Part shown: positions 1-64,000 of the stretch, one piece after another
How positions within the stretch are numbered: position 1 is the stretch's first letter
How the letters are laid out: each line of letters opens with the position of its first letter
Assembly (NCBI GenBank): GCA_903900845.1
Contig: CAIUOU010000014.1
Location: 1-64,000 of the forward strand
Length of the DNA stretch: 64,000 bases
Direction: 5' to 3'
Source of the DNA: an uncultured Opitutia bacterium
Lineage (GTDB): Bacteria; Verrucomicrobiota; Verrucomicrobiia; Opitutales; Opitutaceae
Translations under genes and position numbers: made by a program
Notes under the pieces: model-generated
The model's input: the letters and a program-made list of their open reading frames with translations, nothing else
Databases searched by the model: none
What the model was told of the DNA's origin: nothing

Positions 1-50
1 ATCACGAACTCTTTTCGCACTTCGTTCATTTGGGTTTGTTGCCATGGCAT
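1..50 (-). CDS. IS481-family transposase, N-terminal fragment (runs off the window)
   Basis: Reading the minus strand from an ATG at 48-50 gives MPWQQTQMNEVRKEFV up to the window edge. The MPW start followed by a short polar stretch and then R-x-x-F-V fits the N-terminus of IS481-type DDE transposases, which lead into a helix-turn-helix region. Only 16 codons are visible, so nothing can be said about whether the enzyme is intact. The end-type repeats just upstream, at 90-131, support the call. Confidence 0.6.
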   Translation of the reverse strand, partial: MPWQQTQMNEVRKEFV

Positions 51-140
51 CCTCGGTTCCTCTCAACCGCGCCCCTGCCTTGGCGATAGTGTCACCCATG
101 TCCTGACACTAAACTGTCACCCATGTCCTGAAACCGTACC
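1..140 (-). mobile_element. End of an IS481-family insertion sequence, cut by the window edge
   Basis: The first 50 bases on the minus strand encode the beginning of an IS481-type transposase. Upstream of that start lies a 17-bp direct repeat (tgtcacccatgtcctga) at 90-106 and 115-131. Tandem copies of this 'cacccatgtcctga' motif are, from memory, typical of the ends of many IS481-family elements. The outer boundary is probably near 131-140, but no target duplication can be tested because the other end lies outside the window. Confidence 0.65.
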
Positions 141-186
141 GGGCGCTGCGACGGCGTTTCTTCCGGTCGGTCGTTCGGGAAGGTGC

Positions 187-1302
187 TCAAGGTCTGGCGG
201 GTCGGATTACCCGGAGGCGGTGCGCCTCGCTGTCGCCGAGGTAGATTCCGCCGTCGGCGTCGGCGAAGATGCCGTGCAGGCGCGCAAGGCGGCAGGCGAG
301 GGCGGGACCTTCCGGTCCGTCGCCCTTTTCCCCGGTGCCGGCGATCCATTCGATTCGTCCGGTGCGCGCGTCGATCATGCGCACGCTGTGGCTTTCGGTG
401 TCGGCGAGCCAGACGTTGCCCGCGGCATCGACCGCGATGCCCTTCGGTCCGGAGAGGGTCGCCTCGCGCGCCGGGCCGCCGTGGCCGGTAAAGCCCTTCT
501 TCCCGGTGCCGGCGACGTGGTGGATCGTGCCTCGGGCAAGATCGAGGCGGAACACCTGATTGCCCTCGCGGGTGGCGAGCCAGAGGTTGCCGTCGCGGTC
601 GAAATCGAGCGAGCGCGGGCCGCGCAACGGCGTTCCCGCGATCGGCGCACCGTCGGGAGTATCGCCCGGCCGTCCCGTGCCGGCAAAGGTGGAGATGAGA
701 CCGGTGCGGGCGTCGATGCGGCGGACGACGTGGTTGCCAATGTCGCAGATGAAAAGGTTTCCAGTACGGTCGAACTGGATACTGTGCGGCTGTCGGAACC
801 GCGCCGCTTTCGCGGCTCCGCCGTCGCCGGCGTAACCGGGTTGGCCGTCGCCGGCGACCGTGGTGATCACCCCGGTTTTCATCGTGACCTTCCGCACGGC
901 ATGATTCGCCATGTCGACCACGTAGAGATCCCCGGCGGCGTCGAAGCGGATCTCGTGCGGGAGGTTGAAGGTCGCAAGCCGCGCCGGTCCACCGTCGCCG
1001 CCGAAGCCCTTCGCACCCGTCCCGGCGATCGTCGTGATCACGCCATCGGGCCCGACCCGCCGGATCCGCTGGCCGGTGTACTCGCAGAACCAGAGGGCGC
1101 CGTCGGGACCGCGCACGACGCCGAACGGATTGTCGAGCTTCGCTCCGCGCGCCGGTCCGCCGTCACCGGAGAATCCCTTCTCGCCCGTGCCCGCGACGTA
1201 CTCGATGGTCCAGCCGGCGGCGGGGCCGCGGGATGCCGGCAGTGAGAGCGCTGCCAGCAGAAGAAGGGTCGGGCAGGGGAAGCGGGGCATGTCTGAATTC
1301 AT
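187..1302 (-). CDS. Exported NHL-repeat beta-propeller protein
   Basis: The 371-residue product starts with a hydrophobic signal peptide (LLLLAALSLPAS) and then carries about five or six NHL-type repeats. Each repeat has a recurring AGTG-x-KG-[FY]-x-GDGGPA loop, as in teneurin-like or vitamin B12-dependent NHL propellers of this phylum. It probably folds as a secreted six-bladed propeller with a binding or scaffolding role; no catalytic motif is visible. An alternative start four codons downstream (1290) would also leave a good signal peptide. It stands alone, next to an IS end. A long open frame on the opposite strand mirrors it and is a GC artefact. Confidence 0.85.
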   Translation of the reverse strand: MNSDMPRFPCPTLLLLAALSLPASRGPAAGWTIEYVAGTGEKGFSGDGGPARGAKLDNPFGVVRGPDGALWFCEYTGQRIRRVGPDGVITTIAGTGAKGFGGDGGPARLATFNLPHEIRFDAAGDLYVVDMANHAVRKVTMKTGVITTVAGDGQPGYAGDGGAAKAARFRQPHSIQFDRTGNLFICDIGNHVVRRIDARTGLISTFAGTGRPGDTPDGAPIAGTPLRGPRSLDFDRDGNLWLATREGNQVFRLDLARGTIHHVAGTGKKGFTGHGGPAREATLSGPKGIAVDAAGNVWLADTESHSVRMIDARTGRIEWIAGTGEKGDGPEGPALACRLARLHGIFADADGGIYLGDSEAHRLRVIRPARP

Positions 1303-1589
1303 GCCGCGCCAAGGGCGGCGTCAACGCGCGGACGTCGTGGATGGCTTTCGTCCTGCCCGCGGTAAATCGTTCGGAGGACCGGCGGGTTTCCACCGCTGGT
1401 CGCACGAACCCCGAGGTGTAGGTGGAAGCTGGGTGATGCCTCCGCGGTCTCCTTTTGATCCTGCTCTGACGGCCTGCGAGGATTCGGCGCACAAAGGGAG
1501 GCGGGGAAGACTTTCGCTGATTGCCGTGGGTTGCGAGCCGGCCCGCTAAAGCATCGACGTCGGCGGGCCAGTTTTTTAATCCCTACCGT
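1303..1589. other. Divergent intergenic region
   Basis: This 287-base region separates the minus-strand NHL gene from the plus-strand isomerase gene. It should hold both promoters, but no convincing -35/-10 pair was recognised. The only clear structure is a terminator-like stem-loop at its right end (1540-1577). Confidence 0.5.
1540..1577 (+). terminator. Terminator-like hairpin just before the isomerase start (possible attenuator)
   Basis: A 7-bp GC stem (ggcccgc 1540-1546, gcgggcc 1563-1569) with a 16-nt loop is followed after two bases by six T residues at 1572-1577. This is the classical intrinsic-terminator layout. It lies only 12 bases before the ATG at 1590, with no recognised gene upstream on this strand, so it may act on the leader of the downstream gene. 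Confidence 0.5.
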
Positions 1590-2483
1590 ATGAATCCCTC
1601 GCCCCTTTCGCGTCGCGGCTTTGTGCGGGAGGTTGCGGCCGCGGCGGGCGTTGCCCTAGTGGCCGGCTCCCGGCTTCCGGCGGCTCCGGCGCCCCGGTGG
1701 ACGATTGGTTGCCTCAACCGGCCGTGGACCAAATGGAGCTGCGATGAGATGTTGGACGGCGTGAAGGCGGCGGGCTTCGGCATCGTGGGCCTGCAGACGC
1801 CCACGAAGGACGACCCGTTCGTCGCTTCGACCTCCTCCGATTACCTGGCCGCCCTGAAACTTAAAATCGCCGTCCGCGGTCTGCGTGCGATCCAGGGCCG
1901 GATCCGGACCCGGGACGACGGTCCTTGGGATGACGCCGCGAAGGCTGATCTTCGCCGGCAGATCGACAACGCGGTTTTGCTCGGTCTCGGCGCCCTGATC
2001 AACACGGGGGTCGGGAAACCCGCGCAGCATGACGGCTGGTACCGCGCGATGGCCTACGCGGCCGGCTACGGGTCGGAGCGCGGCGTGAAGATCGTCACCA
2101 AGCCGCACGGCGGCGTGACCGCGGCGGCCAAGGAATTGCTCCGCTGCATGGAGCGGGTGAACCACCCGAATTTCGGGATCTGGTACGACCCCGGCAACAT
2201 CGTCTACTACACCGGGCGCGATCCGCTCGCGGAGATGGAGCCGCTGCTCGGTCGCATCACCGCGTTCACCGCGAAGGACTGCACGGCGCGTAACGGCGAG
2301 GTGATGATCCAGCTCGGAACCGGGACAGTGGAATTCGCGCCGCTTTTCCGTCGCCTCCGTGAATCCGGATTCCAAGGGCCCGTCATGATCGAGGGCTGCG
2401 GCATCGGAGATTCGGCGGCCGCGACCACAGCCAACGCCCGGGCGACGCGGGAGTTTCTGGAGCGGGTCTTGTCCGGGATCTGA
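1590..2483 (+). CDS. Tat-exported sugar phosphate isomerase/epimerase-like protein
   Basis: The 297-residue protein has a twin-arginine signal (SRRGFVREVAAAAGVAL) and a xylose-isomerase-like TIM barrel, with the family's KPHGG and YDPGN strand-end motifs and a late MIEG strand. Members bind a divalent metal and isomerise or epimerise sugars. Exported versions are common in Verrucomicrobiota and Planctomycetota, usually without a known substrate. The start at 1590 was chosen because it places the twin-arginine motif at residues 8-9; an upstream in-frame ATG at 1521 would bury it. It is convergent with speA, with no partner gene beside it. Confidence 0.8.
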   Translation: MNPSPLSRRGFVREVAAAAGVALVAGSRLPAAPAPRWTIGCLNRPWTKWSCDEMLDGVKAAGFGIVGLQTPTKDDPFVASTSSDYLAALKLKIAVRGLRAIQGRIRTRDDGPWDDAAKADLRRQIDNAVLLGLGALINTGVGKPAQHDGWYRAMAYAAGYGSERGVKIVTKPHGGVTAAAKELLRCMERVNHPNFGIWYDPGNIVYYTGRDPLAEMEPLLGRITAFTAKDCTARNGEVMIQLGTGTVEFAPLFRRLRESGFQGPVMIEGCGIGDSAAATTANARATREFLERVLSGI

Positions 2484-2507
2484 GGACGACGGGCGGCCGC
2501 GAGCGGC

Positions 2508-4463
2508 TCAGGCGCCCTTGCCGCGGCGGGGGCGGCGGGAACCGCGGGGCTCGATGTTGAGGTAGGTCTTGTTGAGCATCTGGCTCTCGTAGAGCTCGAG
2601 GAGCCGAACGCCCTCGCGCGGCTTCACCTGGTCCTTGCGCGTGGCGTGGTCGATCTGCGCCTTCATCTTACGGCAAAGGTCCTCCTGCTGGTACTGCACT
2701 CCCTCGATCACGTCGGCGATACGGCTGCCGCTCAGCGCCTCCTCGATATAGAAACCGTTGGGCTCGTCGTCCTCCAGGAACACGTGAACCTCGTTGACGC
2801 GCCCGAAGAGGTTATGGAGGTCGCCCATGATGTCCTGGTACGCGCCGGTGAGGAAGATGCCCAAGTAGTAGGGTTTTCCGTTCAGTGGGTGCAGGTTAAG
2901 GTACGACTTGGTGTCCTGCAGGTCGATGAAGCGGTCGATCTTCCCGTCGGAGTCGCAGGTGATGTCGACGAGGATGGCGTTGACGGTGGGCTTCTCGTCT
3001 AGCCGGTGAAGCGGGGCGATCGGGAAGAGCTGGTCGAGGGCCCAGTGGTCAAGGAGCGATTGGAAGACGGAAAAATTGCAGACGTACTGGTCAGCGAGGA
3101 GGGTGTTGAGCTCGTGCAGCTCCTCGGGCTGGTAACCGGTTTTCCGGCCCTCGCGGGCGATCTGTTCGCACACCTGCCAGAAGAGGGACTCGGCGGCGGC
3201 GCGATTCTCGAGATCGAGATAGCCGAGGTTGAACAGGGAGAACGCCTCGTCCTTCTTCTGGACGGCGTCGTGGAAGCGCTCGAGGCGGCCCAGCTTGGTG
3301 CGGTTGCGGAGGAGTTCGGCGAGGTCGTTGACGACCTTGTGGCGGACCTTCGGCTGGTGGCGCTGGCCGAGCGATTCCCGCTTGTTGATCCGCTCGAAGA
3401 CCTCGACCACGAGCATGGAGTGGGGCGCGACGACGGCGCGGCCGGACTCGCTGACGATGTCGGGCTCGGCGACGCCAGCGGCGGAGCAGACCTCGCGGAT
3501 GTTGGCGACGACGTCGCGCGCGTACTCCTCCATGGAGTAGTTCATGGACGACTCGAAGTTGGTGCGGGAGCCGTCGTAATCGACGCCGAGGCCACCGCCC
3601 ACGTCGAGGTAGCCCATCGGGAATCCCATGCGCGCCAGCTGGCAGTAAAATCGGGCGGCCTCGATGACGGCGTTCTTGATCGTGATGATGTTCGGGACCT
3701 GGGACCCGATGTGGAAATGGATGAGGCGCAGGGCGGACGTGAGCTTGGCGGCGCGGAGCCGCTCGACGGCGAACAGGATCTCGGCGGTATTGAGGCCGAA
3801 CTTGGCATTGTCGCCGGTGGAAGTGGCCCACTTGCCCTCGCCGCGGGTCTGGAGCTTCGCGCGGAACCCGATCATCGGCTTCACGCCGGTTTCGGCGGAT
3901 AGGCGGATGATGTCATCTAGCTCGCTGAGTTGCTCGACGACGATGATGATCTTCTTGCCCAGCTTGCGGCCAAGCAAGGCGAGGCGGATGTAATCGTGGT
4001 CCTTGTAGCCGTTGCAGATGATGAGGCGCTGGGCGCCCTCGTGCATGGCGAGCGCCACCATCAGTTCGGGCTTCGAGCCGGCCTCCAGGCCGAAGTTGTA
4101 CTCTTTGCCGGCGGCGACGATCTCGTCCACGACCTCGCGCAGTTGGTTGACCTTGATCGGGAAGACGCCGCGGAACCCGCCCTTGTAGCGCTCCTCCTTG
4201 ATGGCCTTGCGGAACATCTCGTTCAGCTGCACGACGCGGTGGCGCAAAAGGTCCTGGAAGCGGATCACGAGCGGCGCCCTCAGCCCCATCCCCACGGCCT
4301 CCTGGACGACGTCGAGGACGCGGATGGAGCGTCCGTCGAGCCGCGGTTGCACCGTCACCAGACCATCGCTGTCGACCGCCAGATGGCCTCCGCCCCACCG
4401 CTTGAAGCCGTAGAGTTCTTCGGACTGGGCGGCCGTCCAGGCCGGGGATGATCTGCTTTTCAA
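2508..4463 (-). CDS. speA: Biosynthetic arginine decarboxylase (SpeA)
   Basis: This PLP-dependent enzyme converts arginine to agmatine for polyamine synthesis. The family signatures are clear: W-T-x-x-x-S-x-E-L-Y-G near the N-terminus, the PLP-lysine region GVFPIKVNQ, the HFHIGSQ segment, GGGLGVDYDG, and a C-terminal LLELYESQ. Homology begins at the WTAAQSEELYGF segment, so the start is most likely the TTG at 4461-4463, giving about 651 residues, the usual size. The ATG at 4727 would add 88 low-complexity residues antisense to yajC. The divergent yajC start lies about 100 bases away. Confidence 0.9.
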   Translation of the reverse strand: MKSRSSPAWTAAQSEELYGFKRWGGGHLAVDSDGLVTVQPRLDGRSIRVLDVVQEAVGMGLRAPLVIRFQDLLRHRVVQLNEMFRKAIKEERYKGGFRGVFPIKVNQLREVVDEIVAAGKEYNFGLEAGSKPELMVALAMHEGAQRLIICNGYKDHDYIRLALLGRKLGKKIIIVVEQLSELDDIIRLSAETGVKPMIGFRAKLQTRGEGKWATSTGDNAKFGLNTAEILFAVERLRAAKLTSALRLIHFHIGSQVPNIITIKNAVIEAARFYCQLARMGFPMGYLDVGGGLGVDYDGSRTNFESSMNYSMEEYARDVVANIREVCSAAGVAEPDIVSESGRAVVAPHSMLVVEVFERINKRESLGQRHQPKVRHKVVNDLAELLRNRTKLGRLERFHDAVQKKDEAFSLFNLGYLDLENRAAAESLFWQVCEQIAREGRKTGYQPEELHELNTLLADQYVCNFSVFQSLLDHWALDQLFPIAPLHRLDEKPTVNAILVDITCDSDGKIDRFIDLQDTKSYLNLHPLNGKPYYLGIFLTGAYQDIMGDLHNLFGRVNEVHVFLEDDEPNGFYIEEALSGSRIADVIEGVQYQQEDLCRKMKAQIDHATRKDQVKPREGVRLLELYESQMLNKTYLNIEPRGSRRPRRGKGA

Positions 4464-4565
4464 CGAGGGTGGAGCGGGCGGGGAGTTATGGCTTGCTTTC
4501 GCGAGCGACGGAACAGTTTGATCGCGGCTTTCTTTTTTCAAATCACCCGCCACGCAATTCCGAAA

Positions 4566-4913
4566 ATGTCCTCCGGCCTTTCCGTCCTCCAGATCCTCGC
4601 CCAAACCGCCGCCCCCGCCGGCCAGCCGCAGCCCTCGGCTTGGGTCCAGTTGCTGCCGATGGTGTTGCTGTTCGGCGCGATGTACTTCTTCCTGATCGCC
4701 CCCCAGCGGAAGAAGCAGAAGGAGCACGAAAAGATGCTCAAGTCGCTCGAGTCCGGCGACGAGATCGTCACGAGCGGCGGCATCTTCGGCGTCATCACCA
4801 ACGTGAAGGAGGATCGTTTCGTCGTCCGCGTCGCGGAGAACACGAAGATCGAGCTTGGCAAAGGTTTCGTCCAGACGGTGGTCCGCAAGGTCAACTCCGG
4901 CGAAAAGAAGTGA
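4566..4913 (+). CDS. yajC: YajC, Sec translocon accessory membrane protein
   Basis: The 115-residue protein has one transmembrane helix (LLPMVLLFGAMYFFLI) followed by QRKKQKEHEKML and the GDEIVTSGGIFGVI motif, which is diagnostic of YajC. YajC associates with SecDF and the SecYEG channel in the inner membrane. The next gene is secDF, 98 bases downstream, as in most bacteria. The ATG at 4566 was chosen over an in-frame ATG at 4488 because it gives the normal length. A small hairpin (cggcc-gaa-ggccg, 4932-4944) lies between yajC and secDF. Confidence 0.95.
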   Translation: MSSGLSVLQILAQTAAPAGQPQPSAWVQLLPMVLLFGAMYFFLIAPQRKKQKEHEKMLKSLESGDEIVTSGGIFGVITNVKEDRFVVRVAENTKIELGKGFVQTVVRKVNSGEKK

Positions 4914-5011
4914 CCCGCCCTCGCCGGTCTCCGGCCGAAGGCCGCCGGCTGCACATGATAGGTCCCGGCCGTGCGCCGTGATCCCAACATCCTTTTAAAC
5001 CCAATAGATCC

Positions 5012-7561
5012 ATGCTCAAACGCAACCTCTGGAAGCTCATCGCGTCCCTCGCCCTGATCGGCTGGGCCGTCGCCCAGCTGATTCCCGTCCAGGACGAGCC
5101 GTTCGTCGCTTACGTCCGCACCCATGCCACCGCCAAGCAGGCGGATTTCGCCAAGCTCCTCGACGAGGCGGCGGCGCGGAAGAAGAACCTCCAGGCGGTG
5201 AGCGAGTTCGTCGCCCTGAAGCAGATCGGCAAGGAGCGTCGCCTCGATCTGTCCCAGTACTTTCCCGAAATCCGTCTCGAGGAGTCCCTCAAGAACGTCG
5301 AGAAGCGGAACGATATCCTGCTGGCTGAGCTCCTGCGTCGCTCCCGCGGCCGGCTCCAGCTCGGCCTGGACCTCAAGGGTGGCGTCGCCTTCACCCTCGA
5401 GGCGGTCGACTCGCCGGGCGAACAATTGGATGAGTACCAGCGTCAGGAAAAGCTGCAGAAGGCCATCGATATTATCGGCGCCCGCATCAACGGCCTCGGC
5501 GTCGCCGAGCCGGTTCTCCGTCCCGTCGGCCAGAATCGCATCGAAATCCAGCTCCCGGGCGTCAGCACGAAGGACAACCCGGACGTCGTCGACCAGGTCA
5601 AGGCGCCCGCGCGTCTTGACTTCCGCCTGGTGCATCCGGCCCTGCGTCCCGGCGCGGGTATCGAAGCGCCCGCCGGCTACGAGGTGAAGCTGCTGGAGTG
5701 GGAAGGCCGTCGCGGCGAGTCCGGCGTGGAGGAGCTCTTCGTCAAGCGCATCCCCGAAATGACCGGAGAGATGATCAGCAATTCCTTCGCGCGGCCCGAC
5801 ATGTACGGCAAACCCGAGGTCATTCTCGAGTTCACCAGCGATGGGAAGAAGCGCTTCGCCGACGTCACGCGGGTGATTGCGGACATGGGTCAGCGCAACG
5901 GCACGATGGGTCGTCTGGCCATTGTCCTCGACGGCCGGCTCTACTCCGCGCCGACCGTGCGCGAGGAGATCAACAGCGACTCCGCCCAGATCACCGGCAG
6001 CTTTACCGACCGCGAGGCGATCAACCTCGCCAACGTCCTCAACAACCCCCTCGACGTCGAGCTTCGGATCATGGAGCAGTACGAGGTCGGGCCCACGCTG
6101 GCCTCCGACGCCGTGCTCAGCGCGCGGAACTCATTCATCGCCAGCACGCTCCTGACGATCGGCTTCATGGCGGTGTTCTACACGGTCGGCGGCCTTGTCG
6201 CCGCGATCGGCATGGGCGTAAACGTGCTCATCACCCTCGGCGTCATGTCGAGCATCGGCGCGACCCTGACGATGCCCGGCATCGCGGGCATCGTGCTCAC
6301 CCTCGCGATGTCGGTCGACTCGAACATTCTCATCTTCGAGCGCATGCGCGAGGAGTTGAAGCTGGGCAAATCGCTTGGCGCGGCCTTGGAGGCGGGCTTC
6401 GAGAAGGCTTGGTCCGCCATCGTCGACTCCAATGTCACCACGCTGCTGGTGGCTCTGATCATGATCGCGCTCGGCACCGGACCGGTGAAGGGATTCGGCG
6501 TCACGCTGACGATCGGTATCTTCACCACGATGTTCGCGGCGGTGGTCGTGAGCAAACTGCTCCTCGAGGCGCTGATCCACGGCGCCGGTTCCAAGCGCAT
6601 GCCGATGTTTTCTGTGCTGCAGAACACCTCCTATGACTTCCTCAGGATGACGAAGGCGGCGGTGATCCTCACCGTGGTCGTCCTGGTGGTCGGCGTCGGC
6701 GCCCTGGTCTACAAGGGCAAGGAGATCTACGGGATCGACTTTGCGGGCGGCGACATGGTCACGCTCAATTTCGCAAAGAAGACCGAGTTGTCCGAGTTAC
6801 GCGCCGCGGCGACCAAGGCCGGCGTCAAGGAGGTCAACTTCTCCTATCAGCAGCCCATCGGCACCGACCGCGAGGTGCTGCGCGTCACGACCCCGTTCGA
6901 CCAAGGCAAGGCGGTGGTCGCGAAGCTGCAGGCGGCGCTACCGGCCGCAAAGCTGGAGGTTGCGGGCGAGACCCGCATCGGCGCCTCCGTCGGCCGCGAG
7001 ATCCAGTGGAACGCACTTAAGTCGATCGCTGCCGCGCTCGTGCTGATCCTCCTCTACGTCGCGTTTCGTTTCGAGTTCGGCTACGGCGTCGGCGCGGTGG
7101 TGGCCACGGTGCACGACCTGATCCTCACGGTCGGCGTCTTCGTGCTCTTCGATCGCCAGTTCAACGCCTCGATGGTAGCGGCCATCCTGCTGATCGCGGG
7201 TTACTCCATCAATGATACCATTGTGGTGTTCGACCGCATCCGCGAGGAGCTCAAGATCAACCCGACCGGCACCCTGCGCGACGTCATCAATCGCGCCCTT
7301 AACCTCACGCTTTCCCGCACGATCATCACGGGCGGAACCACGTTCCTGACAGCCGTCACGCTGATCCTGACGACCTCGGGCGACGTCAACGACATCGCCT
7401 TCACGCTGCTCATCGGTGTCATCACCGGCACCTTCTCCTCGCTCTTCATCGCCACCCCCGTTTTCTTCTGGTGGCACAAGGGCGACCGGAAGCACGTCGA
7501 GGCGCATCATGACATCGCCCCGAAGTACGAGTGGCAGGGTTCCAGCAAGGCTTCGGAGTAA
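5012..7561 (+). CDS. secDF: Fused SecD-SecF protein translocase subunit
   Basis: This 849-residue inner-membrane protein combines SecD and SecF, which use the proton gradient to pull exported proteins through SecYEG. The SecD half starts with one helix, then the GLDLKGGV signature at about residues 118-125, a large periplasmic domain and a six-helix block with SVDSNILIFERMREE. The SecF half begins near residue 530 with its own first helix, GIDFAGGD at about 574, and the matching SINDTIVVFDRIREE motif. Fusion is known in several phyla, including Verrucomicrobiota and Bacteroidota. It follows yajC and precedes recJ. Confidence 0.97.
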   Translation: MLKRNLWKLIASLALIGWAVAQLIPVQDEPFVAYVRTHATAKQADFAKLLDEAAARKKNLQAVSEFVALKQIGKERRLDLSQYFPEIRLEESLKNVEKRNDILLAELLRRSRGRLQLGLDLKGGVAFTLEAVDSPGEQLDEYQRQEKLQKAIDIIGARINGLGVAEPVLRPVGQNRIEIQLPGVSTKDNPDVVDQVKAPARLDFRLVHPALRPGAGIEAPAGYEVKLLEWEGRRGESGVEELFVKRIPEMTGEMISNSFARPDMYGKPEVILEFTSDGKKRFADVTRVIADMGQRNGTMGRLAIVLDGRLYSAPTVREEINSDSAQITGSFTDREAINLANVLNNPLDVELRIMEQYEVGPTLASDAVLSARNSFIASTLLTIGFMAVFYTVGGLVAAIGMGVNVLITLGVMSSIGATLTMPGIAGIVLTLAMSVDSNILIFERMREELKLGKSLGAALEAGFEKAWSAIVDSNVTTLLVALIMIALGTGPVKGFGVTLTIGIFTTMFAAVVVSKLLLEALIHGAGSKRMPMFSVLQNTSYDFLRMTKAAVILTVVVLVVGVGALVYKGKEIYGIDFAGGDMVTLNFAKKTELSELRAAATKAGVKEVNFSYQQPIGTDREVLRVTTPFDQGKAVVAKLQAALPAAKLEVAGETRIGASVGREIQWNALKSIAAALVLILLYVAFRFEFGYGVGAVVATVHDLILTVGVFVLFDRQFNASMVAAILLIAGYSINDTIVVFDRIREELKINPTGTLRDVINRALNLTLSRTIITGGTTFLTAVTLILTTSGDVNDIAFTLLIGVITGTFSSLFIATPVFFWWHKGDRKHVEAHHDIAPKYEWQGSSKASE

Positions 7562-7572
7562 CCTCCCCGGGT

Positions 7573-7597
7573 GGGGCGGCCGGTTTTTGACCGCCCC
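7573..7597 (+). terminator. Stem-loop between secDF and recJ
   Basis: A 7-bp perfect GC stem (ggggcgg 7573-7579, ccgcccc 7591-7597) with an 11-nt loop lies 11 bases after the secDF stop. There is no T run after it, so it may be an RNA 3' end or processing structure rather than a true intrinsic terminator. Confidence 0.35.
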
Positions 7598-7659
7598 GTG
7601 CCAACGGCCCTGCGGGGCCCGGGTGCGCCTCAGCGGGCGTCCCCACCCGATCGAGATCC

Positions 7660-9387
7660 ATGCTCTGGAAACACGCGCCGCTGCCCGCGGCCGATGTCGA
7701 GGAATTCAGCCGTCGCGCCGGTGTAACCCGGGTGTTGGCCGAGTTGCTGCTGCGCGGCGGTGTCTCCGCGCCGGCCGCACCTGATTTCCTGCAGCCCGCG
7801 CTGGCGAAGCTGCAGGACCCCTTTCTCCTCCCCAACGTTGAAATCGCCTCGGCCCGTCTCGGCCGGGCGATCGCGGAGCGGGAGGAGGTCGTCGTGCTGG
7901 GTGACTACGACGTCGACGGTGTCAGCAGCACCGCGCTGCTCGTCACCGTGCTACGCCGTTTCGGCCTGAATCCGCGTTATGTGGTACCGCGCCGTTCCGA
8001 GGACGGCTACGGTCTTTCGCGTAGCGCCATCGACCGTGCGTTGGAGGGCGGCCGTCCGGGCCTGTTCATCGCGCTCGATTGCGGGACGAACTCGCATGAG
8101 GAAGCGGCCTATCTCCGCGGCTTGGGAGTCGATGTGTTGGTCATCGATCACCATCGCTCGACCGAGCGCACGCTTGAGGACGGCTTGCTGATCAACCCGC
8201 ATGTCCACGGCGGCCTCGCGATGGCCGACACCTCCGTGCTCCACCTCTGCACCGTGGGCCTCGTCTTCAAGCTTTGCCACGGGTTGCTGAAGCGCCTGCG
8301 CGCCGACAACCATCCCGTCGCCTTCCGGATCAAGCTGCGCGACCAGTTGGATCTGGTCGCCCTCGGGACCATCGCTGACCTCGTTCCCTTGCAGGGTGAA
8401 AACCGCATCCTGGCTCGGAACGGGCTGCGCATCCTGGAGGCGACGGAGCGCCCGGGTTTGAGGGCGTTGATGGATGTCGCCGGCGTGCGCCCTGGCAACG
8501 GGCTGACGCCGACCGACATTTCATTCCGGCTCGGACCGCGAATCAACGCGAGCGGCCGTCTGGCCGACGCGTCCCTATCCGTCGACCTGCTGTTGAGCGA
8601 AGACGCGGGTTTCTGCGCGGCGACCGCTCGCCAGCTGGACGCCTTCAATCGCGAGCGGCAGGAAATCGAGCGGGCGATCACCGACGAGGCGGAGCGGAGC
8701 ATTGAGGGGGAGTTTTCCGGACATGCGGGCGTGGTGCTTTTTTCCGAAAGCTGGCACCCCGGAGTCGTCGGAGTCGTCGCTGGCCGCGTCACCCGCAAGT
8801 ACAACCGGCCCTGCGTGGTGCTCGGCAAGGAAGGGGAATTGGCGAAGGGTTCCGGGCGCAGCGTCGACGGGATCAACCTTGTGGAGTTGCTGGCCGCGTG
8901 TGCGGACGATCTGGAGAGTTGGGGTGGCCACCCGATGGCGGTGGGCGTGGCCCTGTCGCGCGGCAAGGTGGACGTTTTCCGGCGGCGCTTCGCCGACGCC
9001 GTACGCGCCCGGGCGGGCGGAGCCCCGGGTGAGGCGACCATCGAGATCGCCGCCTGGCTGACGCCGGAGCAGGTGACGGACCGTCTGGTCGAGGAACTCG
9101 ATTCGCTCCATCCCTTTGGTCAGGGCAATCCGGAGCCGGTCTTCGGCGTGCGGGGCGTGGTGCTGCGGCAATCGGCGGAGGTCTTCAAGGAGCAGCATTT
9201 CCGTTTCCGGTTCGAGGACGGCCGGGGTCGTCCGCTCCACGGTGTCGCCTGGAAGCTGGCGGATCGTCTGCCCCCGGTCGGACAGCCCATCGACCTGGCG
9301 GTGGAGTTGAAATGGAACCACTACAACGGTCGCCGGCTCCTGCAGCTGGGGCTGGTCGACTGGCGTCCCGCCCGGCGCGATACTTGA
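7660..9387 (+). CDS. recJ: Single-stranded-DNA-specific exonuclease RecJ
   Basis: The 575-residue product is a DHH-family phosphoesterase that digests single-stranded DNA 5' to 3' in recombination and mismatch repair. The metal-binding motifs are visible: DYDVDG at residues 82-87 and DHH at 163-165, followed by the DHHA1 domain (GGHPMAVGVAL) and the C-terminal OB fold with HPFGQGNPEP. Length and motif order are normal for RecJ. It follows secDF in the same orientation and converges on tyrS, with only seven bases between the two stop codons. Confidence 0.95.
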   Translation: MLWKHAPLPAADVEEFSRRAGVTRVLAELLLRGGVSAPAAPDFLQPALAKLQDPFLLPNVEIASARLGRAIAEREEVVVLGDYDVDGVSSTALLVTVLRRFGLNPRYVVPRRSEDGYGLSRSAIDRALEGGRPGLFIALDCGTNSHEEAAYLRGLGVDVLVIDHHRSTERTLEDGLLINPHVHGGLAMADTSVLHLCTVGLVFKLCHGLLKRLRADNHPVAFRIKLRDQLDLVALGTIADLVPLQGENRILARNGLRILEATERPGLRALMDVAGVRPGNGLTPTDISFRLGPRINASGRLADASLSVDLLLSEDAGFCAATARQLDAFNRERQEIERAITDEAERSIEGEFSGHAGVVLFSESWHPGVVGVVAGRVTRKYNRPCVVLGKEGELAKGSGRSVDGINLVELLAACADDLESWGGHPMAVGVALSRGKVDVFRRRFADAVRARAGGAPGEATIEIAAWLTPEQVTDRLVEELDSLHPFGQGNPEPVFGVRGVVLRQSAEVFKEQHFRFRFEDGRGRPLHGVAWKLADRLPPVGQPIDLAVELKWNHYNGRRLLQLGLVDWRPARRDT

Positions 9388-9394
9388 GCGGCGT

Positions 9395-10678
9395 TCAGCC
9401 CTCGAGGTGCAGGACGCAGTAGCTGCGCTTGCCCTTGCGCAGCAGGACGTGGCGGCCGAAAACGATGTCGGCCTCCGTGACGGCGCGCGTGTGCTCGGCC
9501 ACGCGAACGTTGTTCACATAGATACCGCCGCCCTCGAGGTCCTTGCGCGCCTGTCCCTTCGAGGGGCAAAGGCCGCCGTGCACGAGCAGATCGATCAGCG
9601 GCGCTCCGGCTCCGGCCAATCTGGAACGCTCGAGCGGCTTTCCGGGCGCCTCCGCTGCGATGTCGGCGAAATCGGTGTCCGCGAGGCCCTCGAGGCTGCC
9701 CCCGAAGAGCACCTCGCTGGCTTTCAACGCCCCGGCGAGGCGCTCCGGACCATGGACGAGCAGCGTCATCTCGCGTGCGAGCGCCCGCTGGGCGGCGCGC
9801 GCTCCGGGGTTGGCGCGAAGCTCTGCCTCAAGGGAGGAGATCTCCGCGGCGGGAATGAAGGTGAGGGTCTTCAGCAGTTTGATGACGTCGGCGTCATCGG
9901 CGTTCACGAAGAACTGGTAGAAGCGGTAAGGGGAGGTGCGGCGCGGATCGAGCCAGACGGTGCCGGTGGCGGTTTTGCCGTACTTGGTGCCATCGGCCTT
10001 GGTGAGCAGCGGGAACACGAGACCCCAGACGGCGGCCCCGAGTTTTTTCCGGGTGAGCTCGGTGCCAACCGTGATGTTGCCCCATTGGTCCGTGGCGCCG
10101 ATCTGCAGCTCGCAGTTGAAGGTCCGGCGCAGGTGGTAGAAGTCGAAGCCTTGGAGCAGCATGTAGCTGAACTCCGTGTAGCTGATGCCGGACTCGCGGT
10201 CCTCCATGCGGGACCGGACGGAATCCTTGGCGACCATCGAGTTCACCGTGATGTACTTCCCGATGTCGCGCAGGAACTCGAGAACGGATACCGGGGCGGT
10301 CCAGTCGTGATTGTTGACGAGACGCGCGGGGTTGGCGGCGACCTCGAAGTCGAGGAACTGCGAGAGTTGGCGGCGAATGGAAGCGATGTTGTGCTCGACC
10401 TGCTCGGGGGTCTGGAGATTGCGCTCGGCTGACTTGCCGGAGGGGTCGCCGACCATGCCCGTGGCTCCGCCCGCGAGGGCGATCACGTGGTGGCCGGCCT
10501 GTTGAAAGCGGCGCAGGGCAAGCAGCGGGACGAGATTGCCGACGTGCAGGGAGTCGGCGGTCGGGTCGAATCCGCAGTAAAGCGTGATGGGGGCCTCGTC
10601 GAGACGGCGGCCAAGGGCCTCGAGGTCGGTGCAGTCGGCGAGCAGGCCGCGCCAGCGGAGTTCGTCGAGGATGTTCAT
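9395..10678 (-). CDS. tyrS: Tyrosyl-tRNA synthetase
   Basis: This 427-residue class I aminoacyl-tRNA synthetase charges tRNA-Tyr. The HIGH-type motif reads HVGN at residues 45-48 and the KMSKS-type loop reads KYGKT at 232-236, the bacterial TyrS form. The tyrosine-binding motifs YCGFDPTADSLH and QIGATDQWGN are intact, and a C-terminal S4-like RNA-binding domain follows residue ~355. Length is normal. It is the last gene of a minus-strand run behind comM, 72 bases upstream. Confidence 0.97.
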   Translation of the reverse strand: MNILDELRWRGLLADCTDLEALGRRLDEAPITLYCGFDPTADSLHVGNLVPLLALRRFQQAGHHVIALAGGATGMVGDPSGKSAERNLQTPEQVEHNIASIRRQLSQFLDFEVAANPARLVNNHDWTAPVSVLEFLRDIGKYITVNSMVAKDSVRSRMEDRESGISYTEFSYMLLQGFDFYHLRRTFNCELQIGATDQWGNITVGTELTRKKLGAAVWGLVFPLLTKADGTKYGKTATGTVWLDPRRTSPYRFYQFFVNADDADVIKLLKTLTFIPAAEISSLEAELRANPGARAAQRALAREMTLLVHGPERLAGALKASEVLFGGSLEGLADTDFADIAAEAPGKPLERSRLAGAGAPLIDLLVHGGLCPSKGQARKDLEGGGIYVNNVRVAEHTRAVTEADIVFGRHVLLRKGKRSYCVLHLEG

Positions 10679-10750
10679 GGTGAGTCCTGAGTAAACCGGC
10701 CGCGATGATGGCCGCGCAAGAGTGATTCCAGCCGGCCGACGGAGCCGGGT

Positions 10751-12289
10751 TCAATGGAACAAGTTGCGGTCGAGGCTGCGGTACTGGATCGCCTCCAGCA
10801 GGTGCCCGGCGGCGATCTCCTCGACGTCCGCGAGGTCGGCGATAGTCCGGGCGACTTTCAGGATGCGGTCATAGGCGCGGGCCGAGAGAGACAGCCGCTC
10901 CATCGCTCCCTGCAGCAAGTCGCCAAGGTCCGGCGTGAGAGCGCAGTGCCGGCGGATCCCGGCGTGGGAAAGACGGGCGTTGACGGCCCCCGCAGCGGTA
11001 CCGAGCCGGCACCGTTGGCGGGCTCGGGCCGCGACCACCCGCTCGCGGATCGCAGCCGAGGTCTCGCCGTCGTCCTCCGCGCGGAGTTCGCGGATGGAAA
11101 GCGCCGGAGCCTCAACATGCAGGTCGATCCGGTCGAGAAGCGGGCCGCTGACGCGCCCGCGATAGCGCTGGATCTGCGCGGGGGTGCAGCGGCATTGGTG
11201 GCCGGCGTCGCCGAGGTAACCGCACGGGCACGGGTTGAGCGCGGCCACGAGCATGAAACCGCAGGGCAGCGTGACTTTACCGGCGCTCCGAGAGATGGTG
11301 ACCTCGGCGTCCTCCAGCGGTTGTCGAAGAACTTCGAGCGCGGAGCGCTTGAATTCCGGCAGTTCATCGAGGAATAGCACGCCGTGGTGGGCGAGGGAGA
11401 TCTCGCCGGGGCCGGGAATCGTGCCGCCGCCGAGCAGGGCGACGTCGGAGACCGTGTGGTGCGGCGCCCGGAACGGCCGCGCGTCCCACGAGACCTCCCC
11501 GGTGATCGTGCGGCCCGCGGCGGAGTGGATGCTCAGGATCTCCAGTCGCTCCTCCGTCGTCGGGGGTGGCATGATCGTAGGGATGCGCTTCGCCACCATC
11601 GACTTTCCGGAGCCCGGTGGTCCGATGATCAGCAGGTTGTGGCCACCGGCGACGGCGACCTCGACCGCGCGCCGGAGTGACCGCTGCCCCTTGACCTCGG
11701 AAAAATCAACGCCGCCCTCGGGGGCGGTCCGGGCGGAAACCCGCCGGGCGGGTCCGGCCGCCGGGCGCAGGTCCGTCTCCCCCCGAAGGAAGCGCACCGC
11801 GCCGTCGAGCGATTCGATCGGGAACGCCTGTACGCCCTCCACGAGTGCCGCCTCCTCGGCCGAGCGGGCGGGCAACAGCAGCCCGCGTTTGCCGAGACGC
11901 CGCGCGAGGCGGGCCATCGCAAGCGCGCCGCGGATCGGGCGGGTGGCGCCGGACAAGCCGAGCTCGCCGGCGATGAGCCATCCGTCCAGGGCGCCGGGCT
12001 CCAGCTGGTTCGAGGCGGCCAGGTAGCCCAGCGCGATGGGAAGGTCGTAACACGGCCCCTCTTTGCGGAGGCCGCCTGGCGCGAGGTTGATGGTCGTTCG
12101 CGTGCGCGGCGGGCAAAACCCGCTGTTGCTCAGCGCGGAGACCACGCGGTCATCCGACTCCTTGACGGCCGCGTCGGGCAGGCCGACGAGGATGAGTTTC
12201 GGTTCGCCGATCTCGTTGGCGTTAACCTCGACGAAGACCGGCTCGGCGTGGATGCCCTGGAGGGCGGCGGAATGGACGGTGGCAAGCAT
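10751..12289 (-). CDS. comM: YifB/ComM-family Mg-chelatase-like AAA+ ATPase
   Basis: The 512-residue protein has the ComM/YifB order: an N-terminal Lon-like domain (residues 1-170), a Walker A motif GPPGSGKS at 223-230, a DELPEFKR Walker B region with the following LRQPLED, and a C-terminal Mg-chelatase domain. In naturally transformable bacteria ComM is a hexameric helicase that drives branch migration of incoming DNA; in others its role is unclear. The linked pilus motor genes make a competence role possible, but that is inference. The HD-domain gene ends 39 bases upstream on the same strand. Confidence 0.92.
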
Positions 12290-12328
12290 GGCCGGCCGCG
12301 GGGGCGGCAGGCGGGACGCAGAGGCGAC

Positions 12329-13216
12329 TCAGGCGCCCGCGGCGTTCCGGCGGGAGATTTCCGCGATGTTGCGTTCCACCGCGTCGATATAGGGATTGGG
12401 TCCACCCGGCCAGGGACGGGCGAGGAACCGATAGACGGCAAGGAAGTCGCTCTCGAGCTTCCGGCGCACGAAGACTTTCCAGAACTCAGGGGTGTCCCGC
12501 TGCAGTTGCCGGGCGGAACGAAAGTCGCGCTTCGCCGGGGGGATCCGGGTGAATTCGTCGCACTCCCGGAACTCGGCGAAAAGCAGCGGCAATTCGTCCG
12601 GATAGTCGGGGGCCGCCATCTGCGCGAGGAAGTCGGCGGTGGTCACCGCGCATCCGAGAATACGGTCCGCCGGATCGCGGAAAGGAACGCGCGGGACATC
12701 GGCGCGCGGACCGGTGCAGTTGATCGCCTGGAGTACGATCTCCACATCGTCGCGGTCGAAGCCGAGCACCGGCAGGTGGCTGGCGGCGAGGACGCCGCTC
12801 CGCAGGACATGGCAAAACGTGTACTTGGCGCCGGTGCCCTTGCGGTCACCGCGGAGTCGAAGGTAACCGGAGTCGTGCAGGAGCACGGCCACGATCGCCA
12901 ATTCGCAGCGTCGCGCGTCGATCGCCGGTTGCACGGCAGAGATCCGGCGCCCCTCGAGGAGGGAAACGAGGCAGACGGTCGCCTGCATCGTGTGCTCGAG
13001 ATCATGGTACCGAAGGTCGTTGCGCGCGTAGTCCGGGTGGCGTCCCGAGAAAATGTCCACGATTAGACTGAACACCGACTGTAGCCGGGATGTGCGGCAC
13101 CTCGGGTGCATGCGCCTGAAACACCCTTCGACAAAGCGCCAGACGGCCTCCGAATCCCGCGTGTCCACCGGTGGCAGGCCGTCGGCGGAGGGGCTGGAAG
13201 TCGGCTTTCTTTTCAC
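12329..13216 (-). CDS. HD-domain metal-dependent phosphohydrolase of unknown substrate
   Basis: The 295-residue protein carries a PDEase-like HD domain. It has an early YHDLEH motif (H71, D72), the HD pair LLHDSGYL at residues 114-115, and later histidines in a helical array. The enzyme probably hydrolyses a phosphodiester or nucleotide, perhaps a cyclic nucleotide, but no fused sensor domain shows the signal. The start is a GTG at 13214-13216; the next in-frame ATG would remove about 36 residues without touching the HD core. It leads the comM-tyrS run and is divergent from coaE by 70 bases. Confidence 0.75.
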   Translation of the reverse strand: MKRKPTSSPSADGLPPVDTRDSEAVWRFVEGCFRRMHPRCRTSRLQSVFSLIVDIFSGRHPDYARNDLRYHDLEHTMQATVCLVSLLEGRRISAVQPAIDARRCELAIVAVLLHDSGYLRLRGDRKGTGAKYTFCHVLRSGVLAASHLPVLGFDRDDVEIVLQAINCTGPRADVPRVPFRDPADRILGCAVTTADFLAQMAAPDYPDELPLLFAEFRECDEFTRIPPAKRDFRSARQLQRDTPEFWKVFVRRKLESDFLAVYRFLARPWPGGPNPYIDAVERNIAEISRRNAAGA

Positions 13217-13286
13217 GGGCGTCGGGTGAGGGCGATAAAGAATTTGCCGAGAGGTGGAGCAAGAGCATTCCTAGGGTGAATCTACC

Positions 13287-13871
13287 ATGTTTAGGGTAGG
13301 AATAACCGGAGGTATGGGATGCGGAAAATCCACGGTGGCGCGGCTACTCGAGTCGCGCGGCTTCCGGCGCGTCGACTCCGATGCGATCGTCCGGGATCGC
13401 GTGTTGCACGAGCCGGGCGTCAAGGACGCGCTCCGGCGGCGTTGGGGACAGGCGGCGTTCAATCTCGCGGGAGACGTCGATCGCGGCGCCGTGGCGGGGC
13501 GGGTTTTCAACGACGACGAGGATCGTCGCTGGATGGAGGATTTGGTCCACCCGCGGGTTTTCGCGGCCTGGGAGGAGGCCTTCGCCGGTGGGCCGTCGGA
13601 CCGCTGGGCGGTCGAAGTACCGCTGCTGTTTGAGCGAGGTCTGGAAAAAGGATTTGATTTCACGGTGTGCGTGGCGCTTTCTCCCGAGCAGCAGCTGGCC
13701 CGGTTGGAAGAGCGCGGTATTCCGCGAGCGCTCGCCGGGCGGCGAATCTCCAAGCAATTGCCGCTGGCGCAAAAGATCGATCGGTCGGATTTCGTGCTTT
13801 GGAACGACGGTGCCCCCGCGTTCCTCGAGGCGCAGGTCGACCGTCTGGTTCGGTCACTCGCGGCGGCCTGA
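13287..13871 (+). CDS. coaE: Dephospho-CoA kinase
   Basis: The 194-residue enzyme phosphorylates the 3'-hydroxyl of dephospho-CoA, the last step of coenzyme A synthesis. The P-loop GGMGCGKST covers residues 8-16. The CoaE-specific RVDSDAIVRD, HPRVFAAWEE and VPLLFERGLEKGFD segments follow in order, and length is normal. A small inverted repeat (attccta 13267-13273, taggaat 13297-13303) brackets the start codon and could mask it in the mRNA, though this may be chance. rho follows 65 bases downstream. Confidence 0.95.
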   Translation: MFRVGITGGMGCGKSTVARLLESRGFRRVDSDAIVRDRVLHEPGVKDALRRRWGQAAFNLAGDVDRGAVAGRVFNDDEDRRWMEDLVHPRVFAAWEEAFAGGPSDRWAVEVPLLFERGLEKGFDFTVCVALSPEQQLARLEERGIPRALAGRRISKQLPLAQKIDRSDFVLWNDGAPAFLEAQVDRLVRSLAAA

Positions 13872-13936
13872 AACTAATCCGCGCCCGCCACGTCTGAAAC
13901 GACGAGTGCCGGGCGGCGCTCCTTTTACCGTCACTC

Positions 13937-15928
13937 ATGCTTCCTCCCTCCGCTGACGATTCCAAACCGTCCTCCGCCCGCGCCGATTCCGACGAATCGA
14001 AAAAGAAATCGCGCCTGATCCGCACCCGTGGCCGTCCGGCCAAGGCCGAAAAGGTGGAAAAGGCGGAAAAGACGGAAAAACCCGCCAAGGCGCGGGGACG
14101 TCGTGGCGCCAAAGCCGAGGCTTCCCCGGAGGTTTCCGTGCGCGAGGCCGCTGCCGTTGTCGTGCCAGCGCCGGCCCCCGTGCCGGAGCCCCCGCGGGTC
14201 GTTTCCGCACCAGTGTGGCGGGATGAGCCGGCCGCCGTGTCGCCGCCGGCTCCGGAGCCAGCGCCGGCCCCCGCCGCCGAGGACCGGGGAGGTTCCCAGC
14301 CGGACGCAAAAGAGCCGCCCGCGGCCGGACATGAGCCGCAGGCCCCCGAGCAATCCACCCCGGCCCAGGGTGGCGGATCCGGCGGCCAAGGCGGTGCGGA
14401 TGGAGGGGATCAGCGCGGTGGCGGCCGTCCCGATTGGCAGGGCGGCCACCATGGCGATCGCGGGTTCTGGAAACACGGGCGTCGCAAGCGCGGTCGCCAC
14501 GGCGGCCCCTGGCAGCCGGGGCCGCACGGTGGCGGGCGTGAGCAGCTCCCCCCGCAGTTGCCGCCGCCGAGCAACGTCCCCGTCTTCGGCGACCTGCCGA
14601 ATCCCACCCGTTTCAACGATCTAGCCGCGCTCGATGCGCTCGCCGCCGACCTGGCCGGCGGCAAGGGCGAGACGGTTTTCCTGGACGAGCTTTACGCGCT
14701 CAATCTCGCGGATCTCGGCGCACGGGCGCGCAAGCTGGGCTTGGGCGTCGAGGGCGCGGCTCCCCGCCGTCAGATCCTACCCGAGCTCTTCAAGTTGGTT
14801 GCCGAGCGGAAGCTTCCGCTGCGGGACCGCGGTTACATCGATCAGAATGACCGCGGACACTTCATCGTCCACACCCACTGCAATTACCGGCTGTACCCCG
14901 AGGACGCTTATCTGCCGGACTCGCTGGTCAAGCGTTACGGCCTTAAGCGCGGCCATCGCGTCGAGGTGCTGTTGCAGACCCCGCTCGAGGGTGAACGGTG
15001 TCCTTCCGCGGTGCGGGTGGAGTCGGTCATGGGCCTCCAGCCCGAGTCCATTGCGGCAGTAACCCCGTTCGAGGAGTTGGTGCCGTATTACCCGCTCAAG
15101 CGGATCCTGCTCGAGGACTCCGAGGTGGTTAAGGATATGTCGATGCGGGCGGTTGATATCCTCGCGCCGATCGGCTTCGGCCAGCGCGGCCTGATCGTCG
15201 CGCCGCCCCGCACCGGCAAGACCATCCTTCTGCAGAATATCGCGAACTCGATCACGGCGAACAGCCCGGATGTGAAGTTGATTCTCCTGCTCATCGACGA
15301 GCGCCCGGAGGAGGTGACCGACTTCCGTCGCCACACAAAGGGCGAGGTTGTTTCCTCCACCTTCGACGAGACCCCGGAGAGCCACGTGCACTGCGCCGAG
15401 ATGGTCATCGAGATCTGCCGGCGCCGCGTGGAGCAAGGGGAGCACGTCGTCGTGCTCCTCGACTCGATCACGCGCCTGGCCCGCGCCTACAACGCACTTG
15501 CGGGCAGCGGCGGCAAGACGATGTCCGGCGGCCTCGAGTCCAACGCGCTGCAGAAGCCCAAGCGCTTCTTCGGGTCCGCCCGTAACATCGAGGGTGGCGG
15601 GAGCCTGACCATCATCGCCAGCGCGCTGATCGACACCGGCTCCCGGATGGATGAGATCATCTTCGAGGAGTTCAAGGGCACCGGTAATTGCGAGGTCCAT
15701 CTCGACCGCGGTCTCGTCGAGCGCCGTATCTTCCCGGCGATCAATATCGACCGCTCCGGCACGCGCAAGGAGGAGCTCATCTACCACCCCGACGAGCTGC
15801 AGCGGATCTACGGGCTCCGTCGCGCGATGCAGGGCCTCGGCCCCATCGAGTCGATGGAGATGCTCATCACCCGTCTGCGGAAGACGAAATCGAACACCGA
15901 GTTCCTTCTGAGCCTCGCGCCGAAGTGA
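13937..15928 (+). CDS. rho: Transcription termination factor Rho with long N-terminal extension
   Basis: This 663-residue RNA-dependent ATPase/helicase terminates transcription. The core has the Rho N domain (about residues 235-290), the RNA-binding cold-shock fold ([13 protein letters not shown]...), Walker A PPRTGKT ending at about residue 429, [14 protein letters not shown] and [11 protein letters not shown]. Before the core are about 230 residues of low complexity: a lysine/glutamate-rich start, a proline/alanine-rich stretch, and a glycine/arginine/histidine-rich part. Such insertions in Rho are known in other phyla and may bind RNA or drive phase separation. The start at 13937 is the first ATG after coaE. 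Confidence 0.95.
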
Positions 15929-15947
15929 GCGCCTCCACCCACCGCCC

Positions 15948-17711
15948 GTGACCCCGCCCGCCGCCACCGCCTTCACCGCTGCCGCGGACGAGTTCGTGAT
16001 TCAGCTCGCGCAGGAGCGCGGCCTGCTGCGTCCCGCCCAACTCGACGCCGCGCGTGCGCTGTTGCCCGCGGCACCCGGGTCGGCTGGCGCGCCACGGCTG
16101 CTCGATGTCCTCATCCAGCAGGGCGCGTTGTCCTCGCGACGAGTGGCCGAGTTGCTTGCCGACGAGTTCGGGATGGCCATGGCGCCGGATCTCGCGGGAA
16201 TCCGCATCGCGGGCGACACACTGGAGCTGGTGCCGCGGGCGGTCGCGGCCCGCCACCGGCTGCTGCCGCTGGGACGCGAGGGGAACCGTTTGAAGGTGGC
16301 GATTTCCGACCCGCTCGACACCGACGGGATCGACGCTCTGGGCTATCTGGTGAAGATGCCCCTCGATACGGTGGTCGCCACGCCGGAGGAGATCGCCGCC
16401 GCCATCGTTCGCTTCTACGGGAAGGACGCCGCTTCGATCGACGATCTCCTCAACGACCTTTCCAGCGAGGAGGAGGGCGGGGAGGCGGAGGCCGTGGCGG
16501 CCGGGGTCGAGGGCGCGGCGGACCCGGCGACGACCGAGGCCGACGCTCCGATCATCAAGCTCGTCCATCAGATGATTCTGGAGGCGATCCAACGTCGCGC
16601 CTCCGACATCCATGTAGAGCCGCTTGAGAAGCGCCTGCGCGTGCGCTACCGCGTCGACGGCGTCCTGATCGAGGTGGAGAACCCGCCCAAGCGGCTGCAG
16701 CCTTCGATCATCTCGCGGCTGAAGATCATGTCGAACATCAGCATCGCGGAGAAGCGCGTCCCGCAGGACGGCCGTATCCAGATCGCGGTGGGCGGAAAGC
16801 AGCTGGACCTGCGCGTGTCTTCGCTGCCCACGGTGCATGGCGAGAGCATCGTGATGCGCATCCTTGATAAGGAGGGCCTGACGCTCGGTCTGCCCGAGCT
16901 GGGGTTCTTCAGCGACGACGCCGCGACCTTCGAGCGCCTGATCTCGTTGCCCGATGGCATCCTCCTTGTCACCGGCCCCACGGGCTCGGGCAAGACGACC
17001 ACGCTCTACGGGTGCCTCCACTTCATCAACAAGCCGGACCGCAAGATTATCACGGTCGAGGACCCGGTGGAGTACCAGCTAAACGGCATCAACCAGGTGC
17101 CGGTGAGGCACGACGTGGGCATGACTTTCGCCTCGGCGCTGCGCGCGATGCTGCGGCAGGCCCCCAACATCGTGATGGTGGGGGAAATCCGTGACTTGGA
17201 AACGGCCGAAATCGCGATCAACGCCTCGCTGACGGGCCACATGGTTTTTTCCACCCTCCACACCAACGACGCCCCGGGAGCGGTGACCCGCCTGATCGAC
17301 ATCGGCGTGAAGCCGTTCCTGGTTTCCACTTCTTTGCGGGCGGTGATGGCGCAGCGCCTGGTGCGGAAGATCTGCCGGCAGTGCAAGCGGACCGTGACGC
17401 CCACCGCGAACGAGCTGCGCGCGCTCAACATCACGGCGGCGCAGGCGGAGGGTGCGACCTTCGCTAAGGGCGAGGGCTGCGGGAACTGCAACTCGACCGG
17501 CTACCGTGGCCGCATGGGGATTTTCGAGATCTTCTTGGTCAACGAGGAGGTGCAGAAAATGATCTATGAAGGCGCGGGCACCTCGCGGCTTCGCGACAAG
17601 GCTCGTACCCTCGGGATGCGCACCATGCGTGAGGACGGCGCCCGCAAGGTCACCGCGGGTCTCACCACGATCGAGGAGGTCGTCTCCATCACGGTGGGCG
17701 ACTCCAGCTGA
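15948..17711 (+). CDS. pilB: GspE/PilB-family pilus assembly ATPase (first copy)
   Basis: The 587-residue cytoplasmic motor has an N-terminal MshEN/GspE_N domain (to about residue 160), Walker A GPTGSGKT at 343-350, the Asp box, [12 protein letters not shown] as Walker B, and a HTND His box. A four-cysteine zinc motif (CRQC near residue 476, CGNC near 510) marks the assembly-type PilB/GspE branch rather than PilT. The start is a GTG at 15948, 19 bases after the rho stop. It is followed by pilT, a second pilB-like gene and pilC, so it most likely powers type IV pilus extension or a related secretion machine. Confidence 0.9.
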
Positions 17712-17785
17712 AGCTCGGCCATGACCCCCATCTTCCCCACTTCCCAAACCTCAGCGGCCCCGGCGCCGCGACCGGAGGCCCCGTC

Positions 17786-18868
17786 ATGAGCTATGAAATG
17801 AACGACCTCCTTGAGCTGATGGTCGAGCAGGGTGCGTCTGATCTCCACCTCCAGGTCGGCCAGCCGCCGACGCTCCGCCTGAGCGGAAGCATGACGCCGA
17901 TCGACGGACCGCCGCTCACGCCGGCGGACACGGAGAAGCTCATGCTTTCCATCACGCCCGACGGGCATGTCGCCAACGTGAAGCTGAAGGGCGGCGCCGA
18001 CTTCGGCTTCGCCTTCGGCGAGAAGGCCCGTTTCCGCGTTTCAGTGCTCAAGTCCAAGGCCAACTACGGCATGGTGCTGCGCCAGATCCCGCACCGGATG
18101 TTCAGCCTCCGCGACATCGGGATGCCCGACAAGATCCGCGAACTGCTCTACCGGCCGCGCGGTCTCATCCTTGTCACGGGTCCCACCGGCTCGGGCAAGT
18201 CGACCACGCTGGCCTCGATGATCAATTACATCAACGAAGCGCGCGACGGGCACATCATCACGATCGAGGACCCGATCGAGTACTACCATGCGCACAAGCG
18301 CTGTGTCGTGACCCAGCGCGAGGTGCACGTCGATGTCCCGAGCTTCTCGGAGGCGATCCGGCACGCGCTGCGCCAGGACCCGGATGTGATTCTGGTGGGC
18401 GAGATGCGTGACCTCGAGACGATTGAGGCCGCGATCAGTGCGGCCGAGACGGGGCACCTGGTGTTCGGCACACTCCACACAAACAGCGCCGCCAAGACGG
18501 TCGACCGCATCGTGGACGCCTTTCCGGCGAACATGAAGGACATGATCCGCACGCAGCTGGCCTCCTCGCTGGTGGCGGTCATTTCCCAGGTGCTCTGCAA
18601 GAAGATCGGCGGCGGGCGCATCGCGGCCTACGAGATCATGGTCAACACCACGTCGATCGCGGCCCTGATCCGCGAGAACAAGACCTTCCGCATCACCTCC
18701 GACATCCAGACCGGCGCCAACCTCGGGATGATCACCCTCGACACGCACCTGATGAGCCTCGTGAACCGCAACCTGGTCTCGCCCGACGAGGCGCTGGAGA
18801 AGGCGCAGGACCCGAACGTGATGCGCGAGAAGTTCCTCCAGATGGGGCTGAAACTGCGCGACCTCTGA
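17786..18868 (+). CDS. pilT: Type IV pilus retraction ATPase PilT
   Basis: The 360-residue protein is a PilT hexameric ATPase that depolymerises pili and drives twitching motility and DNA uptake. It has GPTGSGKST near residues 132-140, the [16 protein letters not shown] segment, [10 protein letters not shown] and the PilT-typical HTNSAAKT box. It lacks the cysteine motif of PilB, and length is normal. A good ribosome-binding site (ggagg) precedes the ATG. It lies 74 bases after the first pilB-like gene and 11 bases before the second. Confidence 0.94.
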
Positions 18869-18879
18869 GCGCCGGACCG

Positions 18880-20577
18880 ATGTTCCTCTCCCACAGCCAG
18901 GCGATTTACGATTTCCTCAAGGAGCACCGGCTCGTCGAGCCGGCGCAGCTCGATGAACTGAACGAGGAGCACAAGGCGACCGGCAAGCCGCTGGCCGACG
19001 TGGTCGTCGACCTTGGCCTGCTCGAGAAGGACGCGCTTCTGCGCCGCATCGCCGAGCATCTCGGCTATGATTACGTGTCGGAGCTGCCAGTGCATTTCCC
19101 CGGCGAGGCCATTGCTTCGTTGAACGGCAAGCTGGCCCGCGACTACGGGGTGATGCCGATGCGGGCTGACGACCAGAGCATCGACCTGCTGGTCACCGAC
19201 CCGTTCAATGCGCAGGCGGTTGATGACCTGACCTTCGCGCTGGGGCGCAACGTGCGTCTTTATTTCGGCGATCCCGACAAGGTCGAGGTGCAGATCAAAC
19301 AGCACTACGGCGAGGACGAAGGGACGATCGACGACCTCCTGCAGGAGATCGGCACCGGCAAGGTGGCCGCGGCGGCGGGGGCGGGGGAGCTGTCGGAGCG
19401 CGACATTGAGTCGATGTCGGAGCAGACGCCGATCATCAAGTTCGTGAACCTGGTGATCGGTCAGGCGATCCGGGACAAGGCGAGCGACATCCACTTCGAG
19501 CCCTTCGAGCACGAGTTCAAGATCCGCTACCGGATCGATGGCGCGCTTTACGAGATGGCGCCGCCCCCGAAGCAGCTCGCGCTGCCGATCATCTCCCGCG
19601 TGAAGGTGCTCGCCAGCCTCAACATCGCGGAGCGCCGCGTGCCGCAGGACGGGCGCATCAAGATCAACATCGGCGGTCGCGCGGTCGATCTGCGCGTCTC
19701 CACGCTCCCCACCCAGTTCGGCGAGAGCGTCGTGCTGCGTGTGCTCGACCAGTCGGCCGTCCGCCTCGATATCTCCCAGCTCGGGATGCCAGAGGATGTC
19801 TTCAACGGCATCCACGACATCGTTCGCCGGCCGAATGGCATTTTCATCGTCACGGGTCCGACCGGGTCCGGAAAAACGACGACCCTTTACAGCGCGCTTC
19901 GTCTCGTGAACACCGTCGACCTCAAGATCCTCACGGCGGAGGATCCGGTGGAGTACGAGATTGAGGGCATCATGCAGGTGCCGGTCGCCCCGCTAGTCGG
20001 TCTCACCTTCGCCTCCGCGCTGCGCTCGTTCCTGCGGCAGGATCCCGATGTGATCATGGTCGGTGAGATCCGTGACCTCGAGACCGCGCAGATCTCGATC
20101 CAGGCCTCTCTCACCGGCCACCTCGTGCTCTCCACGCTCCACACCAACGACTCGGCGGGCGCCGTCACGCGGTTGGTCGACATGGGGGTTGAGGCTTTCC
20201 TGATCGCCTCCTCCCTTGAGGCCGTGCTCGCGCAGCGCCTCGTGCGCCGGGTATGCACGCAGTGCAAGGCTACCTACATGCCGGGCGACGAGGTGCTGGC
20301 CCAGGTGCGGATATCGCGCGACAGCATCGGCGGACAGCCGTTCCATTACGGTCGCGGTTGCCCGGCCTGCAGCCAGTCGGGCTACAAGGGCCGGATGGGC
20401 ATCTACGAATGGCTGAGGATGTCCGAGCAACTCCGCGACCTCGTGGCGCGCAAGGCTCCCACGCTCGTGATCCGTGACAAGGCGATCGAGCAGGGCATGC
20501 GCACCCTGCGCGACGACGGGCTTCGCGCCATCCTCGACGGCAAGACTTCCGTCGAGGAGGTCATCAAGTACACCTGA
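18880..20577 (+). CDS. pilB: GspE/PilB-family pilus assembly ATPase (second copy)
   Basis: The 565-residue protein has the same plan as the first copy: an MshEN N-domain, Walker [10 protein letters not shown] around residue 327, [12 protein letters not shown], a HTND box, and the zinc cysteines CTQC and CPAC. The N-domain differs clearly from the first copy, and the two are diverged paralogues rather than a recent duplication. It could be the main extension motor or one dedicated to a second pseudopilus. It sits between pilT and pilC with short gaps (11 and 20 bases), so the four genes are probably one transcript. Confidence 0.92.
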   Translation: MFLSHSQAIYDFLKEHRLVEPAQLDELNEEHKATGKPLADVVVDLGLLEKDALLRRIAEHLGYDYVSELPVHFPGEAIASLNGKLARDYGVMPMRADDQSIDLLVTDPFNAQAVDDLTFALGRNVRLYFGDPDKVEVQIKQHYGEDEGTIDDLLQEIGTGKVAAAAGAGELSERDIESMSEQTPIIKFVNLVIGQAIRDKASDIHFEPFEHEFKIRYRIDGALYEMAPPPKQLALPIISRVKVLASLNIAERRVPQDGRIKINIGGRAVDLRVSTLPTQFGESVVLRVLDQSAVRLDISQLGMPEDVFNGIHDIVRRPNGIFIVTGPTGSGKTTTLYSALRLVNTVDLKILTAEDPVEYEIEGIMQVPVAPLVGLTFASALRSFLRQDPDVIMVGEIRDLETAQISIQASLTGHLVLSTLHTNDSAGAVTRLVDMGVEAFLIASSLEAVLAQRLVRRVCTQCKATYMPGDEVLAQVRISRDSIGGQPFHYGRGCPACSQSGYKGRMGIYEWLRMSEQLRDLVARKAPTLVIRDKAIEQGMRTLRDDGLRAILDGKTSVEEVIKYT

Positions 20578-20597
20578 ACCCTCCCTCCTGGTCCGCC

Positions 20598-21773
20598 ATG
20601 GCGAAACTTGCCGTCCGCCCCTCCGCCGCCCCTGTGGCCGCACCGCGCCCCGCCGGCCGCGGGCCCACCATCTCCGTCCCGGCCGGCGGACCCGCCGCGC
20701 CGCGCCGACGCGGGTTTTCCTTCGGTCGCGCCGTCAACGAGAAGGGGCTCACTGTCTTCACGCGGCAGCTGGCCACGCTGGTGAAGGCGGGTATGCCCAT
20801 TATGCGCGGCCTGGAGGTCCTCTCCCGGCAAGAGAAGCGCAAGGCCTTCCGCCAGGTCATCGAGGACTGCGCCGACACCATCCGCTCGGGCGGGAATTTT
20901 TCCGACGGTCTCGGTGCAAACCCGAAGACCTTCGACCGCCTCTACATCAACATGGTCAAGGCGGGTGAGGCGGGCGGCGTGCTCGACACCGTGCTGGAGC
21001 GCCTCTCCGTCTTCATGGAGAAGGCGATGAAGATCCGCGGCAAGGTGACCTCGGCGATGGTTTACCCGGCGATCATCAGCTTCGTCGCCGGTGGCATCAT
21101 GATCGTGCTGATGGTCTTCGTGGTGCCGAAGTTCCAGGAGGTCTTCTTCACGATGCTGAAGGGGAAGCCGCTGCCGTGGCTCACCTCCGTGGTGGTCGCG
21201 ATCGCGAACGCGATGCGCGAGAACCTGCTCATGGTCATCGGCGGGCTGGCTGCGGCCGGGTTCCTCGGTTGGCTGTTCAAGCGTTCCACCTTCGGGACCA
21301 ACGTCCTGCACTGGATGCTCCTCAAGGTGCCCGTGATCGGGGACCTCTTCCTCAAGGCCTCCATCGCCCGTTTCACCCGCACCCTCGGCACGCTCCTCGC
21401 CTCGGGTGTCCCCATCCTGCAGGCGCTCATCATCACCCGCGATACCAGCGGCAACGTCCATGTGGCGAACGCCATCAACGTGGTCCACGATCGCGTGAAG
21501 GAGGGCGACAGTGTGGCCAAGCCGCTGGAGTCCACCCGCATCTTCCCGGGTATGGTCACCAGCATGATCGAGGTGGGCGAGGAAACCGGCGCACTCCCGG
21601 ATATGCTCGCGCGCATCGCCGACACCTACGACGAGGAGGTCGACAACGCGGTCGCGGCCCTGACCTCCATCATCGAGCCCGTGATGATTGTGCTCATGGC
21701 CGTCGGGGTGGGTGTCATCGTCATCGCGATGTTCCTGCCGATGGTGGAGCTGATCAAGAGCCTCAGCGCGTGA
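20598..21773 (+). CDS. pilC: Type IV pilus inner-membrane platform protein PilC (GspF family)
   Basis: The 391-residue protein has two T2SSF domains and three transmembrane segments (about residues 157-177, 209-227 and 363-385). FTRQLATLVKAGMP and FTRTLGTLLASGVP open the two repeats, and EVGEETGALPDML closes the second. PilC couples the cytoplasmic ATPases to pilin assembly. A proline/alanine-rich leader of about 40 residues precedes the first domain. It ends the motor block; no pilin, pilM-Q or prepilin peptidase gene follows. Confidence 0.93.
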   Translation: MAKLAVRPSAAPVAAPRPAGRGPTISVPAGGPAAPRRRGFSFGRAVNEKGLTVFTRQLATLVKAGMPIMRGLEVLSRQEKRKAFRQVIEDCADTIRSGGNFSDGLGANPKTFDRLYINMVKAGEAGGVLDTVLERLSVFMEKAMKIRGKVTSAMVYPAIISFVAGGIMIVLMVFVVPKFQEVFFTMLKGKPLPWLTSVVVAIANAMRENLLMVIGGLAAAGFLGWLFKRSTFGTNVLHWMLLKVPVIGDLFLKASIARFTRTLGTLLASGVPILQALIITRDTSGNVHVANAINVVHDRVKEGDSVAKPLESTRIFPGMVTSMIEVGEETGALPDMLARIADTYDEEVDNAVAALTSIIEPVMIVLMAVGVGVIVIAMFLPMVELIKSLSA

Positions 21774-21939
21774 GCGTATTCCCCGGCCGCCGCTCGTCTT
21801 TCAAGCGCGGCGAGGAGGCCAAATGGACTGAGAAGCGGGTGCCAGGCGCTAGCCCTGGAAAAGGGTAAGCATCCTTCGCCGCGAGCTAGATCGCGGCGTG
21901 GTCTCAATGGCGGTGCAGTAGCGGCCAGGCCGCGCCTGG
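21774..21939. other. Convergent intergenic region with two hairpins
   Basis: Between the pilC and sulfatase stop codons lie two perfect inverted repeats: cgccgcga/tcgcggcg (21877-21884 and 21891-21898, 6-nt loop) and ccaggc/gcctgg (21925-21930 and 21934-21939, 3-nt loop). The second ends directly at the sulfatase stop. Neither has a T run. They may serve as RNA 3' ends for the two converging transcripts. Confidence 0.35.
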
Positions 21940-23454
21940 TCACTTCCGGCTCTTCTTGCCGGCACCTAGGCGAAAAGACGGATCCATCTTGCGGATGTCG
22001 TCCTCGGAAGGGCCGCCCCCGAACTGCGCCCAGTACATCTCCTTGAATGGGTTGATGCGCGGTCCTTTCACGCCCTCGTTGACGAGGAGCGGGCGGGCCG
22101 AACGCCACCACTGGTCGTACGACGCGGAGAGCTCCGCCACAACGGATGGGTTGGCGGCCGCGACATCCTTGGTCTGCCCGTAATCCGAGCGGAGGTCGAA
22201 AAGCTGCCACGAGGGCTTGGTGCCGCCGTCGATCGAGACCAGCGACCAGCGTGTGTTGCGGATGGCGCAGTTGCGGTACTGGTACTCCTCCGGTTTCGCC
22301 TCCGGCTCCCAGCGGCCGACCTGGGTGACTAAAGTGCGTTCGGCCCAAGGCGCTTTCGGGTCGGCCAGCAAAGGCACGAGGCTGCGGCCCTCGATCTGGG
22401 CCTTGGCCTTGGGCGAAAGGGGAGCTCCCGCGAGTTCGGATAGCGTGGGGAAGAAGTCGATGTGGGCGGCGAGCGCGCCCACGTCGGCCGGGCGGAGGCG
22501 GGACGGCCAGCGCCACAGCGAGGAAGCGCGGGTGCCGCCGAGCCAAGGACTGCCCTTGCTGCCCCGCATGCCCGCGTTGAAGACGCGCACGCCGTTGGTG
22601 CCGCCATTGTCGTTCATGAAGACCACCAGCGTGTCGTTTTCGATCCCGAGTTCCTTCAGACGCGCGAGCAGACGGCCGATGTTGTCATCGATATTTGCGA
22701 TCATCCCGTAGAACTTCGCCGTGTTGGCGTCGGGCACCTTCCCGGCGTAGCGCGCCTCGTCTTCCGCGCGCACCTGCAGCGGGCCGTGGGGGGCGTTGGT
22801 GGCGAGCCACGCGAAGAACGGCGTGCCCTTTTTCTGACCCTCGATCCAGCGGATCGCCTGGTTGAAGAAGACGTCGGTGCAATAGCCCTCGGTCTTGACG
22901 AACTTACCGTTGTGCAGGATCGCGGGGTTGAAGTAGGTGTTGCCCGGGGCGTCGCCGCACGAGCCGGGGTAGGTCTGGCCGATTCCGCCCGCCCCGTGGA
23001 TGAACACCTCATCGAAGCCCCGGCTCTCCGGGCGGTAGGCCGCCTCGTCTCCGAGGTGCCACTTGCCGAAGATGCCCGTGCGGTAGCCCGCGACGCGCAG
23101 AACTTCGGCGAGTGTCACGGTTCCCGCGGCGAGGCGCTCGCGCTCATAAATGGTGTGGCTGATGCCGTTCTTGAACTCGTGCCGGCCCGAGATCAGCGCC
23201 GAGCGCGTGGGCGCGCAGGTCGGGCTGACGTGGAAGTCCGTGAAGCGCACGCCCTCCCGGTGCAGGCGGTCGAGGTTGGGGGTCTGCAGGATCGGGCTGC
23301 CGTGGGCGGAAACGTCGCCGTAACCCTGGTCATCGGTGATGATGAAAATGACGTTGGGTCGGGAGCCGTTCAGCGAGGCCGGGGCTGCCGCGATCGCCGG
23401 GGCGGCTCCGGCCAGCAGGCTGGCGGCAAGGGTGAGGTGGGTGAGGAGTTTCAT
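21940..23454 (-). CDS. Exported Cys-type sulfatase (S1 family), copy 1
   Basis: The 504-residue protein has a signal peptide (LTLAASLLAGAAPAIAA) and the arylsulfatase fold, with metal-binding DDQGYGD at residues 41-47. The modification motif is CAPTR, with C80 becoming formylglycine. Other active-site segments such as KWHLG and a DNGG segment are present. It hydrolyses a sulfate ester outside the cytoplasm; the substrate cannot be read from sequence. It lies 27 bases downstream of a Tat-exported Gfo/Idh gene in an apparent two-gene operon, which suggests both act on the same sulfated sugar. Confidence 0.9.
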   Translation of the reverse strand: MKLLTHLTLAASLLAGAAPAIAAAPASLNGSRPNVIFIITDDQGYGDVSAHGSPILQTPNLDRLHREGVRFTDFHVSPTCAPTRSALISGRHEFKNGISHTIYERERLAAGTVTLAEVLRVAGYRTGIFGKWHLGDEAAYRPESRGFDEVFIHGAGGIGQTYPGSCGDAPGNTYFNPAILHNGKFVKTEGYCTDVFFNQAIRWIEGQKKGTPFFAWLATNAPHGPLQVRAEDEARYAGKVPDANTAKFYGMIANIDDNIGRLLARLKELGIENDTLVVFMNDNGGTNGVRVFNAGMRGSKGSPWLGGTRASSLWRWPSRLRPADVGALAAHIDFFPTLSELAGAPLSPKAKAQIEGRSLVPLLADPKAPWAERTLVTQVGRWEPEAKPEEYQYRNCAIRNTRWSLVSIDGGTKPSWQLFDLRSDYGQTKDVAAANPSVVAELSASYDQWWRSARPLLVNEGVKGPRINPFKEMYWAQFGGGPSEDDIRKMDPSFRLGAGKKSRK

Positions 23455-23481
23455 GGGGTGGGGTCCGAAATGTCTCGGGTC

Positions 23482-24855
23482 TCAGGAGATGCCTGGAAAT
23501 TTCCACCCGGCCCGGTAGGAGCGGCGGACGTGACGGTTGGCGGCGCTCTCGTTGTCGAAGGCGAGTTTGGCCGCGTTCCACTTCAGCGTGGTCTGCGGGA
23601 AGCGAACGGCCACGCTGCCGAGCAGCACGGACTCAGTGAGCGGGCCGGAGTAGTCGAAGTTTGCACCCGGTTTGCCGCCGTTGATGCAGGCCTCGGCCCA
23701 TTCCGTCCAATGGTGTCCCTGTTCGGCTTCCGGCAGGGTGTAGCCGGCGAATTTTGCGGTCGGGTAAAGCTTGGGGGCGGCGATGTGGGGCACGTGGAGG
23801 ACTCCCCCCGTGCCGATGATGATCGAGCCCTGGCTGTCGCCGTCGCCCTTGCGCTTGCCGGACTTGCCGTCGGCGGGCGTCGTCTCGCGGATGAGCGCCT
23901 GGATGTCGGCGGGCGGACGCTCGTCGCCGTCGTACCAAGTCACGGCGACGGTGTTGCCGGCGGTGTAGGGAGTGCCGGGGAAGACGTACTGGATGCGGGC
24001 GTTGATCGACCAGTTCCACGCGTCGGGCGCGGGACCCTCCGAGCGCACCGAGAGGGGCGAGGTGAGGGCCAGCGCCTTGAACACGGGGTCAAAGATGTGG
24101 CAGCCCATGTCGCCGAAGGTGCCGGTGCCGAAATCGAGACGCTTCCGCCAATTGCCGGGGTGGTAGTGACCTTTGACGAACGGGCGCGGGGTGGCGGGGC
24201 CGAGCCAGAGGTCCCAGTCGAGGGATTCCGGCACGGCGTCGGTGCGGTCGGGCGGCGGACCAGCGTCCCCCCACTTCTTGCTGCTCCACGTGTGGACTTC
24301 CTTCACCTTGCCGATGACGCCGCCCTGCACGATGGCGGCGGCCTGGCGGTAAACCTTGTACGAGTGGATCTGGATGCCCATCTGCGTCACCAGGCGTTTC
24401 TCGCGCGCCAACTCCGTGAGCACACGCGTCTCGTGGAGGTTGTGCGCGAGGGGCTTCTGGCAGTAGCAATGCTTGCCCAGTTGCATCGCGGCGAAAGCCA
24501 TCGGCCCGTGCAGATGGTCGGGGGTGGAGACATTCACCGAGTCGATGTTGCCCTGCTCCTTGTCGAGCAGCTGGCGCCAGTCCTGGTAGACGCGCACTTC
24601 GGGATGGGCCTCGCGAATCTGCTTGGTGCGGGCGAGATCGGCGTCGGCGACGGCGACAAGCTTCACGAAGGGATTGCTGGTGAGGCTCTGGATGTCGGCG
24701 GCGGCCATGCCGCTGGCGCCGAAGCTCGCATGGCGCAGCACGCGGCTCGGGGCGGCGGCGTGCAGGTCGCGCGCGAAAAACGGGGCCGCGAGCGCGGCGG
24801 CGCCGGTGGCGCGGAGAAAGTCACGGCGGGAGGGACGGGGGACGATCGGGGGCAT
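23482..24855 (-). CDS. Tat-exported Gfo/Idh/MocA-family oxidoreductase
   Basis: The product is 457 residues from the ATG at 24855, chosen because it gives a clean twin-arginine signal (PSRRDFLRATGAAALAAPFF). An NAD-binding Rossmann domain with FGASGMAAADI is followed by the Gfo/Idh core, with the catalytic-lysine motif CQKPLAH and GDMGCHIFD. Members act on sugars, using a tightly bound NAD(H) in exported forms, either as oxidoreductases or as glycosidases acting through a transient keto sugar. It is the first gene of an operon with the downstream sulfatase. Confidence 0.85.
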   Translation of the reverse strand: MPPIVPRPSRRDFLRATGAAALAAPFFARDLHAAAPSRVLRHASFGASGMAAADIQSLTSNPFVKLVAVADADLARTKQIREAHPEVRVYQDWRQLLDKEQGNIDSVNVSTPDHLHGPMAFAAMQLGKHCYCQKPLAHNLHETRVLTELAREKRLVTQMGIQIHSYKVYRQAAAIVQGGVIGKVKEVHTWSSKKWGDAGPPPDRTDAVPESLDWDLWLGPATPRPFVKGHYHPGNWRKRLDFGTGTFGDMGCHIFDPVFKALALTSPLSVRSEGPAPDAWNWSINARIQYVFPGTPYTAGNTVAVTWYDGDERPPADIQALIRETTPADGKSGKRKGDGDSQGSIIIGTGGVLHVPHIAAPKLYPTAKFAGYTLPEAEQGHHWTEWAEACINGGKPGANFDYSGPLTESVLLGSVAVRFPQTTLKWNAAKLAFDNESAANRHVRRSYRAGWKFPGIS

Positions 24856-24995
24856 GGAGAGCGTTGTGCGGAGGGTGCGCTGGCTTGGCAATCCCGCGCA
24901 CAGGATCCGCGCCCACCGCGTCAGGACGAAACGTTTGCCATGGCGGCGTCTTTTCCGCCGACTCCGGCACCCGCGTCCCGCGCAACCCCGACTCC

Positions 24996-27284
24996 ATGCC
25001 CGCCTTCGCCCTGGCCATTTTCACCGGAGCTTTCCTGCTCTTCCAGATCCAGCCGCTCATCGGCAAATACATCCTGCCGTGGTTCGGGGGGAGTCCCGGG
25101 GTCTGGACTACTTGCATGCTCTTCTTCCAGGTGCTGCTGCTGGGTGGTTACGCCTATGCGCACACGCTCAGCCGGCGGTTGGCGCCCCGTTCGCAGGTGG
25201 TGGTGCATCTCACACTGCTCGCGGCCGCCCTGGTCACGCTCCCCATCATCCCGGGCGACTCCTGGAAGCCCTTGGCGGACGGCGATCCCGTGTGGCGCAT
25301 CCTCGCCCTGCTCACCGCGACCCTCGGACTGCCTTACCTCGTGCTCGCGGCGACCGGCCCTCTGATGCAGGAGTGGTTCCGGCGCAGCTCGCCCGGCGTT
25401 TCTCCCTACCGGCTCTACGCCCTGTCCAATGTCGGCTCTCTGCTCGCCCTCGTCAGCTACCCGCTGCTGTTCGAGACCTTCCTCACGCGGCAGGAGCAGG
25501 CGCGATTCTGGTCGTGGGGTTTGGTTGCCTACGCCGCGGCCTGTGTCTGGTGCGGCCGCCGTGTCTGGCGCCTGACCGGCGCGGAGCGCCCCACCGCGGC
25601 GGCCGCGGGCGCGGAGGAGGGTCCGGCGCCGGCCCCCGGTTGGGCGGATCGTCTGCTCTGGATTGCGCTGCCGGCGTGCGCGTCGGTGCTCCTGCTCGCG
25701 GTGACCAACAAGATGTGTCAGGACGTGGCGGTCATCCCTTTCCTCTGGGTGCTGCCGCTGGCGATCTATCTGCTCACCTTCATCATCGCCTTCGATTCCC
25801 CGCGTTGGTATTCGACATTTTACTACACGATCGCGCTATCCGGGTCGCTGGCGGCCGGGTGCGTGGCGCTGCACGAGGGGGCCGACATGGATATCCTGCG
25901 GCAGATCGCGATCTACTCGGTGCTGCTGTTCACGGGCTGCATGGTCTGCCACGGGGAGCTGTACCGGCTGCGGCCGCATCCTCGGCATCTGACCTCCTTC
26001 TACCTGATGATCTCCGCCGGAGGCGCGATCGGCGGACTCTTCGTCGCGCTCGTCGCGCCGGCGATCTTCGATAATTTCCACGAGACGCACCTCGGGTTTC
26101 TGCTGACCGCCGTGCTGCTCATTCTCGTCGTCCGGCGCGGCCGCGGTGTGATGACGGAAGGGTCTTGGCGGCTGTTGGCGGTGATCCTGGCGCTGGCGGG
26201 TGTGTGGGGGCTGCAGCAGGCGGCGGCGGGGAGCGGGCCGTGGCTGAGGGCGGAGGGCTGGCTGGGCGCCGCGGCCTCCTTCAAATTGGACGCCATCGCG
26301 CGTCGCGGCTGGGTGGTCTGGTTGGCGGCCGCCGTGGCGGCCGGCGTCCTGGGGTGGCTGCGCCGCGGCCGCGCCTTTCCGGGCCATGGGGTGACCGTCG
26401 CCGTGCTGGCGGCCGGAACGCTTGCCCTCGCGTTCTCGCTGGGCCTGCAGATCCGCAACTCGACGCGCGGCGCCGTGGTGAGCGGACGCAACTTCTACGG
26501 GGTGCTCTCGGTCTTTGAGTACGAGAAGGGCAACCCGCTGTCGCATCACTACGTCTTGCAGCACGGCCGGATCACCCACGGGCTCCAATTCACCGCCCCG
26601 GAGCGCGCCGCCCAGCCGACGTCCTACTTTCCGCCCCGCAGCGGGCTCGGACTCGCGCTGCGCAATTTTCCCCGGCAGCAGGACCAACGCATCGGCCTGC
26701 TGGGACTGGGGGTGGGTACGGTCACGGCCTACGGGAAGCCCGGCGACGTGATGCGGATCTACGAGATCAACCCGCAGGTGGTGGATATCGCGCGCCGGCC
26801 GTTCACGTACCTTGAGCTAAGCCAAGCCAAGGTGGAGTTGGCGCTCGGCGACGCCCGGTTGGTGATGGAGCACGAGGAACCCCAGAATTTTGATTTCCTG
26901 ATCATGGATGCTTTCAGCAGCGACGCGGTGCCGGTGCACCTGCTGACCCGGGAGGCCTTCGAGATTTACCGGCGCCACCTCAAGCCGGATGGGGCGATGA
27001 TCATCAACATCTCCAACCGTTATCTCGACCTGCGGCCCGTGGTGGAGAACGCCGCCCGACTGCTCGGCTACGAAGTGCTCCACATCGACAGCGATGACGG
27101 TGCGGGCGAGTATGAGGACGGGGGGTGGTGGTTCTACGCCGCCTCCTTCATGATCCTGAGCAAGAACAAGGAGTTCATGTCGCGGGAGGCGCTGCGCGCC
27201 GCCGCGAGTCCACCGGTGCCGCCGCGGACGGACATCCCCCTTTGGACCGACGACTACGCGAGCATGTTCAAGATATTGAAATAG
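24996..27284 (+). CDS. Membrane-fused spermidine-synthase-like methyltransferase-fold protein
   Basis: The 762-residue protein has about a dozen transmembrane helices in its first 490 residues. A cytoplasmic spermidine-synthase-like Rossmann domain follows, with GLLGLGVGTVTAYG, the acidic YEINPQV strand end and MDAFSSDAVPVHLLT. Fused proteins of this type are common, and many lack proven polyamine synthase activity. Its real reaction is unknown, and SpeA at the other end of the window need not be a partner. The start at 24996 places the first helix at the N-terminus. It is divergent from the Gfo/Idh gene. Confidence 0.8.
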   Translation: MPAFALAIFTGAFLLFQIQPLIGKYILPWFGGSPGVWTTCMLFFQVLLLGGYAYAHTLSRRLAPRSQVVVHLTLLAAALVTLPIIPGDSWKPLADGDPVWRILALLTATLGLPYLVLAATGPLMQEWFRRSSPGVSPYRLYALSNVGSLLALVSYPLLFETFLTRQEQARFWSWGLVAYAAACVWCGRRVWRLTGAERPTAAAAGAEEGPAPAPGWADRLLWIALPACASVLLLAVTNKMCQDVAVIPFLWVLPLAIYLLTFIIAFDSPRWYSTFYYTIALSGSLAAGCVALHEGADMDILRQIAIYSVLLFTGCMVCHGELYRLRPHPRHLTSFYLMISAGGAIGGLFVALVAPAIFDNFHETHLGFLLTAVLLILVVRRGRGVMTEGSWRLLAVILALAGVWGLQQAAAGSGPWLRAEGWLGAAASFKLDAIARRGWVVWLAAAVAAGVLGWLRRGRAFPGHGVTVAVLAAGTLALAFSLGLQIRNSTRGAVVSGRNFYGVLSVFEYEKGNPLSHHYVLQHGRITHGLQFTAPERAAQPTSYFPPRSGLGLALRNFPRQQDQRIGLLGLGVGTVTAYGKPGDVMRIYEINPQVVDIARRPFTYLELSQAKVELALGDARLVMEHEEPQNFDFLIMDAFSSDAVPVHLLTREAFEIYRRHLKPDGAMIINISNRYLDLRPVVENAARLLGYEVLHIDSDDGAGEYEDGGWWFYAASFMILSKNKEFMSREALRAAASPPVPPRTDIPLWTDDYASMFKILK

Positions 27285-27302
27285 CCCGCGACCGGTGGAG
27301 GC

Positions 27303-27326
27303 GGGAGGCGGGGCCGTCCGCCTCCC
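27303..27326. terminator. Convergent-gene hairpin
   Basis: A perfect 9-bp GC stem (gggaggcgg 27303-27311, ccgcctccc 27318-27326) with a 6-nt loop lies between the stop of the spermidine-synthase-like gene and the stop of the DUF1080 gene on the other strand. Its place suggests a bidirectional 3' end. No T run follows on either side. Confidence 0.45.
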
Positions 27327-27335
27327 GTCGGACCC

Positions 27336-28064
27336 TCAGAGTTCGCGAATCGAAACGTTGCGGAACTGCACGAGACTCGAGGCGGGATTGTATTTCCCGT
27401 CCTTGAAGCCGCCGTGGTGCTGCAGGGCCAGGGCGCCCTTCTCCGGGACGCCGGGTAGCTGCGCGTTGTCGATCACGGTCTTCCCGTTCAGCACCACCGT
27501 GAGACGGTCGCCCTTCATGGTGATTTCAAAGCTGTTCCACTCGCCGACGGGCTTGTCGGCCCGGATCTTCGGGGTCACGCCTGCGCGGACCGCCGCGGGC
27601 ATCTTCTGGTCCATGCGGTAGCCGTAGACCTCGCCGGAGCCGATCGGCCAGCACCAGATGTTGATCTGGGCCTTGCTGGTTCCGCGCACGTAGATGCCGG
27701 AGTCGGCGTTGGGCGTCGGGGTGACGATATCCTTGCCGTCGGTACCCTTCTTGTGGCTGCCGTCGGGGAGCACGGTCGGCACCGGGTAAAGGCCGGTCGT
27801 CTCCTTGATGCGCCAGTCCATGCGCAGCACGAAGTCCTTGTATTCCTTTTCGCTCCAGAGGTTCTTGTCGCCGGCGGCCTCGCTGCGAGCGTCGTAGTCG
27901 ATCACGCCGTTGATCACTTTCCAATGGCCGTTGTCACCGGCGGGCACCTTCCAGCCGGCAAGGTCGCGGCCGTTGAACAGGGAAGTGAAGCCGGCGTCGG
28001 CCGCGGGGGCCGGGGAGGCGAGGGCGACGAGCGCGAATGAGGCGGGGATGAATAGGTTTTTCAT
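27336..28064 (-). CDS. Exported DUF1080 (3-keto-disaccharide hydrolase-type) protein
   Basis: The 242-residue protein has a signal peptide (MKNLFIPASFALVALASPAPAA) and then a single DUF1080 jelly-roll domain beginning LFNGRDLAGWK, with later NADSGIYVRG and GEWNSFEI. The family is concanavalin-like, and some members hydrolyse 3-keto-glycosides. The start at 28064 puts the signal peptide at the N-terminus. It lies 65 bases downstream of a sulfatase, probably in one operon, consistent with removal of sulfate and then processing of the sugar. Confidence 0.87.
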   Translation of the reverse strand: MKNLFIPASFALVALASPAPAADAGFTSLFNGRDLAGWKVPAGDNGHWKVINGVIDYDARSEAAGDKNLWSEKEYKDFVLRMDWRIKETTGLYPVPTVLPDGSHKKGTDGKDIVTPTPNADSGIYVRGTSKAQINIWCWPIGSGEVYGYRMDQKMPAAVRAGVTPKIRADKPVGEWNSFEITMKGDRLTVVLNGKTVIDNAQLPGVPEKGALALQHHGGFKDGKYNPASSLVQFRNVSIREL

Positions 28065-28129
28065 GGGGTGGAGGTGTCGAGCTTGAGGGTGGTAATCCCA
28101 TGCGCAAGGCAATGGTCGAAGGTGGAGCC

Positions 28130-29659
28130 TCAGGGCTCCTCCTCGCCGCCGGCCTTGCGCTTGGCGGCCTTGCCCGGGCGTTTCGCGCCGCTCCGGCCGG
28201 TTGATTCCTGCTCCTGCCCGCGCATGAACTCCTCCCGGGCGGCCGGGTCGGCGCGGGCGCGGAAAACCGGCAGCATGGGGTCTTTGGTGCGCACCATCCA
28301 ATCCTCCAGCCGCGCCGCCATCTCGTCGCGCTTGGCGCGGTGCGTCGGATCGTCGATCAGGTTGCGCAGCGCATCCGGGTCGCGTGCGTAGTCGTAAAGC
28401 TCCTCGGGGACGCGGTGCTCGAAGAGGCGCAGGCGCGCCTCAATCGCGGGACTCTCCTTCGCGAGCGTCACCATGCGTCGGTAGGTCGCGGTGCCCTTGG
28501 TGGCGGTGGCCATCGCGCGGATACCGTTCGACCACGGGTTGAAAAGATAGCCGTGGTCGCGGGTGATGATCGCGCGCATCGGGTGGCGGTGGCCGCCGGA
28601 GTTTTCGTTATACTCCGCCACGATGTGGTCGCGTCCGTCCTGGTTCGCGCCGCGCAGGATCGGCGCGAACGAGCGGCCGTCGAGGCCCGGAGGATGCGGC
28701 CTTCCGACGATGTCCAGTAGCGTGGGAAGCAGGTCGACGGCCGAGATCAGGTGCCGGTCGTCCACGGTTCCGGCACGGGTCACCCCGGGCCAGCGCACCA
28801 TCCAGGGGGTGCGCGTGCTGTGGAAGTAGAGCTGGGTCTTGGCGAACGGCAGCGGCATCCCGTGGTCGGACAGAAAGATGATCGCCGTGCGCTCCTCCTC
28901 GCCCGATTCGCGCAGGGCGCGGAGGATCTCGCCGAGGCTGTCGTCGGCCCGCCGCACGGAGGAGTAATACAGCGCAAGTTCCCGGCGAACGGCGGGATCG
29001 TCGAAGAGGAAGCCCGGCACCGGCACCTCCTCGGGCGTGAACACGCGGCTGGGGCGATTCTCGTCCAGGCGTCCGTTCTCGCCGTAGAACGGCTTGTGGG
29101 GGTCGGAAATGTTGAGGTTGAGGCAGAATGGTTTGCCCGCCGCGCGGGCCTCCTCGATCCCGCGGCGCGTGGAGAGATGATATGAGGCGGGGTTCTTCTG
29201 GTCGAGCTGGGTGCCGTCGGGCTGGCGGTCGAGGACGACGTCCCAGGCGGGGTAGGGCGACCAGGGGGTGGAGTGCGTCACCTTGTGGCGGATACCGGTA
29301 TAGTAGCCGCCCGCCTGCATCAGGTCGGCCATCACCGGGTAGGAATTGCGGACCTGGCGGAAACCTTCGACGCCGTTGTTGTGGGGGTAGCGTCCGGAGA
29401 ACATCACGTTGCGCGAGGGCATGCAGTTGCCGACCTGCACGAAGGCGTGGTTGAAGCGCAGGCTGGCGGCGGCCAGGCGGTCCATGTTTGGAGTGGTGCC
29501 GGGAAGCGGGCAGCCGTAGGCGCCGACCGAGTCGCAGCTCATGTCGTCCGTGGTGATGATCAGGACGTTAAGGCGATCCGCGGCGCGGAGGCCGTTGAGC
29601 AGGGATGCCGTAAGGGTGAGCAGGGCCGCGGCGAACGACCGCAGGGAGGGGGCATGCAT
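28130..29659 (-). CDS. Exported Cys-type sulfatase (S1 family), copy 2
   Basis: The 509-residue protein has a signal peptide followed by NVLIITTDDMSCDS and the formylglycine motif CMPSR, with C79 as the modified residue. A later LSDHGMPLP segment carries metal ligands, and a basic tail (GKAAKRKAGGEEEP) ends the protein. CMPSR-type enzymes resemble heparan N-sulfatase-like S1 members, but the substrate is not assigned. It heads an operon with the DUF1080 gene and is divergent from the aldo/keto reductase operon, with about 145 bases between them. Confidence 0.9.
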   Translation of the reverse strand: MHAPSLRSFAAALLTLTASLLNGLRAADRLNVLIITTDDMSCDSVGAYGCPLPGTTPNMDRLAAASLRFNHAFVQVGNCMPSRNVMFSGRYPHNNGVEGFRQVRNSYPVMADLMQAGGYYTGIRHKVTHSTPWSPYPAWDVVLDRQPDGTQLDQKNPASYHLSTRRGIEEARAAGKPFCLNLNISDPHKPFYGENGRLDENRPSRVFTPEEVPVPGFLFDDPAVRRELALYYSSVRRADDSLGEILRALRESGEEERTAIIFLSDHGMPLPFAKTQLYFHSTRTPWMVRWPGVTRAGTVDDRHLISAVDLLPTLLDIVGRPHPPGLDGRSFAPILRGANQDGRDHIVAEYNENSGGHRHPMRAIITRDHGYLFNPWSNGIRAMATATKGTATYRRMVTLAKESPAIEARLRLFEHRVPEELYDYARDPDALRNLIDDPTHRAKRDEMAARLEDWMVRTKDPMLPVFRARADPAAREEFMRGQEQESTGRSGAKRPGKAAKRKAGGEEEP

Positions 29660-29804
29660 GGGTGGCGGGGAAAGGCGTCGGAACCGGCAGAAGGCGCCAG
29701 CGGAACGGGGACGTCAAACCCGGTGCGTAAGAAACGCCTTGTGGGACCGCGCGGATCGCAACCACGCTCTGCGCGCGTTCATCCACGACGCCACTCCGTC
29801 CACC

Positions 29805-30716
29805 ATGGTTCCCCGTTTCCACCTGTCCCCCGACGGCCCCGAGGTATCCTCGCTCGCCTTCGGTCTCTGGCGTCTCGCCGCCGACCCCGAGGGCGCCTCG
29901 CCCGCGCACGTGCGGCGCAAGATCGACGCCTGCCTCGCCGCCGGCATCACCACGTTCGATCACGCCGACATCTACGGCCTCTACACCTGCGAGGGGCTCT
30001 TCGGGCGCGCGCTGGCCGAGGACCCCGGACTGCGCGATCGCATGGAGATCATCACGAAGTGCGGCATCAACGCCGTTTGCGACAACCGGCCCGGCGTGCG
30101 GGTCGCTCACTACGACGCGACCGCCGCCGCCATCGAGCGGTGCGTGGAACGTTCGTTGCGCGAGCTCCGCACCGACCGCATCGACGTGCTGCTGATCCAT
30201 CGTCCCGATTGGCTGACGAGCGCCGAGGAGACCGCGCGCGGCCTCCAACGCGTGATCGCGTCGGGCAAGGTGCGTCACGTCGGGGTCTCCAACTACAACG
30301 TCCACCAGTACGCTTTGCTCGGGCGTTTTCTGGGCCGGGCGCCGGTCACCAACCAGATCGAGATCAGCCTGCTGCACATGGATGCGATCTGGGACGGTAC
30401 GTTGGACCAGTGCCAGGCGGCGGGCGTGCATCCGATGGCCTGGTCTCCGCTGGGCGGCGGCCGGCTCGCGGCCGGCGACCAGCCCGAGGCGGTGCGCACG
30501 CGGGAGGCGCTGCGGCGGATCGGCGCCGAGTACGGCGCGACTCCCGAGCAGATGGCGCACGCGTGGGTCGCCGCGCTGCCGTGCCGGCCCCAGGTCGTGA
30601 TCGGGACCAACAAGCCGGAGCGCATCACGGAGGCTGCGGCCAGCGCGTCCATCCGGCTGGAGCGGCAGCATTGGTACGAGCTGTGGAGCGCGGCGCAGGG
30701 GCGCCGCGTCCCGTGA
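29805..30716 (+). CDS. Aldo/keto reductase, YdhF-like (possible 6-oxo-sugar reductase)
   Basis: The 303-residue NAD(P)H-dependent reductase has the full aldo/keto reductase tetrad D52, Y57, K85 and H132 ([20 protein letters not shown]). The closest pattern I know is E. coli YdhF, including the [13 protein letters not shown] opening and the [10 protein letters not shown] segment. It opens a four-gene operon and is followed after 13 bases by a flavin monooxygenase gene. In the sulfoquinovose monooxygenase pathway, an aldo/keto reductase reduces 6-oxo-glucose after desulfonation, which fits this position. That assignment is inference. The start is the ATG at 29805. Confidence 0.85.
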
Positions 30717-30729
30717 GGTCCCTGGCGCC

Positions 30730-31899
30730 GTGAATTCAGCCGCGCCCACGCCCCCGGCGATCCGCACGCCCGGCCGGCGCGCGGAGGTTGCTTGGTTCGC
30801 CGCGCTCTGCGCCGACGACTACGAGTTTCTCGGCGTGCCCGACGGGGCGCTGCGCAGCAGCTTCGAGCACTGCGGATCGATCGTCCGGCGCGCGGATGAA
30901 CTGGGCTACCAGAACATTCTCCTGCCTTCGGGCTGGATCGCGGGTCAGGACGCGCTCGCGTTCGCCTCGGCGATGGCTGGGCGCAATCGCCAGATCAACC
31001 AGTTGGTCGCGCTGCGCATGGGCGAGGTCTGGCCGCCGATGCTGGCGCGCGCGATCGCCACTTTGGACCACATCGCCAAGGGGCGGCTCACGTTGAACAT
31101 CATCTCGTCCGACCTTCCCGGCCGGAAGGAGTCGAACGAGGATCGCTACGAACGCAGCAGCGAGATCATCCGCATCCTGCAGGCGCTGTGGTCGACGGAG
31201 GGGCCCCTGGAGTGGCGCGGCCGCTTCTACCAATTCGATCTTCCCAACTGCGAGCCGGCCCAAACTTTCCAGCAGAACGGCGGCCCGCTGCTCTACTTCG
31301 GCGGCATCTCGCCCGCGGCGCAGGATCTCTGCGCGCGGCACTGCGATGTCTTCCTGATGTGGCCGGAGACCGAGGCGAGCCTCTCCGCCACCATGCACCA
31401 GGTGGCCGGCTTGGCGGCGCGGCATGGGCGCACGATCGACTTCGGTCTGCGCATCCACGTCATCGTGCGCGAGTCGGAGGCGGACGCGCGCGCCGCCGCG
31501 GACCGTCTCATTTCCCGGCTCGACCGGGAGAAAGGCGCGGCGATCCGCGCTCGCTCGATGGACGCGAAAAGCGCCGGCGTCCTGCGTCAGGACGCGCTCC
31601 GCGAGATGGCTGGCGCGGATCTCTACATCGAGCCGCACATCTGGTCAGGCATCGGGCTTGCCCGCAGCGGCTGCGCTAGCGCGATCGTGGGTGATCCCGA
31701 CCAGGTTGTCGCGAAACTGAACCGTTACCTCGACATGGGGTTTCGCTCCTTCGTGCTCAGCGGTTACCCCCATGCGGAGGAGTGCGAACTCTTCGCCCGT
31801 CACGTCCTGCCGCGCTTGCCGACGTGCCGGCTCAACGAACTGCAGGGCCGGCTGGTGCCGGATCCGGTCACCCCGCTGACGTCCGCGCCCCGCCGCTGA
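30730..31899 (+). CDS. LLM-class flavin-dependent monooxygenase, alkanesulfonate/sulfoquinovose type
   Basis: The 389-residue TIM-barrel protein belongs to the SsuD-like group of reduced-flavin monooxygenases, which cleave carbon-sulfur bonds and release sulfite. [49 protein letters not shown] and [10 protein letters not shown] follow in order. From memory, the FLGVPD and ILLPSG pattern resembles the sulfoquinovose monooxygenase SmoC more than classical SsuD. It starts with GTG and is followed by a Gfo/Idh/MocA gene after 10 bases. No flavin reductase, which it would need, is encoded nearby. Confidence 0.82.
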
Positions 31900-31909
31900 G
31901 TCCATTCCC

Positions 31910-32965
31910 ATGAGCAAGCCACCCGTCAGGTTCGGTCTCGTCGGTTTCGGCGCCTGGGGCCGGTTCCACGCCCAGTCGATCGCCGGTAATCCCGGTGCCC
32001 GCCTCGCCGCGATCACGGTCCCTTCCGAGGCCTCGCGCGCGGAGGCGGTGCGTCTTCACCCGGGCGCGGAGGTTTTCACCGACCACCGGTCGATGCTCGC
32101 GGCGGGCGGAATCGACATCGTCGACGTGGTCACGCCGAGTCACACCCATCTGGCCGTCGCGACCGACGCTCTGGCCGCCGGCTGCGATGTGCTGCTGGAG
32201 AAGCCGATGGCGCTGACCATTCCCGACTGCCAGGCGATCGTGCGGACCGCCCGCCGCCACGGGCGCCGGCTGGCGGTCGGCCACGAGCTCCGGCTTTCCT
32301 CTCAGTGGGGTGAAATCCGCCGGATCATCGATCGTGGTGTGATCGGCGACCCGCAGTACGTGCTCGTCGAGTTGTCCCGCAAACCCTACCGCCTCGGCGC
32401 CTCCGGCTGGCGGTACGATCCGGCGCGGGTCGGCAGCTGGGTTTTGGAGGAGCCCATCCACTTCTTCGATCTCGCGCGCTGGTATCTGGAGGGCGCGGGA
32501 CGTCCGGTGGAGCTGCATGCCTTCGGCAACTCCCGGGATGCCTCGCGACCGGGCCTCTACGACAACTTCAGCGCGGTCTTCCGCTACGCGAATGGATCGT
32601 ACGCCGTCGTCTCCCAGACACTCGCCGCGTTCGAGCATCATCAAACGGTGAAGGTTTCCGGCACGCGGGGCGCGCTCTGGGCGGGCTGGAGCGGCGCGCT
32701 CGACCGCACGCTGGAGCCGACCTTTTTCCTGAAGGTCTTCGACGGGCAGAACCTCGAGAACGTCTCGCTCGCGCGCCATAGCGGCGAGGTTTTCGAGTTG
32801 CGCGAGCAGATTGACCGTTGCGTGCGGATGGTGCGGGGCGAGGCCCCGCCTGCGGCGACCGGCGAGGACGGCGTTTGGTCCGCGGGGCTGTGCCTCCTCG
32901 CGGAGGAGTCCATCCGGCAGGGACGCCCGCTGCCGGTGCCGGATCTCGCGGAGGGCCTTGCATGA
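31910..32965 (+). CDS. Gfo/Idh/MocA-family protein (possible NAD-dependent sulfoquinovosidase)
   Basis: The 351-residue cytoplasmic protein has an N-terminal Rossmann fold (LVGFGAWGRFHA), the catalytic-lysine motif EKP at residues 97-99 and a catalytic-region EEPIHFFDLARWY with H184 and D187. Unlike the copy at 23482-24855 it lacks an export signal. The family includes sugar dehydrogenases and NAD-dependent glycosidases, among them those described for sulfoquinovosides (GH188). Its place between a sulfonate-type monooxygenase and a transporter supports a glycosidase or dehydrogenase on the same sugar. Its stop overlaps the next start by four bases (ATGA). Confidence 0.83.
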   Translation: MSKPPVRFGLVGFGAWGRFHAQSIAGNPGARLAAITVPSEASRAEAVRLHPGAEVFTDHRSMLAAGGIDIVDVVTPSHTHLAVATDALAAGCDVLLEKPMALTIPDCQAIVRTARRHGRRLAVGHELRLSSQWGEIRRIIDRGVIGDPQYVLVELSRKPYRLGASGWRYDPARVGSWVLEEPIHFFDLARWYLEGAGRPVELHAFGNSRDASRPGLYDNFSAVFRYANGSYAVVSQTLAAFEHHQTVKVSGTRGALWAGWSGALDRTLEPTFFLKVFDGQNLENVSLARHSGEVFELREQIDRCVRMVRGEAPPAATGEDGVWSAGLCLLAEESIRQGRPLPVPDLAEGLA

Positions 32966-34275
32966 GTTCGCCTTCCGCCGCCCCGTCCCGCTGGCACGAG
33001 GGTGTCACGCGCTACCAGTGGTTGGTTCTTTTCATCGCCTGCCTGGGCTGGATCTTCGACGCGTTCGAGGGCCAGTTGTACAACATCACGCGCGGCGAGA
33101 TGCTGCCGGACCTGCTGCGGGCGAACGATCCCGCGATCACGCCGGCCGAGCTCACCGCGGCCACCGCCTCGTGGGGTGAGAGGTTCCTCGGTATTTTCCT
33201 GATCGGCGGCACCTTGGGCGGCTGGTTGTTCAGCAGCCTCGCCGATCGCTGGGGACGCGTCCCGGTGATGTCCATCACGATCCTGTTCTACAGTGTTTTC
33301 TCGGGCCTGACGGCCTTCGCGACGGAACTCTGGCATGTCGGGGCGCTCCGGTTTCTGGTGGCCATGGGGGTGGGAGGGGAGTGGGCGGTCGGTGCGGCGT
33401 TGGTCGCGGAGGTCTTTCCCGCCCATGCTCGCGAGAGGGCCGGCGTCATCTTCCACGCTTCAAGCGTGGCGGGTCTCTGGCTCGCGGCGGGAACCGGCCT
33501 CTGGGTCGGGGCGGAGTGGCGTCTGGCCTACCTGGTCGGGGTCATTCCCGCCCTGCTGGTCTTGTGGGTGCGGATGAGCGTGAAGGAGCCGGAGTCCTGG
33601 AAGCGGGCTAAGGAGACGCGCGGCGAGCAACTCGGGAGCTTTCGCGAACTGCTGGGCGATCCGCGCTGGCGGGGACGGGCGCTCGGCGGCGCCCTGTTGG
33701 CGATGGTGGGTCTCGCGACCTTCTGGGGCGTGGTAGTCGCGGGACAGAATATCGCCGACGATCTGCTCCGGCGGCTGGGTGTGCCGGCCGGCGAGGCGGC
33801 GTCCCGCGCCAAGGTCGCCTTCGGCTTCATCCAGACCGCCGGCGCGGGCCTCGGTATGTTGATGTTCGGTCCGCTCAGCGTGCGGTGGGGCCGGAGGCGA
33901 ACCTTTGCGGTGATGCACGTCGCGGCGTGCGTGATGACCCTCGTGATCTGCTGGGTCCCGGCGCATTTCGACAGTTATGCGCTGTTGCTCGTGCTGCTGC
34001 CGGTCTTCGGGTTTTTCGCGCAGGGGATCCACGCCGGCTACGCGGTGTATTTCCCGGAGTTGTTCCCGACCCATCTGCGTGCCACCGGGGCCGGATTCTG
34101 CTTCAACACCGGTCGGATGCTCGCGGCGCCGGTGCTGATCTGGCTCTCCGCGTGGATGAAGTCGACGTTCGCGCTGCCGGTGGCGGTTTCGGTGCTCGGC
34201 CTTTTCTTCCTGCTCGGCTTGGTGGTGCTTCGTTTCCTGCCCGAGACCAAGGACCAGCGGCTGCCGGAGGATTAG
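32962..34275 (+). CDS. MFS transporter, sugar/acid type
   Basis: The 437-residue protein has about 12 transmembrane segments. It has the MFS loop motif LADRWGRVPVM after helix 2 and the repeated GRRRTFAV motif after helix 8. The extracellular loop between helices 1 and 2 is long, as in sugar-acid and aromatic-acid carriers. The start at 32962 overlaps the preceding stop (ATGA), indicating translational coupling, and rules out a longer upstream start. It should import the substrate of the operon, possibly sulfoquinovose or its glyceryl glycoside. Confidence 0.88.
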   Translation: MSSPSAAPSRWHEGVTRYQWLVLFIACLGWIFDAFEGQLYNITRGEMLPDLLRANDPAITPAELTAATASWGERFLGIFLIGGTLGGWLFSSLADRWGRVPVMSITILFYSVFSGLTAFATELWHVGALRFLVAMGVGGEWAVGAALVAEVFPAHARERAGVIFHASSVAGLWLAAGTGLWVGAEWRLAYLVGVIPALLVLWVRMSVKEPESWKRAKETRGEQLGSFRELLGDPRWRGRALGGALLAMVGLATFWGVVVAGQNIADDLLRRLGVPAGEAASRAKVAFGFIQTAGAGLGMLMFGPLSVRWGRRRTFAVMHVAACVMTLVICWVPAHFDSYALLLVLLPVFGFFAQGIHAGYAVYFPELFPTHLRATGAGFCFNTGRMLAAPVLIWLSAWMKSTFALPVAVSVLGLFFLLGLVVLRFLPETKDQRLPED

Positions 34276-34354
34276 ACCGGGATTCGCTGTTGACGGTCGA
34301 GTCCGGTTTCCCTTCGTTCCTCGGTTCAGCGTTCAACCATCATCCCGCCAGGCC

Positions 34355-34552
34355 ATGCGCGACGAGTACATCAAGGAAGCCCAGAAACAAATCCAGGACC
34401 CGAATGTCCTGATCAACGTGGTCTCCCGCCGCGTGAAGCAGCTCAGGCGCGGTAACCGCCCGCTCGTCGAGTCGCTGGAGAAGCTTGCTCCCGAGGATGT
34501 CGCCTTGCGCGAGGTCATTGAGGGCAAGATCAGCCACGAGCTGGCCTCCTGA
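34355..34552 (+). CDS. rpoZ: RNA polymerase omega subunit
   Basis: The 65-residue protein reads as the verrucomicrobial form of the omega subunit: an N-terminal helix with DPNVLINVVSRRVKQL, then the GNRPLVE motif and a short acidic helix. Omega helps fold and hold the beta-prime subunit of RNA polymerase. It is shorter than the E. coli protein (91 residues), but the conserved region is complete. It is followed by an intrinsic terminator at 34577-34608, so it is likely transcribed alone. smpB lies beyond. Confidence 0.88.
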   Translation: MRDEYIKEAQKQIQDPNVLINVVSRRVKQLRRGNRPLVESLEKLAPEDVALREVIEGKISHELAS

Positions 34553-34576
34553 TCACCACGGTTTCGGTTTTCCCGG

Positions 34577-34608
34577 GGCGGCGCGGCGATTGCCGGCGCC
34601 GCCTTTTT
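34577..34608 (+). terminator. Intrinsic terminator of rpoZ
   Basis: An 8-bp GC stem (ggcggcgc 34577-34584, gcgccgcc 34596-34603) with an inner three-base-pair extension is directly followed by five T residues (34604-34608). It sits 24 bases after the rpoZ stop. It also shows that a TTG at 34607 cannot be the smpB start. Confidence 0.85.
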
Positions 34609-34633
34609 GATTCCTGCTAACCGGGTTCCCGCC

Positions 34634-35113
34634 ATGTCCGCCGCCCGTCCCGATGCCAGGCGCTTCACCGAGATCCGCAACGCCAAGGCGCTGCGGGATT
34701 ACACCGTGGACGAACGCTTCGAGGCCGGCGTCCAGCTGCACGGCACCGAGGTGAAGGCCATCCGGGCCGGCAAAGCGCAGATCAGCGACGCGTTCGCGCG
34801 CGTGGAGAAGGGCGAGCTGTGGCTGCACAACGCCCACATCGAGGAGTACGCTTTCGGTAACATCTACAACCACGACGCCAAGCGGATCCGCAAACTCCTG
34901 CTCCACCGCCGGCAGATCGATAAGATCCGCGTGGCGCTTGAAACCGGGGGCGGTCGCGCCGTCGTGCCGCTCCGGATGTACTTCAAGGAGGCGCTGGTGA
35001 AGGTCGAGGTCGCCCTTTGCACGGGCAAAAAGAGTTTCGACCGGCGCGAGGACCTGAAGAAGCGCGTGCAACTCCGCGAGGTCGATCAGGCGATGAAACG
35101 GCGCCACGGCTGA
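34634..35113 (+). CDS. smpB: SsrA-binding protein SmpB
   Basis: The 159-residue protein binds tmRNA and brings it to stalled ribosomes for trans-translation. HGTEVKAIRAGKAQISD, the AHIEEY strand, LLLHRRQIDKI and the basic tail with KSFDRREDLKKR are all in place. Length is normal. The ATG at 34634 lies just beyond the rpoZ terminator. trmL follows after 10 bases, so these two are probably co-transcribed. Confidence 0.96.
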   Translation: MSAARPDARRFTEIRNAKALRDYTVDERFEAGVQLHGTEVKAIRAGKAQISDAFARVEKGELWLHNAHIEEYAFGNIYNHDAKRIRKLLLHRRQIDKIRVALETGGGRAVVPLRMYFKEALVKVEVALCTGKKSFDRREDLKKRVQLREVDQAMKRRHG

Positions 35114-35123
35114 GTCCGGAACC

Positions 35124-35588
35124 ATGCTGCACATCGTCCTGTTCCAGCCCGAGATCGCACCCAACACAGGCAATATCGGCCGGATGTGCGCGATCACGCG
35201 CTCCCGGCTGCACCTCATCCACCCGCTCGGCTACGTCATCAACGATCGCAACCTGCGCCGGGCCGGGATGGACTACTGGAAGTCCCTCGACGTCCACGAA
35301 CACGCGGACTGGGCCGCGTTCCGCGCGAGTCCAGCCACGCCCTCCCGGCTTTGGTTGCTCACCACCCGGGCGGAGCGTGGCATCTGGGACGTCGCGTTCG
35401 CCGACGGCGACGGTCTGGTCTTCGGCAACGAGAGCTCCGGAGCCCCCGGCTGGTTGCACGAGGAACTCGCCGCCCATCGGGTCCGCATCCCTCAGGTCGA
35501 TCCCTCGCTCCGATCGCTCAACTTGAGCACCGCCGCGGGGATCGCCTGCTACGAGGCGCTTCGCCAGGTCACTCCCCGCACGGGTTGA
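35124..35588 (+). CDS. trmL: tRNA (cytidine(34)-2'-O)-methyltransferase TrmL
   Basis: The 154-residue SPOUT enzyme methylates the wobble ribose of certain leucine tRNAs. The trefoil-knot motifs are NTGNIGRMC near the N-terminus, FGNESSG, and IPQVDPSLRSLNLSTAAGI at the C-terminus. Size is typical of the single-domain TrmL branch. Its last 20 bases overlap the 3' end of the convergent apaG gene. Confidence 0.95.
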   Translation: MLHIVLFQPEIAPNTGNIGRMCAITRSRLHLIHPLGYVINDRNLRRAGMDYWKSLDVHEHADWAAFRASPATPSRLWLLTTRAERGIWDVAFADGDGLVFGNESSGAPGWLHEELAAHRVRIPQVDPSLRSLNLSTAAGIACYEALRQVTPRTG

Positions 35589-35985
35589 CGGCGGCATCCC
35601 GGTTCTCGCGCGGGATCGCCATCTCGAAAGGCGGCAGCTTCACGTGGACCTTCCGCCCGGCCTCGTCGATGCCGTGGAAACTGCCGTGTACGGTGGCGTC
35701 GACCCCGGTGACGTGGAAACTGTTATAGGAGAATTCCTCGCCCGGGGTCAGGCGTGGGGTTTCGCCGACGATCTTATCCCCTTCGATCACCAGCCGTTCC
35801 CCGTCCACCTGCTCCACGACCCACTTCCTCCCGAGCAGGGTCACCGTGCTGGCCGATGCGTTGCGGATGGTGATGTAATAAACAAAAGCGTGCGGCCGGT
35901 CCGCCGGCAGGCTCGCGCCACCGTGGTGGTAGCACAAGCGGTCGAGGCGGGCGGTCAGGCCGGAAAGCTCGTAGGACTGGGACAC
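35569..35985 (-). CDS. apaG: ApaG-domain protein
   Basis: The 138-residue protein is a single ApaG/DUF525 immunoglobulin-like domain, recognised by FVYYITIRNAS, LLGRKWVVEQ, GETPRLTPGEEFSYNS and GSFHGIDEAG. The biochemical role of ApaG is not settled; it has been linked to diadenosine tetraphosphate metabolism and divalent-ion resistance. It converges on trmL with a 20-base overlap and is divergent from the ABC transporter genes. Confidence 0.93.
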   Translation of the reverse strand: MSQSYELSGLTARLDRLCYHHGGASLPADRPHAFVYYITIRNASASTVTLLGRKWVVEQVDGERLVIEGDKIVGETPRLTPGEEFSYNSFHVTGVDATVHGSFHGIDEAGRKVHVKLPPFEMAIPRENRDAAVNPCGE

Positions 35986-36077
35986 GTGCGGAAGAGAGTG
36001 AGGTTGTCCGTTTCGGCAAGTGGCGCTGTTAGCCGCTTGCGCCCGGCGGGCCGCCGCGCTGGATAAGGTTCGCCCGC

Positions 36078-37148
36078 ATGATCTCGATCAGCATCCGGCA
36101 GCTCACGAAGCGCTTCGGTTCCGTCACCGCGTTGCAGCGGCTCGATCTCACGATCGGCGCCGGCGAGCTGTTCTTCCTGCTGGGCCCGAGTGGCTGCGGG
36201 AAGACCACGCTGCTGAGGAGCCTCGCCGGGTTCTACATCCCCGAGGAGGGCACGGTGCTGTTCGGCGACGAGGATGTGACGCGGCTGGAGCCGCACCGGC
36301 GTAACACCGGCATGATGTTCCAGAGCTACGCGCTGTGGCCCCATATGTCGGTGGCGGAGAACGTTGCCTTTGGTCTGGAGGAGCGGAAGGTGCCCGCGCC
36401 CGAGCTGAAGCGTCGGGTCGCGGAGGCGCTCGAGTCGGTGCGCATGGGAACCTTCGCGGACCGCAAGCCCAACCAGCTCTCGGGCGGGCAACAGCAGCGG
36501 GTGGCTTTGGCGCGCGCGCTGGTGATCCGTCCGCGCTGCCTCCTGCTCGACGAGCCGCTCTCGAACCTCGACGCGAAGCTCCGGCTTGAGATGCGCGCCG
36601 AGATCCGGCGGGTCTGCAAGGAGTTCAAGCTCACGACCGTCTATGTGACCCACGACCAGAAGGAGGCGCTCTCCGTCGCCGACCGCATGGCCATCCTCGA
36701 TGGGGGACGCATCCTGCAGGTCGGATCGCCGCGGGAAGTCTACCGCCGGCCCGTGGGCCGCGTGGTCGCGGATTTCATCGGCGAGACCGACTTCATTCCC
36801 GGCACGGTTGCCGGCGTGCAGGGTGGCCGCGTGGCGGTCGAGACGCCGCTGGGCCTGATGGAGGGGGTGCCCGGCGATGCGTCCGCGCGGCTGGTTGCGG
36901 GCGCCAAGGTCACGCTTTGTGTGCGCCCCGAATGCTGGTCCCTGAGCGACCGGCAACCGGAGGGTAACTGGGTGCGGGGCCGGATCGGCGAGGCGGTTTA
37001 TCTCGGCGAGCTGGCCCAGTACGCGCTGCAGGTGGGCGATCGCCTCCTCAAGGTGATCGAGTTGAATCCGCGGTTTCTGGAGAAATCCGGGCAGGGTGAG
37101 GTCTACGCGCGGGCTGAGCCGGAGGATGTTGTTGTCCTCGCCGACTGA
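36078..37148 (+). CDS. ABC transporter ATP-binding protein, iron(III)/polyamine/sugar importer type
   Basis: The 356-residue ATPase has Walker A GPSGCGKT at residues 36-43, the signature LSGGQQQR, Walker [12 protein letters not shown], the switch histidine in YVTHDQKEA, and a C-terminal TOBE-type regulatory domain. This layout is that of FbpC/PotA/MalK-like importers. The next gene, 24 bases on, encodes a binding protein of iron(III) type, so iron or another small ion is the best guess. No permease gene follows, which is unusual. Confidence 0.88.
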
Positions 37149-37172
37149 TCCCGCGCGGGCGCCCCGACCGGC

Positions 37173-38795
37173 ATGAAACGCGCGTTGATCATCTTCACGC
37201 TGGTGGCGCTGGTGGCGCTGCCGTTCGCCTTGCGCCCGAAGGCGGACGCCGCGCGGCGCACCGACGACACTGTCGTGGTCATAACGCCCCATAACGAGGC
37301 GATCCGGCACGAGTACGCGCTCGGTTTCGCGGCTTGGTACCAGCGTCGGACGGGCCGGACCGTCTCGATTGACTGGCGGATCGTGGGCGGCACCAGCGAG
37401 ATCGCGCGTTTCCTTGAAGGTGAATTCTCGGCCGCCTTTGAGCTGGAATGGGTGAGGCGGCGCGGGCGGCCCTGGAGTGCGGAGGTCGCCGCCGGGTTCC
37501 AGAACGGACGACTGCGGCCCGACGCGCCGGCCGCGGGCCGGGAGGCGCGGGCGGCCTTCCTGGCCTCTGAGGTCGGTTGCGGGATTGATGTGTTTTTCGG
37601 CGGCGGAACCTACGATTTCGAGCGCGCCGCCCAGGCGGGGTGGCTCGTCGAGACCGGACTGACGCGTTCGCGTCCCGACTGGTTCACGCCCGCGCTCATT
37701 CCGGAGCGCTTTGCGGGCGAGACCTATCGCGACTCCGGAGGACGCTGGGTGGGCGCCGTGCTGAGTTCATACGGTATCATCTTCAACCGAGACTCATTGC
37801 GCCGGCTCGGCGTCACGCGCGAGCCGGCGCAATGGGCGGATCTCGCGGATCCGCGTTTGGTCGGCGAGGTCGCTCTGGCTGACCCCACGAAGAGCGGCTC
37901 GGTGGCTAAGGCGTTCGAGAACATCATCCAGCAGCAGATGCAGTTGCGCCTGGAGGAGCTAGCGCGTGCGAATCCGGGAGAGGCGCCGGCGGCCCGCGAG
38001 CAGCGCGCCGTCCGCGAGGGCTGGCTGGCCGCGATGGGGCTCCTGCAGCGGATCGGTGCCAATTCGCGCTACTTCACGGATTCATCGCAGAAGCCGCCGA
38101 TCGACGTGGCGTCGGGCAATTGCGCGGCGGGTCTGTGCATCGACTTCTATGGCCGGCAGCAGCAGGAGGCCGTGCGCCGCCGCGATCGCACCGAACGCGT
38201 CGGCTACGTTTCGCCGGCGGGTGGATCAGTCGCGTCCGTTGACCCGATCGCTCTGCTCCGCGGAACGCGGAACCGGGTCGCGGCGGAGGCTTTTCTCGAG
38301 TACGTGTTGTCGCCCGAGGGGCAGCTGCTCTGGAACCTGCGCCCGGGCACGGCCGGCGGGCCGCAGCGCTTCGCCCTGCGCCGTTTGCCGGTGCGCCGCG
38401 ACTTCTACCGTGACGAGGCGCTGCGCCCACTGCGTTCCGATCCCGACGACGCGCCCTACGGCCAGGCGACGCCGCTCGTTTACCGCCAGGAATGGACGGG
38501 GCGCATTTTCCGCGAGATGGCGCTGATCATTCGCGTGATGTGCCAGGATACCCACGCCGAATTGCGCGCGGCGTGGACTGCCATCCAGGCGGCGGAGGGC
38601 GAGCGGAAGGCCAAGGCGCTTGCGGCCCTGCAGGATCTTTCAGCGGTGACCTACGATAGGACCACCGGCGTCATCCGCGAACGCATGAACGCCCGCAACC
38701 GTGTCGACGAGGCCAAGCTGGCGCGTGAGCTTGGTGACGCTTTCCGTGAAAACTACCGTCGCGCCGAGGCGATCGCGCGTGGAGACGGCTCCTGA
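37173..38795 (+). CDS. Membrane-anchored or secreted ABC solute-binding protein (iron(III)-type)
   Basis: The 540-residue protein begins with a signal or anchor helix (ALIIFTLVALVALPFAL). It then has a type II periplasmic binding fold with VVVITPHNEAIRHEY, VDVASGNCAAG and an FLEYVLSPEGQ segment, as in FbpA-like iron-binding proteins. It is longer than usual FbpA (about 340 residues), with a charged helical C-terminal region of roughly 130 residues whose role is unknown. It follows an ABC ATPase gene and converges on rpe; the cognate permease must be encoded elsewhere. Confidence 0.8.
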   Translation: MKRALIIFTLVALVALPFALRPKADAARRTDDTVVVITPHNEAIRHEYALGFAAWYQRRTGRTVSIDWRIVGGTSEIARFLEGEFSAAFELEWVRRRGRPWSAEVAAGFQNGRLRPDAPAAGREARAAFLASEVGCGIDVFFGGGTYDFERAAQAGWLVETGLTRSRPDWFTPALIPERFAGETYRDSGGRWVGAVLSSYGIIFNRDSLRRLGVTREPAQWADLADPRLVGEVALADPTKSGSVAKAFENIIQQQMQLRLEELARANPGEAPAAREQRAVREGWLAAMGLLQRIGANSRYFTDSSQKPPIDVASGNCAAGLCIDFYGRQQQEAVRRRDRTERVGYVSPAGGSVASVDPIALLRGTRNRVAAEAFLEYVLSPEGQLLWNLRPGTAGGPQRFALRRLPVRRDFYRDEALRPLRSDPDDAPYGQATPLVYRQEWTGRIFREMALIIRVMCQDTHAELRAAWTAIQAAEGERKAKALAALQDLSAVTYDRTTGVIRERMNARNRVDEAKLARELGDAFRENYRRAEAIARGDGS

Positions 38796-38812
38796 TCAGC
38801 GAGGCCGTCTCC
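38781..38812. terminator. Hairpin over two convergent stop codons
   Basis: A perfect 9-bp stem (ggagacggc 38781-38789, gccgtctcc 38804-38812) with a 14-nt loop covers the last codons and stop of the binding-protein gene and reaches the first base of the rpe stop on the other strand. It probably ends both converging transcripts. There is no T run. Confidence 0.45.
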
Positions 38813-39474
38813 TAGATGCCGGCGAAGTCCGCCGAGAAAGTCCGGGCGTCGTCGGCCTTGTAGAACGAGGTGCCCGCCACGAAGGTGTCCGCGCCGGCCG
38901 CCCGGCATTCCCTGCCGGTCGCAACGTCAATCCCGCCGTCGACCTCGAGGCGGAATGCAAGGCCGCGTTCGCGGCGCCAGCCGTCGATGGTCCGCAATTT
39001 GGGCAACATGTCGCGACGGAAGGGTTGCCCGCCGAAACCGGGCTGCACGGTCATGACGAGCACCAGGTCGACCTGGTCAAGCACCGGCAGGATTGCCTCC
39101 GCCGGTGTGCCCGGGTTCAGCACGATGCCGTTCTGGCACCCCAGCTCGCGGATGCGGGCGAGCGTCGCGCCGTGGTCGTAGGCCGGCTCGATGTGCACGC
39201 TGATCAGGTTGGCGCCCGCTTTGGCGAAGGAGTCGATGTACCGGTGCGGCTCGGCCAGCATCAGATGCGTGTCGAAGAACAGCCGGCAACCGGCGCGTCG
39301 CAGGGCGGCCAGCGTCTCGGGGCCGAAGGTCAGGTTCGGGACGAAACGGCCGTCCATCAGATCCAGATGCAGCCACTCGAGTCCGGCCCCGGCCACGCGC
39401 GCCGCGCTGGCCGCGAGATTCGCGTGATCCCCGGCGAGCAGGGAAGGGGCGAGAATCAGCTGATGGGGTTTCAT
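38812..39474 (-). CDS. rpe: Ribulose-phosphate 3-epimerase
   Basis: The 220-residue TIM-barrel enzyme interconverts ribulose 5-phosphate and xylulose 5-phosphate in the pentose phosphate pathway. APSLLAGD, the LHLDLMDGRFVPNLTFG metal-binding strand, HLMLAEP, VQPGFGGQ and EVDGGI are all present. The ATG at 39474 gives the standard length; a longer reading frame upstream overlaps lptE. It is the last gene of the rpmF-plsX-fabH-bamD-lptE run, 11 bases after lptE. Confidence 0.96.
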   Translation of the reverse strand: MKPHQLILAPSLLAGDHANLAASAARVAGAGLEWLHLDLMDGRFVPNLTFGPETLAALRRAGCRLFFDTHLMLAEPHRYIDSFAKAGANLISVHIEPAYDHGATLARIRELGCQNGIVLNPGTPAEAILPVLDQVDLVLVMTVQPGFGGQPFRRDMLPKLRTIDGWRRERGLAFRLEVDGGIDVATGRECRAAGADTFVAGTSFYKADDARTFSADFAGI

Positions 39475-39485
39475 CGCGCGAGCGT

Positions 39486-39995
39486 TCACCACGAGTCGAG
39501 CGCCGCCAGGGCGACGCGCTGGGCCAGCGCCTCGGCGAGCAGCGGCAGGGTTTGGTACTCGGACTGCAGCTGGCCGCCGTCCGTGAAGGCTTCGCGGGTT
39601 ACCGTGAAAGGACGGCGATCCCACAGGAGCCGTCCGGATCCCGTCTCGCGCAGCGTGGCGCTCGCGGAGAGCGTGAGGTTGAACTTGCGGGCGAGTCCCG
39701 TGTCACCTTCGCGCACAGCCGCGACCTCGCGACGAAAATCCTCCAGCGTCACGGAAAGCACCGCGGCGGCGCCGGAGGTTACGGTCGGCACACGGCCGTC
39801 ACGGAGGAAAGCTTCACGCAACCGGGCGGAGACGAGGGCCTCGGCCTGCGGCAGGGTGGAACGGTTGACCACGGGCTCGACGCCGAGGGAGGCGAAGGCC
39901 GGGCGAGAGCCGGTTCCCAGTTGGTAGCGGGAGCAACCCGCGGCGAGGAGCGCGAGGGCGAGCAGCAGGCCGGTCGCGGGTATCAGCCGGGGCAT
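39486..39995 (-). CDS. lptE: LptE-like LPS-assembly lipoprotein
   Basis: The 169-residue protein has a lipoprotein signal peptide ending LLAAGC, with C21 as the lipidated residue, then YQLGTGSRPAFASLGVEPVVN, which fits the LptE fold. LptE plugs the LptD barrel in the outer membrane and helps insert lipopolysaccharide. Primary sequence is poorly conserved in this family, so the call rests on size, lipobox, the early beta-strand pattern and the neighbouring bamD-like gene. Confidence 0.7.
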   Translation of the reverse strand: MPRLIPATGLLLALALLAAGCSRYQLGTGSRPAFASLGVEPVVNRSTLPQAEALVSARLREAFLRDGRVPTVTSGAAAVLSVTLEDFRREVAAVREGDTGLARKFNLTLSASATLRETGSGRLLWDRRPFTVTREAFTDGGQLQSEYQTLPLLAEALAQRVALAALDSW

Positions 39996-40016
39996 GGCGG
40001 GCGGCGGCCGCGTCGC

Positions 40017-41078
40017 TCAGAAGAAGAAAAAGCGCTTCTTCTTCGCGGGTTCGGCGGACTGCGCCTTCGCGGGGGCGGGTTGGCCGGAGACCTTGGCCTC
40101 GACCTCGACAAGTCTCGCCTTGGCCTTGGTCGCCACGGCGGACTCCGGGTAGGCGGTGATGGCCTCGTTGTAGAAGACCCTGGCCGCCTTGTAGTTCGAA
40201 CGCTTGTAGAAGTAGAAGTCCGCCATGCGGATCTTGCTCTCGGCGAGCATGGTTTTCATTCCGTCGAGGCCCTTCTCCGCCACGCCCACGTTGCCGTCAC
40301 CGGGAAAAAGCAGCATGAAGTCGGTGAAGTAGGTGATGGATTCCTTGGTGGCGCCCTGGTCGTAATGCGGTCCGTCGACCAAAGAGGCATGGGTTTGGGC
40401 GAGCTTCAGGTAGGCGTCGGGCGCGAGGAGGCTCTGGCCGTAGCTGTTGATCATGCGGTCGAGGGCGTCGATGGCGTTCTCGGTGTTCCCGAGCTTCTGG
40501 TGCCCTCGGGCGATATTCATCAGTGAGAGAGGCGCGTAGTCGCTGTAAGGCGCGTTGCCGAGGATCGTCTCGAAGAACTCGAGGGCCTTGTCGCGCTGCG
40601 TGAAGCCCGGGAGGGTCCCCCACAGCATGCGGCCGCGCGCGCCGTCGAGCATCGCGCTGGCGATGCGGTACTGTTCCCCGACGATTTCGTTGAAACGGCG
40701 GGTGTTCGGGTAGCGGCTGAGCACCGATTGGAAGTCCTCGAAAGCCTTCGCGTAATCCTGCCCCTTCAGCCGCAGCCGAGCGGAGCGGTACAGCGCCTCG
40801 GGGGCGTAGATCGAATTGGGGTACTTCTTCGCGACGGCCTGGTAGGTGCGGATGGCGCTGCGGTTGCCACCCTCGTCCTCCGCCAGCCGGGCCTTGTTCA
40901 TCTGGTCGAGTGCGTTCCGGCCCTCGGCGCCGGCGAGCCCGCTTAGGGCGCCCCCCTCGACCGTCCAGCCGGTGGCGCGAGTCCAGACCAGATCCGCCCG
41001 CAGGGCGCTGGACAGAAGACCGGCCAGGAGAGGAAGAAGACTGGCGACGAGGACGAGCCGGTTCAGCGGGAGACGCAT
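40017..41078 (-). CDS. bamD: BamD-like tetratricopeptide protein, outer-membrane assembly
   Basis: The 353-residue protein has an N-terminal hydrophobic export segment and then at least five TPR-like helical pairs (AIRTYQAVAKKYPNS, AFEDFQSVLSRYPN, ALEFFETILGNAPYS and more). In BamD this scaffold holds the BamA barrel-assembly machine at the inner face of the outer membrane. Unlike typical BamD no lipobox cysteine is visible after the export segment, so anchoring may differ. The tail is basic and ends KKKRFFFF. The start at 41078 follows the fabH stop by 10 bases; a longer frame to 41108 overlaps fabH. Confidence 0.75.
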   Translation of the reverse strand: MRLPLNRLVLVASLLPLLAGLLSSALRADLVWTRATGWTVEGGALSGLAGAEGRNALDQMNKARLAEDEGGNRSAIRTYQAVAKKYPNSIYAPEALYRSARLRLKGQDYAKAFEDFQSVLSRYPNTRRFNEIVGEQYRIASAMLDGARGRMLWGTLPGFTQRDKALEFFETILGNAPYSDYAPLSLMNIARGHQKLGNTENAIDALDRMINSYGQSLLAPDAYLKLAQTHASLVDGPHYDQGATKESITYFTDFMLLFPGDGNVGVAEKGLDGMKTMLAESKIRMADFYFYKRSNYKAARVFYNEAITAYPESAVATKAKARLVEVEAKVSGQPAPAKAQSAEPAKKKRFFFF

Positions 41079-41088
41079 CGAAAAATTT

Positions 41089-42072
41089 TTACCAGCGAAG
41101 CAGCGCACTTCCGTAGGTCAAGCCCGCCCCAAACGCGACGAGCAGAACGAGGTCCCCGCGCTTGATCCGGCCGGCGCGGCGCGCCTCGTCGAGTGCGATC
41201 GGGATCGAGGCCGCCGAGGTGTTGCCGAAGCGGTCGACGTTCACGAAGAAGCGATCCGCGGGCAACTCGAGGTACTCGGCGATCGCATCGATGATGCGCT
41301 GGTTGGCCTGATGGGGAATCACGAGCGAGATTTGATCCGCGCGGACGTGCTGTTGTTCCAGGATGTCACGCGCCGATTCATCCATGCATCGCACGGCGAG
41401 CTTGAAGATCTCCCGGCCCTTCATCTGGAGCCGGTCGCTGCGCGCGCCCGGCGGTGAGGCTGGGTCGCGTGGCCCGCCCGGGATGCAGAGGAGATCGGCG
41501 CTGGAACCGTCGCAACCCAGCAGGCAACCGAGCAGACCGCGATCCGGCTCCTCCGACGCGCCGATGACCGCCGCGCCGGCGCCGTCGCCGAAAAGCACGC
41601 ACGTGGTGCGGTCCTCCCAGTCGACGACTTCGGATAACTTCTCGGTGCCAACGACCAAGGCGCGCCGGTAGCGACCGGATGCGATCATGGCGCTGGCGAC
41701 GTCGAGTGCGTAGAGGAAGCCCGTGCAAGCGGCGTTGACGTCGAAACAGGCGGACCGGGTCGGAATGCCGAGCTTCTTCTGCAGCAGACTGGCGCAGGAG
41801 GGAAGGGGCTGGTCGGGGGTGAAGGTGGCGACGACGAGCAGATCGATGTCTGCGGGGGTGAGCCCCGCATCGGTGAGGGCGCGGCGGGCGGCTTCGACAC
41901 CCAGATCGGAAGCCTTTTCGGAGGGGCCGGCGATCCGCCGCTCGCGGATGCCGGTGCGGGTGCGAATCCACTCGTCGGAGGTGTCAACGATCCGCGAAAG
42001 ATCGTCGTTGGTCATGATCCGGGACGGCGCGAACGAGCCGGTTCCGAGGATCACCGTGGAGGGGGTGGGCAT
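41089..42072 (-). CDS. fabH: 3-oxoacyl-ACP synthase III
   Basis: The 327-residue thiolase-fold enzyme condenses acetyl-CoA with malonyl-ACP to start fatty acid synthesis. The Cys-His-Asn triad is visible as C116 (NAACTGF), H254 (IPHQANQR) and N284 (FGNTSAAS). Other family motifs include DEWIRTRTGIRERR and FGDGAGAAV. Length is normal. It follows plsX by 12 bases in the common rpmF-plsX-fabH order. Confidence 0.97.
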   Translation of the reverse strand: MPTPSTVILGTGSFAPSRIMTNDDLSRIVDTSDEWIRTRTGIRERRIAGPSEKASDLGVEAARRALTDAGLTPADIDLLVVATFTPDQPLPSCASLLQKKLGIPTRSACFDVNAACTGFLYALDVASAMIASGRYRRALVVGTEKLSEVVDWEDRTTCVLFGDGAGAAVIGASEEPDRGLLGCLLGCDGSSADLLCIPGGPRDPASPPGARSDRLQMKGREIFKLAVRCMDESARDILEQQHVRADQISLVIPHQANQRIIDAIAEYLELPADRFFVNVDRFGNTSAASIPIALDEARRAGRIKRGDLVLLVAFGAGLTYGSALLRW

Positions 42073-42084
42073 CAGGTCGGGCGT

Positions 42085-43155
42085 TCAGTTCGCCCCGGCC
42101 GGCGCGACGGGTGCGGCGAGCAATGCGTTGGCCCGGGCCACGTCGGCCTCGATGCGAAGGTTCATCTCGGCGCGGATCATCTCGTGCGCGGCGATGATCG
42201 CGCTGCGGATCGAGCGCCGGTTGGATGAGCCGTGGGCCTTGAAAATGTTGCCGTTGAGCCCGAGCAGCGGGGCGCCCCCGTAGCGCTCGGGGTTGATGCG
42301 CTCCTTCAGCGCGTCGAAGGCGCCCTTGGAAAGCAGCGCGCCGGTCGCGCGCAGGGGATTGGCCTTCAGCTCCTCTTTCATCGTGCTGGAGAAGAACCGC
42401 ACGAGGGACTCCCAACTTTTGATCATGATGTTTCCGACAAAACCGTCGCAGACGACGACGTCGACGTGCTCCGCGAACACGTGGAATCCCTCGATGGGGC
42501 CGGCGTAGTTGATGACGTCGGAGAGCCGCCGCAGGAGGTCGTTGGTCTCCGTGATCAACGGGGTGCCTTTTCCCTCCTCGGTGCCGATTGTCATCAGGCC
42601 GACGCGGGGACGCTCGATGCCGAGCATCACGCGGCAATAATGGCTCCCGAGAATCGCGTTGTGGACCAGGTGCTCCGAGGTGGCTTCCGGATTGGCGCCG
42701 GCGTCGATTAAGACGAAATGTCCGCCTTGCCGGGGGACGACGGCAGCCAGGGCGGGACGCGTGATGCCGCTCATCGTGCGGAGGCGCAGCGTGCCGCCCG
42801 CCATCAAGGCGCCCGTATTGCCGCAGCTGACCACAACGCCGGCGTGCCGGTCACGGACGAGCTCGATGGCGCGCACCATGGAGGAGTCCTTCTTGCGCTT
42901 CAGGGCGGCGAGGGGTTTGTCCTCCATCGTGATCACCTCGCTGGCGTGGTGAACCTCTAGGCGCGGCCCGGCTTGCAACCCGTTCTCGGCGAGAAGGGGC
43001 TCCAGGACTGCACGGTCGCCCACGAGCGTGATCGGGCTCAGTTCAGGCAGCTGGCTCAGGGCCAGCTTGGCGCCGGCGACGACCTCGGACGGACCGAGAT
43101 CCCCGCCCATGGCGTCCACGGCGATCCGGCGGGTCGCGGCGGATGACTCAGCCAT
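42085..43155 (-). CDS. plsX: Phosphate acyltransferase PlsX
   Basis: The 356-residue enzyme makes acyl-phosphate from acyl-ACP at the start of phospholipid synthesis. IAVDAMGGDLGPSEVV near the N-terminus, SCGNTGALMAGG, IDAGANPE and DGFVGNIMIKSWE are diagnostic. A C-terminal extension of about 20 residues beyond the core is mostly helical. It lies 39 bases after rpmF and 12 before fabH. Confidence 0.96.
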   Translation of the reverse strand: MAESSAATRRIAVDAMGGDLGPSEVVAGAKLALSQLPELSPITLVGDRAVLEPLLAENGLQAGPRLEVHHASEVITMEDKPLAALKRKKDSSMVRAIELVRDRHAGVVVSCGNTGALMAGGTLRLRTMSGITRPALAAVVPRQGGHFVLIDAGANPEATSEHLVHNAILGSHYCRVMLGIERPRVGLMTIGTEEGKGTPLITETNDLLRRLSDVINYAGPIEGFHVFAEHVDVVVCDGFVGNIMIKSWESLVRFFSSTMKEELKANPLRATGALLSKGAFDALKERINPERYGGAPLLGLNGNIFKAHGSSNRRSIRSAIIAAHEMIRAEMNLRIEADVARANALLAAPVAPAGAN

Positions 43156-43194
43156 CGCCGGTACGGAAAAGGGGAGGAGAGGCCGAGCGTGAGC

Positions 43195-43374
43195 TCAGAC
43201 CTCGACGTTCAGAACCTGACGACCGCGGTACATCCCGTTTTTCGGGTTCACGCGGTGGGGGCGGAAAGCGCTGCCATCTGTCGGATCCTTGGCGAATTCC
43301 GGCGCGCGGAAGGCGTTGGCGGCGCGACGGTTGGCGCTGCGGCGTTTGGACTGTTTGCGTTTCGGATTGGCCAT
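43195..43374 (-). CDS. rpmF: 50S ribosomal protein L32
   Basis: A 59-residue basic protein begins MANPKRKQSKRRSANRRA and continues with FRPHRVNPKNGMYRGRQ, which is the L32 pattern without the zinc cysteines. It is a structural protein of the large ribosomal subunit. A ribosome-binding sequence (ctccc on the plus strand, i.e. GGGAG-like context) lies close to the ATG at 43374. It heads the plsX-fabH run, as in many bacteria, but the usual upstream DUF177/YceD gene is not present. Confidence 0.93.
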   Translation of the reverse strand: MANPKRKQSKRRSANRRAANAFRAPEFAKDPTDGSAFRPHRVNPKNGMYRGRQVLNVEV

Positions 43375-43790
43375 GGGAGGAAGTGGTTCGCGGTGATGGC
43401 GGCGCCGCGGAAACGGAGCCGACCGAGTGATGTAAAGGTTCGAGGAAAGGTGCGGCGCTTTCGGGCGTCAAGCGATTCGTTGGGGGATCAAGAGGTCCGG
43501 CGGATCCGATCGGTCTCGCCCTGTGAGGAAGCACGATTCTCCAGCCGGTTAGCCGGAGGCGATTTGAAAAGTGGCTCTCGAAAGAGCGCGCCCCGCCCAA
43601 GTCCGCCGCGGGGAAGGGCATGTGCGGGCGCCTCCTCAAATCCGCGGACTCGAGACGATCCGATGGGCCGATCGCAGGTTGCGCGCGTTCAGGCCGTCCA
43701 ATCCCGAGCGGGCCGAAGCATGCCTGATGCTTTCCCGCTTTTACCGGTCCCGTGGTCCGCCATAGTTTGCCGCGCTGAAATCGGAAAACG
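43375..43790. other. Intergenic region between rpmF and sulfatase 3
   Basis: This 416-base divergent region must hold the rpmF operon promoter and the promoter of the plus-strand sulfatase. No confident promoter, RNA gene or coding remnant was recognised. Open frames in it lack family motifs. Confidence 0.4.
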
Positions 43791-45077
43791 ATGCGAAGCC
43801 TCTTTTATTTCCTGCTGTTGATCGCAACCGTGCCGCTAGGCGCGAGGCCGGCCGCCGCCGGACGGGCGCCCAACTTCATCGTCATCCTCGCCGACGATCT
43901 CGGGTGCGGTGACATCAGCCTTTATGACGGCTGGGTGCGGACGCCGCGGATCGACCGGATGGCGCGGGAGGGGATGATGTTCACGGATTTTCACGCCAAC
44001 TCCTCGGTCTGCAGCCCGACGCGCGTGGCGTTCCACACCGGTCGCTACCAGCAACGGGCCGGCATCGTGGATGTGATCGTGGGCCGCGACGCTTCGGAAA
44101 AAGGCCTGCCGCCGGAGACACCTACCTTGGCGAGGGTGCTGAGGAAGGCCGGTTACGCGACCGGCTTGTTCGGCAAGTGGCACTGCGGCCATCGGGACGA
44201 ATCAAATCCCACGCGTCTCGGTTTCGACGAATTCGTAGGATTCCTGCACGGAGGGGCGGACTACCATCGGCACCAGTCCTGGCGCAACGGGGTGAAGGTG
44301 GAAAACGTGGAGGGCTACTCGACCGACATCATCACGCAACGCAGCGTAGATTTCATCAAGCGTCACCAGGACCGCCCGTTCTTCCTGCACATCGGTCACC
44401 AAGCGGTGCATAACCCGTACCAGATGCGCACCGACACGCCGGAGTCACGCGCGTCAGACTGGAAGCAAAATCGCGTCGATGATGTCAATCGGCCGCGCTA
44501 CCGGGCCCTGGTCGAGGACCTCGACCAAAGCGTGGGCCGAATCCTCGATACCCTCGGTGACCTGGGCTTGGCGGAAAACACCCTGGTCTTCTTTTGGTCG
44601 GACAACGGGGATGTGGGGATGGCGCCGTCGCAGCGACCCTACCGCGGTGGCAAGTTCAGTCATTATGAAGGAGGCCATCGCGTACCGGCGGTCGTCTGGT
44701 GGCCCGGTCGGATCAAGGCGGGGACGCGATCGGATGCCTTGATCGCCGGATTCGATCTGTTCCCAACCCTCGCTGAAATCTCGGGCGCCGTTGCGGAGGT
44801 GCCGGCCAATCTCGATGGCATGAGTGTCAGGCGGCATTGGTTGGCCCGAGAGCCATTGCCGGCGCGGGACTTGTTTTTCGGTTACGAGCCCAAGCTCGGC
44901 ACCGCGATGCGGCGCGGCGATTGGAAGCTGATCCTGAAGGATGGCGAGGCCCAGCTCTACAATTTGAAGGATGACCTGAAGGAGGCTCTGAACCTCGCCG
45001 ACCAAAAACCTGAAATCGCCGCCTCGATGCGGCGTGCAATCGATGAGTTCAAGCGGACGGTGACCCCGGGGAGCTAG
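43791..45077 (+). CDS. Exported Cys-type sulfatase (S1 family), copy 3
   Basis: The 428-residue protein has a signal peptide (LFYFLLLIATVPLGARPAAA), then IVILADDLGCGD with metal-binding aspartates, and the formylglycine motif CSPTR at residues 74-78. KWHCG and FFWSDNGDVG supply other active-site residues. It is shorter than the other three sulfatases. It stands alone: upstream is a divergent ribosomal operon and downstream a decayed region, so no partner indicates its substrate. Confidence 0.9.
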   Translation: MRSLFYFLLLIATVPLGARPAAAGRAPNFIVILADDLGCGDISLYDGWVRTPRIDRMAREGMMFTDFHANSSVCSPTRVAFHTGRYQQRAGIVDVIVGRDASEKGLPPETPTLARVLRKAGYATGLFGKWHCGHRDESNPTRLGFDEFVGFLHGGADYHRHQSWRNGVKVENVEGYSTDIITQRSVDFIKRHQDRPFFLHIGHQAVHNPYQMRTDTPESRASDWKQNRVDDVNRPRYRALVEDLDQSVGRILDTLGDLGLAENTLVFFWSDNGDVGMAPSQRPYRGGKFSHYEGGHRVPAVVWWPGRIKAGTRSDALIAGFDLFPTLAEISGAVAEVPANLDGMSVRRHWLAREPLPARDLFFGYEPKLGTAMRRGDWKLILKDGEAQLYNLKDDLKEALNLADQKPEIAASMRRAIDEFKRTVTPGS

Positions 45078-45624
45078 CCGTTGCGAGGGGCCCAGTCCCG
45101 CCGCGCTGAGGTGGTATTGGCGATAGCGGCGCCTGCCCTCTGGGCGTATTGGATTCCGGCGATGCGTTCAACCCTGAGAAGGTGCTGGTCAACCCGCCGT
45201 CCAAGACGCGCCAAGCGTTGAGGTAATTCTAGTTTTGGCGTAATCGCGGGGGACGAATCGAAGCCCAACGGGAGACTATTCACGTCGAGGATGTTTCGGC
45301 CGTTCAGGAATAGCGACAGCCGCCGGTTGAACTGGTGAACGGCATGCGAGTCATCGCAGTGCGGTTCTCCTGCTGGTTTTCCACGTCCGGTCCCATTGTG
45401 GGCACCGTGCGGAACCGCTGCTCGCGGTGGGCGGAACCGACTGGCTGATAGGAAAGTGGACTTTCAGGGAGGGGGGGCGGTTCCGGGATGGTGGACGCCC
45501 CGAGGGCGGCCGGATGAAACCGGCAACCGCTGCGACTCACGCACCGCGCCGGCTGCGCGTGATCGACACACCGATTCCGTGGAAGGCGCCGGTGAAAAGG
45601 GTCATCCGGCCGGCCAACCGCCCG
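45078..45624. other. Decayed region without an intact gene
   Basis: This 547-base stretch holds no intact gene. It contains a short plus-strand open segment with strongly G/C-biased third positions ending at a TAA (about 45110-45226, including GVLDSGDAFNPEKVLVNPP). It also holds a minus-strand TonB-receptor-like fragment described separately. It looks like the remains of lost genes. Confidence 0.45.
45225..45400 (-). pseudogene. TonB-dependent receptor remnant
   Basis: On the minus strand one frame gives HQFNRRLSLFLNGRNILDVN at about 45270-45330. This matches the late beta-strand style of TonB-dependent receptors ('...LSxFxNxRNxxDV...'). The segment before it continues in another frame (GPDVENQQENR), which suggests a frameshift. 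No plug domain or normal receptor C-terminus is present. The call rests on a short motif and is tentative. Confidence 0.4.
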
Positions 45625-46740
45625 CTAGAGCCCTAGCAGTTTCTTCACCAGAGGCTCGAGCTTGTCGCCGCGGGCGTTCGTGTCGACCAGCCGGCCCTCC
45701 TTGTCCAGGAGGAACATGGCCGGGATCCCGCGGATGTTGAAACGGCGTCCGTATTCGTTATTCCAGTACAGTCCGTCGAAGTGCTGCGGCCAGGGCATCG
45801 CCTTCTCCTTGGTAAAGGCCAGCATCTTGTCCCGGGCCTTCGCCTTCTTCTCCGCGGCCTGCTCCGGCGTGTCCACCGTCTTGCCGGCATTCCGCGGGTT
45901 CTTCAGCGCGGCCTCGTCGATGATCCCGGAGTTCTCGAACGACACGCCCACGACCTCGAATCCGCGCTCGTGGTAGGTCTCGTAGACCCTGGTGAGGTTG
46001 GGCAGCTCGGCGATGCAGGGGCCGCACCAGGTGGCCCAGAAGTCGATCAGCACCACCTTGCCGCGAAGCCTAGCCAAGTCGACCTCGCGGCCATCGGCTG
46101 CGGTGAACCGCATCTCCATAGGTTTCGTGCGCATCTCGGCCACCCGCAGCTCGCCCGCCGCCTGCTGTGCGGTCTCGGGCTGGTCGGAGGCGGCCAGCTT
46201 TCGCAGGAACTCTTGGCCCGCGACCGGATCGGCCTTCGCCAGCAGCTTGGCGTAGCCCAGCTCAAGCCCCGCCAGCTGACGGGCCTTGGGGAAGCGGGCG
46301 GCCAGGGCATCGAGCTTCGTGCGCAACGCCGCCACGTCGGGCTTTTCCGCCCGCGTCTGCGCGTTCAGCTCGATCGACGCCTGCGCCCCGAGGATGCCCT
46401 CGCGCGCGGCGTCCGGCAGCGTCGGCTTCGCCAACTCCGCCGCCAGGCGCTCGTTGAACGCCTTGGTGTAGCCCGCCCGCTCGGCCTCGGGTAGCCGCTG
46501 GGTGATCCCGCCCATGGCCGGTAGCAGGCCGCTGGTACCCGCATGGTCCGGAAAGTTGAAGAAGAGGTTGAATCCCGCATCGAGCACCTTGGCGGCTTCG
46601 GGCTTGGCGGTATTGATCGCCGCCCGCGCCGCGTCGAAGGCGAGGTCACCCGGCGACTTGGCGGGCGGGACGGAGGATTCGGCGGCTATGCCGCAGGCGG
46701 CGGCAGCCAGGGCCACGAGGAGGAGGGGTATACGTTTCAA
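45625..46740 (-). CDS. Exported TlpA-like thiol-disulfide oxidoreductase
   Basis: The roughly 371-residue protein has a signal peptide (MKRIPLLLVALAAAACG if TTG at 46738-46740 is the start), a helical domain of about 200 residues, and a C-terminal thioredoxin fold. The active site is DFWATWCGPCIAELPNL, near residue 240. The cysteine at the end of the hydrophobic stretch could be a lipobox. Such proteins reduce periplasmic disulfides, often for cytochrome c maturation or metalloprotein assembly. No ATG is suitably placed, so the TTG is preferred. It stands alone. Confidence 0.82.
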   Translation of the reverse strand: MKRIPLLLVALAAAACGIAAESSVPPAKSPGDLAFDAARAAINTAKPEAAKVLDAGFNLFFNFPDHAGTSGLLPAMGGITQRLPEAERAGYTKAFNERLAAELAKPTLPDAAREGILGAQASIELNAQTRAEKPDVAALRTKLDALAARFPKARQLAGLELGYAKLLAKADPVAGQEFLRKLAASDQPETAQQAAGELRVAEMRTKPMEMRFTAADGREVDLARLRGKVVLIDFWATWCGPCIAELPNLTRVYETYHERGFEVVGVSFENSGIIDEAALKNPRNAGKTVDTPEQAAEKKAKARDKMLAFTKEKAMPWPQHFDGLYWNNEYGRRFNIRGIPAMFLLDKEGRLVDTNARGDKLEPLVKKLLGL

Positions 46741-47168
46741 GGTAGGAGGGAGGGAAATGACTTCAGGATGGCACGGACGCGGATTCCGAAACCGGCGTGG
46801 CGAAAGGAGCTGGGCAGCCTTGAGGAATGCACAACCGACACGGCCCAAGATGACCTTCCGGGCGGACGAAAGGTCAATCCACCTCTCTAAACATCGGCTC
46901 CGGCCGGCGGGGCCGCGCGGACGACTGGCCCATTGAGGAACGCTGCACCCCAATCACGGTTGGGTGCGCGATCGCGCGACTGAAGGTTTGGCCGTATCAA
47001 CGACCCGTGTTCCGAAGGAGGCAGGGCGCGACCCGCCTCCGCCGAGGCTTCAGCCCCCCTCAATCAGACTGGTGCAGGGGCTTTGGTCGGCCGGATCCGC
47101 GGGTAATCGCAGAGCAAGCGAGGTGTGATGACCGCTGGAGGTTTCAACCTGGCCCTTCGGCCACCGCT
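46741..47168. other. Intergenic region, nothing recognised
   Basis: This 428-base region lies upstream of the TlpA-like gene and downstream of the SASA-type esterase gene, both on the minus strand. It should contain the promoter of the former. No RNA gene, repeat or coding remnant could be supported. Confidence 0.4.
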
Positions 47169-48188
47169 TCAGGGGCGCGACGGAAGACCGAGTAACCGCT
47201 TCATCGCCTCGCCCATCGCCTCGCCGATGAGGGTGTAGGTCTCGGCGTTGGAGTTCCAGTGGTAGCCGTGGTTGTTCGGCGAGTCCTCGACGGTACGCCA
47301 AAACGCCTTGGTACCGACAAACGCGACGTTGCCCGTGAATTCCGGCTGGGCCGCCACTGCCGCCTGCGCCCGCATGAGGGCAAGCGCGCGCGGGTGCTTC
47401 TCGGTCGGACCGGTCATGCCGGTCTCACCGATGACGAACGGCAGCTCCGGCGCACCGAACTCACGCCGGACATCCCGGATGAAGTGGGCCAGGTTCGCCT
47501 CGTATTCGGCCGTGAACTTGTCGTTGACGCGATCATTCCATCCCTGGTGCCACGCGAAGCCTGCGAGCACGAACCGGCCATCGCTGCCGGGCACGAGCTC
47601 CTGGAGCCGGGAGAGCGCGGACCGGGTGAGCGCGATCATCTCCCGATAATAACGCCCGACGATCGCCGGGTCTTGCGCGACGGCGGCGTCGGGCTTGGCG
47701 CCGAGGGAGTAGGGCGGCCGCCCCGCGCTCGGTGGACGAAAGTCCACGGCGAGACTTTTGCCACCCCACGCGCATTTGATGAGGAGCACGGGCTCGTCGA
47801 GCGCATCACCCATCACCCAGCCGAAACCGAGTTCGGGCCCGATCTTCGCCGGGCGGGTGGGCTCCGGGAGGGCGCCATAGCCGACGGTGAGTGGTCCGTG
47901 GCGTTGGAGATGGGAGATCCACACGTCGTCACGCTTGCGCCACGGGCCGTCGGCCGTCGCGAACTTCGCGAAGCGGGGCGTTGTCGCGGGATTCTTCGCG
48001 AGGAACTCGAGCGAGCCGCGACCGCCGTTGCGCTGAGGGTCGGCGGCGACGAAGCCGTGGCCCTCCATGTTCGACTGCCCGGCGAGGATGAAAACATTCA
48101 GCCGCTTTTTCTCCGCCGCGTCGGCAGGGCCGTACCCGAGAGCAGAAAACGCCAGGACGGGGAGCAGAACTTTAACCGCTAGTTTCAT
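47169..48188 (-). CDS. Exported SASA-type carbohydrate esterase (sialate O-acetylesterase-like)
   Basis: The 339-residue protein has a signal peptide (MKLAVKVLLPVLAFSALG) and the SGNH-type nucleophile motif AGQSNM, with S39. Its C-terminal half has the catalytic-histidine region AGFAWHQGWND. Family members remove O-acetyl groups from sugars, including sialic acid and xylan. The start at 48188 gives the signal peptide at the N-terminus. It is the last gene of the minus-strand cluster, 69 bases after the ThuA-like gene, and probably de-esterifies the same polymer that the sulfatase attacks. Confidence 0.82.
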   Translation of the reverse strand: MKLAVKVLLPVLAFSALGYGPADAAEKKRLNVFILAGQSNMEGHGFVAADPQRNGGRGSLEFLAKNPATTPRFAKFATADGPWRKRDDVWISHLQRHGPLTVGYGALPEPTRPAKIGPELGFGWVMGDALDEPVLLIKCAWGGKSLAVDFRPPSAGRPPYSLGAKPDAAVAQDPAIVGRYYREMIALTRSALSRLQELVPGSDGRFVLAGFAWHQGWNDRVNDKFTAEYEANLAHFIRDVRREFGAPELPFVIGETGMTGPTEKHPRALALMRAQAAVAAQPEFTGNVAFVGTKAFWRTVEDSPNNHGYHWNSNAETYTLIGEAMGEAMKRLLGLPSRP

Positions 48189-48257
48189 GGTTTGATTGCG
48201 TACAGTGGTGAGATCAGGCCGCGGCAATGAACGCTGGGGTTACAGCCCGGCTGGTTT

Positions 48258-49280
48258 TCATCTGAAGGCTGAGACCGGCTGCGGCTTCACTCCGAGCTTG
48301 AGGTAGTTGAATCCGCTGGCGCGCGGCTCGTAGTCGCCGACGATGTCCACGCTGCGGGTGGCGGTGATGGCGGACTCCATCTCAAGACACCAGTAGGTGG
48401 CATTGATGATGAGCCGGCGCAGTCCGGCGCTCTGGAGGTCGATGCCGCTGCCCATTGTGGAGTGAAACACGCGGGCCTGCCTGCCGTTGCTCGTCTGCCA
48501 GGACTTGACCCACGCGACGGGCAGCGGCTCCAACTTGGGATTCGGCGCATCGTCGCTATTGCGGCCCGTCAGCGGCTGTCCCCAGACGAGCGCGGTGCAG
48601 TCGGCTGGGAGGGAGGCGCCCTGTTTGTAGGTTCGATAAACGTCGGAGTCTCCCCAGATGTCGCTGACGCCGCGGAGAACGGGATGCTGCCTTTGCTCCG
48701 CGACGAGGACGCCGCGCGTGGAGTCGGCCTGCCACCGGCCGTGATGCCCCAAGAAGCTGCCGCCCAACACGTCCTCGCCCCAGCGCACCTGCTTGCCGTT
48801 GATTTTGTAGGGCAGTGGTCCGCGGAACCCGTGATTGGCGGTGCGCAGCGCGATGAACGGCTTTCCGGAGTCCACATACTTCACGATCTGCTGTTGTTCC
48901 GTCAGCGGGAGTGTGAGCAAGCGGGTGAAGAACACCACCAGGTCCGCCGAGGCGAGATGCTCCAGGCCGGGGATGTGGTGAGGCTTGAACTCGGCTTCCT
49001 TGCCCTTCTCTGGATAAACCGGAAGGGTGGGGTCCGCCTCGCCTTTCGCGTTCACGCCGAAGAGCACGGTGCAATCAAAGCCATGGTGCCGGCTCAGAAT
49101 CTTGGCCAGCATCGGCATGGACTGCTCGCTGCGATACTCTTGGTCGGCGGCAATGAGCATGATGTGCCTGCCCTTTCCCGGGCCATCACCTCCGGGATAA
49201 ATGAGCCACTGCGGGCTTTCCGGCACGGGGTGGGCAAGGACTGGCGTGCAAGCCAGCCACATCAAGAAGGCGCGTACCAT
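48258..49280 (-). CDS. Exported ThuA-like domain protein
   Basis: The 340-residue protein has a short signal peptide (VRAFLMWLACTPVLAHP) and one ThuA domain, a class I glutamine-amidotransferase-like fold found beside sugar-use genes. Recognisable parts are HIMLIAADQEYRSEQSM, ADLVVFFTRLLTLP and ARVFHSTMGSG. ThuA proteins are linked to disaccharide oxidation (trehalose use in rhizobia), but their reaction is not established. An alternative start six codons upstream (49298) would place extra residues before the signal peptide. Confidence 0.82.
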   Translation of the reverse strand: MVRAFLMWLACTPVLAHPVPESPQWLIYPGGDGPGKGRHIMLIAADQEYRSEQSMPMLAKILSRHHGFDCTVLFGVNAKGEADPTLPVYPEKGKEAEFKPHHIPGLEHLASADLVVFFTRLLTLPLTEQQQIVKYVDSGKPFIALRTANHGFRGPLPYKINGKQVRWGEDVLGGSFLGHHGRWQADSTRGVLVAEQRQHPVLRGVSDIWGDSDVYRTYKQGASLPADCTALVWGQPLTGRNSDDAPNPKLEPLPVAWVKSWQTSNGRQARVFHSTMGSGIDLQSAGLRRLIINATYWCLEMESAITATRSVDIVGDYEPRASGFNYLKLGVKPQPVSAFR

Positions 49281-49493
49281 GGGCGAAGTTATCACCACCG
49301 TCGTTCAATGCGCGGAGTTGCTTGGTTGATCCGGGTCCAGCCGCTTTCCAGCGGCACCGCCGGGAAAGTCCGCCCCATGGGGGTCGGCGTCTTCGCGAGG
49401 CCAAGGCAACGGTAGCCGGTGTTCGCAGCGCCGCGCTTCCAGCCCTCGACGTCAGCGGGCGGGCTGAGGGCCTGAAGGTTTCTCATCTTGTGG
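49281..49493 (-). other. Spacer inside the cluster with one open, possibly repeated segment
   Basis: Between the sulfatase and ThuA-like genes the minus strand is open for 72 codons (49292-49510), including AANTGYRCLGLAKTP and GRTFPAVPLESGW. The frame overlaps the sulfatase stop, has no good start site and belongs to no family I can name. The stretch gttttaaccac in it resembles the intergenic repeats near 62010-62372. It is more likely a dispersed intergenic element or a decayed gene than a functional CDS. Confidence 0.3.
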
Positions 49494-51026
49494 TTAAAAC
49501 CGCGGCGCACTTCGGCCGCTGGTCTTAGTTTGTTCGAGGAGGGCCTTCATTTCCTTCACCAGCTCCGGGCGCTCGGCGTAGAGGTTCCTCGTTTCCCCGG
49601 GATCGGTGTCGAGGTTGTAGAGATGGCCGGGGGAGTCCGGCGCGGACTCGGGAAGAATGAAAGGCCTCAGGCCGGGATTGCTTTCATAGCGGTTTCCGCC
49701 GGATCCGGGGTGGTCGAGATATTTCCATGGTCCGCGCCGGATGGAGAGCGTACGCCCACCGGCGAAGGCTTGGGTGAGCAGGTAGGGACGACTGGGCGCG
49801 TCGGCTTCGCCAAGCAGCACGGGCAGCAGGTTGAAGCTGTCTTCGGCGGCGTTGGCGGGGAGCTTGGCGTCGCTGATGGCGGCGAGGGTCGCCATCACGT
49901 CGGTGAGGCTGGTGAGGTGAGCGCTAGTGGTGCCCGGTTTCACCCGGGCTGGCCAGCGGACAAGGAAAGGCACGCGATGGCCTCCCTCCCAACTGTCACG
50001 TTTGATGCCGCGCCACGGCCGCGCGCCGTCGTGCCCGTGATCCGCGCGCATGTGAACCACGCTGGCGACTTCCGGGCCGTTGTCGCTGGTGAAAATGACC
50101 AAGGTGTTGTCCGCGACGCCGAGCTTTTCCAGCGTGCCGATCAACTCGCCGACCACCCAGTCGAGTTGGTGGATAAAATCGCCGTGCGGCCCGGCACCGG
50201 ACTTTCCCTTGAACTGCGGCGCCGCGAACGAGGGCAGATGCACCGCCTGCGCAGCGTGGTAGAGAAAGAAGGGTTCGCCCGGCGTCTCACGGACGTGCTG
50301 CTCCAGGAATTCACGACTCTTTTTCAGGAAGACCAGGTCCACTTCCTCCATCGGGAAATCGGGGGCGATGAAACCGGGGCGGCAGTCGTTCGCGTAAGCG
50401 TGTTGGGGCAGCTTGGATTTATCGAGTGGAGCGGCGGGCGGCACTGGCACGCGGTCCCCATCGATGAAGGCGTAAATCCAATCGGTCGTGGGACAGCACG
50501 CCGTGCCGAAGAATTTATCAAACCCATGGTCCACCGGACCGCCTTCGACACGGCAGCTGAAGTCGATGCGTTTCGCCTCCTCCAGTTTTCCCGAGTGAAT
50601 CGCTTCTCCGGCCTGATCCCGAAAGGTGAGGCCTACATGCCATTTGCCGACCGCCGCGGTGGCATAGCCTTGCTTCTTCAGCATCGCCGGCAGCGTGAGG
50701 CGCCCCGTCGCGATCAACGAGGGTCCGCCGGCGCCTTGGAATACTGCACCGCCGTTCGGCACGCGAAACGCCATCTGGCCGGTCATCAGGCTGTAGCGCG
50801 TGGGCGTGCAGACCGTGGCGGGACTATGCGCGTCGGTGAAGCGCATGCCTTCGCGCGCGAGGCGGTCGAGATGCGGCGTGGCGACCTTCGACCGATCGTT
50901 GTAGCAGTTCACATCCCCGTATCCGAGGTCATCGGCGAGGATAAGCAGGATGTTTGGTTTCTGGGCCGCGCTGGCGGACGCCAGTGAGGCCAGGAAAGCG
51001 ATGAGAACGAGCGGCAAGGTTTTCAT
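49494..51026 (-). CDS. Exported Cys-type sulfatase (S1 family), copy 4
   Basis: The 510-residue protein has a signal peptide ([17 protein letters not shown]), [12 protein letters not shown] metal ligands, and the formylglycine motif CTPTR at residues 73-77, followed by [12 protein letters not shown] and FTSDNGPE are present. It resembles arylsulfatase A-like enzymes. Its ATG overlaps the stop of the upstream enolase-superfamily gene by four bases, so the two are translationally coupled, implying they handle one substrate. Confidence 0.92.
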
Positions 51027-52126
51027 GACACGACGACAACCGCCTCACCGAGCACACTCATCTTTGGTGTGATGCCCAGACCGGGTAAGGTGGAGGCGGC
51101 CATGCGACCGTTCACGCGCTGCGGCGCGCCGTCGGCGATGCTCACGGGGCCGTAGCTGTTGAAGTCGGTGGTGCTGAAGAGGAACTCCGTGGGCGTGCTG
51201 TGCGCGAGGTGCGCGATGGCGGCGGTGGCGATATCGCCGCCCCACGAATCCTCCAGCGTCATGCCGATACCCATGCTCACGCAGAGGTCTCGGGCCTGTT
51301 TGATCTTTGTGAGACCGCCGAACTTGCTGATCTTGAGATTCGCCACGTCCATCGCGAGATCAGCCTTGGCGCGGAGCAAAATGCCGAGCTCGTCGACGTT
51401 TTCGTCCAGTACAAACGGGTGCGGAATCTGGCGGCGCACGGCGAGGCACTCCTCGTAGTTGAGGCAAGGTTGCTCGATGTAGACATCCACGTCGCGCACG
51501 GCCTTGGCCACACGCACGGCCTCGTGCTGCACCCAACCGGTGTTCGCGTCGGCCACGAGCCGGTCGCCGGGCTCGAGCTTCGCGGCGACGGCGAAGATGC
51601 GCGCGATGTCCGTGTCCGGATCGCCGCCGACCTTGAGCTGGAAGCGGTGGTAGCCCTCCGCGCGATAGCCCGCGACCTTCGCGGCCATTTGTTCCGGCGA
51701 CTCCTGCGAGATCGCGCGGTAAAGCTGCACGTCCTGGCCGTAACGGCCGCCGAGCAACTCGCACACGGGCAGGCCGCTCGCCTGCCCGAGGATGTCCCAG
51801 CACGCGATGTCGATGCCGCTCTTCACGTAGGGATGCCCCTTGAGCGCGGCGTCCATCGTGCGATTAAGTTTCGCCAGCTGGCGCGGGTCGGCGCCGATCA
51901 GGTGCGGGCCGAGTTCGCGCAAACCGGCGCGCACGCCCTCGGCGTAAGCCGGTAGATAAAACGGCCCGAGCGGACAAACCTCGCCGTGGCCGACGAGTCC
52001 GGTGTCGGTCTCGATGCGCACGACGGTGCTGTCGAACACGGTGACGGATTTGCCGCCGCTCCACTTGTAGGTGGTTTCGTGCAGCGGAAGTTCAACTCGG
52101 TAGGCGAGGATGCGTTTGATTTTCAT
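51023..52126 (-). CDS. Mandelate racemase/muconate lactonizing (enolase) superfamily enzyme
   Basis: The 367-residue protein has the enolase-superfamily capping domain and TIM barrel. Metal ligands are D193 (VADAN), E218 (YIEQP) and D241 (VLDEN). Possible acid/base lysines are K165 (in FQLKVGG) and K265 (in NLKISKFGG). The first lysine of the usual K-x-K motif is Q163, so the mechanism may use one face only. The [12 protein letters not shown] segment recalls cis-3-hydroxyproline dehydratases and 2-epimerases, but sugar-acid dehydratase activity is also possible. It has no signal peptide, unlike its neighbours. It follows the propeller gene by 25 bases. Confidence 0.85.
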
Positions 52127-52151
52127 GGCCAGCGTTTCGGATGGGCGCCGT

Positions 52152-53630
52152 TCAGTTCCGGGGAATCTCGTTCAGCGTGTAGTACGCGCGGTCGTGGAGC
52201 AGCGGCTCCCCGTCGAGGGACCGCAGCGCCGGCAGGTGGAAGTCGTGGATGTGACCCTGCATCAGGCCCTCCACCCGCAGGCGTGCGCTCATGCCGTCGG
52301 ACGCCACCTCGGCGGTGGTCACGGTCGGGCGCGTGTGATCAACCTCCGGGCTGCCGTAGCCTTGCTGGTAAATGTGGGTGTAGGTCTGGAGCGCGTAGCT
52401 CTGCGGGCGCGCGGCGAGCGCGGCGTCCACGGGTTGCGTGAACCGCAAAACGAACCCGTCGGGCTGGGCCCGGATGTCGAGAATCTCGAACGGCGTCCGG
52501 CCGGTCCAATCCAGTCGCTGGAGCAGGTTGTCCTTCATGCCGCGCACGGGCCAGCCACGGTTCGTGCCGCCGGCGACGAGTTGTCCGCGCGGCGTGAAAT
52601 GCACCGCGAGAATGCCGGTGCCTAATCCCTCGCGGAACGGGTAACACGCGCCCTGCCACACGCCGTTCACCTGCTCGGTTGTCACCCGCATCACGATGCT
52701 CAAGGAGTAGTCGCCGACGAACATCTGATTCTCGAACGGCCCGAACTTTCCGCCCGAGCGGTTCACTTCGAACGCTGAGATCGAGCGCCCCATTTTCTTG
52801 TAGGGGAAAACCACGGCGTAAGGGACGAGTTCCTTCACGCGCTGGCGCTCGACTTCCATGCGCGACGGAGTGTTCGGTTTCACCGGCTCCGGCCCCATGT
52901 TCGGCGCGAACGGATACCAGTTGAAGCTGATGGGGTGCCCCATGAAGCCGCCGGGCTTGAGATGCTTCAGCGAACAGGCGCCGTTCCACGGCCCCTGGCT
53001 CTCGACGTAGAACATTTCGCCGTGCTCGTTCTCGCCCACGCCGAGCGGGCTACGCAGGCCGCTGCACAACGGAATGGTCTTCCCGTCCGGCGTGATCTTC
53101 AGGGCCCAGCCGCGGAAAAGCGCCTTGGAGTGGTAGGACTCGGACAGGCCGAGCGCCACGTAGAGGTTCCCCGCCGCGTCGAACTTCGAGCCGAGCGCGA
53201 ACTCGTGATAGTACCCGAATCCCCATTTGTCGCTCACCGTGTCGAAGCGGTCCGCGCGACCATCGCCGTTCTTGTCCGTGATGCGGGTGACTTCGGTGGC
53301 GTGCGTGGCATAGAACGCCCCGTCCCGGTACGCCAAGCCGAGTACTTCATCCAAGCCGCTCGCGTAGGTGCTCGCCCGGGGGCGTGGATTTTCATCACCG
53401 ATGCCGCTCAGGAGCAGAATCTCTCCTCGGCGGGTGCCCACGGCGAGCCGTCCGTCCGGCAACGAAACGAAACTCCCCGCCTCGAGATACACACCCTCGG
53501 GCAGCGGGACGTTGACGATGCGATAGAAAGCTGCCTCCCGTTCCGCCGTGCCCCAGGAATCGCCGAAACTCTCCGCCGCCACGGCCACGAACTGGAGGAC
53601 GAAAATCGGTATGATGAAGCGGAAGTTCAT
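52152..53630 (-). CDS. Exported beta-propeller, PQQ sugar-dehydrogenase-like
   Basis: The 492-residue protein has a signal peptide ([17 protein letters not shown]) and a propeller of the soluble glucose/sorbosone dehydrogenase type. It shows repeated blades such as [20 protein letters not shown], the [15 protein letters not shown] stretch and [11 protein letters not shown]. In Planctomycetota and Verrucomicrobiota such propellers are often fused or paired with CxxCH cytochromes. Its start overlaps the stop of the five-heme gene by four bases (ATGA), so the two probably form one complex that oxidises a sugar or alcohol. Cofactor binding is not proven by sequence. Confidence 0.82.
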
Positions 53631-55861
53631 GGCTTAGCGGCGGGGTGGTATTCGATCCGTAGTTCCCCCTGCACGGGCAGCAGCAGTTCCTTCAAGTCAC
53701 CGGCCGGGCGGACCAGCGGCGTCGCAGGCAGTCGCACGCAAAGGTTCTGGCCGACGGCGAACTCGTTGGCGCCACGTGGCTCGATGATCTTGTCCGCGGC
53801 CACCCGGAAGTGCATGCCCGCCGGAGGCGTGGCGGGGAACCTCAGGGTCCGTTCAAGGAAAACCTCCCCGGCGGGGTCGCGACGCTCGATGAAGAAATCC
53901 TCCACGGGAAAGCCCTCCACGGAATAGCGGAGCGTGGGGCGTTGTTGGGCGTCGAGCGTGTAGCCCGTGAAGGAATGGGGAGACGGGCGCGGCGTGGGGT
54001 CGGGGGCGGGCCATGCTGTCTCCGGCGTGGCGAGGACCGCGAATGCCGGGCCGGACGGGAACGTGGTGGTGTCTTTGCCGAGGATGCGCGCCTGACCCGA
54101 ACCTTGGCCCCGCCAGAGGCTGGAGGCCTCGATGAATCCGCCGCTCCAGAGCGAGCCCAGCCGCATCTGGCCCGCGTCGAAGGAAAGGTTGATACCGCCC
54201 GGATAACCCACGCCGAGGCCTCGCTTGCCGATGCCGGGGAACGAGCGCCGGATGATGACCGCCTCGTTTGGCACTGAAATGACGAGCGGCTCCAGCACCA
54301 AGCCCTGCGGCTCGCGTGCCTCGGGTCCGCGCGCAAGATATTGCCAGAGCGCGTCGCGCTGCATGCCGGAGTCGCCGCCAAGCACATTGGGCAGCGGCGA
54401 TTTCCCGTCCGGCCAGAAGCCCGGCATGATCGTGAGCGGCGAGAACCGCTGCGGATGGGCGAGGTAATGGTGGAACCAGTTCTCCTCCAGCCGCTCGGTC
54501 ATGGTCATCAGGTCCAGCGCGCGGATGGGGGAGGCGCTCTTCCCGCGAAACGTGTGGCAGGCGATGCAGTTCAACGCCTTGCCGCCGGCGATTTCGCGTC
54601 CGATCTCGTGCGGCTTGTCGTCCTTGCCGACGCGCGTGAACTCGGCCGGCGGCAGGGTGTCCAGCTGCTTGATCCAGTCGGCGAGCGGTTCCGCGGCGGC
54701 CGCGCCAAACTTCGGCATCCGCGTGTTGAGATACGGCCGCGCCGACGCGCCGTTGACGATCACGTCGCGGAGCCAGTCGCGTTTGAGCTTCGCCCCTACG
54801 CCGGTGAGCGAGGGCGGAAGGCGGCCCTGGTCGCCGAGGTTTTCGTCCCGGCTGGTGAAGTAGGCGTCGCGATGCGCGGGGACCCCGCCGATTTCGCCGC
54901 GCTGGTGGCACGCGAGGCAGTTCAGGCGAGTGAGTGAAAGCTCGACGTTCTCGGCGACGCTCCACGGCGTCGCGGGCGGAGCCAGCGCGGCCCGCACCGT
55001 CGCGCGTTGGGACGCCGACAGCGAATACTGCGGCCACGCCCCGGGCTGGTCCGACAAGCACCCGCGTTCGGGACGTACTTGGTCCAAAGCAGCGAGCGTG
55101 GGCGAAGGGCTCGGGCCTCCGACCGTGTGGCACGCGTCACAGCGGTGTTGGGTGAATAGCACCTTGCCGCGTGCGGCGCGTTGTGGGTCGGGGCGGAAGA
55201 CGGGCGGAGGCGTAGCTTGGTCACGCAGGAGGTAGCTCGCGATGTCCATCGCCTCGAAGTGGTCGAGCTTTGCGTCAGGCATCCGGCCCCCGGGCCGGAC
55301 CGCCAGCGGGTCCTCGAGGAATTTCGCCAAGCTGGCGACGGAGTACTTCTCCGAGACTGGCCCGAGCGGCACCGAGTCCGCGCTCGGCGTCTCCGCGGAA
55401 TGACACGCGACGCAACCGACGGCGTGGTACAGCTTGCGACCGCGTTCGATGGCCGGGGGAGCGAGCCGCGTGAAGGTCGGCGACGCGCCGCCGAGCGTGG
55501 CGAGGTAATGCGCGAGCGCGTCCGCCGTGGACTCGCGTTCGGCCGCCGGCAAATGACCGAGCACGTCGGGCATCGTGGTGCCGGGCTTGGTGGCGGTGGG
55601 GTTGGCGATGAATGCGCGCAGATGCGCGCCGTGCGCCCGCGCGCCGACGGCGGAGAGGTCGGGGCCGGGCTTCGCCGCCAATTCGGCGCGCGTCGTGGGG
55701 TGACACGCCGCACAGCCGAGTTCGCTGATCAGGACCGCACCGGAAAGTCCGGGGGACACGTGTTCCGGCCGCGCCAGGCCGCCGATGACCGGCGATGCCA
55801 CACTGGCTCCGCTCGTGGCGAACGGCAGCGCGGCGACGATGATGGCGATGAGCGACTTCAA
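53627..55861 (-). CDS. Exported five-heme c-type cytochrome of the PVC type
   Basis: The 744-residue protein has a signal peptide (KSLIAIIVAALPFATSGA) and five CxxCH heme sites: C50-H54, C150-H154, C241-H245, C315-H319 and C432-H436. About 300 residues without heme follow, predicted beta-rich and possibly substrate- or partner-binding. The start is most likely TTG at 55859-55861, right after the metallopeptidase stop (10 bases). It overlaps the propeller gene by four bases, so it probably accepts electrons from that propeller and passes them to a membrane chain. Confidence 0.88.
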   Translation of the reverse strand: MKSLIAIIVAALPFATSGASVASPVIGGLARPEHVSPGLSGAVLISELGCAACHPTTRAELAAKPGPDLSAVGARAHGAHLRAFIANPTATKPGTTMPDVLGHLPAAERESTADALAHYLATLGGASPTFTRLAPPAIERGRKLYHAVGCVACHSAETPSADSVPLGPVSEKYSVASLAKFLEDPLAVRPGGRMPDAKLDHFEAMDIASYLLRDQATPPPVFRPDPQRAARGKVLFTQHRCDACHTVGGPSPSPTLAALDQVRPERGCLSDQPGAWPQYSLSASQRATVRAALAPPATPWSVAENVELSLTRLNCLACHQRGEIGGVPAHRDAYFTSRDENLGDQGRLPPSLTGVGAKLKRDWLRDVIVNGASARPYLNTRMPKFGAAAAEPLADWIKQLDTLPPAEFTRVGKDDKPHEIGREIAGGKALNCIACHTFRGKSASPIRALDLMTMTERLEENWFHHYLAHPQRFSPLTIMPGFWPDGKSPLPNVLGGDSGMQRDALWQYLARGPEAREPQGLVLEPLVISVPNEAVIIRRSFPGIGKRGLGVGYPGGINLSFDAGQMRLGSLWSGGFIEASSLWRGQGSGQARILGKDTTTFPSGPAFAVLATPETAWPAPDPTPRPSPHSFTGYTLDAQQRPTLRYSVEGFPVEDFFIERRDPAGEVFLERTLRFPATPPAGMHFRVAADKIIEPRGANEFAVGQNLCVRLPATPLVRPAGDLKELLLPVQGELRIEYHPAAKP

Positions 55862-55871
55862 ATTCGTCCGG

Positions 55872-57707
55872 TCACTTGGCCGGCTCCCAGATTTTCATGA
55901 GCAGGTTCTCCAGCGCGGGATCATGCTCCTTAAGCTCCGCGCGGACGAAAGGATAGAAATCGTTCCGATAGAAAAACGCCTCCGTGCCCTCCGCGAAGTA
56001 CTCCTTGTGATTGGCCAGGCCGTAGTGCCGTACCCTCCGGCCAGTGTGGGCAAGCACCTCCTCGTAATTGCCCGCCGCCTTCGCCTTGTCGTAGGCCGCG
56101 AGGATCTCCGGGTGGTCGAAGCCAAGGACTTGATCGTGATACGCGTGGGCAAGCTCGTGAAGAATCACGGCGGGGTGCTTGAGCATCTGCTCGCGGGAAA
56201 GAAGATCGCGAGCCTGCGGGAGGTGAACCTTGCGCACGAGGCGCGGGTCATGGCCATTCGCCACCAGCCAGTCGCGGCTGGGATGGTATTGCTTGGCCTT
56301 GAGCGTCGGGTGGCTGTGCTCGAGCCAGATTTCCAGCCGCTGCATTTTCGCCAGCGGCCCCGCGGGTATGAGGATTTTTATGCGCTGCAGATGGTTCGCG
56401 AGCATCGCCCGCGCCTTCGCTCCCAGCTCGCCATGCTCGCCGTCAACCAGGGCCGGCTCGAGGTGAACCTTCCACCCCTCGATGTCGCGCACGACAGGAT
56501 TGAAGCGGACGGCGCCCGCGGGCTTTGGTTTGGATGAGCTCTCCACGGGCCGCGGGGTGGCGTTGGCTGCATCGCTGCGGGCCTGCGCCTGCTGCCGGAT
56601 CTGGGCCTTCAACTTAGCCAGGCGTTCCGGCCACACGAACGTCGGCGCCTTCGCCGGATCGTAACCCGCCAGGTGGCCGGTGAGCCGCGTGGTGGGCTTG
56701 GTGTATCTTAACTCGGTGTCACCGAAGACCTCCCGGCACAAGGCGGCGAGGCCGGGGTCGTAGGCCAGCAGCTCGGCGCGCGTGTTGACGTGATTATGGT
56801 CATGATCGTTTTCCCGGTTGTCATCGAACCAGCTCTGCACGCCCTCGGCGAAATACTCGTGGTGGTTCACGCTCGCGTATTTCCCCTTCCACCGGCCGGC
56901 CTTCATCGCGCTGTCATAGGCCTGCTTTACCCGCGCGTCGAACGTCGGGTCCACGTTCGACAAGCCGCGCAGGTGCATGTTGTGCGCGAATTCGTGGATG
57001 AGAATGTTCTCCTGCGAGTAAGGATCGCCGGTGTAGGCGAGCAGGTTTTCCTCGGCGCAGGAACAGAACGGATCCGTGAGACTCCCGCCCATGCCCCGCG
57101 CGCGCGCATCGCGGTAATCGCGTGCGGGAACCGCGGGAAAGTCCGGCACGGGAGTCGCCGCCAGCCATTTCCACTCCGGCTGGTCGCAAGTGAATTCGTT
57201 CCACGCGAGGATGGAGAGGCGAGCCCCGCTTTGAATCATCGCCGCGCGCACGTCGGGGCGTTTCGCCAGCATCAAGTCCACGAGATAGGCGGCCTCCTTA
57301 AGCGCGTAGGGGTTGACCTGAGCCGACGCGACAATTGGAAAACCGCCCGCGCTCACCCGTTGCGTGTAGAATGCCGGCACGCCGGCCTCATCCGGTGGAT
57401 CAAAACGAAATCCCTGCACTGGCACCTGGCTCGTGACGACCCGCTCGGTCCGGTCGTCGCGTCCCACGACCGCGAAGCGGTGGCCGAGCGTGGTCGTGAT
57501 GACCGTGTTCGCACTCGGGGCGATCGAGCCGCTCGGAACGCGCTCGGTGTCGCTCTTGAGCCAGAAAATATCCACGGACTGCGCGCTGCCGTTGATGATC
57601 TGGAGTCGAGGGCGAACCGCCGGGCTTGGATTGCTCGGTGCGGCGGAGCGTGCCGGGCAAATCCCTCCCAGGATAAGGAGGAGGAGCGCCACGCAGGGAA
57701 ATTTCAT
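55872..57707 (-). CDS. Exported protein with VHL-like domain and two zinc-metallopeptidase domains
   Basis: The 611-residue protein has a signal peptide (about residues 1-22). A beta domain at 33-105 resembles the von Hippel-Lindau beta domain (LQIINGSAQSVDIFWL). Two metallopeptidase-like domains follow. The first has HEFAH at 238-242 with a likely third ligand at E284 (HHEYFAEG); the second has HELAH at 517-521 and E569 (HKEYFAEG). The HExxH plus later EYFAEG layout recalls the anthrax lethal factor (M34/ATLF) clan. Both active sites look intact. A Q/A/P-rich linker (about 365-400) separates them. Substrate is unknown. It leads the cytochrome-propeller-enolase-sulfatase run. Confidence 0.78.
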   Translation of the reverse strand: MKFPCVALLLLILGGICPARSAAPSNPSPAVRPRLQIINGSAQSVDIFWLKSDTERVPSGSIAPSANTVITTTLGHRFAVVGRDDRTERVVTSQVPVQGFRFDPPDEAGVPAFYTQRVSAGGFPIVASAQVNPYALKEAAYLVDLMLAKRPDVRAAMIQSGARLSILAWNEFTCDQPEWKWLAATPVPDFPAVPARDYRDARARGMGGSLTDPFCSCAEENLLAYTGDPYSQENILIHEFAHNMHLRGLSNVDPTFDARVKQAYDSAMKAGRWKGKYASVNHHEYFAEGVQSWFDDNRENDHDHNHVNTRAELLAYDPGLAALCREVFGDTELRYTKPTTRLTGHLAGYDPAKAPTFVWPERLAKLKAQIRQQAQARSDAANATPRPVESSSKPKPAGAVRFNPVVRDIEGWKVHLEPALVDGEHGELGAKARAMLANHLQRIKILIPAGPLAKMQRLEIWLEHSHPTLKAKQYHPSRDWLVANGHDPRLVRKVHLPQARDLLSREQMLKHPAVILHELAHAYHDQVLGFDHPEILAAYDKAKAAGNYEEVLAHTGRRVRHYGLANHKEYFAEGTEAFFYRNDFYPFVRAELKEHDPALENLLMKIWEPAK

Positions 57708-57817
57708 GAAGGTCTCGAGTCGGACGGATTTCACCCAGCTCCCTGGCGAACCGGAAGCCGCGCGCCGGTTTGCCGCAGCCACGCTGAGCCCACCGCAGTC
57801 CACCACGATCGGCGCTC

Positions 57818-60745
57818 TCAGAACGCCATGGTCGCCGTGGTGATATACTGCCGGGGTTCCGTGTAGCGCGTCCACGTGTAGCCGTTGCCGATGTCGACTT
57901 TCTCGTCGAAGACGTTGTTGACGTTGAGCTGGAGGGTCCAGTTGAAGCGGCCGAACTTGCGGCGGTAGCTGACGAAGGGATTGGTGAGGATGTAATTTTC
58001 ACTCCTGACCGGGGGCAGGATCTGCACGCCGGAGATGGTGACCCCGGTGCGCTCGCGGCCGCGGGTATAGCGGGCGGCGACGCCGGCGGTGAAGCCCTTG
58101 AGCCGTCCCTCGTTGAAGCTGTAGCGGGTGGTAACGCTGCCGGTGGCGCGCTTGGTGAGCGAGATCACGCCCTCCTGATCCTCGAGGAAATCGCGGGTGA
58201 GCATGGTGGCGCTGTCGGGATCGAGCCCTTGGCTGCTGGCGACGGCCCGGGCCTGGGTGAGAACCGCGCCGAGCAGCGGGAAGAACCGGGTGAACTCGGT
58301 CTGGTTGCGCGAGTAGGAGCCGAGGAGCGTCCAGTTGCGGTTGAGGTTGACGAGCACCTGGTATTCCCAGCCGGTCGAGGTGCGGTCGCGGTAGTCGATC
58401 GAATTGGCGAGGTCGGTCGCGAGCAGCAGATTCAGCTCGTCGCGGACTTGGTTGCTGATCCCGGCTTGGAGGTTTTCCTGCTTGGTGTCGAAGCGCGTGA
58501 CGGTGGCCTCGACTTTGCCGGCGAAGAGTTTGAAGCGCGCGCTGAAGTCGACGCCTTCGCCGGTGAGCGGGACGACGGCGGCGCCGGTGAGGTCGGTGCC
58601 GATGTTGTCGGAGAACTGCGACGACTCGAAGTAGCCGCCGGTGAGCGTGAGCCAGGGGCGGATGTGCCAGACGGCGCCGTAGGTCTGGTTGCTGCTCCAG
58701 TCATCGGAGAAGGGAATCAGCGCCATGCCACTGGCCTTGCGGATGCCGTCGTTGGGAAGGCGGGAGCCGTCGGCGGCGAAGAAAGTGGCCTGGTTGAAGT
58801 TGGCGCGGTCGGCGGTGGTGGCGGCACTGACGCTCTGCAGCCAGTGTTCGCGGCTGACGCCGATGCTGGTGCGGACTTGGCCCTTGAAGTAGGAGCCGAG
58901 GATGTTGAGGGAACCGGAGGTGAGGCTCTGGTCCTGGTGGCGGTTGAGGCCCGCATTCGAGCGGAAAAGCTGGGTGACGCCGGGGCGGACGTTCCAGCCG
59001 AGCTTCTCGTCGCTGTTGCCGTCGCGCAGGTAGTGGACATTGGAGACGAGGTTGTTCGTGAACCAGGCGGCGTCACCGGTGTAGCCGCGGCGGGCGATCT
59101 CCTCGCGCGTCAGCGAGTAGCCGAAGAATTCGGAGTAGACTTTCTCGTGGCGGTAGTTGGCGCCAAGGACGACGCGCTGAGTGATGCCCCATGGGAGGGC
59201 GGCGTCGTAGACGAGCTGGCCGCGCCAGTTGAGAATGTCGTGACCACCGGGATTATAGATCGGCACGTGCAAGACATACATCTGTTCGTAGTTGGGGTTG
59301 GGGACGGTGCCGGGGCCGTTGGGGTTGGGGAGCACCGGGTTGACGTCGATGTGGAGGTAGCGGCTGGCGGGGGCGATGACGGTGACGGTGGAGAAGGCCT
59401 GCTTGCGGATGGTATCGTCGAATTGGGCGTTGTGGGCGACGAGGGCGTGGAGCTTCTCGGAAATCTCGTGCTTTAGCTCGATGGTGTAGGCGAAATATTT
59501 GGAGTTCTGCTTGGTGTCGGGGCCACCCCAGTCCTGGCTCAGCGGGATGATACTCTCGGGAACGCGGCGAACCGCGAGGCGGTTGGGATTCTGCGGGTCG
59601 GTGGCGGAGGTGGCCGCGGCGCCGGTTTGCGTGAACGAGATACGAAAGGTGTTCTCGGCGGTGGACTGCCAGTTGTTGATGACGCCGCCGACGTCGACGA
59701 GGGCGTGATTGAGCGAGGTGGCGGCGCGGATCGGCTGCATGCCGACGCCGTTGGTCTGTAGGCCCGGGCGGAGCGGGTCGGCATCAAGGGCGCTGGTGCC
59801 GGTGCCGTAGACGTAGGCGCCGCGGTAGTCGCCGGGTCCGAGATGGCCGATGTGGTAGGTGGTGTTGCCGGTCTCGTAGGCGGCGTCGATCTGCGTGCGG
59901 CGGTGCTTGAAGGGTTCCCAACGGAGCGATCCGGCGTAGCCCTCGAGGTCGCGGCCCATGCGCTGCTTGAACATCTCCACCTCGGACTTGATGGCGTTGA
60001 CGCGGAGGGCGAGGCGGCCAGGGACGATGGGCTGGTTGAAATCGAATGAGTAACGCTGCGTGCCGAAATTGTCGTAGCGAACCTGGACGGAGCCGCGGCG
60101 CTGGAAGGACGCGCGCTTGCTGGCGATGTTGATGGTGCCGCCGGCATCGACGTCGCCGAAAGCTAGGCCGCTGGGGCCGCGGCTGAATTCGATGCGCTCG
60201 GTGTTAAAGACGTCGGCGGCGAGGTACCAAGGGAAGCCGTCGCGGAGCTGGCGGATGGAGGCGAGGCCGCGGATGTTAACCTGATTGCCGCTGCGGTTGC
60301 CGACGACGGCACCGATGGTGCCTTGGTCGTTGAATTGGTTCTCGGTGCTCATCCCGAAGTCGACGGCGTCGAAATAGGTGTTGAGTGCGAGGTCCTGGAG
60401 GAGTTCCTGCGTCATGACCGAGATCGAGTTGGGGAGGTTCTCGAGTTTCTCGTTGGTGCGCGTGCCGGTCATCGCGGTGGAGGCGGCGTAGCCGGTGTCC
60501 TTGTCGGAGGAGACTTCGAAGACGGAGAGCTTGACCGGTTCACCGGCGGAGGGTGCGGGCGTAGGCGCGGGCGCGACTTGCGCGCGGGCGGGCAGGCCGA
60601 GGAAAAGGCAGGACGAGCCGATCGCGAAGGCGCGCGCAAGCGTCCGGCGGTGGGCGCGTGCATTCGGGCGCATCGCGTGGGCGGGCGGAGCAGCAAGCCG
60701 GCCGACCACAGCCGTGGGTAGGGAAGATACGGGCTTTCTTTTCAT
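57818..60745 (-). CDS. TonB-dependent outer-membrane receptor
   Basis: The 975-residue protein has an export signal with an arginine-rich N-region and a hydrophobic stretch at about 42-55. A TonB-box-like segment near 75 (VKLSVFEVSSD) and a plug domain with NSISVMTQELLQDL and VNIRGLASIRQLRDGFP follow, then a 22-strand barrel ending TITT-type and aromatic (ITTATMAF). The plug-barrel junction motif RIEFSRGPSGLAFGDVDAGGTINI is typical of Opitutaceae receptors. It takes up a large or scarce ligand across the outer membrane using TonB energy. The AraC/PAS regulator gene upstream probably controls it, and the degradation genes downstream suggest the ligand is their substrate. Confidence 0.92.
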   Translation of the reverse strand: MKRKPVSSLPTAVVGRLAAPPAHAMRPNARAHRRTLARAFAIGSSCLFLGLPARAQVAPAPTPAPSAGEPVKLSVFEVSSDKDTGYAASTAMTGTRTNEKLENLPNSISVMTQELLQDLALNTYFDAVDFGMSTENQFNDQGTIGAVVGNRSGNQVNIRGLASIRQLRDGFPWYLAADVFNTERIEFSRGPSGLAFGDVDAGGTINIASKRASFQRRGSVQVRYDNFGTQRYSFDFNQPIVPGRLALRVNAIKSEVEMFKQRMGRDLEGYAGSLRWEPFKHRRTQIDAAYETGNTTYHIGHLGPGDYRGAYVYGTGTSALDADPLRPGLQTNGVGMQPIRAATSLNHALVDVGGVINNWQSTAENTFRISFTQTGAAATSATDPQNPNRLAVRRVPESIIPLSQDWGGPDTKQNSKYFAYTIELKHEISEKLHALVAHNAQFDDTIRKQAFSTVTVIAPASRYLHIDVNPVLPNPNGPGTVPNPNYEQMYVLHVPIYNPGGHDILNWRGQLVYDAALPWGITQRVVLGANYRHEKVYSEFFGYSLTREEIARRGYTGDAAWFTNNLVSNVHYLRDGNSDEKLGWNVRPGVTQLFRSNAGLNRHQDQSLTSGSLNILGSYFKGQVRTSIGVSREHWLQSVSAATTADRANFNQATFFAADGSRLPNDGIRKASGMALIPFSDDWSSNQTYGAVWHIRPWLTLTGGYFESSQFSDNIGTDLTGAAVVPLTGEGVDFSARFKLFAGKVEATVTRFDTKQENLQAGISNQVRDELNLLLATDLANSIDYRDRTSTGWEYQVLVNLNRNWTLLGSYSRNQTEFTRFFPLLGAVLTQARAVASSQGLDPDSATMLTRDFLEDQEGVISLTKRATGSVTTRYSFNEGRLKGFTAGVAARYTRGRERTGVTISGVQILPPVRSENYILTNPFVSYRRKFGRFNWTLQLNVNNVFDEKVDIGNGYTWTRYTEPRQYITTATMAF

Positions 60746-60784
60746 GGCGGTTTCTGGGTTTGGGGTAGGGACCGGTAGCAGGAT

Positions 60785-60880
60785 TTATTTCCGGAAGATA
60801 ACCAAGGAGGGACCCTCGAGGGTATCCCACGTTGGGGTGATGCCTAGGCCTGGTGCCTTGGAAGCGACCATGCGCCCGCG
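60785..60880 (-). pseudogene. C-terminal remnant of an enolase-superfamily gene
   Basis: On the minus strand, RMVASKAPGLGITPTWDTL followed by a short tail and a TAA at 60785-60787 lines up with the last 28 or so residues of the enolase-superfamily gene at 51023 ([19 protein letters not shown]). The rest of the gene is missing; a strong hairpin begins where homology ends. It is a decayed relative or the end of a deleted gene, not a functional CDS. Confidence 0.6.
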
Positions 60881-60891
60881 GTCACACCGGG

Positions 60892-60917
60892 CGCGCCGCA
60901 CGCCTTCGTGCGGCGCG
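60892..60917. repeat. Strong GC hairpin (possible REP-type element)
   Basis: A perfect 11-bp stem (cgcgccgcacg 60892-60902, cgtgcggcgcg 60907-60917) encloses a 4-nt loop (cctt). It lies between the enolase remnant and the araC gene. It has no T run. Its form suits a repetitive extragenic palindrome or an RNA 3' end, but no second copy was found here. Confidence 0.4.
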
Positions 60918-61100
60918 GCACGGAAGCTGGGTTTGCCAGCGGACTGCTGGTCCGCGCGGTGGTTCATCGGCATCGGAAAGGGTGACGCTGCAACGTGACG
61001 ATCCTAGCAGGTTGGCGTCGCAGCGTCTTGACCGGGAAACACGCGAAACTGGCGAAGTCGGCACAACGCGCCGCCAAGGCGCGCCCGCTCGCGCCTGTCC

Positions 61101-61129
61101 AAAAACGGGCGGCGCACGTCAACGCCGCC
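61101..61129 (-). terminator. Intrinsic terminator of the AraC/PAS regulator gene
   Basis: On the minus strand a 7-bp stem (GGCGGCG at 61129-61123, CGCCGCC at 61114-61108) with an 8-nt loop is followed, after CG, by five T residues (61105-61101). The regulator's stop codon lies in the loop. This is a standard rho-independent terminator. Confidence 0.75.
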
Positions 61130-61970
61130 GCGTGGCCTTGCGGACTGCTTCCGGCTCGCCGCGGGCTTGGGCCGGGTGGTGCATCTGGCGAAACTCGGTC
61201 GGCGTGACGCCCGTGGCCGCACGGAACGCCCGCGTGAAGGCGCTGTGATCGGAGAAGCCGCACGCGTGCGCGATCTCGGCGACGGCGCGCGGAGTATCGC
61301 GGAGGGCCAGCGAGGCGGCGGCGATGCGCGTCTTGGCGATCAACTGGACGGGAGTGAGGCCGAAGATCCGCTTGACGACGCGTCCGAACCTGGCCGGCGG
61401 CACCCGCGCGAGGCGGGCGAGCCGGGAAGGCGAGATGGGCTCCGCGTAGTTGGTTTCCAAGTGCAGGATGGCCGCGGCGATTTCCGGCTGGATCTCCCGC
61501 GGCGAAATCGGCGCACGCACGTCTTTCGAGAGGCCGATCAGGCCGCAGATTCTCCCCGTCTCGTCACGCAGCGGAAGTTTGGTCGTAAGACACCAGACCG
61601 GGCGGTGGGGCAGCAGCCAGTGGAGCTCGAGGTGGTCGACGATGGGGCGCCCGGTGCGCAGCACGGCTGCATCCTGTTCGGTCGGGATGCGTCCGAAGCT
61701 GCCCGCGCAAACGTCCGCGGGGCGTCGCCCAATCATCTCCGCCTTGCCTTGAAGGCCGTGGCGTTCCACCAGCGAATGGTTCACGGTGGTGTAGCGGCCG
61801 TCGGCGTCTTTGATGAAAAAGGCGATGTCCGGCGTGTGATCGAACAGCTCCTCCAGCAGCTCGCGGTCGATGCCGGCCACCGCGTGAGCGGCAACTTTGC
61901 CTGCCGCGCGGATGGAATCGGGGGTCACGTGATCGGGGGTTGTGGCGGCAAGCTGACCGACCTGATACAA
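61119..61970 (-). CDS. AraC-family transcription regulator with PAS sensor domain
   Basis: The 283-residue protein has an N-terminal PAS domain (LFDHTPDIAFFIKDADGRYTTVN and VWCLTTKLPLRDETGRICGLIGLSKDV). The C-terminal AraC domain has two helix-turn-helix units (ISPSRLARLARVPPARFGRVVK, then VAEIAHACGFSDHSAFTRAFR). PAS-AraC proteins sense a small ligand and activate nearby genes. It lies upstream of, and in line with, the TonB receptor cluster and is its likely regulator. The start is uncertain: TTG at 61968-61970 is the first candidate, but a later GTG would keep both domains. Confidence 0.85.
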   Translation of the reverse strand: MYQVGQLAATTPDHVTPDSIRAAGKVAAHAVAGIDRELLEELFDHTPDIAFFIKDADGRYTTVNHSLVERHGLQGKAEMIGRRPADVCAGSFGRIPTEQDAAVLRTGRPIVDHLELHWLLPHRPVWCLTTKLPLRDETGRICGLIGLSKDVRAPISPREIQPEIAAAILHLETNYAEPISPSRLARLARVPPARFGRVVKRIFGLTPVQLIAKTRIAAASLALRDTPRAVAEIAHACGFSDHSAFTRAFRAATGVTPTEFRQMHHPAQARGEPEAVRKATRRR

Positions 61971-62485
61971 CTCTCAAGAGTAGCCTTTCCCGAAAAATTC
62001 CAGGTTTTATTAACCACGGATGCACCCGGATGATGTGGCGTGCGGGAAGCGCCGCGGAATCGCTTTGCGTTGGCTAACCACGAACGGACACGAGGGGGCA
62101 CGAATGCTTCGTGCGCTGAATCCGCTGACCATGCTGTAGCCGCGCCTGCAGCCGCGGACCATGCGGAGGAAAGTACCGCCGGGCTATTCGGTCCTCCCTC
62201 GGTGTTTGTAACCGCGGATGTCGCGGATTCGGCGGATCGAGGTAGGGGCGGTTTCCTTTTCTGAACTCCTCGGTCCTTCTGTTCGAAGCTCGTTGCTCGC
62301 GATGTGCCGCGGAATGGCTCCGGGTTTTTGACCACAGACCACGCAGAGTTCACAGATTCGGAGGACGCGGCGCCTTGGTTCGGGGGGCGTCTTCAACCAA
62401 GAGGCGACTCTCGCGTGGTTGGTGGGGTTACTGGTTCCTCCTTCGAGTTGCTCCGAAGCGGGGCGGGACAACGTGGAGTTAAGAC
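61971..62485. other. Non-coding region with degenerate 'accacgga'-type repeats
   Basis: No gene was found in these 515 bases. Most of it is made of the repeat-like segments listed next, and translated frames give only the low-complexity arginine/cysteine-rich strings typical of such repeats. The promoter of the AraC/PAS gene should lie at its left end. Confidence 0.5.
62009..62372. repeat. Cluster of degenerate intergenic repeats
   Basis: At least four segments share an opening like taaccac/gaccac followed by gga- or aga-type triplets: about 62010-62036, 62073-62106, 62207-62245 and 62329-62372. Two of them are preceded by the same ten-mer gccgcggaat (62051-62060 and 62306-62315) at nearly equal distance (15-16 bases) from accac. 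A weaker relative occurs near 61028-61057. From memory, similar 'accacggatgacacggat' strings are scattered in several phyla, with no known function. Confidence 0.5.
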
Positions 62486-62520
62486 AAAACCCGTTATCCC
62501 TGAAGGGCATAACGGGTTTT
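62486..62520 (-). terminator. Intrinsic terminator of tRNA-Asp
   Basis: A perfect 12-bp inverted repeat (aaaacccgttat 62486-62497, ataacgggtttt 62509-62520) with an 11-nt centre begins five bases after the tRNA 3' end. On the minus strand the stem ends in TTTT. Its symmetry means it could act in both directions. Confidence 0.85.
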
Positions 62521-62525
62521 AAAAC

Positions 62526-62602
62526 TGGCGGGATGGACGGGACTCGAACCCGCGGCCTTCTGCGTGACAGGCAGACGCTCTAACCAACTGAGCTACCACC
62601 CC
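62526..62602 (-). tRNA. tRNA-Asp (anticodon GTC)
   Basis: The minus strand folds as a full cloverleaf of 77 nt. The acceptor stem is GGGGTGG/CCATCCC, the D arm is GCTC...GAGC, the anticodon stem is TCTGC/GCAGA with loop CTGTCAC (anticodon GTC), and the T arm is GCGGG-TTCGAGT-CCCGT. The discriminator base is G and CCA is encoded. It reads GAC/GAT aspartate codons. Confidence 0.97.
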
Positions 62603-62680
62603 GAATGGGAAAGACCGGCGAGAATCAGTTCGTGAAAAGCCGAGTCAAGCGGTTTCCCGAGTTTTTCCGGCGCAGCTCGA

Positions 62681-63589
62681 TCAGACCGTGATGCCTTTGC
62701 GCTTCAAGGCGGGGCGAAGAAGCCGCACGAGGTTTTCGCGGAGGATGAGGCGTTTGGCGGTGTCGGGGATGTCGGCCCCGAGCACGCGGCCGAGTTGGGA
62801 GCCGAAGCTGCGGCCGTGGACATCGCTGCCGTAGAGCACGCGTTCGGCGCCGAGTTCGCGCACGGCCATCTCGACTTGGCCGGAGACGGGGTCTCCGCCC
62901 CCGAGGTCGGCGTGGAGCTCCGGACGAGCGCGGATCGCGCGTATCCCGAATGCCCATTCGCCGCCGCCGGTGTGGCCGCAGACCATCGGCACGCCCGGAT
63001 GCCGGGCCGACAACTCGGCGAGCTCCATCGGCGTCGATTCCTGCGCGAGGTTGCCCTTTCCGCGCTGCTTGATCCAGGTGTGCTGGAAAATGAGGGCGTC
63101 GAGTTCGACTGCGCGACGGACGATCGGGTCGAGTTCCCGGCGCTGGGCGCGGGTGCCGACCCAGAGTTTGATGCCCACCATGGGACCGTCGGCGACGCAG
63201 CGTTCCAGCTCCGCCAAGGATTCCTTGGTGTGCACCGGGTTCAGGTAGACGAAGCCGAACGCGCGCGAGCCCCATTCCTTCAGGATGGCCAGCACATCGT
63301 CGTTGCTGCGCCGGAACTCCTCCGGTTTCGGCTCATGCTGCCAAGGCGGGCTCATGAAGATGCATAAACGCTCGACGCCGACGCGATCGGCGATGCGTAC
63401 AAGCGTCTCCATGCGTTTCGCGGGGTTGGGGCCGGGCGTGCCCACGTGCGCATGAACGTCCCACGCGCCCAGCTTGCGCAGCTCCGCGCTTCCCCACGCG
63501 GACGCGGCGGACTCGGGGGAGGCGGCGCGGACGACGGGCAGGGTGAGCGCGGCGGCGCCGCCCTTGGCGAGGAAGTCGCGGCGGTTCAT
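62681..63589 (-). CDS. Tat-exported amidohydrolase-family TIM-barrel protein
   Basis: The 302-residue protein has a twin-arginine signal (MNRRDFLAKGGAAALTLPVV) and an amidohydrolase_2-type barrel. The metal-site motifs are DVHAHVG near residue 45, IFQHTW, VCGHTGGGEW and YGSDVHGRS. Members include decarboxylases and lactonases, often with one metal ion. The start at 63589 was chosen for the twin-arginine signal. Its ATG overlaps the stop of the next upstream gene (ATGA), so the pair is co-translated. Substrate unknown. Confidence 0.85.
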   Translation of the reverse strand: MNRRDFLAKGGAAALTLPVVRAASPESAASAWGSAELRKLGAWDVHAHVGTPGPNPAKRMETLVRIADRVGVERLCIFMSPPWQHEPKPEEFRRSNDDVLAILKEWGSRAFGFVYLNPVHTKESLAELERCVADGPMVGIKLWVGTRAQRRELDPIVRRAVELDALIFQHTWIKQRGKGNLAQESTPMELAELSARHPGVPMVCGHTGGGEWAFGIRAIRARPELHADLGGGDPVSGQVEMAVRELGAERVLYGSDVHGRSFGSQLGRVLGADIPDTAKRLILRENLVRLLRPALKRKGITV

Positions 63590-63999
63590 TTGCGGGAAAG
63601 GGCGAGGGCGGCGTTGGCGTGGCGCACGGCGGCGGACTGCGACGGTGTGAGATCCGACTCTTGGAGTTTGAGCAGGGCGGACTCGAAGACGAAATAGGGC
63701 GAGTGGGAGCCGAAGCACAGCCGGACCTTCGGCGAGCGGCCCAGCAAGCCCTCGATTCCGGCGACGCCCTCCAAGGTGGCTATCTCGAGGAATACCCCCG
63801 ACTGTGCGAGGCGCGACACCAACGGCGGGCCGGAGAACACCCGGGACGTCGCATTCAACAGCATCACGCGTGCGCCTGGAGTGCGGGCGAGGAGCTCCGG
63901 CAGGGCGGCGACATTGACGAACGGGGCCGTGAGCACGGGGTTTTGCGAACGGTCGTCCTCGATCGCTAGCGTGATCTGGACCAGCAGTCCTTGCCGGGC
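63586..63999 (-). CDS. Amidohydrolase-family protein, C-terminal part (runs off the window)
   Basis: The frame stays open to the window edge; the last codons inside read ARQGLLVQITLAIEDDRSQN before LTAPFVNVAALPELL. The GTG at 63936 is therefore an internal valine, not a start. The visible 137 residues look like the second half of an amidohydrolase barrel (LCFGSHSPYFVFESALLKL with the final metal-site strand). It is translationally coupled to the Tat-exported amidohydrolase gene, and the two may form a heteromer or act in sequence. Confidence 0.75.
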   Translation of the reverse strand, partial: ARQGLLVQITLAIEDDRSQNPVLTAPFVNVAALPELLARTPGARVMLLNATSRVFSGPPLVSRLAQSGVFLEIATLEGVAGIEGLLGRSPKVRLCFGSHSPYFVFESALLKLQESDLTPSQSAAVRHANAALALSRK

Positions 64000-64000
64000 C

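Follow-up and report, generated by a model that had tools for sequence, protein, structure and literature searches.

A candidate oxidative sulfoquinovose desulfonation operon in a Verrucomicrobiota bacterium

Can a member of the Verrucomicrobiota remove the sulfur of sulfoquinovose (SQ), the sugar of plant sulfolipids, and what would release the free sugar inside the cell? The question is raised by a four-gene operon in a 64,000-nucleotide stretch of contig CAIUOU010000014.1 from an uncultured Opitutaceae bacterium, referred to here as the window. The output of SQ is estimated in PMC10755693 at ~10 billion tons/year. A 2026 review describes the sulfo-SMO route of SQ breakdown as mainly alpha- and betaproteobacterial, and a 2026 aquatic survey adds Actinomycetota and Spirochaetota to its hosts; the string "Verrucomicrobi-" is absent from the main text of both. 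Judged from its genes, from which the reactions and the substrate are read, the operon very probably gives its bearer this ability. In addition, the recurrence of two of its genes beside the gene sets of two other SQ pathways suggests an unrecognised gateway step into SQ breakdown.

The operon and its monooxygenase

The operon consists of genes for an aldo/keto reductase (AKR), a flavin monooxygenase (SMO), a Gfo/Idh/MocA protein (GFO) and an MFS carrier (MFS), in that order on one strand (Table 1). The four-gene set of the first-pass annotation, with gaps of 13 bases between AKR and SMO and 10 between SMO and GFO and an ATGA overlap of 4 bases between the GFO and MFS reading frames (32962-32965), was confirmed from the letters and the ORFs. 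No signal peptide was seen in GFO when judged by eye.

Table 1. Genes of the operon and two possible accessory genes in the window
Feature	Coordinates	Strand	Start, length	Basis of assignment
AKR, aldo/keto reductase, candidate 6-oxo-glucose (6-dehydroglucose) reductase, SmoB role	29805..30716	+	ATG, 303 aa	PF00248; Aldo_ket_red 1.4e-52
SMO, candidate sulfoquinovose monooxygenase, FMNH2-dependent, SmoC side of SsuD/SmoC family	30730..31899	+	GTG, 389 aa	Bac_luciferase 2.7e-48, PDB, tree, residues
GFO, Gfo/Idh/MocA oxidoreductase of the cytoplasm, putative gateway enzyme with C3 of sulfoquinovose or of its glycoside as target	31910..32965	+	ATG, 351 aa	PF01408/PF22725; GFO_IDH_MocA 3.5e-27 and C-terminal domains
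MFS carrier, putative importer for the anionic sugar or a glycoside of it	32962..34275	+	ATG, 437 aa	PF07690; MFS_1 4e-32
Possible accessory, Tat-signal Gfo/Idh of BT_2158 glycoside 3-dehydrogenase type	23482..24891	-		NCBIfam BT_2158_fam, TAT_signal_seq
Possible accessory, PF06439 3-keto-disaccharide hydrolase domain protein	27336..28301	-		PF06439 2.6e-35

The best PDB matches of SMO are 7olf (434 bits) and 7oh2 (431 bits), which we take to be SmoC structures; SsuD scores 201 bits. In the tree SMO lies on the SmoC side, split from five SsuD-like proteins at 100/100, and 31 of the 38 diagnostic columns are kept, against 23, 25 and 26 in three Bacteroidota relatives. The SmoC reference set comprised eight alphaproteobacterial proteins, six with an adjacent AKR and two (L140 and L141) without. 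The PDB ranking, the tree and the columns together place SMO with SmoC and not with SsuD-like enzymes, in line with the role first proposed for it. The sulfonate-binding residues, which the annotation had singled out for comparison, are also kept: R241, H243, R312, Y346 and H348 occupy the positions of SsuD R226, H228, R297, Y331 and H333, which presumably form the SsuD sulfonate site. SMO shares with the alkanesulfonate monooxygenase SsuD its family and the presumed sulfonate-site residues, but is 36% identical to it, scores 258 bits against an SsuD model cut-off of 518 and is set off by a long 100/100 branch. Its identity to the Ruegeria and Novosphingobium proteins is 52-53%. Two positions differ from all eight alphaproteobacterial proteins: residue 310 is Leu where these and four other verrucomicrobial proteins have Arg, and residue 69 is Trp instead of Tyr.

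AKR has its best PDB matches in 7bby/7bbz (276 bits), presumably SmoB structures, followed by YdhF-type proteins at 234 bits. In the AKR tree the linked AKRs come together in one clade, next to YdhF and to verrucomicrobial AKRs that are not linked, while the pathway SmoBs fall in two separate groups; the family is not diagnostic of the SmoB role.

Gene linkage was surveyed within 4 kb of SMO in 80 genome loci, the best 80 of 149 relatives, contig ends included. GFO was found in 49, MFS in 42, a ROK regulator in 32, an FMN reductase in 10 and AKR in 6 of these 80. Of the 49 among them that have 3 kb or more of flanking DNA to either side, 32 have GFO, 29 MFS and 3 AKR; neither GFO nor MFS is within 4 kb in 10 of the 49, some of which have GFO farther away or on another contig. 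Loci L079-L084, from Akkermansiaceae and other Verrucomicrobiales, have SMO, MFS, ROK and FMN reductase genes without a linked GFO, and GFO is therefore not indispensable. The SmoB role first given to AKR is favoured by the adjacent gene and the PDB matches; the tree and the 74 of these best 80 loci without such an AKR within 4 kb weaken that support.

Among 387 Verrucomicrobiota genomes, SMO (E <=1e-30) was found in 6 at 65-100% identity and GFO (E <=1e-70, <=5 candidates scored per genome) in 8 at 52-100%, all 6 SMO genomes included. At genus level the counts are 4/197 and 6/197 with all 4 shared (hypergeometric p ~2.5e-7, kinship ignored). The co-occurrence of SMO, GFO and MFS exceeds chance.

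No flavin reductase (SmoA) lies beside the operon. As first noted, neither a flavin reductase nor a sulfite exporter is linked: the TauE matches and the one Flavin_Reduct match of the window's own genome sit on other contigs, and FMN_red gave no match there at 0.001. Genomes have been scored as sulfo-SMO-positive on SmoB and SmoC alone, both within 10 ORFs (PMC13372026). The description of the operon as minimal fits the window locus but not all relatives, some of which have a linked FMN reductase, ROK or, in genome G217, a SorA sulfite dehydrogenase between GFO and MFS (658.5 bits, cut-off 600), which speaks for sulfite release.

The Gfo/Idh protein and GH188

GFO had been proposed as a GH188 sulfoquinovosidase. 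In the tree it forms a clade of its own (100/99) apart from the GH188 clade (100/100); forcing a joint clade costs 12.5 lnL, a borderline result with long branches (AU p 0.044). Residues of 57 operon-type GFO rows, 56 of them distinct, were compared with six GH188 proteins in ArSqgA numbering. K98, R157, E180 and H184 of GFO, equivalent to K107, R166, E189 and H193, are invariant in all 57 rows and in all six GH188 proteins, in favour of chemistry at C3. Y136, in contrast, is replaced by L, F or M, L170 by R (GFO R161) and K172 by G in 57/57, and the H321 position is His in 28/57, window GFO included. The GH188 sulfonate clamp (R166, the L170 backbone amide and K172) thus reads R, R, G throughout; of the GH188 active-site residues Y136, H193 and H321, with K107 and E189, GFO keeps K107, E189 and H193 in every row. 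GFO shares with SqgA the fold and the four equivalents, but with a separate clade and three of eight ligand positions different in all 56 distinct GFOs the GH188 assignment was rejected. The L170 contact is made by the backbone amide, and its substitution alone would not decide the clamp.

The AlphaFold model of GFO has a pLDDT of 86.8, lower at residues 161-180, and in a fold search GH188 chains were in a top tie with other Gfo/Idh proteins (Z 35.3-35.8). These genomes encode many Gfo/Idh proteins, and a fold of this kind suits numerous dehydrogenases just as well. A place among inositol or glucose dehydrogenases, named at the outset as the result that would speak against the SQ reading, is only weakly approached: GFO groups with five inositol-like proteins at 88/76, not starred, and scores 123 bits with the IolG (inositol 2-dehydrogenase) equivalog, cut-off 355. 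With the BT_2159-like model it scores 48 bits against a cut-off of 650.

Other sulfoquinovosidases were also sought. A GH31 query, a Novosphingobium gene annotated as alpha-glucosidase in a SmoC cluster and assigned its sulfoquinovosidase role from that context, gave no match at 1e-40 in 40 genomes; at 1e-5, nine genomes yielded one weak partial match, and the positive control is detected. A GH188 query gave no match above 36% identity in the SMO genomes searched. The operon GFO is the only protein to reach 1e-20 with it in several genomes, for example G395, G190, G401 and G404; in G409, G415, G416 and G417 the best match is another Gfo/Idh protein.

GFO and MFS orthologues beside other clusters

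In genome G375, GFO (67% identical to that of the window) and MFS (73%) adjoin a ROK gene, and no SMO or SsuD-like match was found at 1e-30. The cluster there, which is sulfo-TAL-like, encodes a TTE1925-type mutarotase (271 bits, cut-off 550), an SftI-like isomerase (1.4e-38, 132.8 bits, far below the cut-off of 700), SuyA/B-like proteins, an Ldh_2 protein that matches the L-sulfolactate dehydrogenase model best, an aldehyde dehydrogenase and, above cut-off, a fructose-6-phosphate aldolase-type transaldolase. In G012, GFO (52%) and MFS (59-60%) lie on the flanks of a sulfo-TK-like set of genes for ROK, Fe-ADH, a split transketolase, RpiB and TauE; in the sulfo-TK route, such kinds of protein go by the names SqwF, SqwGH, SqwI and SqwE (PMC12890257). 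The sample is one sulfo-TAL-like and one sulfo-TK-like genome, with most single names taken from models below cut-off. Neither cluster surrounds the window operon, whose pathway is the monooxygenase one.

GFO and MFS orthologues are associated with three different SQ-type clusters (SMO, sulfo-TAL-like and sulfo-TK-like). Since the downstream pathway varies while GFO, MFS and the ROK regulator stay, the probable place of both GFO and MFS is upstream of the branch. Through the sulfo-TAL-like and sulfo-TK-like clusters SQ, at first a surmise, is now better supported as the sugar. PMC10755693 gives SqgA a gateway position in several SQ pathways, and the same position is proposed here for GFO. The chances appear evenly divided that GFO, MFS and ROK form a portable verrucomicrobial gateway module for at least three pathways (SMO, transaldolase and transketolase), with GFO founding a third SQ-releasing class, outside GH31 and GH188, that works by C3 oxidation and reduction and holds the sulfonate in a double-arginine clamp, R157/R161.

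Proposed pathway and alternatives

Our main reading, with a probability of about 0.7, is that the operon encodes a sulfo-SMO (oxidative desulfonation) pathway for SQ in which GFO releases SQ through redox steps at C3; reactions, substrate and transport direction are predicted from the genes. MFS would import SQ itself or one of its glycosides, for example sulfoquinovosyl glycerol, and GFO with bound NAD(H) would yield free SQ through ring C3, either alone or by reduction of 3-keto-SQ that had been formed outside the cytoplasm. SMO, with FMNH2 from an unlinked flavin reductase, would then form sulfite and 6-oxo-glucose, which AKR would convert to glucose; the sulfite would be oxidised or exported by unlinked enzymes. 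Of the first interpretation, the SmoC-side monooxygenase and the sugar are supported and GH188 is not; the AKR family had been overstated as support for SmoB.

GFO may itself be an NAD-dependent sulfoquinovosidase of a type outside GH188. As in GH188, a single active site would then perform oxidation, elimination, hydration and reduction, but the sulfonate clamp would be a different one, of R157 and R161. Its place upstream of three pathways, the SMO genomes without detectable GH31 or GH188 sulfoquinovosidases, its standing as sole 1e-20 match in several genomes and the invariance of R161 and the four shared residues favour such an enzyme, whose chances we put slightly short of even given the loss of Tyr136 and Lys172, the variable His321 position, the separate clade, the better GH188 matches in four genomes and a clamp loop modelled with comparatively low confidence. 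Somewhat more doubtful is a split route, in which a secreted BT_2158-type dehydrogenase and a PF06439 hydrolase would cleave the glycoside outside the cytoplasm, MFS would import 3-keto-SQ and GFO would reduce it to SQ. GFO, MFS, PF06439 and BT_2158-type genes are consecutive in L019 and G375 (BT_2158-type Gfos 62% identical), a secreted-type Gfo, called by similarity, lies within 4 kb of SMO in 26/89 loci, and both families occur upstream of the window operon on the opposite strand. The window's Tat-signal Gfo/Idh (BT_2158_fam 2.9e-84, 283 bits against a cut-off of 750; TAT_signal_seq 4.4e-4) is a possible member of the SQ system. The listed TTG start of the PF06439 ORF is probably too early. 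Linked PF06439 genes are rare, however: the L019 query finds close ones (at least 343 bits) in four loci, itself included, and the G375 and window queries find none, although these proteins are diverse and some may be missed; the window protein is 23% identical to that of L019 and gave no BLAST match to that of G375; both families, moreover, are common in these bacteria. Precedents are described in PMC7676230 (the levoglucosan Lgd pathway) and PMC9007349 (periplasmic 3-keto-lactose use with a PF06439 protein). Such 3-keto glycoside routes (LgdA-C; BT2157/BT2158-type) use Gfo/Idh C3 dehydrogenases and, in the BT2157 case, a PF06439 hydrolase, families both found near the operon; here the link to SQ is inferred, and GFO is not BT_2159-like above cut-off.

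That the substrate is another sulfonate, such as a different sulfosugar, with the SmoC-like family broader than SQ, seems unlikely. Two Spirosoma members (53-56% identical) adjoin amino-acid permease genes, one also an amidohydrolase gene, an Emticicia member (53%) adjoins a sodium/solute symporter and a GH95 gene, and L310 and W69 of SMO depart from the alphaproteobacterial proteins. But three of the five site residues that the window SMO keeps are gone from Spirosoma L092 (F, F and L at the positions of R297, Y331 and H333), an SQ-isomerase-like gene lies beside the orthologues in G375, and AKR is present in the window operon and six of the best 80 loci, as in known clusters. Less probable still is that GFO is a 6-oxo-glucose reductase substituting for SmoB. 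The many loci with GFO and without AKR would fit this; however, all seven AKR-bearing loci, window included, also have GFO, the apparent pathways in G375 and G012 lack 6-oxo-glucose, and of 30 AKR places across 40 genomes, 21 hold an unlinked AKR that shares 49-54% identity with that of the window.

Like the sulfo-SMO/sulfo-ASMO systems of Agrobacterium, Novosphingobium and the Roseobacter clade (SmoC/SquD, SmoB/SquF, SmoA), the sulfo-SMO operon proposed here joins a SmoC-type monooxygenase and an aldo/keto reductase; it differs in its phylum, in having no linked flavin reductase, and in a Gfo/Idh protein that is not GH188. The Ruegeria (L097), Roseivivax (L095) and Rhizobium (L094) clusters also have an importer and a Gfo/Idh gene, with TRAP genes in place of the MFS carrier. 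The carrier, initially seen as distinctive, is less so as a class: sphingomonad SMO clusters L139 and L148, without a flavin reductase in the stretches seen, also show MFS genes, which are not close relatives of the window MFS. The window MFS stays below the cut-offs of its nearest NCBIfam models, which describe aromatic-acid/H+ and sialate/H+ symporters.

Should the gateway enzyme be confirmed, these organisms would escape surveys based on GH31 or GH188 markers, and a portable module for SQ entry would account for the pairing of one phylum with both oxygen-dependent and oxygen-independent downstream pathways. To our knowledge no member of the SMO or GFO clade of the window has been assayed. 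Close SMO relatives come from across the Verrucomicrobiota, in records under the titles Opitutaceae, Verrucomicrobiaceae, Prosthecobacter, Brevifollis, Chthoniobacter and Akkermansiaceae; the names of the isolates point to lakes, ponds, groundwater and sludge. The cluster is directly testable, since it is carried by the named strains Brevifollis gellanilyticus (L030) and Chthoniobacter flavus (L089).

The operon and its genome

Re-reading of the sequence confirmed the positions of the four ORFs in the first-pass annotation, as well as the two gaps (13 and 10 bases) and the overlapping ATGA. Pfam and NCBIfam searches place their products in the aldo/keto reductase (AKR), Bac_luciferase (the monooxygenase, SMO), Gfo/Idh/MocA (GFO) and MFS families. 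The best NCBIfam model for SMO was alkanesulfonate monooxygenase, at 258 bits vs a cut-off of 518. A promoter and terminator scan gave no signal exceeding chance. The source genome consists of 4.4 Mb in 205 contigs, with the window on contig 14. As also noted earlier, no flavin reductase or sulfite exporter is linked to the operon; the two TauE matches and the single Flavin_Reduct match of this genome sit on other contigs, and a profile search of the contigs found no FMN_red match. The ORF taken from the Flavin_Reduct match (L142) agreed with no NCBIfam model, probably because its frame was wrong. Contig 99 encodes a SorA/SoxC-like protein (236 bits; SorA cut-off 600). A sulfatase gene (PF00884) is divergent from the operon, and sulfatases scoring 74-136 bits to its product are present in 11 SMO loci with no sign of a common role.

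Coordinates of the operon genes and of features in the window and in compared loci (L-numbers)
Feature	Location	Coordinates	Strand
AKR	window	29805-30716	+
SMO	window	30730-31899	+
GFO	window	31910-32965	+
MFS	window	32962-34275	+
Sulfatase (PF00884)	window	28130-29659	-
PF06439 family protein	window	27336-28301	opposite to operon
BT_2158-type Gfo/Idh family protein	window	23482-24891	opposite to operon
PF13454 protein near SMO	L030	6518-7918	-
PF13454 protein near SMO	L089	3390-4796	-
C12 protein, about 290 aa (example)	L065	2227-3099	
Different-subfamily AKR	L077	11569-12570	
Different-subfamily AKR	L085	11606-12610	
SmoC-like monooxygenase, Spirosoma plasmid	L092	8001-9167	
SmoC-like monooxygenase, Spirosoma plasmid	L098	7971-9101	
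SmoC-like monooxygenase, Emticicia plasmid	L093	6489-7664	

The monooxygenase and its neighbourhoods

The top PDB sequence matches of the window SMO are 7olf (434 bits) and 7oh2 (431 bits), which we take to be SmoC structures; SsuD is far lower at 201 bits. Its nearest relatives are from Opitutaceae and other Verrucomicrobiota. A tree of 40 proteins split the SmoC side, consisting of 24 verrucomicrobial, 8 alphaproteobacterial and 3 Bacteroidota proteins, from five SsuD-like proteins at 100/100. The verrucomicrobial rows, window included, were chosen from 86, leaving out L088, which has no clean frame; the final tree also omits two LLM rows of unrelated proteins, each on an end branch of 10. 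The root lies on a 5.6-long branch and is unsafe, so no origin of SmoC in Verrucomicrobiota is claimed.

In the window SMO, equivalents of SsuD R226, H228, R297, Y331 and H333, presumably the sulfonate-site positions, are all present. Among 38 diagnostic columns, invariant in the eight alphaproteobacterial SMOs and absent from SsuD-like proteins, the window SMO keeps 31 and the Bacteroidota SMOs keep 23, 25 and 26. Two differences count against a simple transfer of SmoC function. Position 310, an Arg in all eight alphaproteobacterial rows, is Leu in 20 of the 24 verrucomicrobial rows (Arg in L007, L089, L090 and L091), and at position 69 Trp replaces Tyr in 23 of the 24. In the Spirosoma SMO of L092 the R297, Y331 and H333 equivalents are Phe, Phe and Leu; because three of the five sulfonate-site residues are lost, its substrate may be other than sulfoquinovose (SQ).

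The SmoC-like monooxygenase genes of Bacteroidota are plasmid-borne. Both Spirosoma genes adjoin amino-acid permeases and SusCD genes, with an amidohydrolase, a cytochrome c and a sulfite dehydrogenase additionally near that of L092, and the Emticicia gene adjoins a sodium/solute symporter and a GH95 gene.

Neighbourhoods were compared for the best 80 of 149 SMO relatives (65-80% identity) from a genome-collection scan, labelled Verrucomicrobiota except for six Planctomycetota/Planctomycetaceae and one "bacterium". Within 4 kb of SMO these 80 loci have GFO in 49, MFS in 42, a ROK regulator in 32, an FMN reductase in 10 and AKR in 6. The corresponding counts in the 49 loci with 3 kb of DNA on both sides are 32, 29, 23, 7 and 3, and 10 of these 49 have neither GFO nor MFS within 4 kb. 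The ROK regulators vary more, seven of them sharing 26-56% identity. No useful similarity was found between the operon MFS and the MFS of sphingomonad SMO clusters. A PF13454 FAD-NAD(P)-binding protein is encoded near SMO in eight loci, often adjoining the ROK gene, and in seven loci a protein of about 290 aa (cluster C12), judged by eye to be secreted and lacking any Pfam match, adjoins the MFS or GFO gene.

An AKR gene adjoins six of the eight alphaproteobacterial reference SMO genes. The AKR gene offered earlier as a SmoB equivalent supporting the pathway is a minority gene among SMO loci, but GFO is present in all seven AKR-bearing loci, the window included. Among 40 SMO genomes (one of which is counted twice), 29 have AKR matches at 1e-25, located at six places with 71-100% identity, which are the operon genes, and at 24 places elsewhere with 42-54%. 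Nineteen of the 24 were sampled as unlinked AKRs (G234 and G403 being the same place in one genome entered twice), and 18 of them went into an AKR family tree, L130 being left out as it matched no query in the frame translated. After this tree AKR was abandoned as a diagnostic marker. An AKR of a different subfamily lies near SMO in four loci without the SmoB-like AKR (L077, L085, L078 and L083) and may be a source of 6-oxo-glucose reductase there.

GFO and its carrier beside three probable sulfoquinovose pathways

GFO (52-100% identity) was found in 8 of 387 Verrucomicrobiota genomes: all six SMO genomes, in five of which it adjoins SMO, and two others, G375 and G012, which provide the key result on this protein. 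In the SMO genome G234, GFO is on a separate contig from SMO, and no SQ gene was recognised around it. In another, G217, the cluster consists of ROK, MFS, a 119-aa protein, a SorA sulfite dehydrogenase above cut-off (658.5 bits vs 600) and GFO, with SMO divergent.

G375 shares its family with the window and gave no SMO/SsuD-like match at 1e-30. A ROK gene lies next to its GFO (67% identical) and MFS (73%). Further neighbours encode a TTE1925-type mutarotase, a 92-aa SAF protein and a GD_AH protein, which we take to be SuyA/SuyB-like, a 2-hydroxyacid dehydrogenase and an aldehyde dehydrogenase. A 471-aa isomerase has the SftI sulfoquinovose isomerase as its best model (1.4e-38; 132.8 bits vs a cut-off of 700), an Ldh_2 protein best matches L-sulfolactate dehydrogenase below cut-off (ORF of 276 aa vs a 339-position model), and a transaldolase of the fructose-6-phosphate aldolase type is above cut-off. 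The mutarotase, SftI-like and SuyB-like proteins are all below cut-off; for the SuyB-like one the best match is galactarate dehydratase. The gene set reads as the transaldolase route (sulfo-TAL) leading into cleavage of sulfolactate.

G012, a relative at phylum level only, has GFO at 52% and MFS at 59-60% identity, with ROK, Fe-ADH, transketolase N and C proteins, RpiB, TauE and, by eye, a secreted sugar-isomerase-like protein. No SQ isomerase was recognised in the stretch examined. Fe-ADH and the transketolase proteins are below NCBIfam cut-offs, and RpiB passes the subfamily model TIGR00689 only. Proteins of these kinds bear the names SqwF, SqwGH, SqwI and SqwE in the transketolase route (sulfo-TK) of PMC12890257. 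The pathway readings of both genomes rest on gene sets, single protein names being weak.

What the monooxygenase (sulfo-SMO), sulfo-TAL and sulfo-TK routes can have in common is uptake and the provision of free SQ, so these are the most likely points of action of GFO and MFS. A similar gene-neighbourhood argument backs GH188, the NAD-dependent sulfoquinovosidases of Gfo/Idh fold, as gateway enzyme in PMC10755693. GFO as a SmoB substitute was rejected as the main reading, since it adjoins pathways without 6-oxo-glucose.

The sulfo-SMO pathway itself is already known, and PMC13372026 adds Actinomycetota and Spirochaetota as carriers. "Verrucomicrobi-" is absent from the main text of PMC13372026, PMC12890257 and PMC10755693; in the parts available, PMC12555021 and PMC10591310 mention sulfoquinovose only as part of the name of an enzyme or in a different context. 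No paper on verrucomicrobial sulfo-SMO was found in an open-licence PMC library, which is no proof of novelty. No description was seen of a module that ties one Gfo/Idh clade and one carrier to three SQ routes.

The proposed gateway step

The possibility raised in the first-pass annotation that GFO belongs to GH188 was rejected on ligand residues and a separate clade. The GH188 reference ArSqgA makes contacts through K107, Y136, R166, the L170 backbone, K172, E189, H193 and H321. In 57 operon-type rows (56 distinct, G217 being identical to L007), the equivalents of K107, R166, E189 and H193 are invariant, and three positions are replaced throughout: Y136 by L, F or M, L170 by R and K172 by G. 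The H321 position is His in 28 rows, the window among them. A tree of 32 Gfo/Idh proteins puts the operon GFOs (n=15) in one clade at 100/99 and six GH188 relatives in another at 100/100; forcing them into one clade gave a borderline AU p of 0.044. The best of five AlphaFold models of GFO has a mean pLDDT of 86.8 (the other four, 84.3 to 66.5). GH188 chains are among its top VIA-align matches (Z 35.3-35.8) in a tie with 5uhw, 3db2 and 4gqa, so the fold is not decisive.

At 1e-20 a GH188 query picks out the operon GFO alone in several genomes, and a different Gfo/Idh protein in G409 and G415-G417. The 40 SMO genomes searched contained no GH188 orthologue (>36% identity) and no match at 1e-40 to a GH31-type query, the Novosphingobium gene annotated as alpha-glucosidase in SmoC cluster L096. 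When the cut-off was relaxed to 1e-5 and its own record served as the positive control, this query gave a single weak partial match in nine genomes.

GFO may act alone as an NAD-dependent sulfoquinovosidase with a clamp formed by R157 and R161, part of which lies in residues 161-180, where the model has a pLDDT of 57-69; the rarity of linked PF06439 genes favours this. It may instead be part of a split 3-keto route, a described version of which, with the same chemistry, is levoglucosan use (PMC7676230). Absence of the GH188 Tyr136 and variation at the His321 position point to such a split, as do the genes found together with GFO. Locus L019 has a row of FMN reductase, AKR, SMO, GFO, MFS, a PF06439 hydrolase and a BT_2158-type glycoside 3-dehydrogenase. 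G375 has GFO and MFS with a PF06439 protein and a BT_2158-type protein, the latter 62% identical to that of L019, and the window holds the same two families. In a wider set of 89 SMO rows, including the window and four SsuD-like loci, a secreted-type Gfo, called by similarity, lies within 4 kb of SMO in 26.
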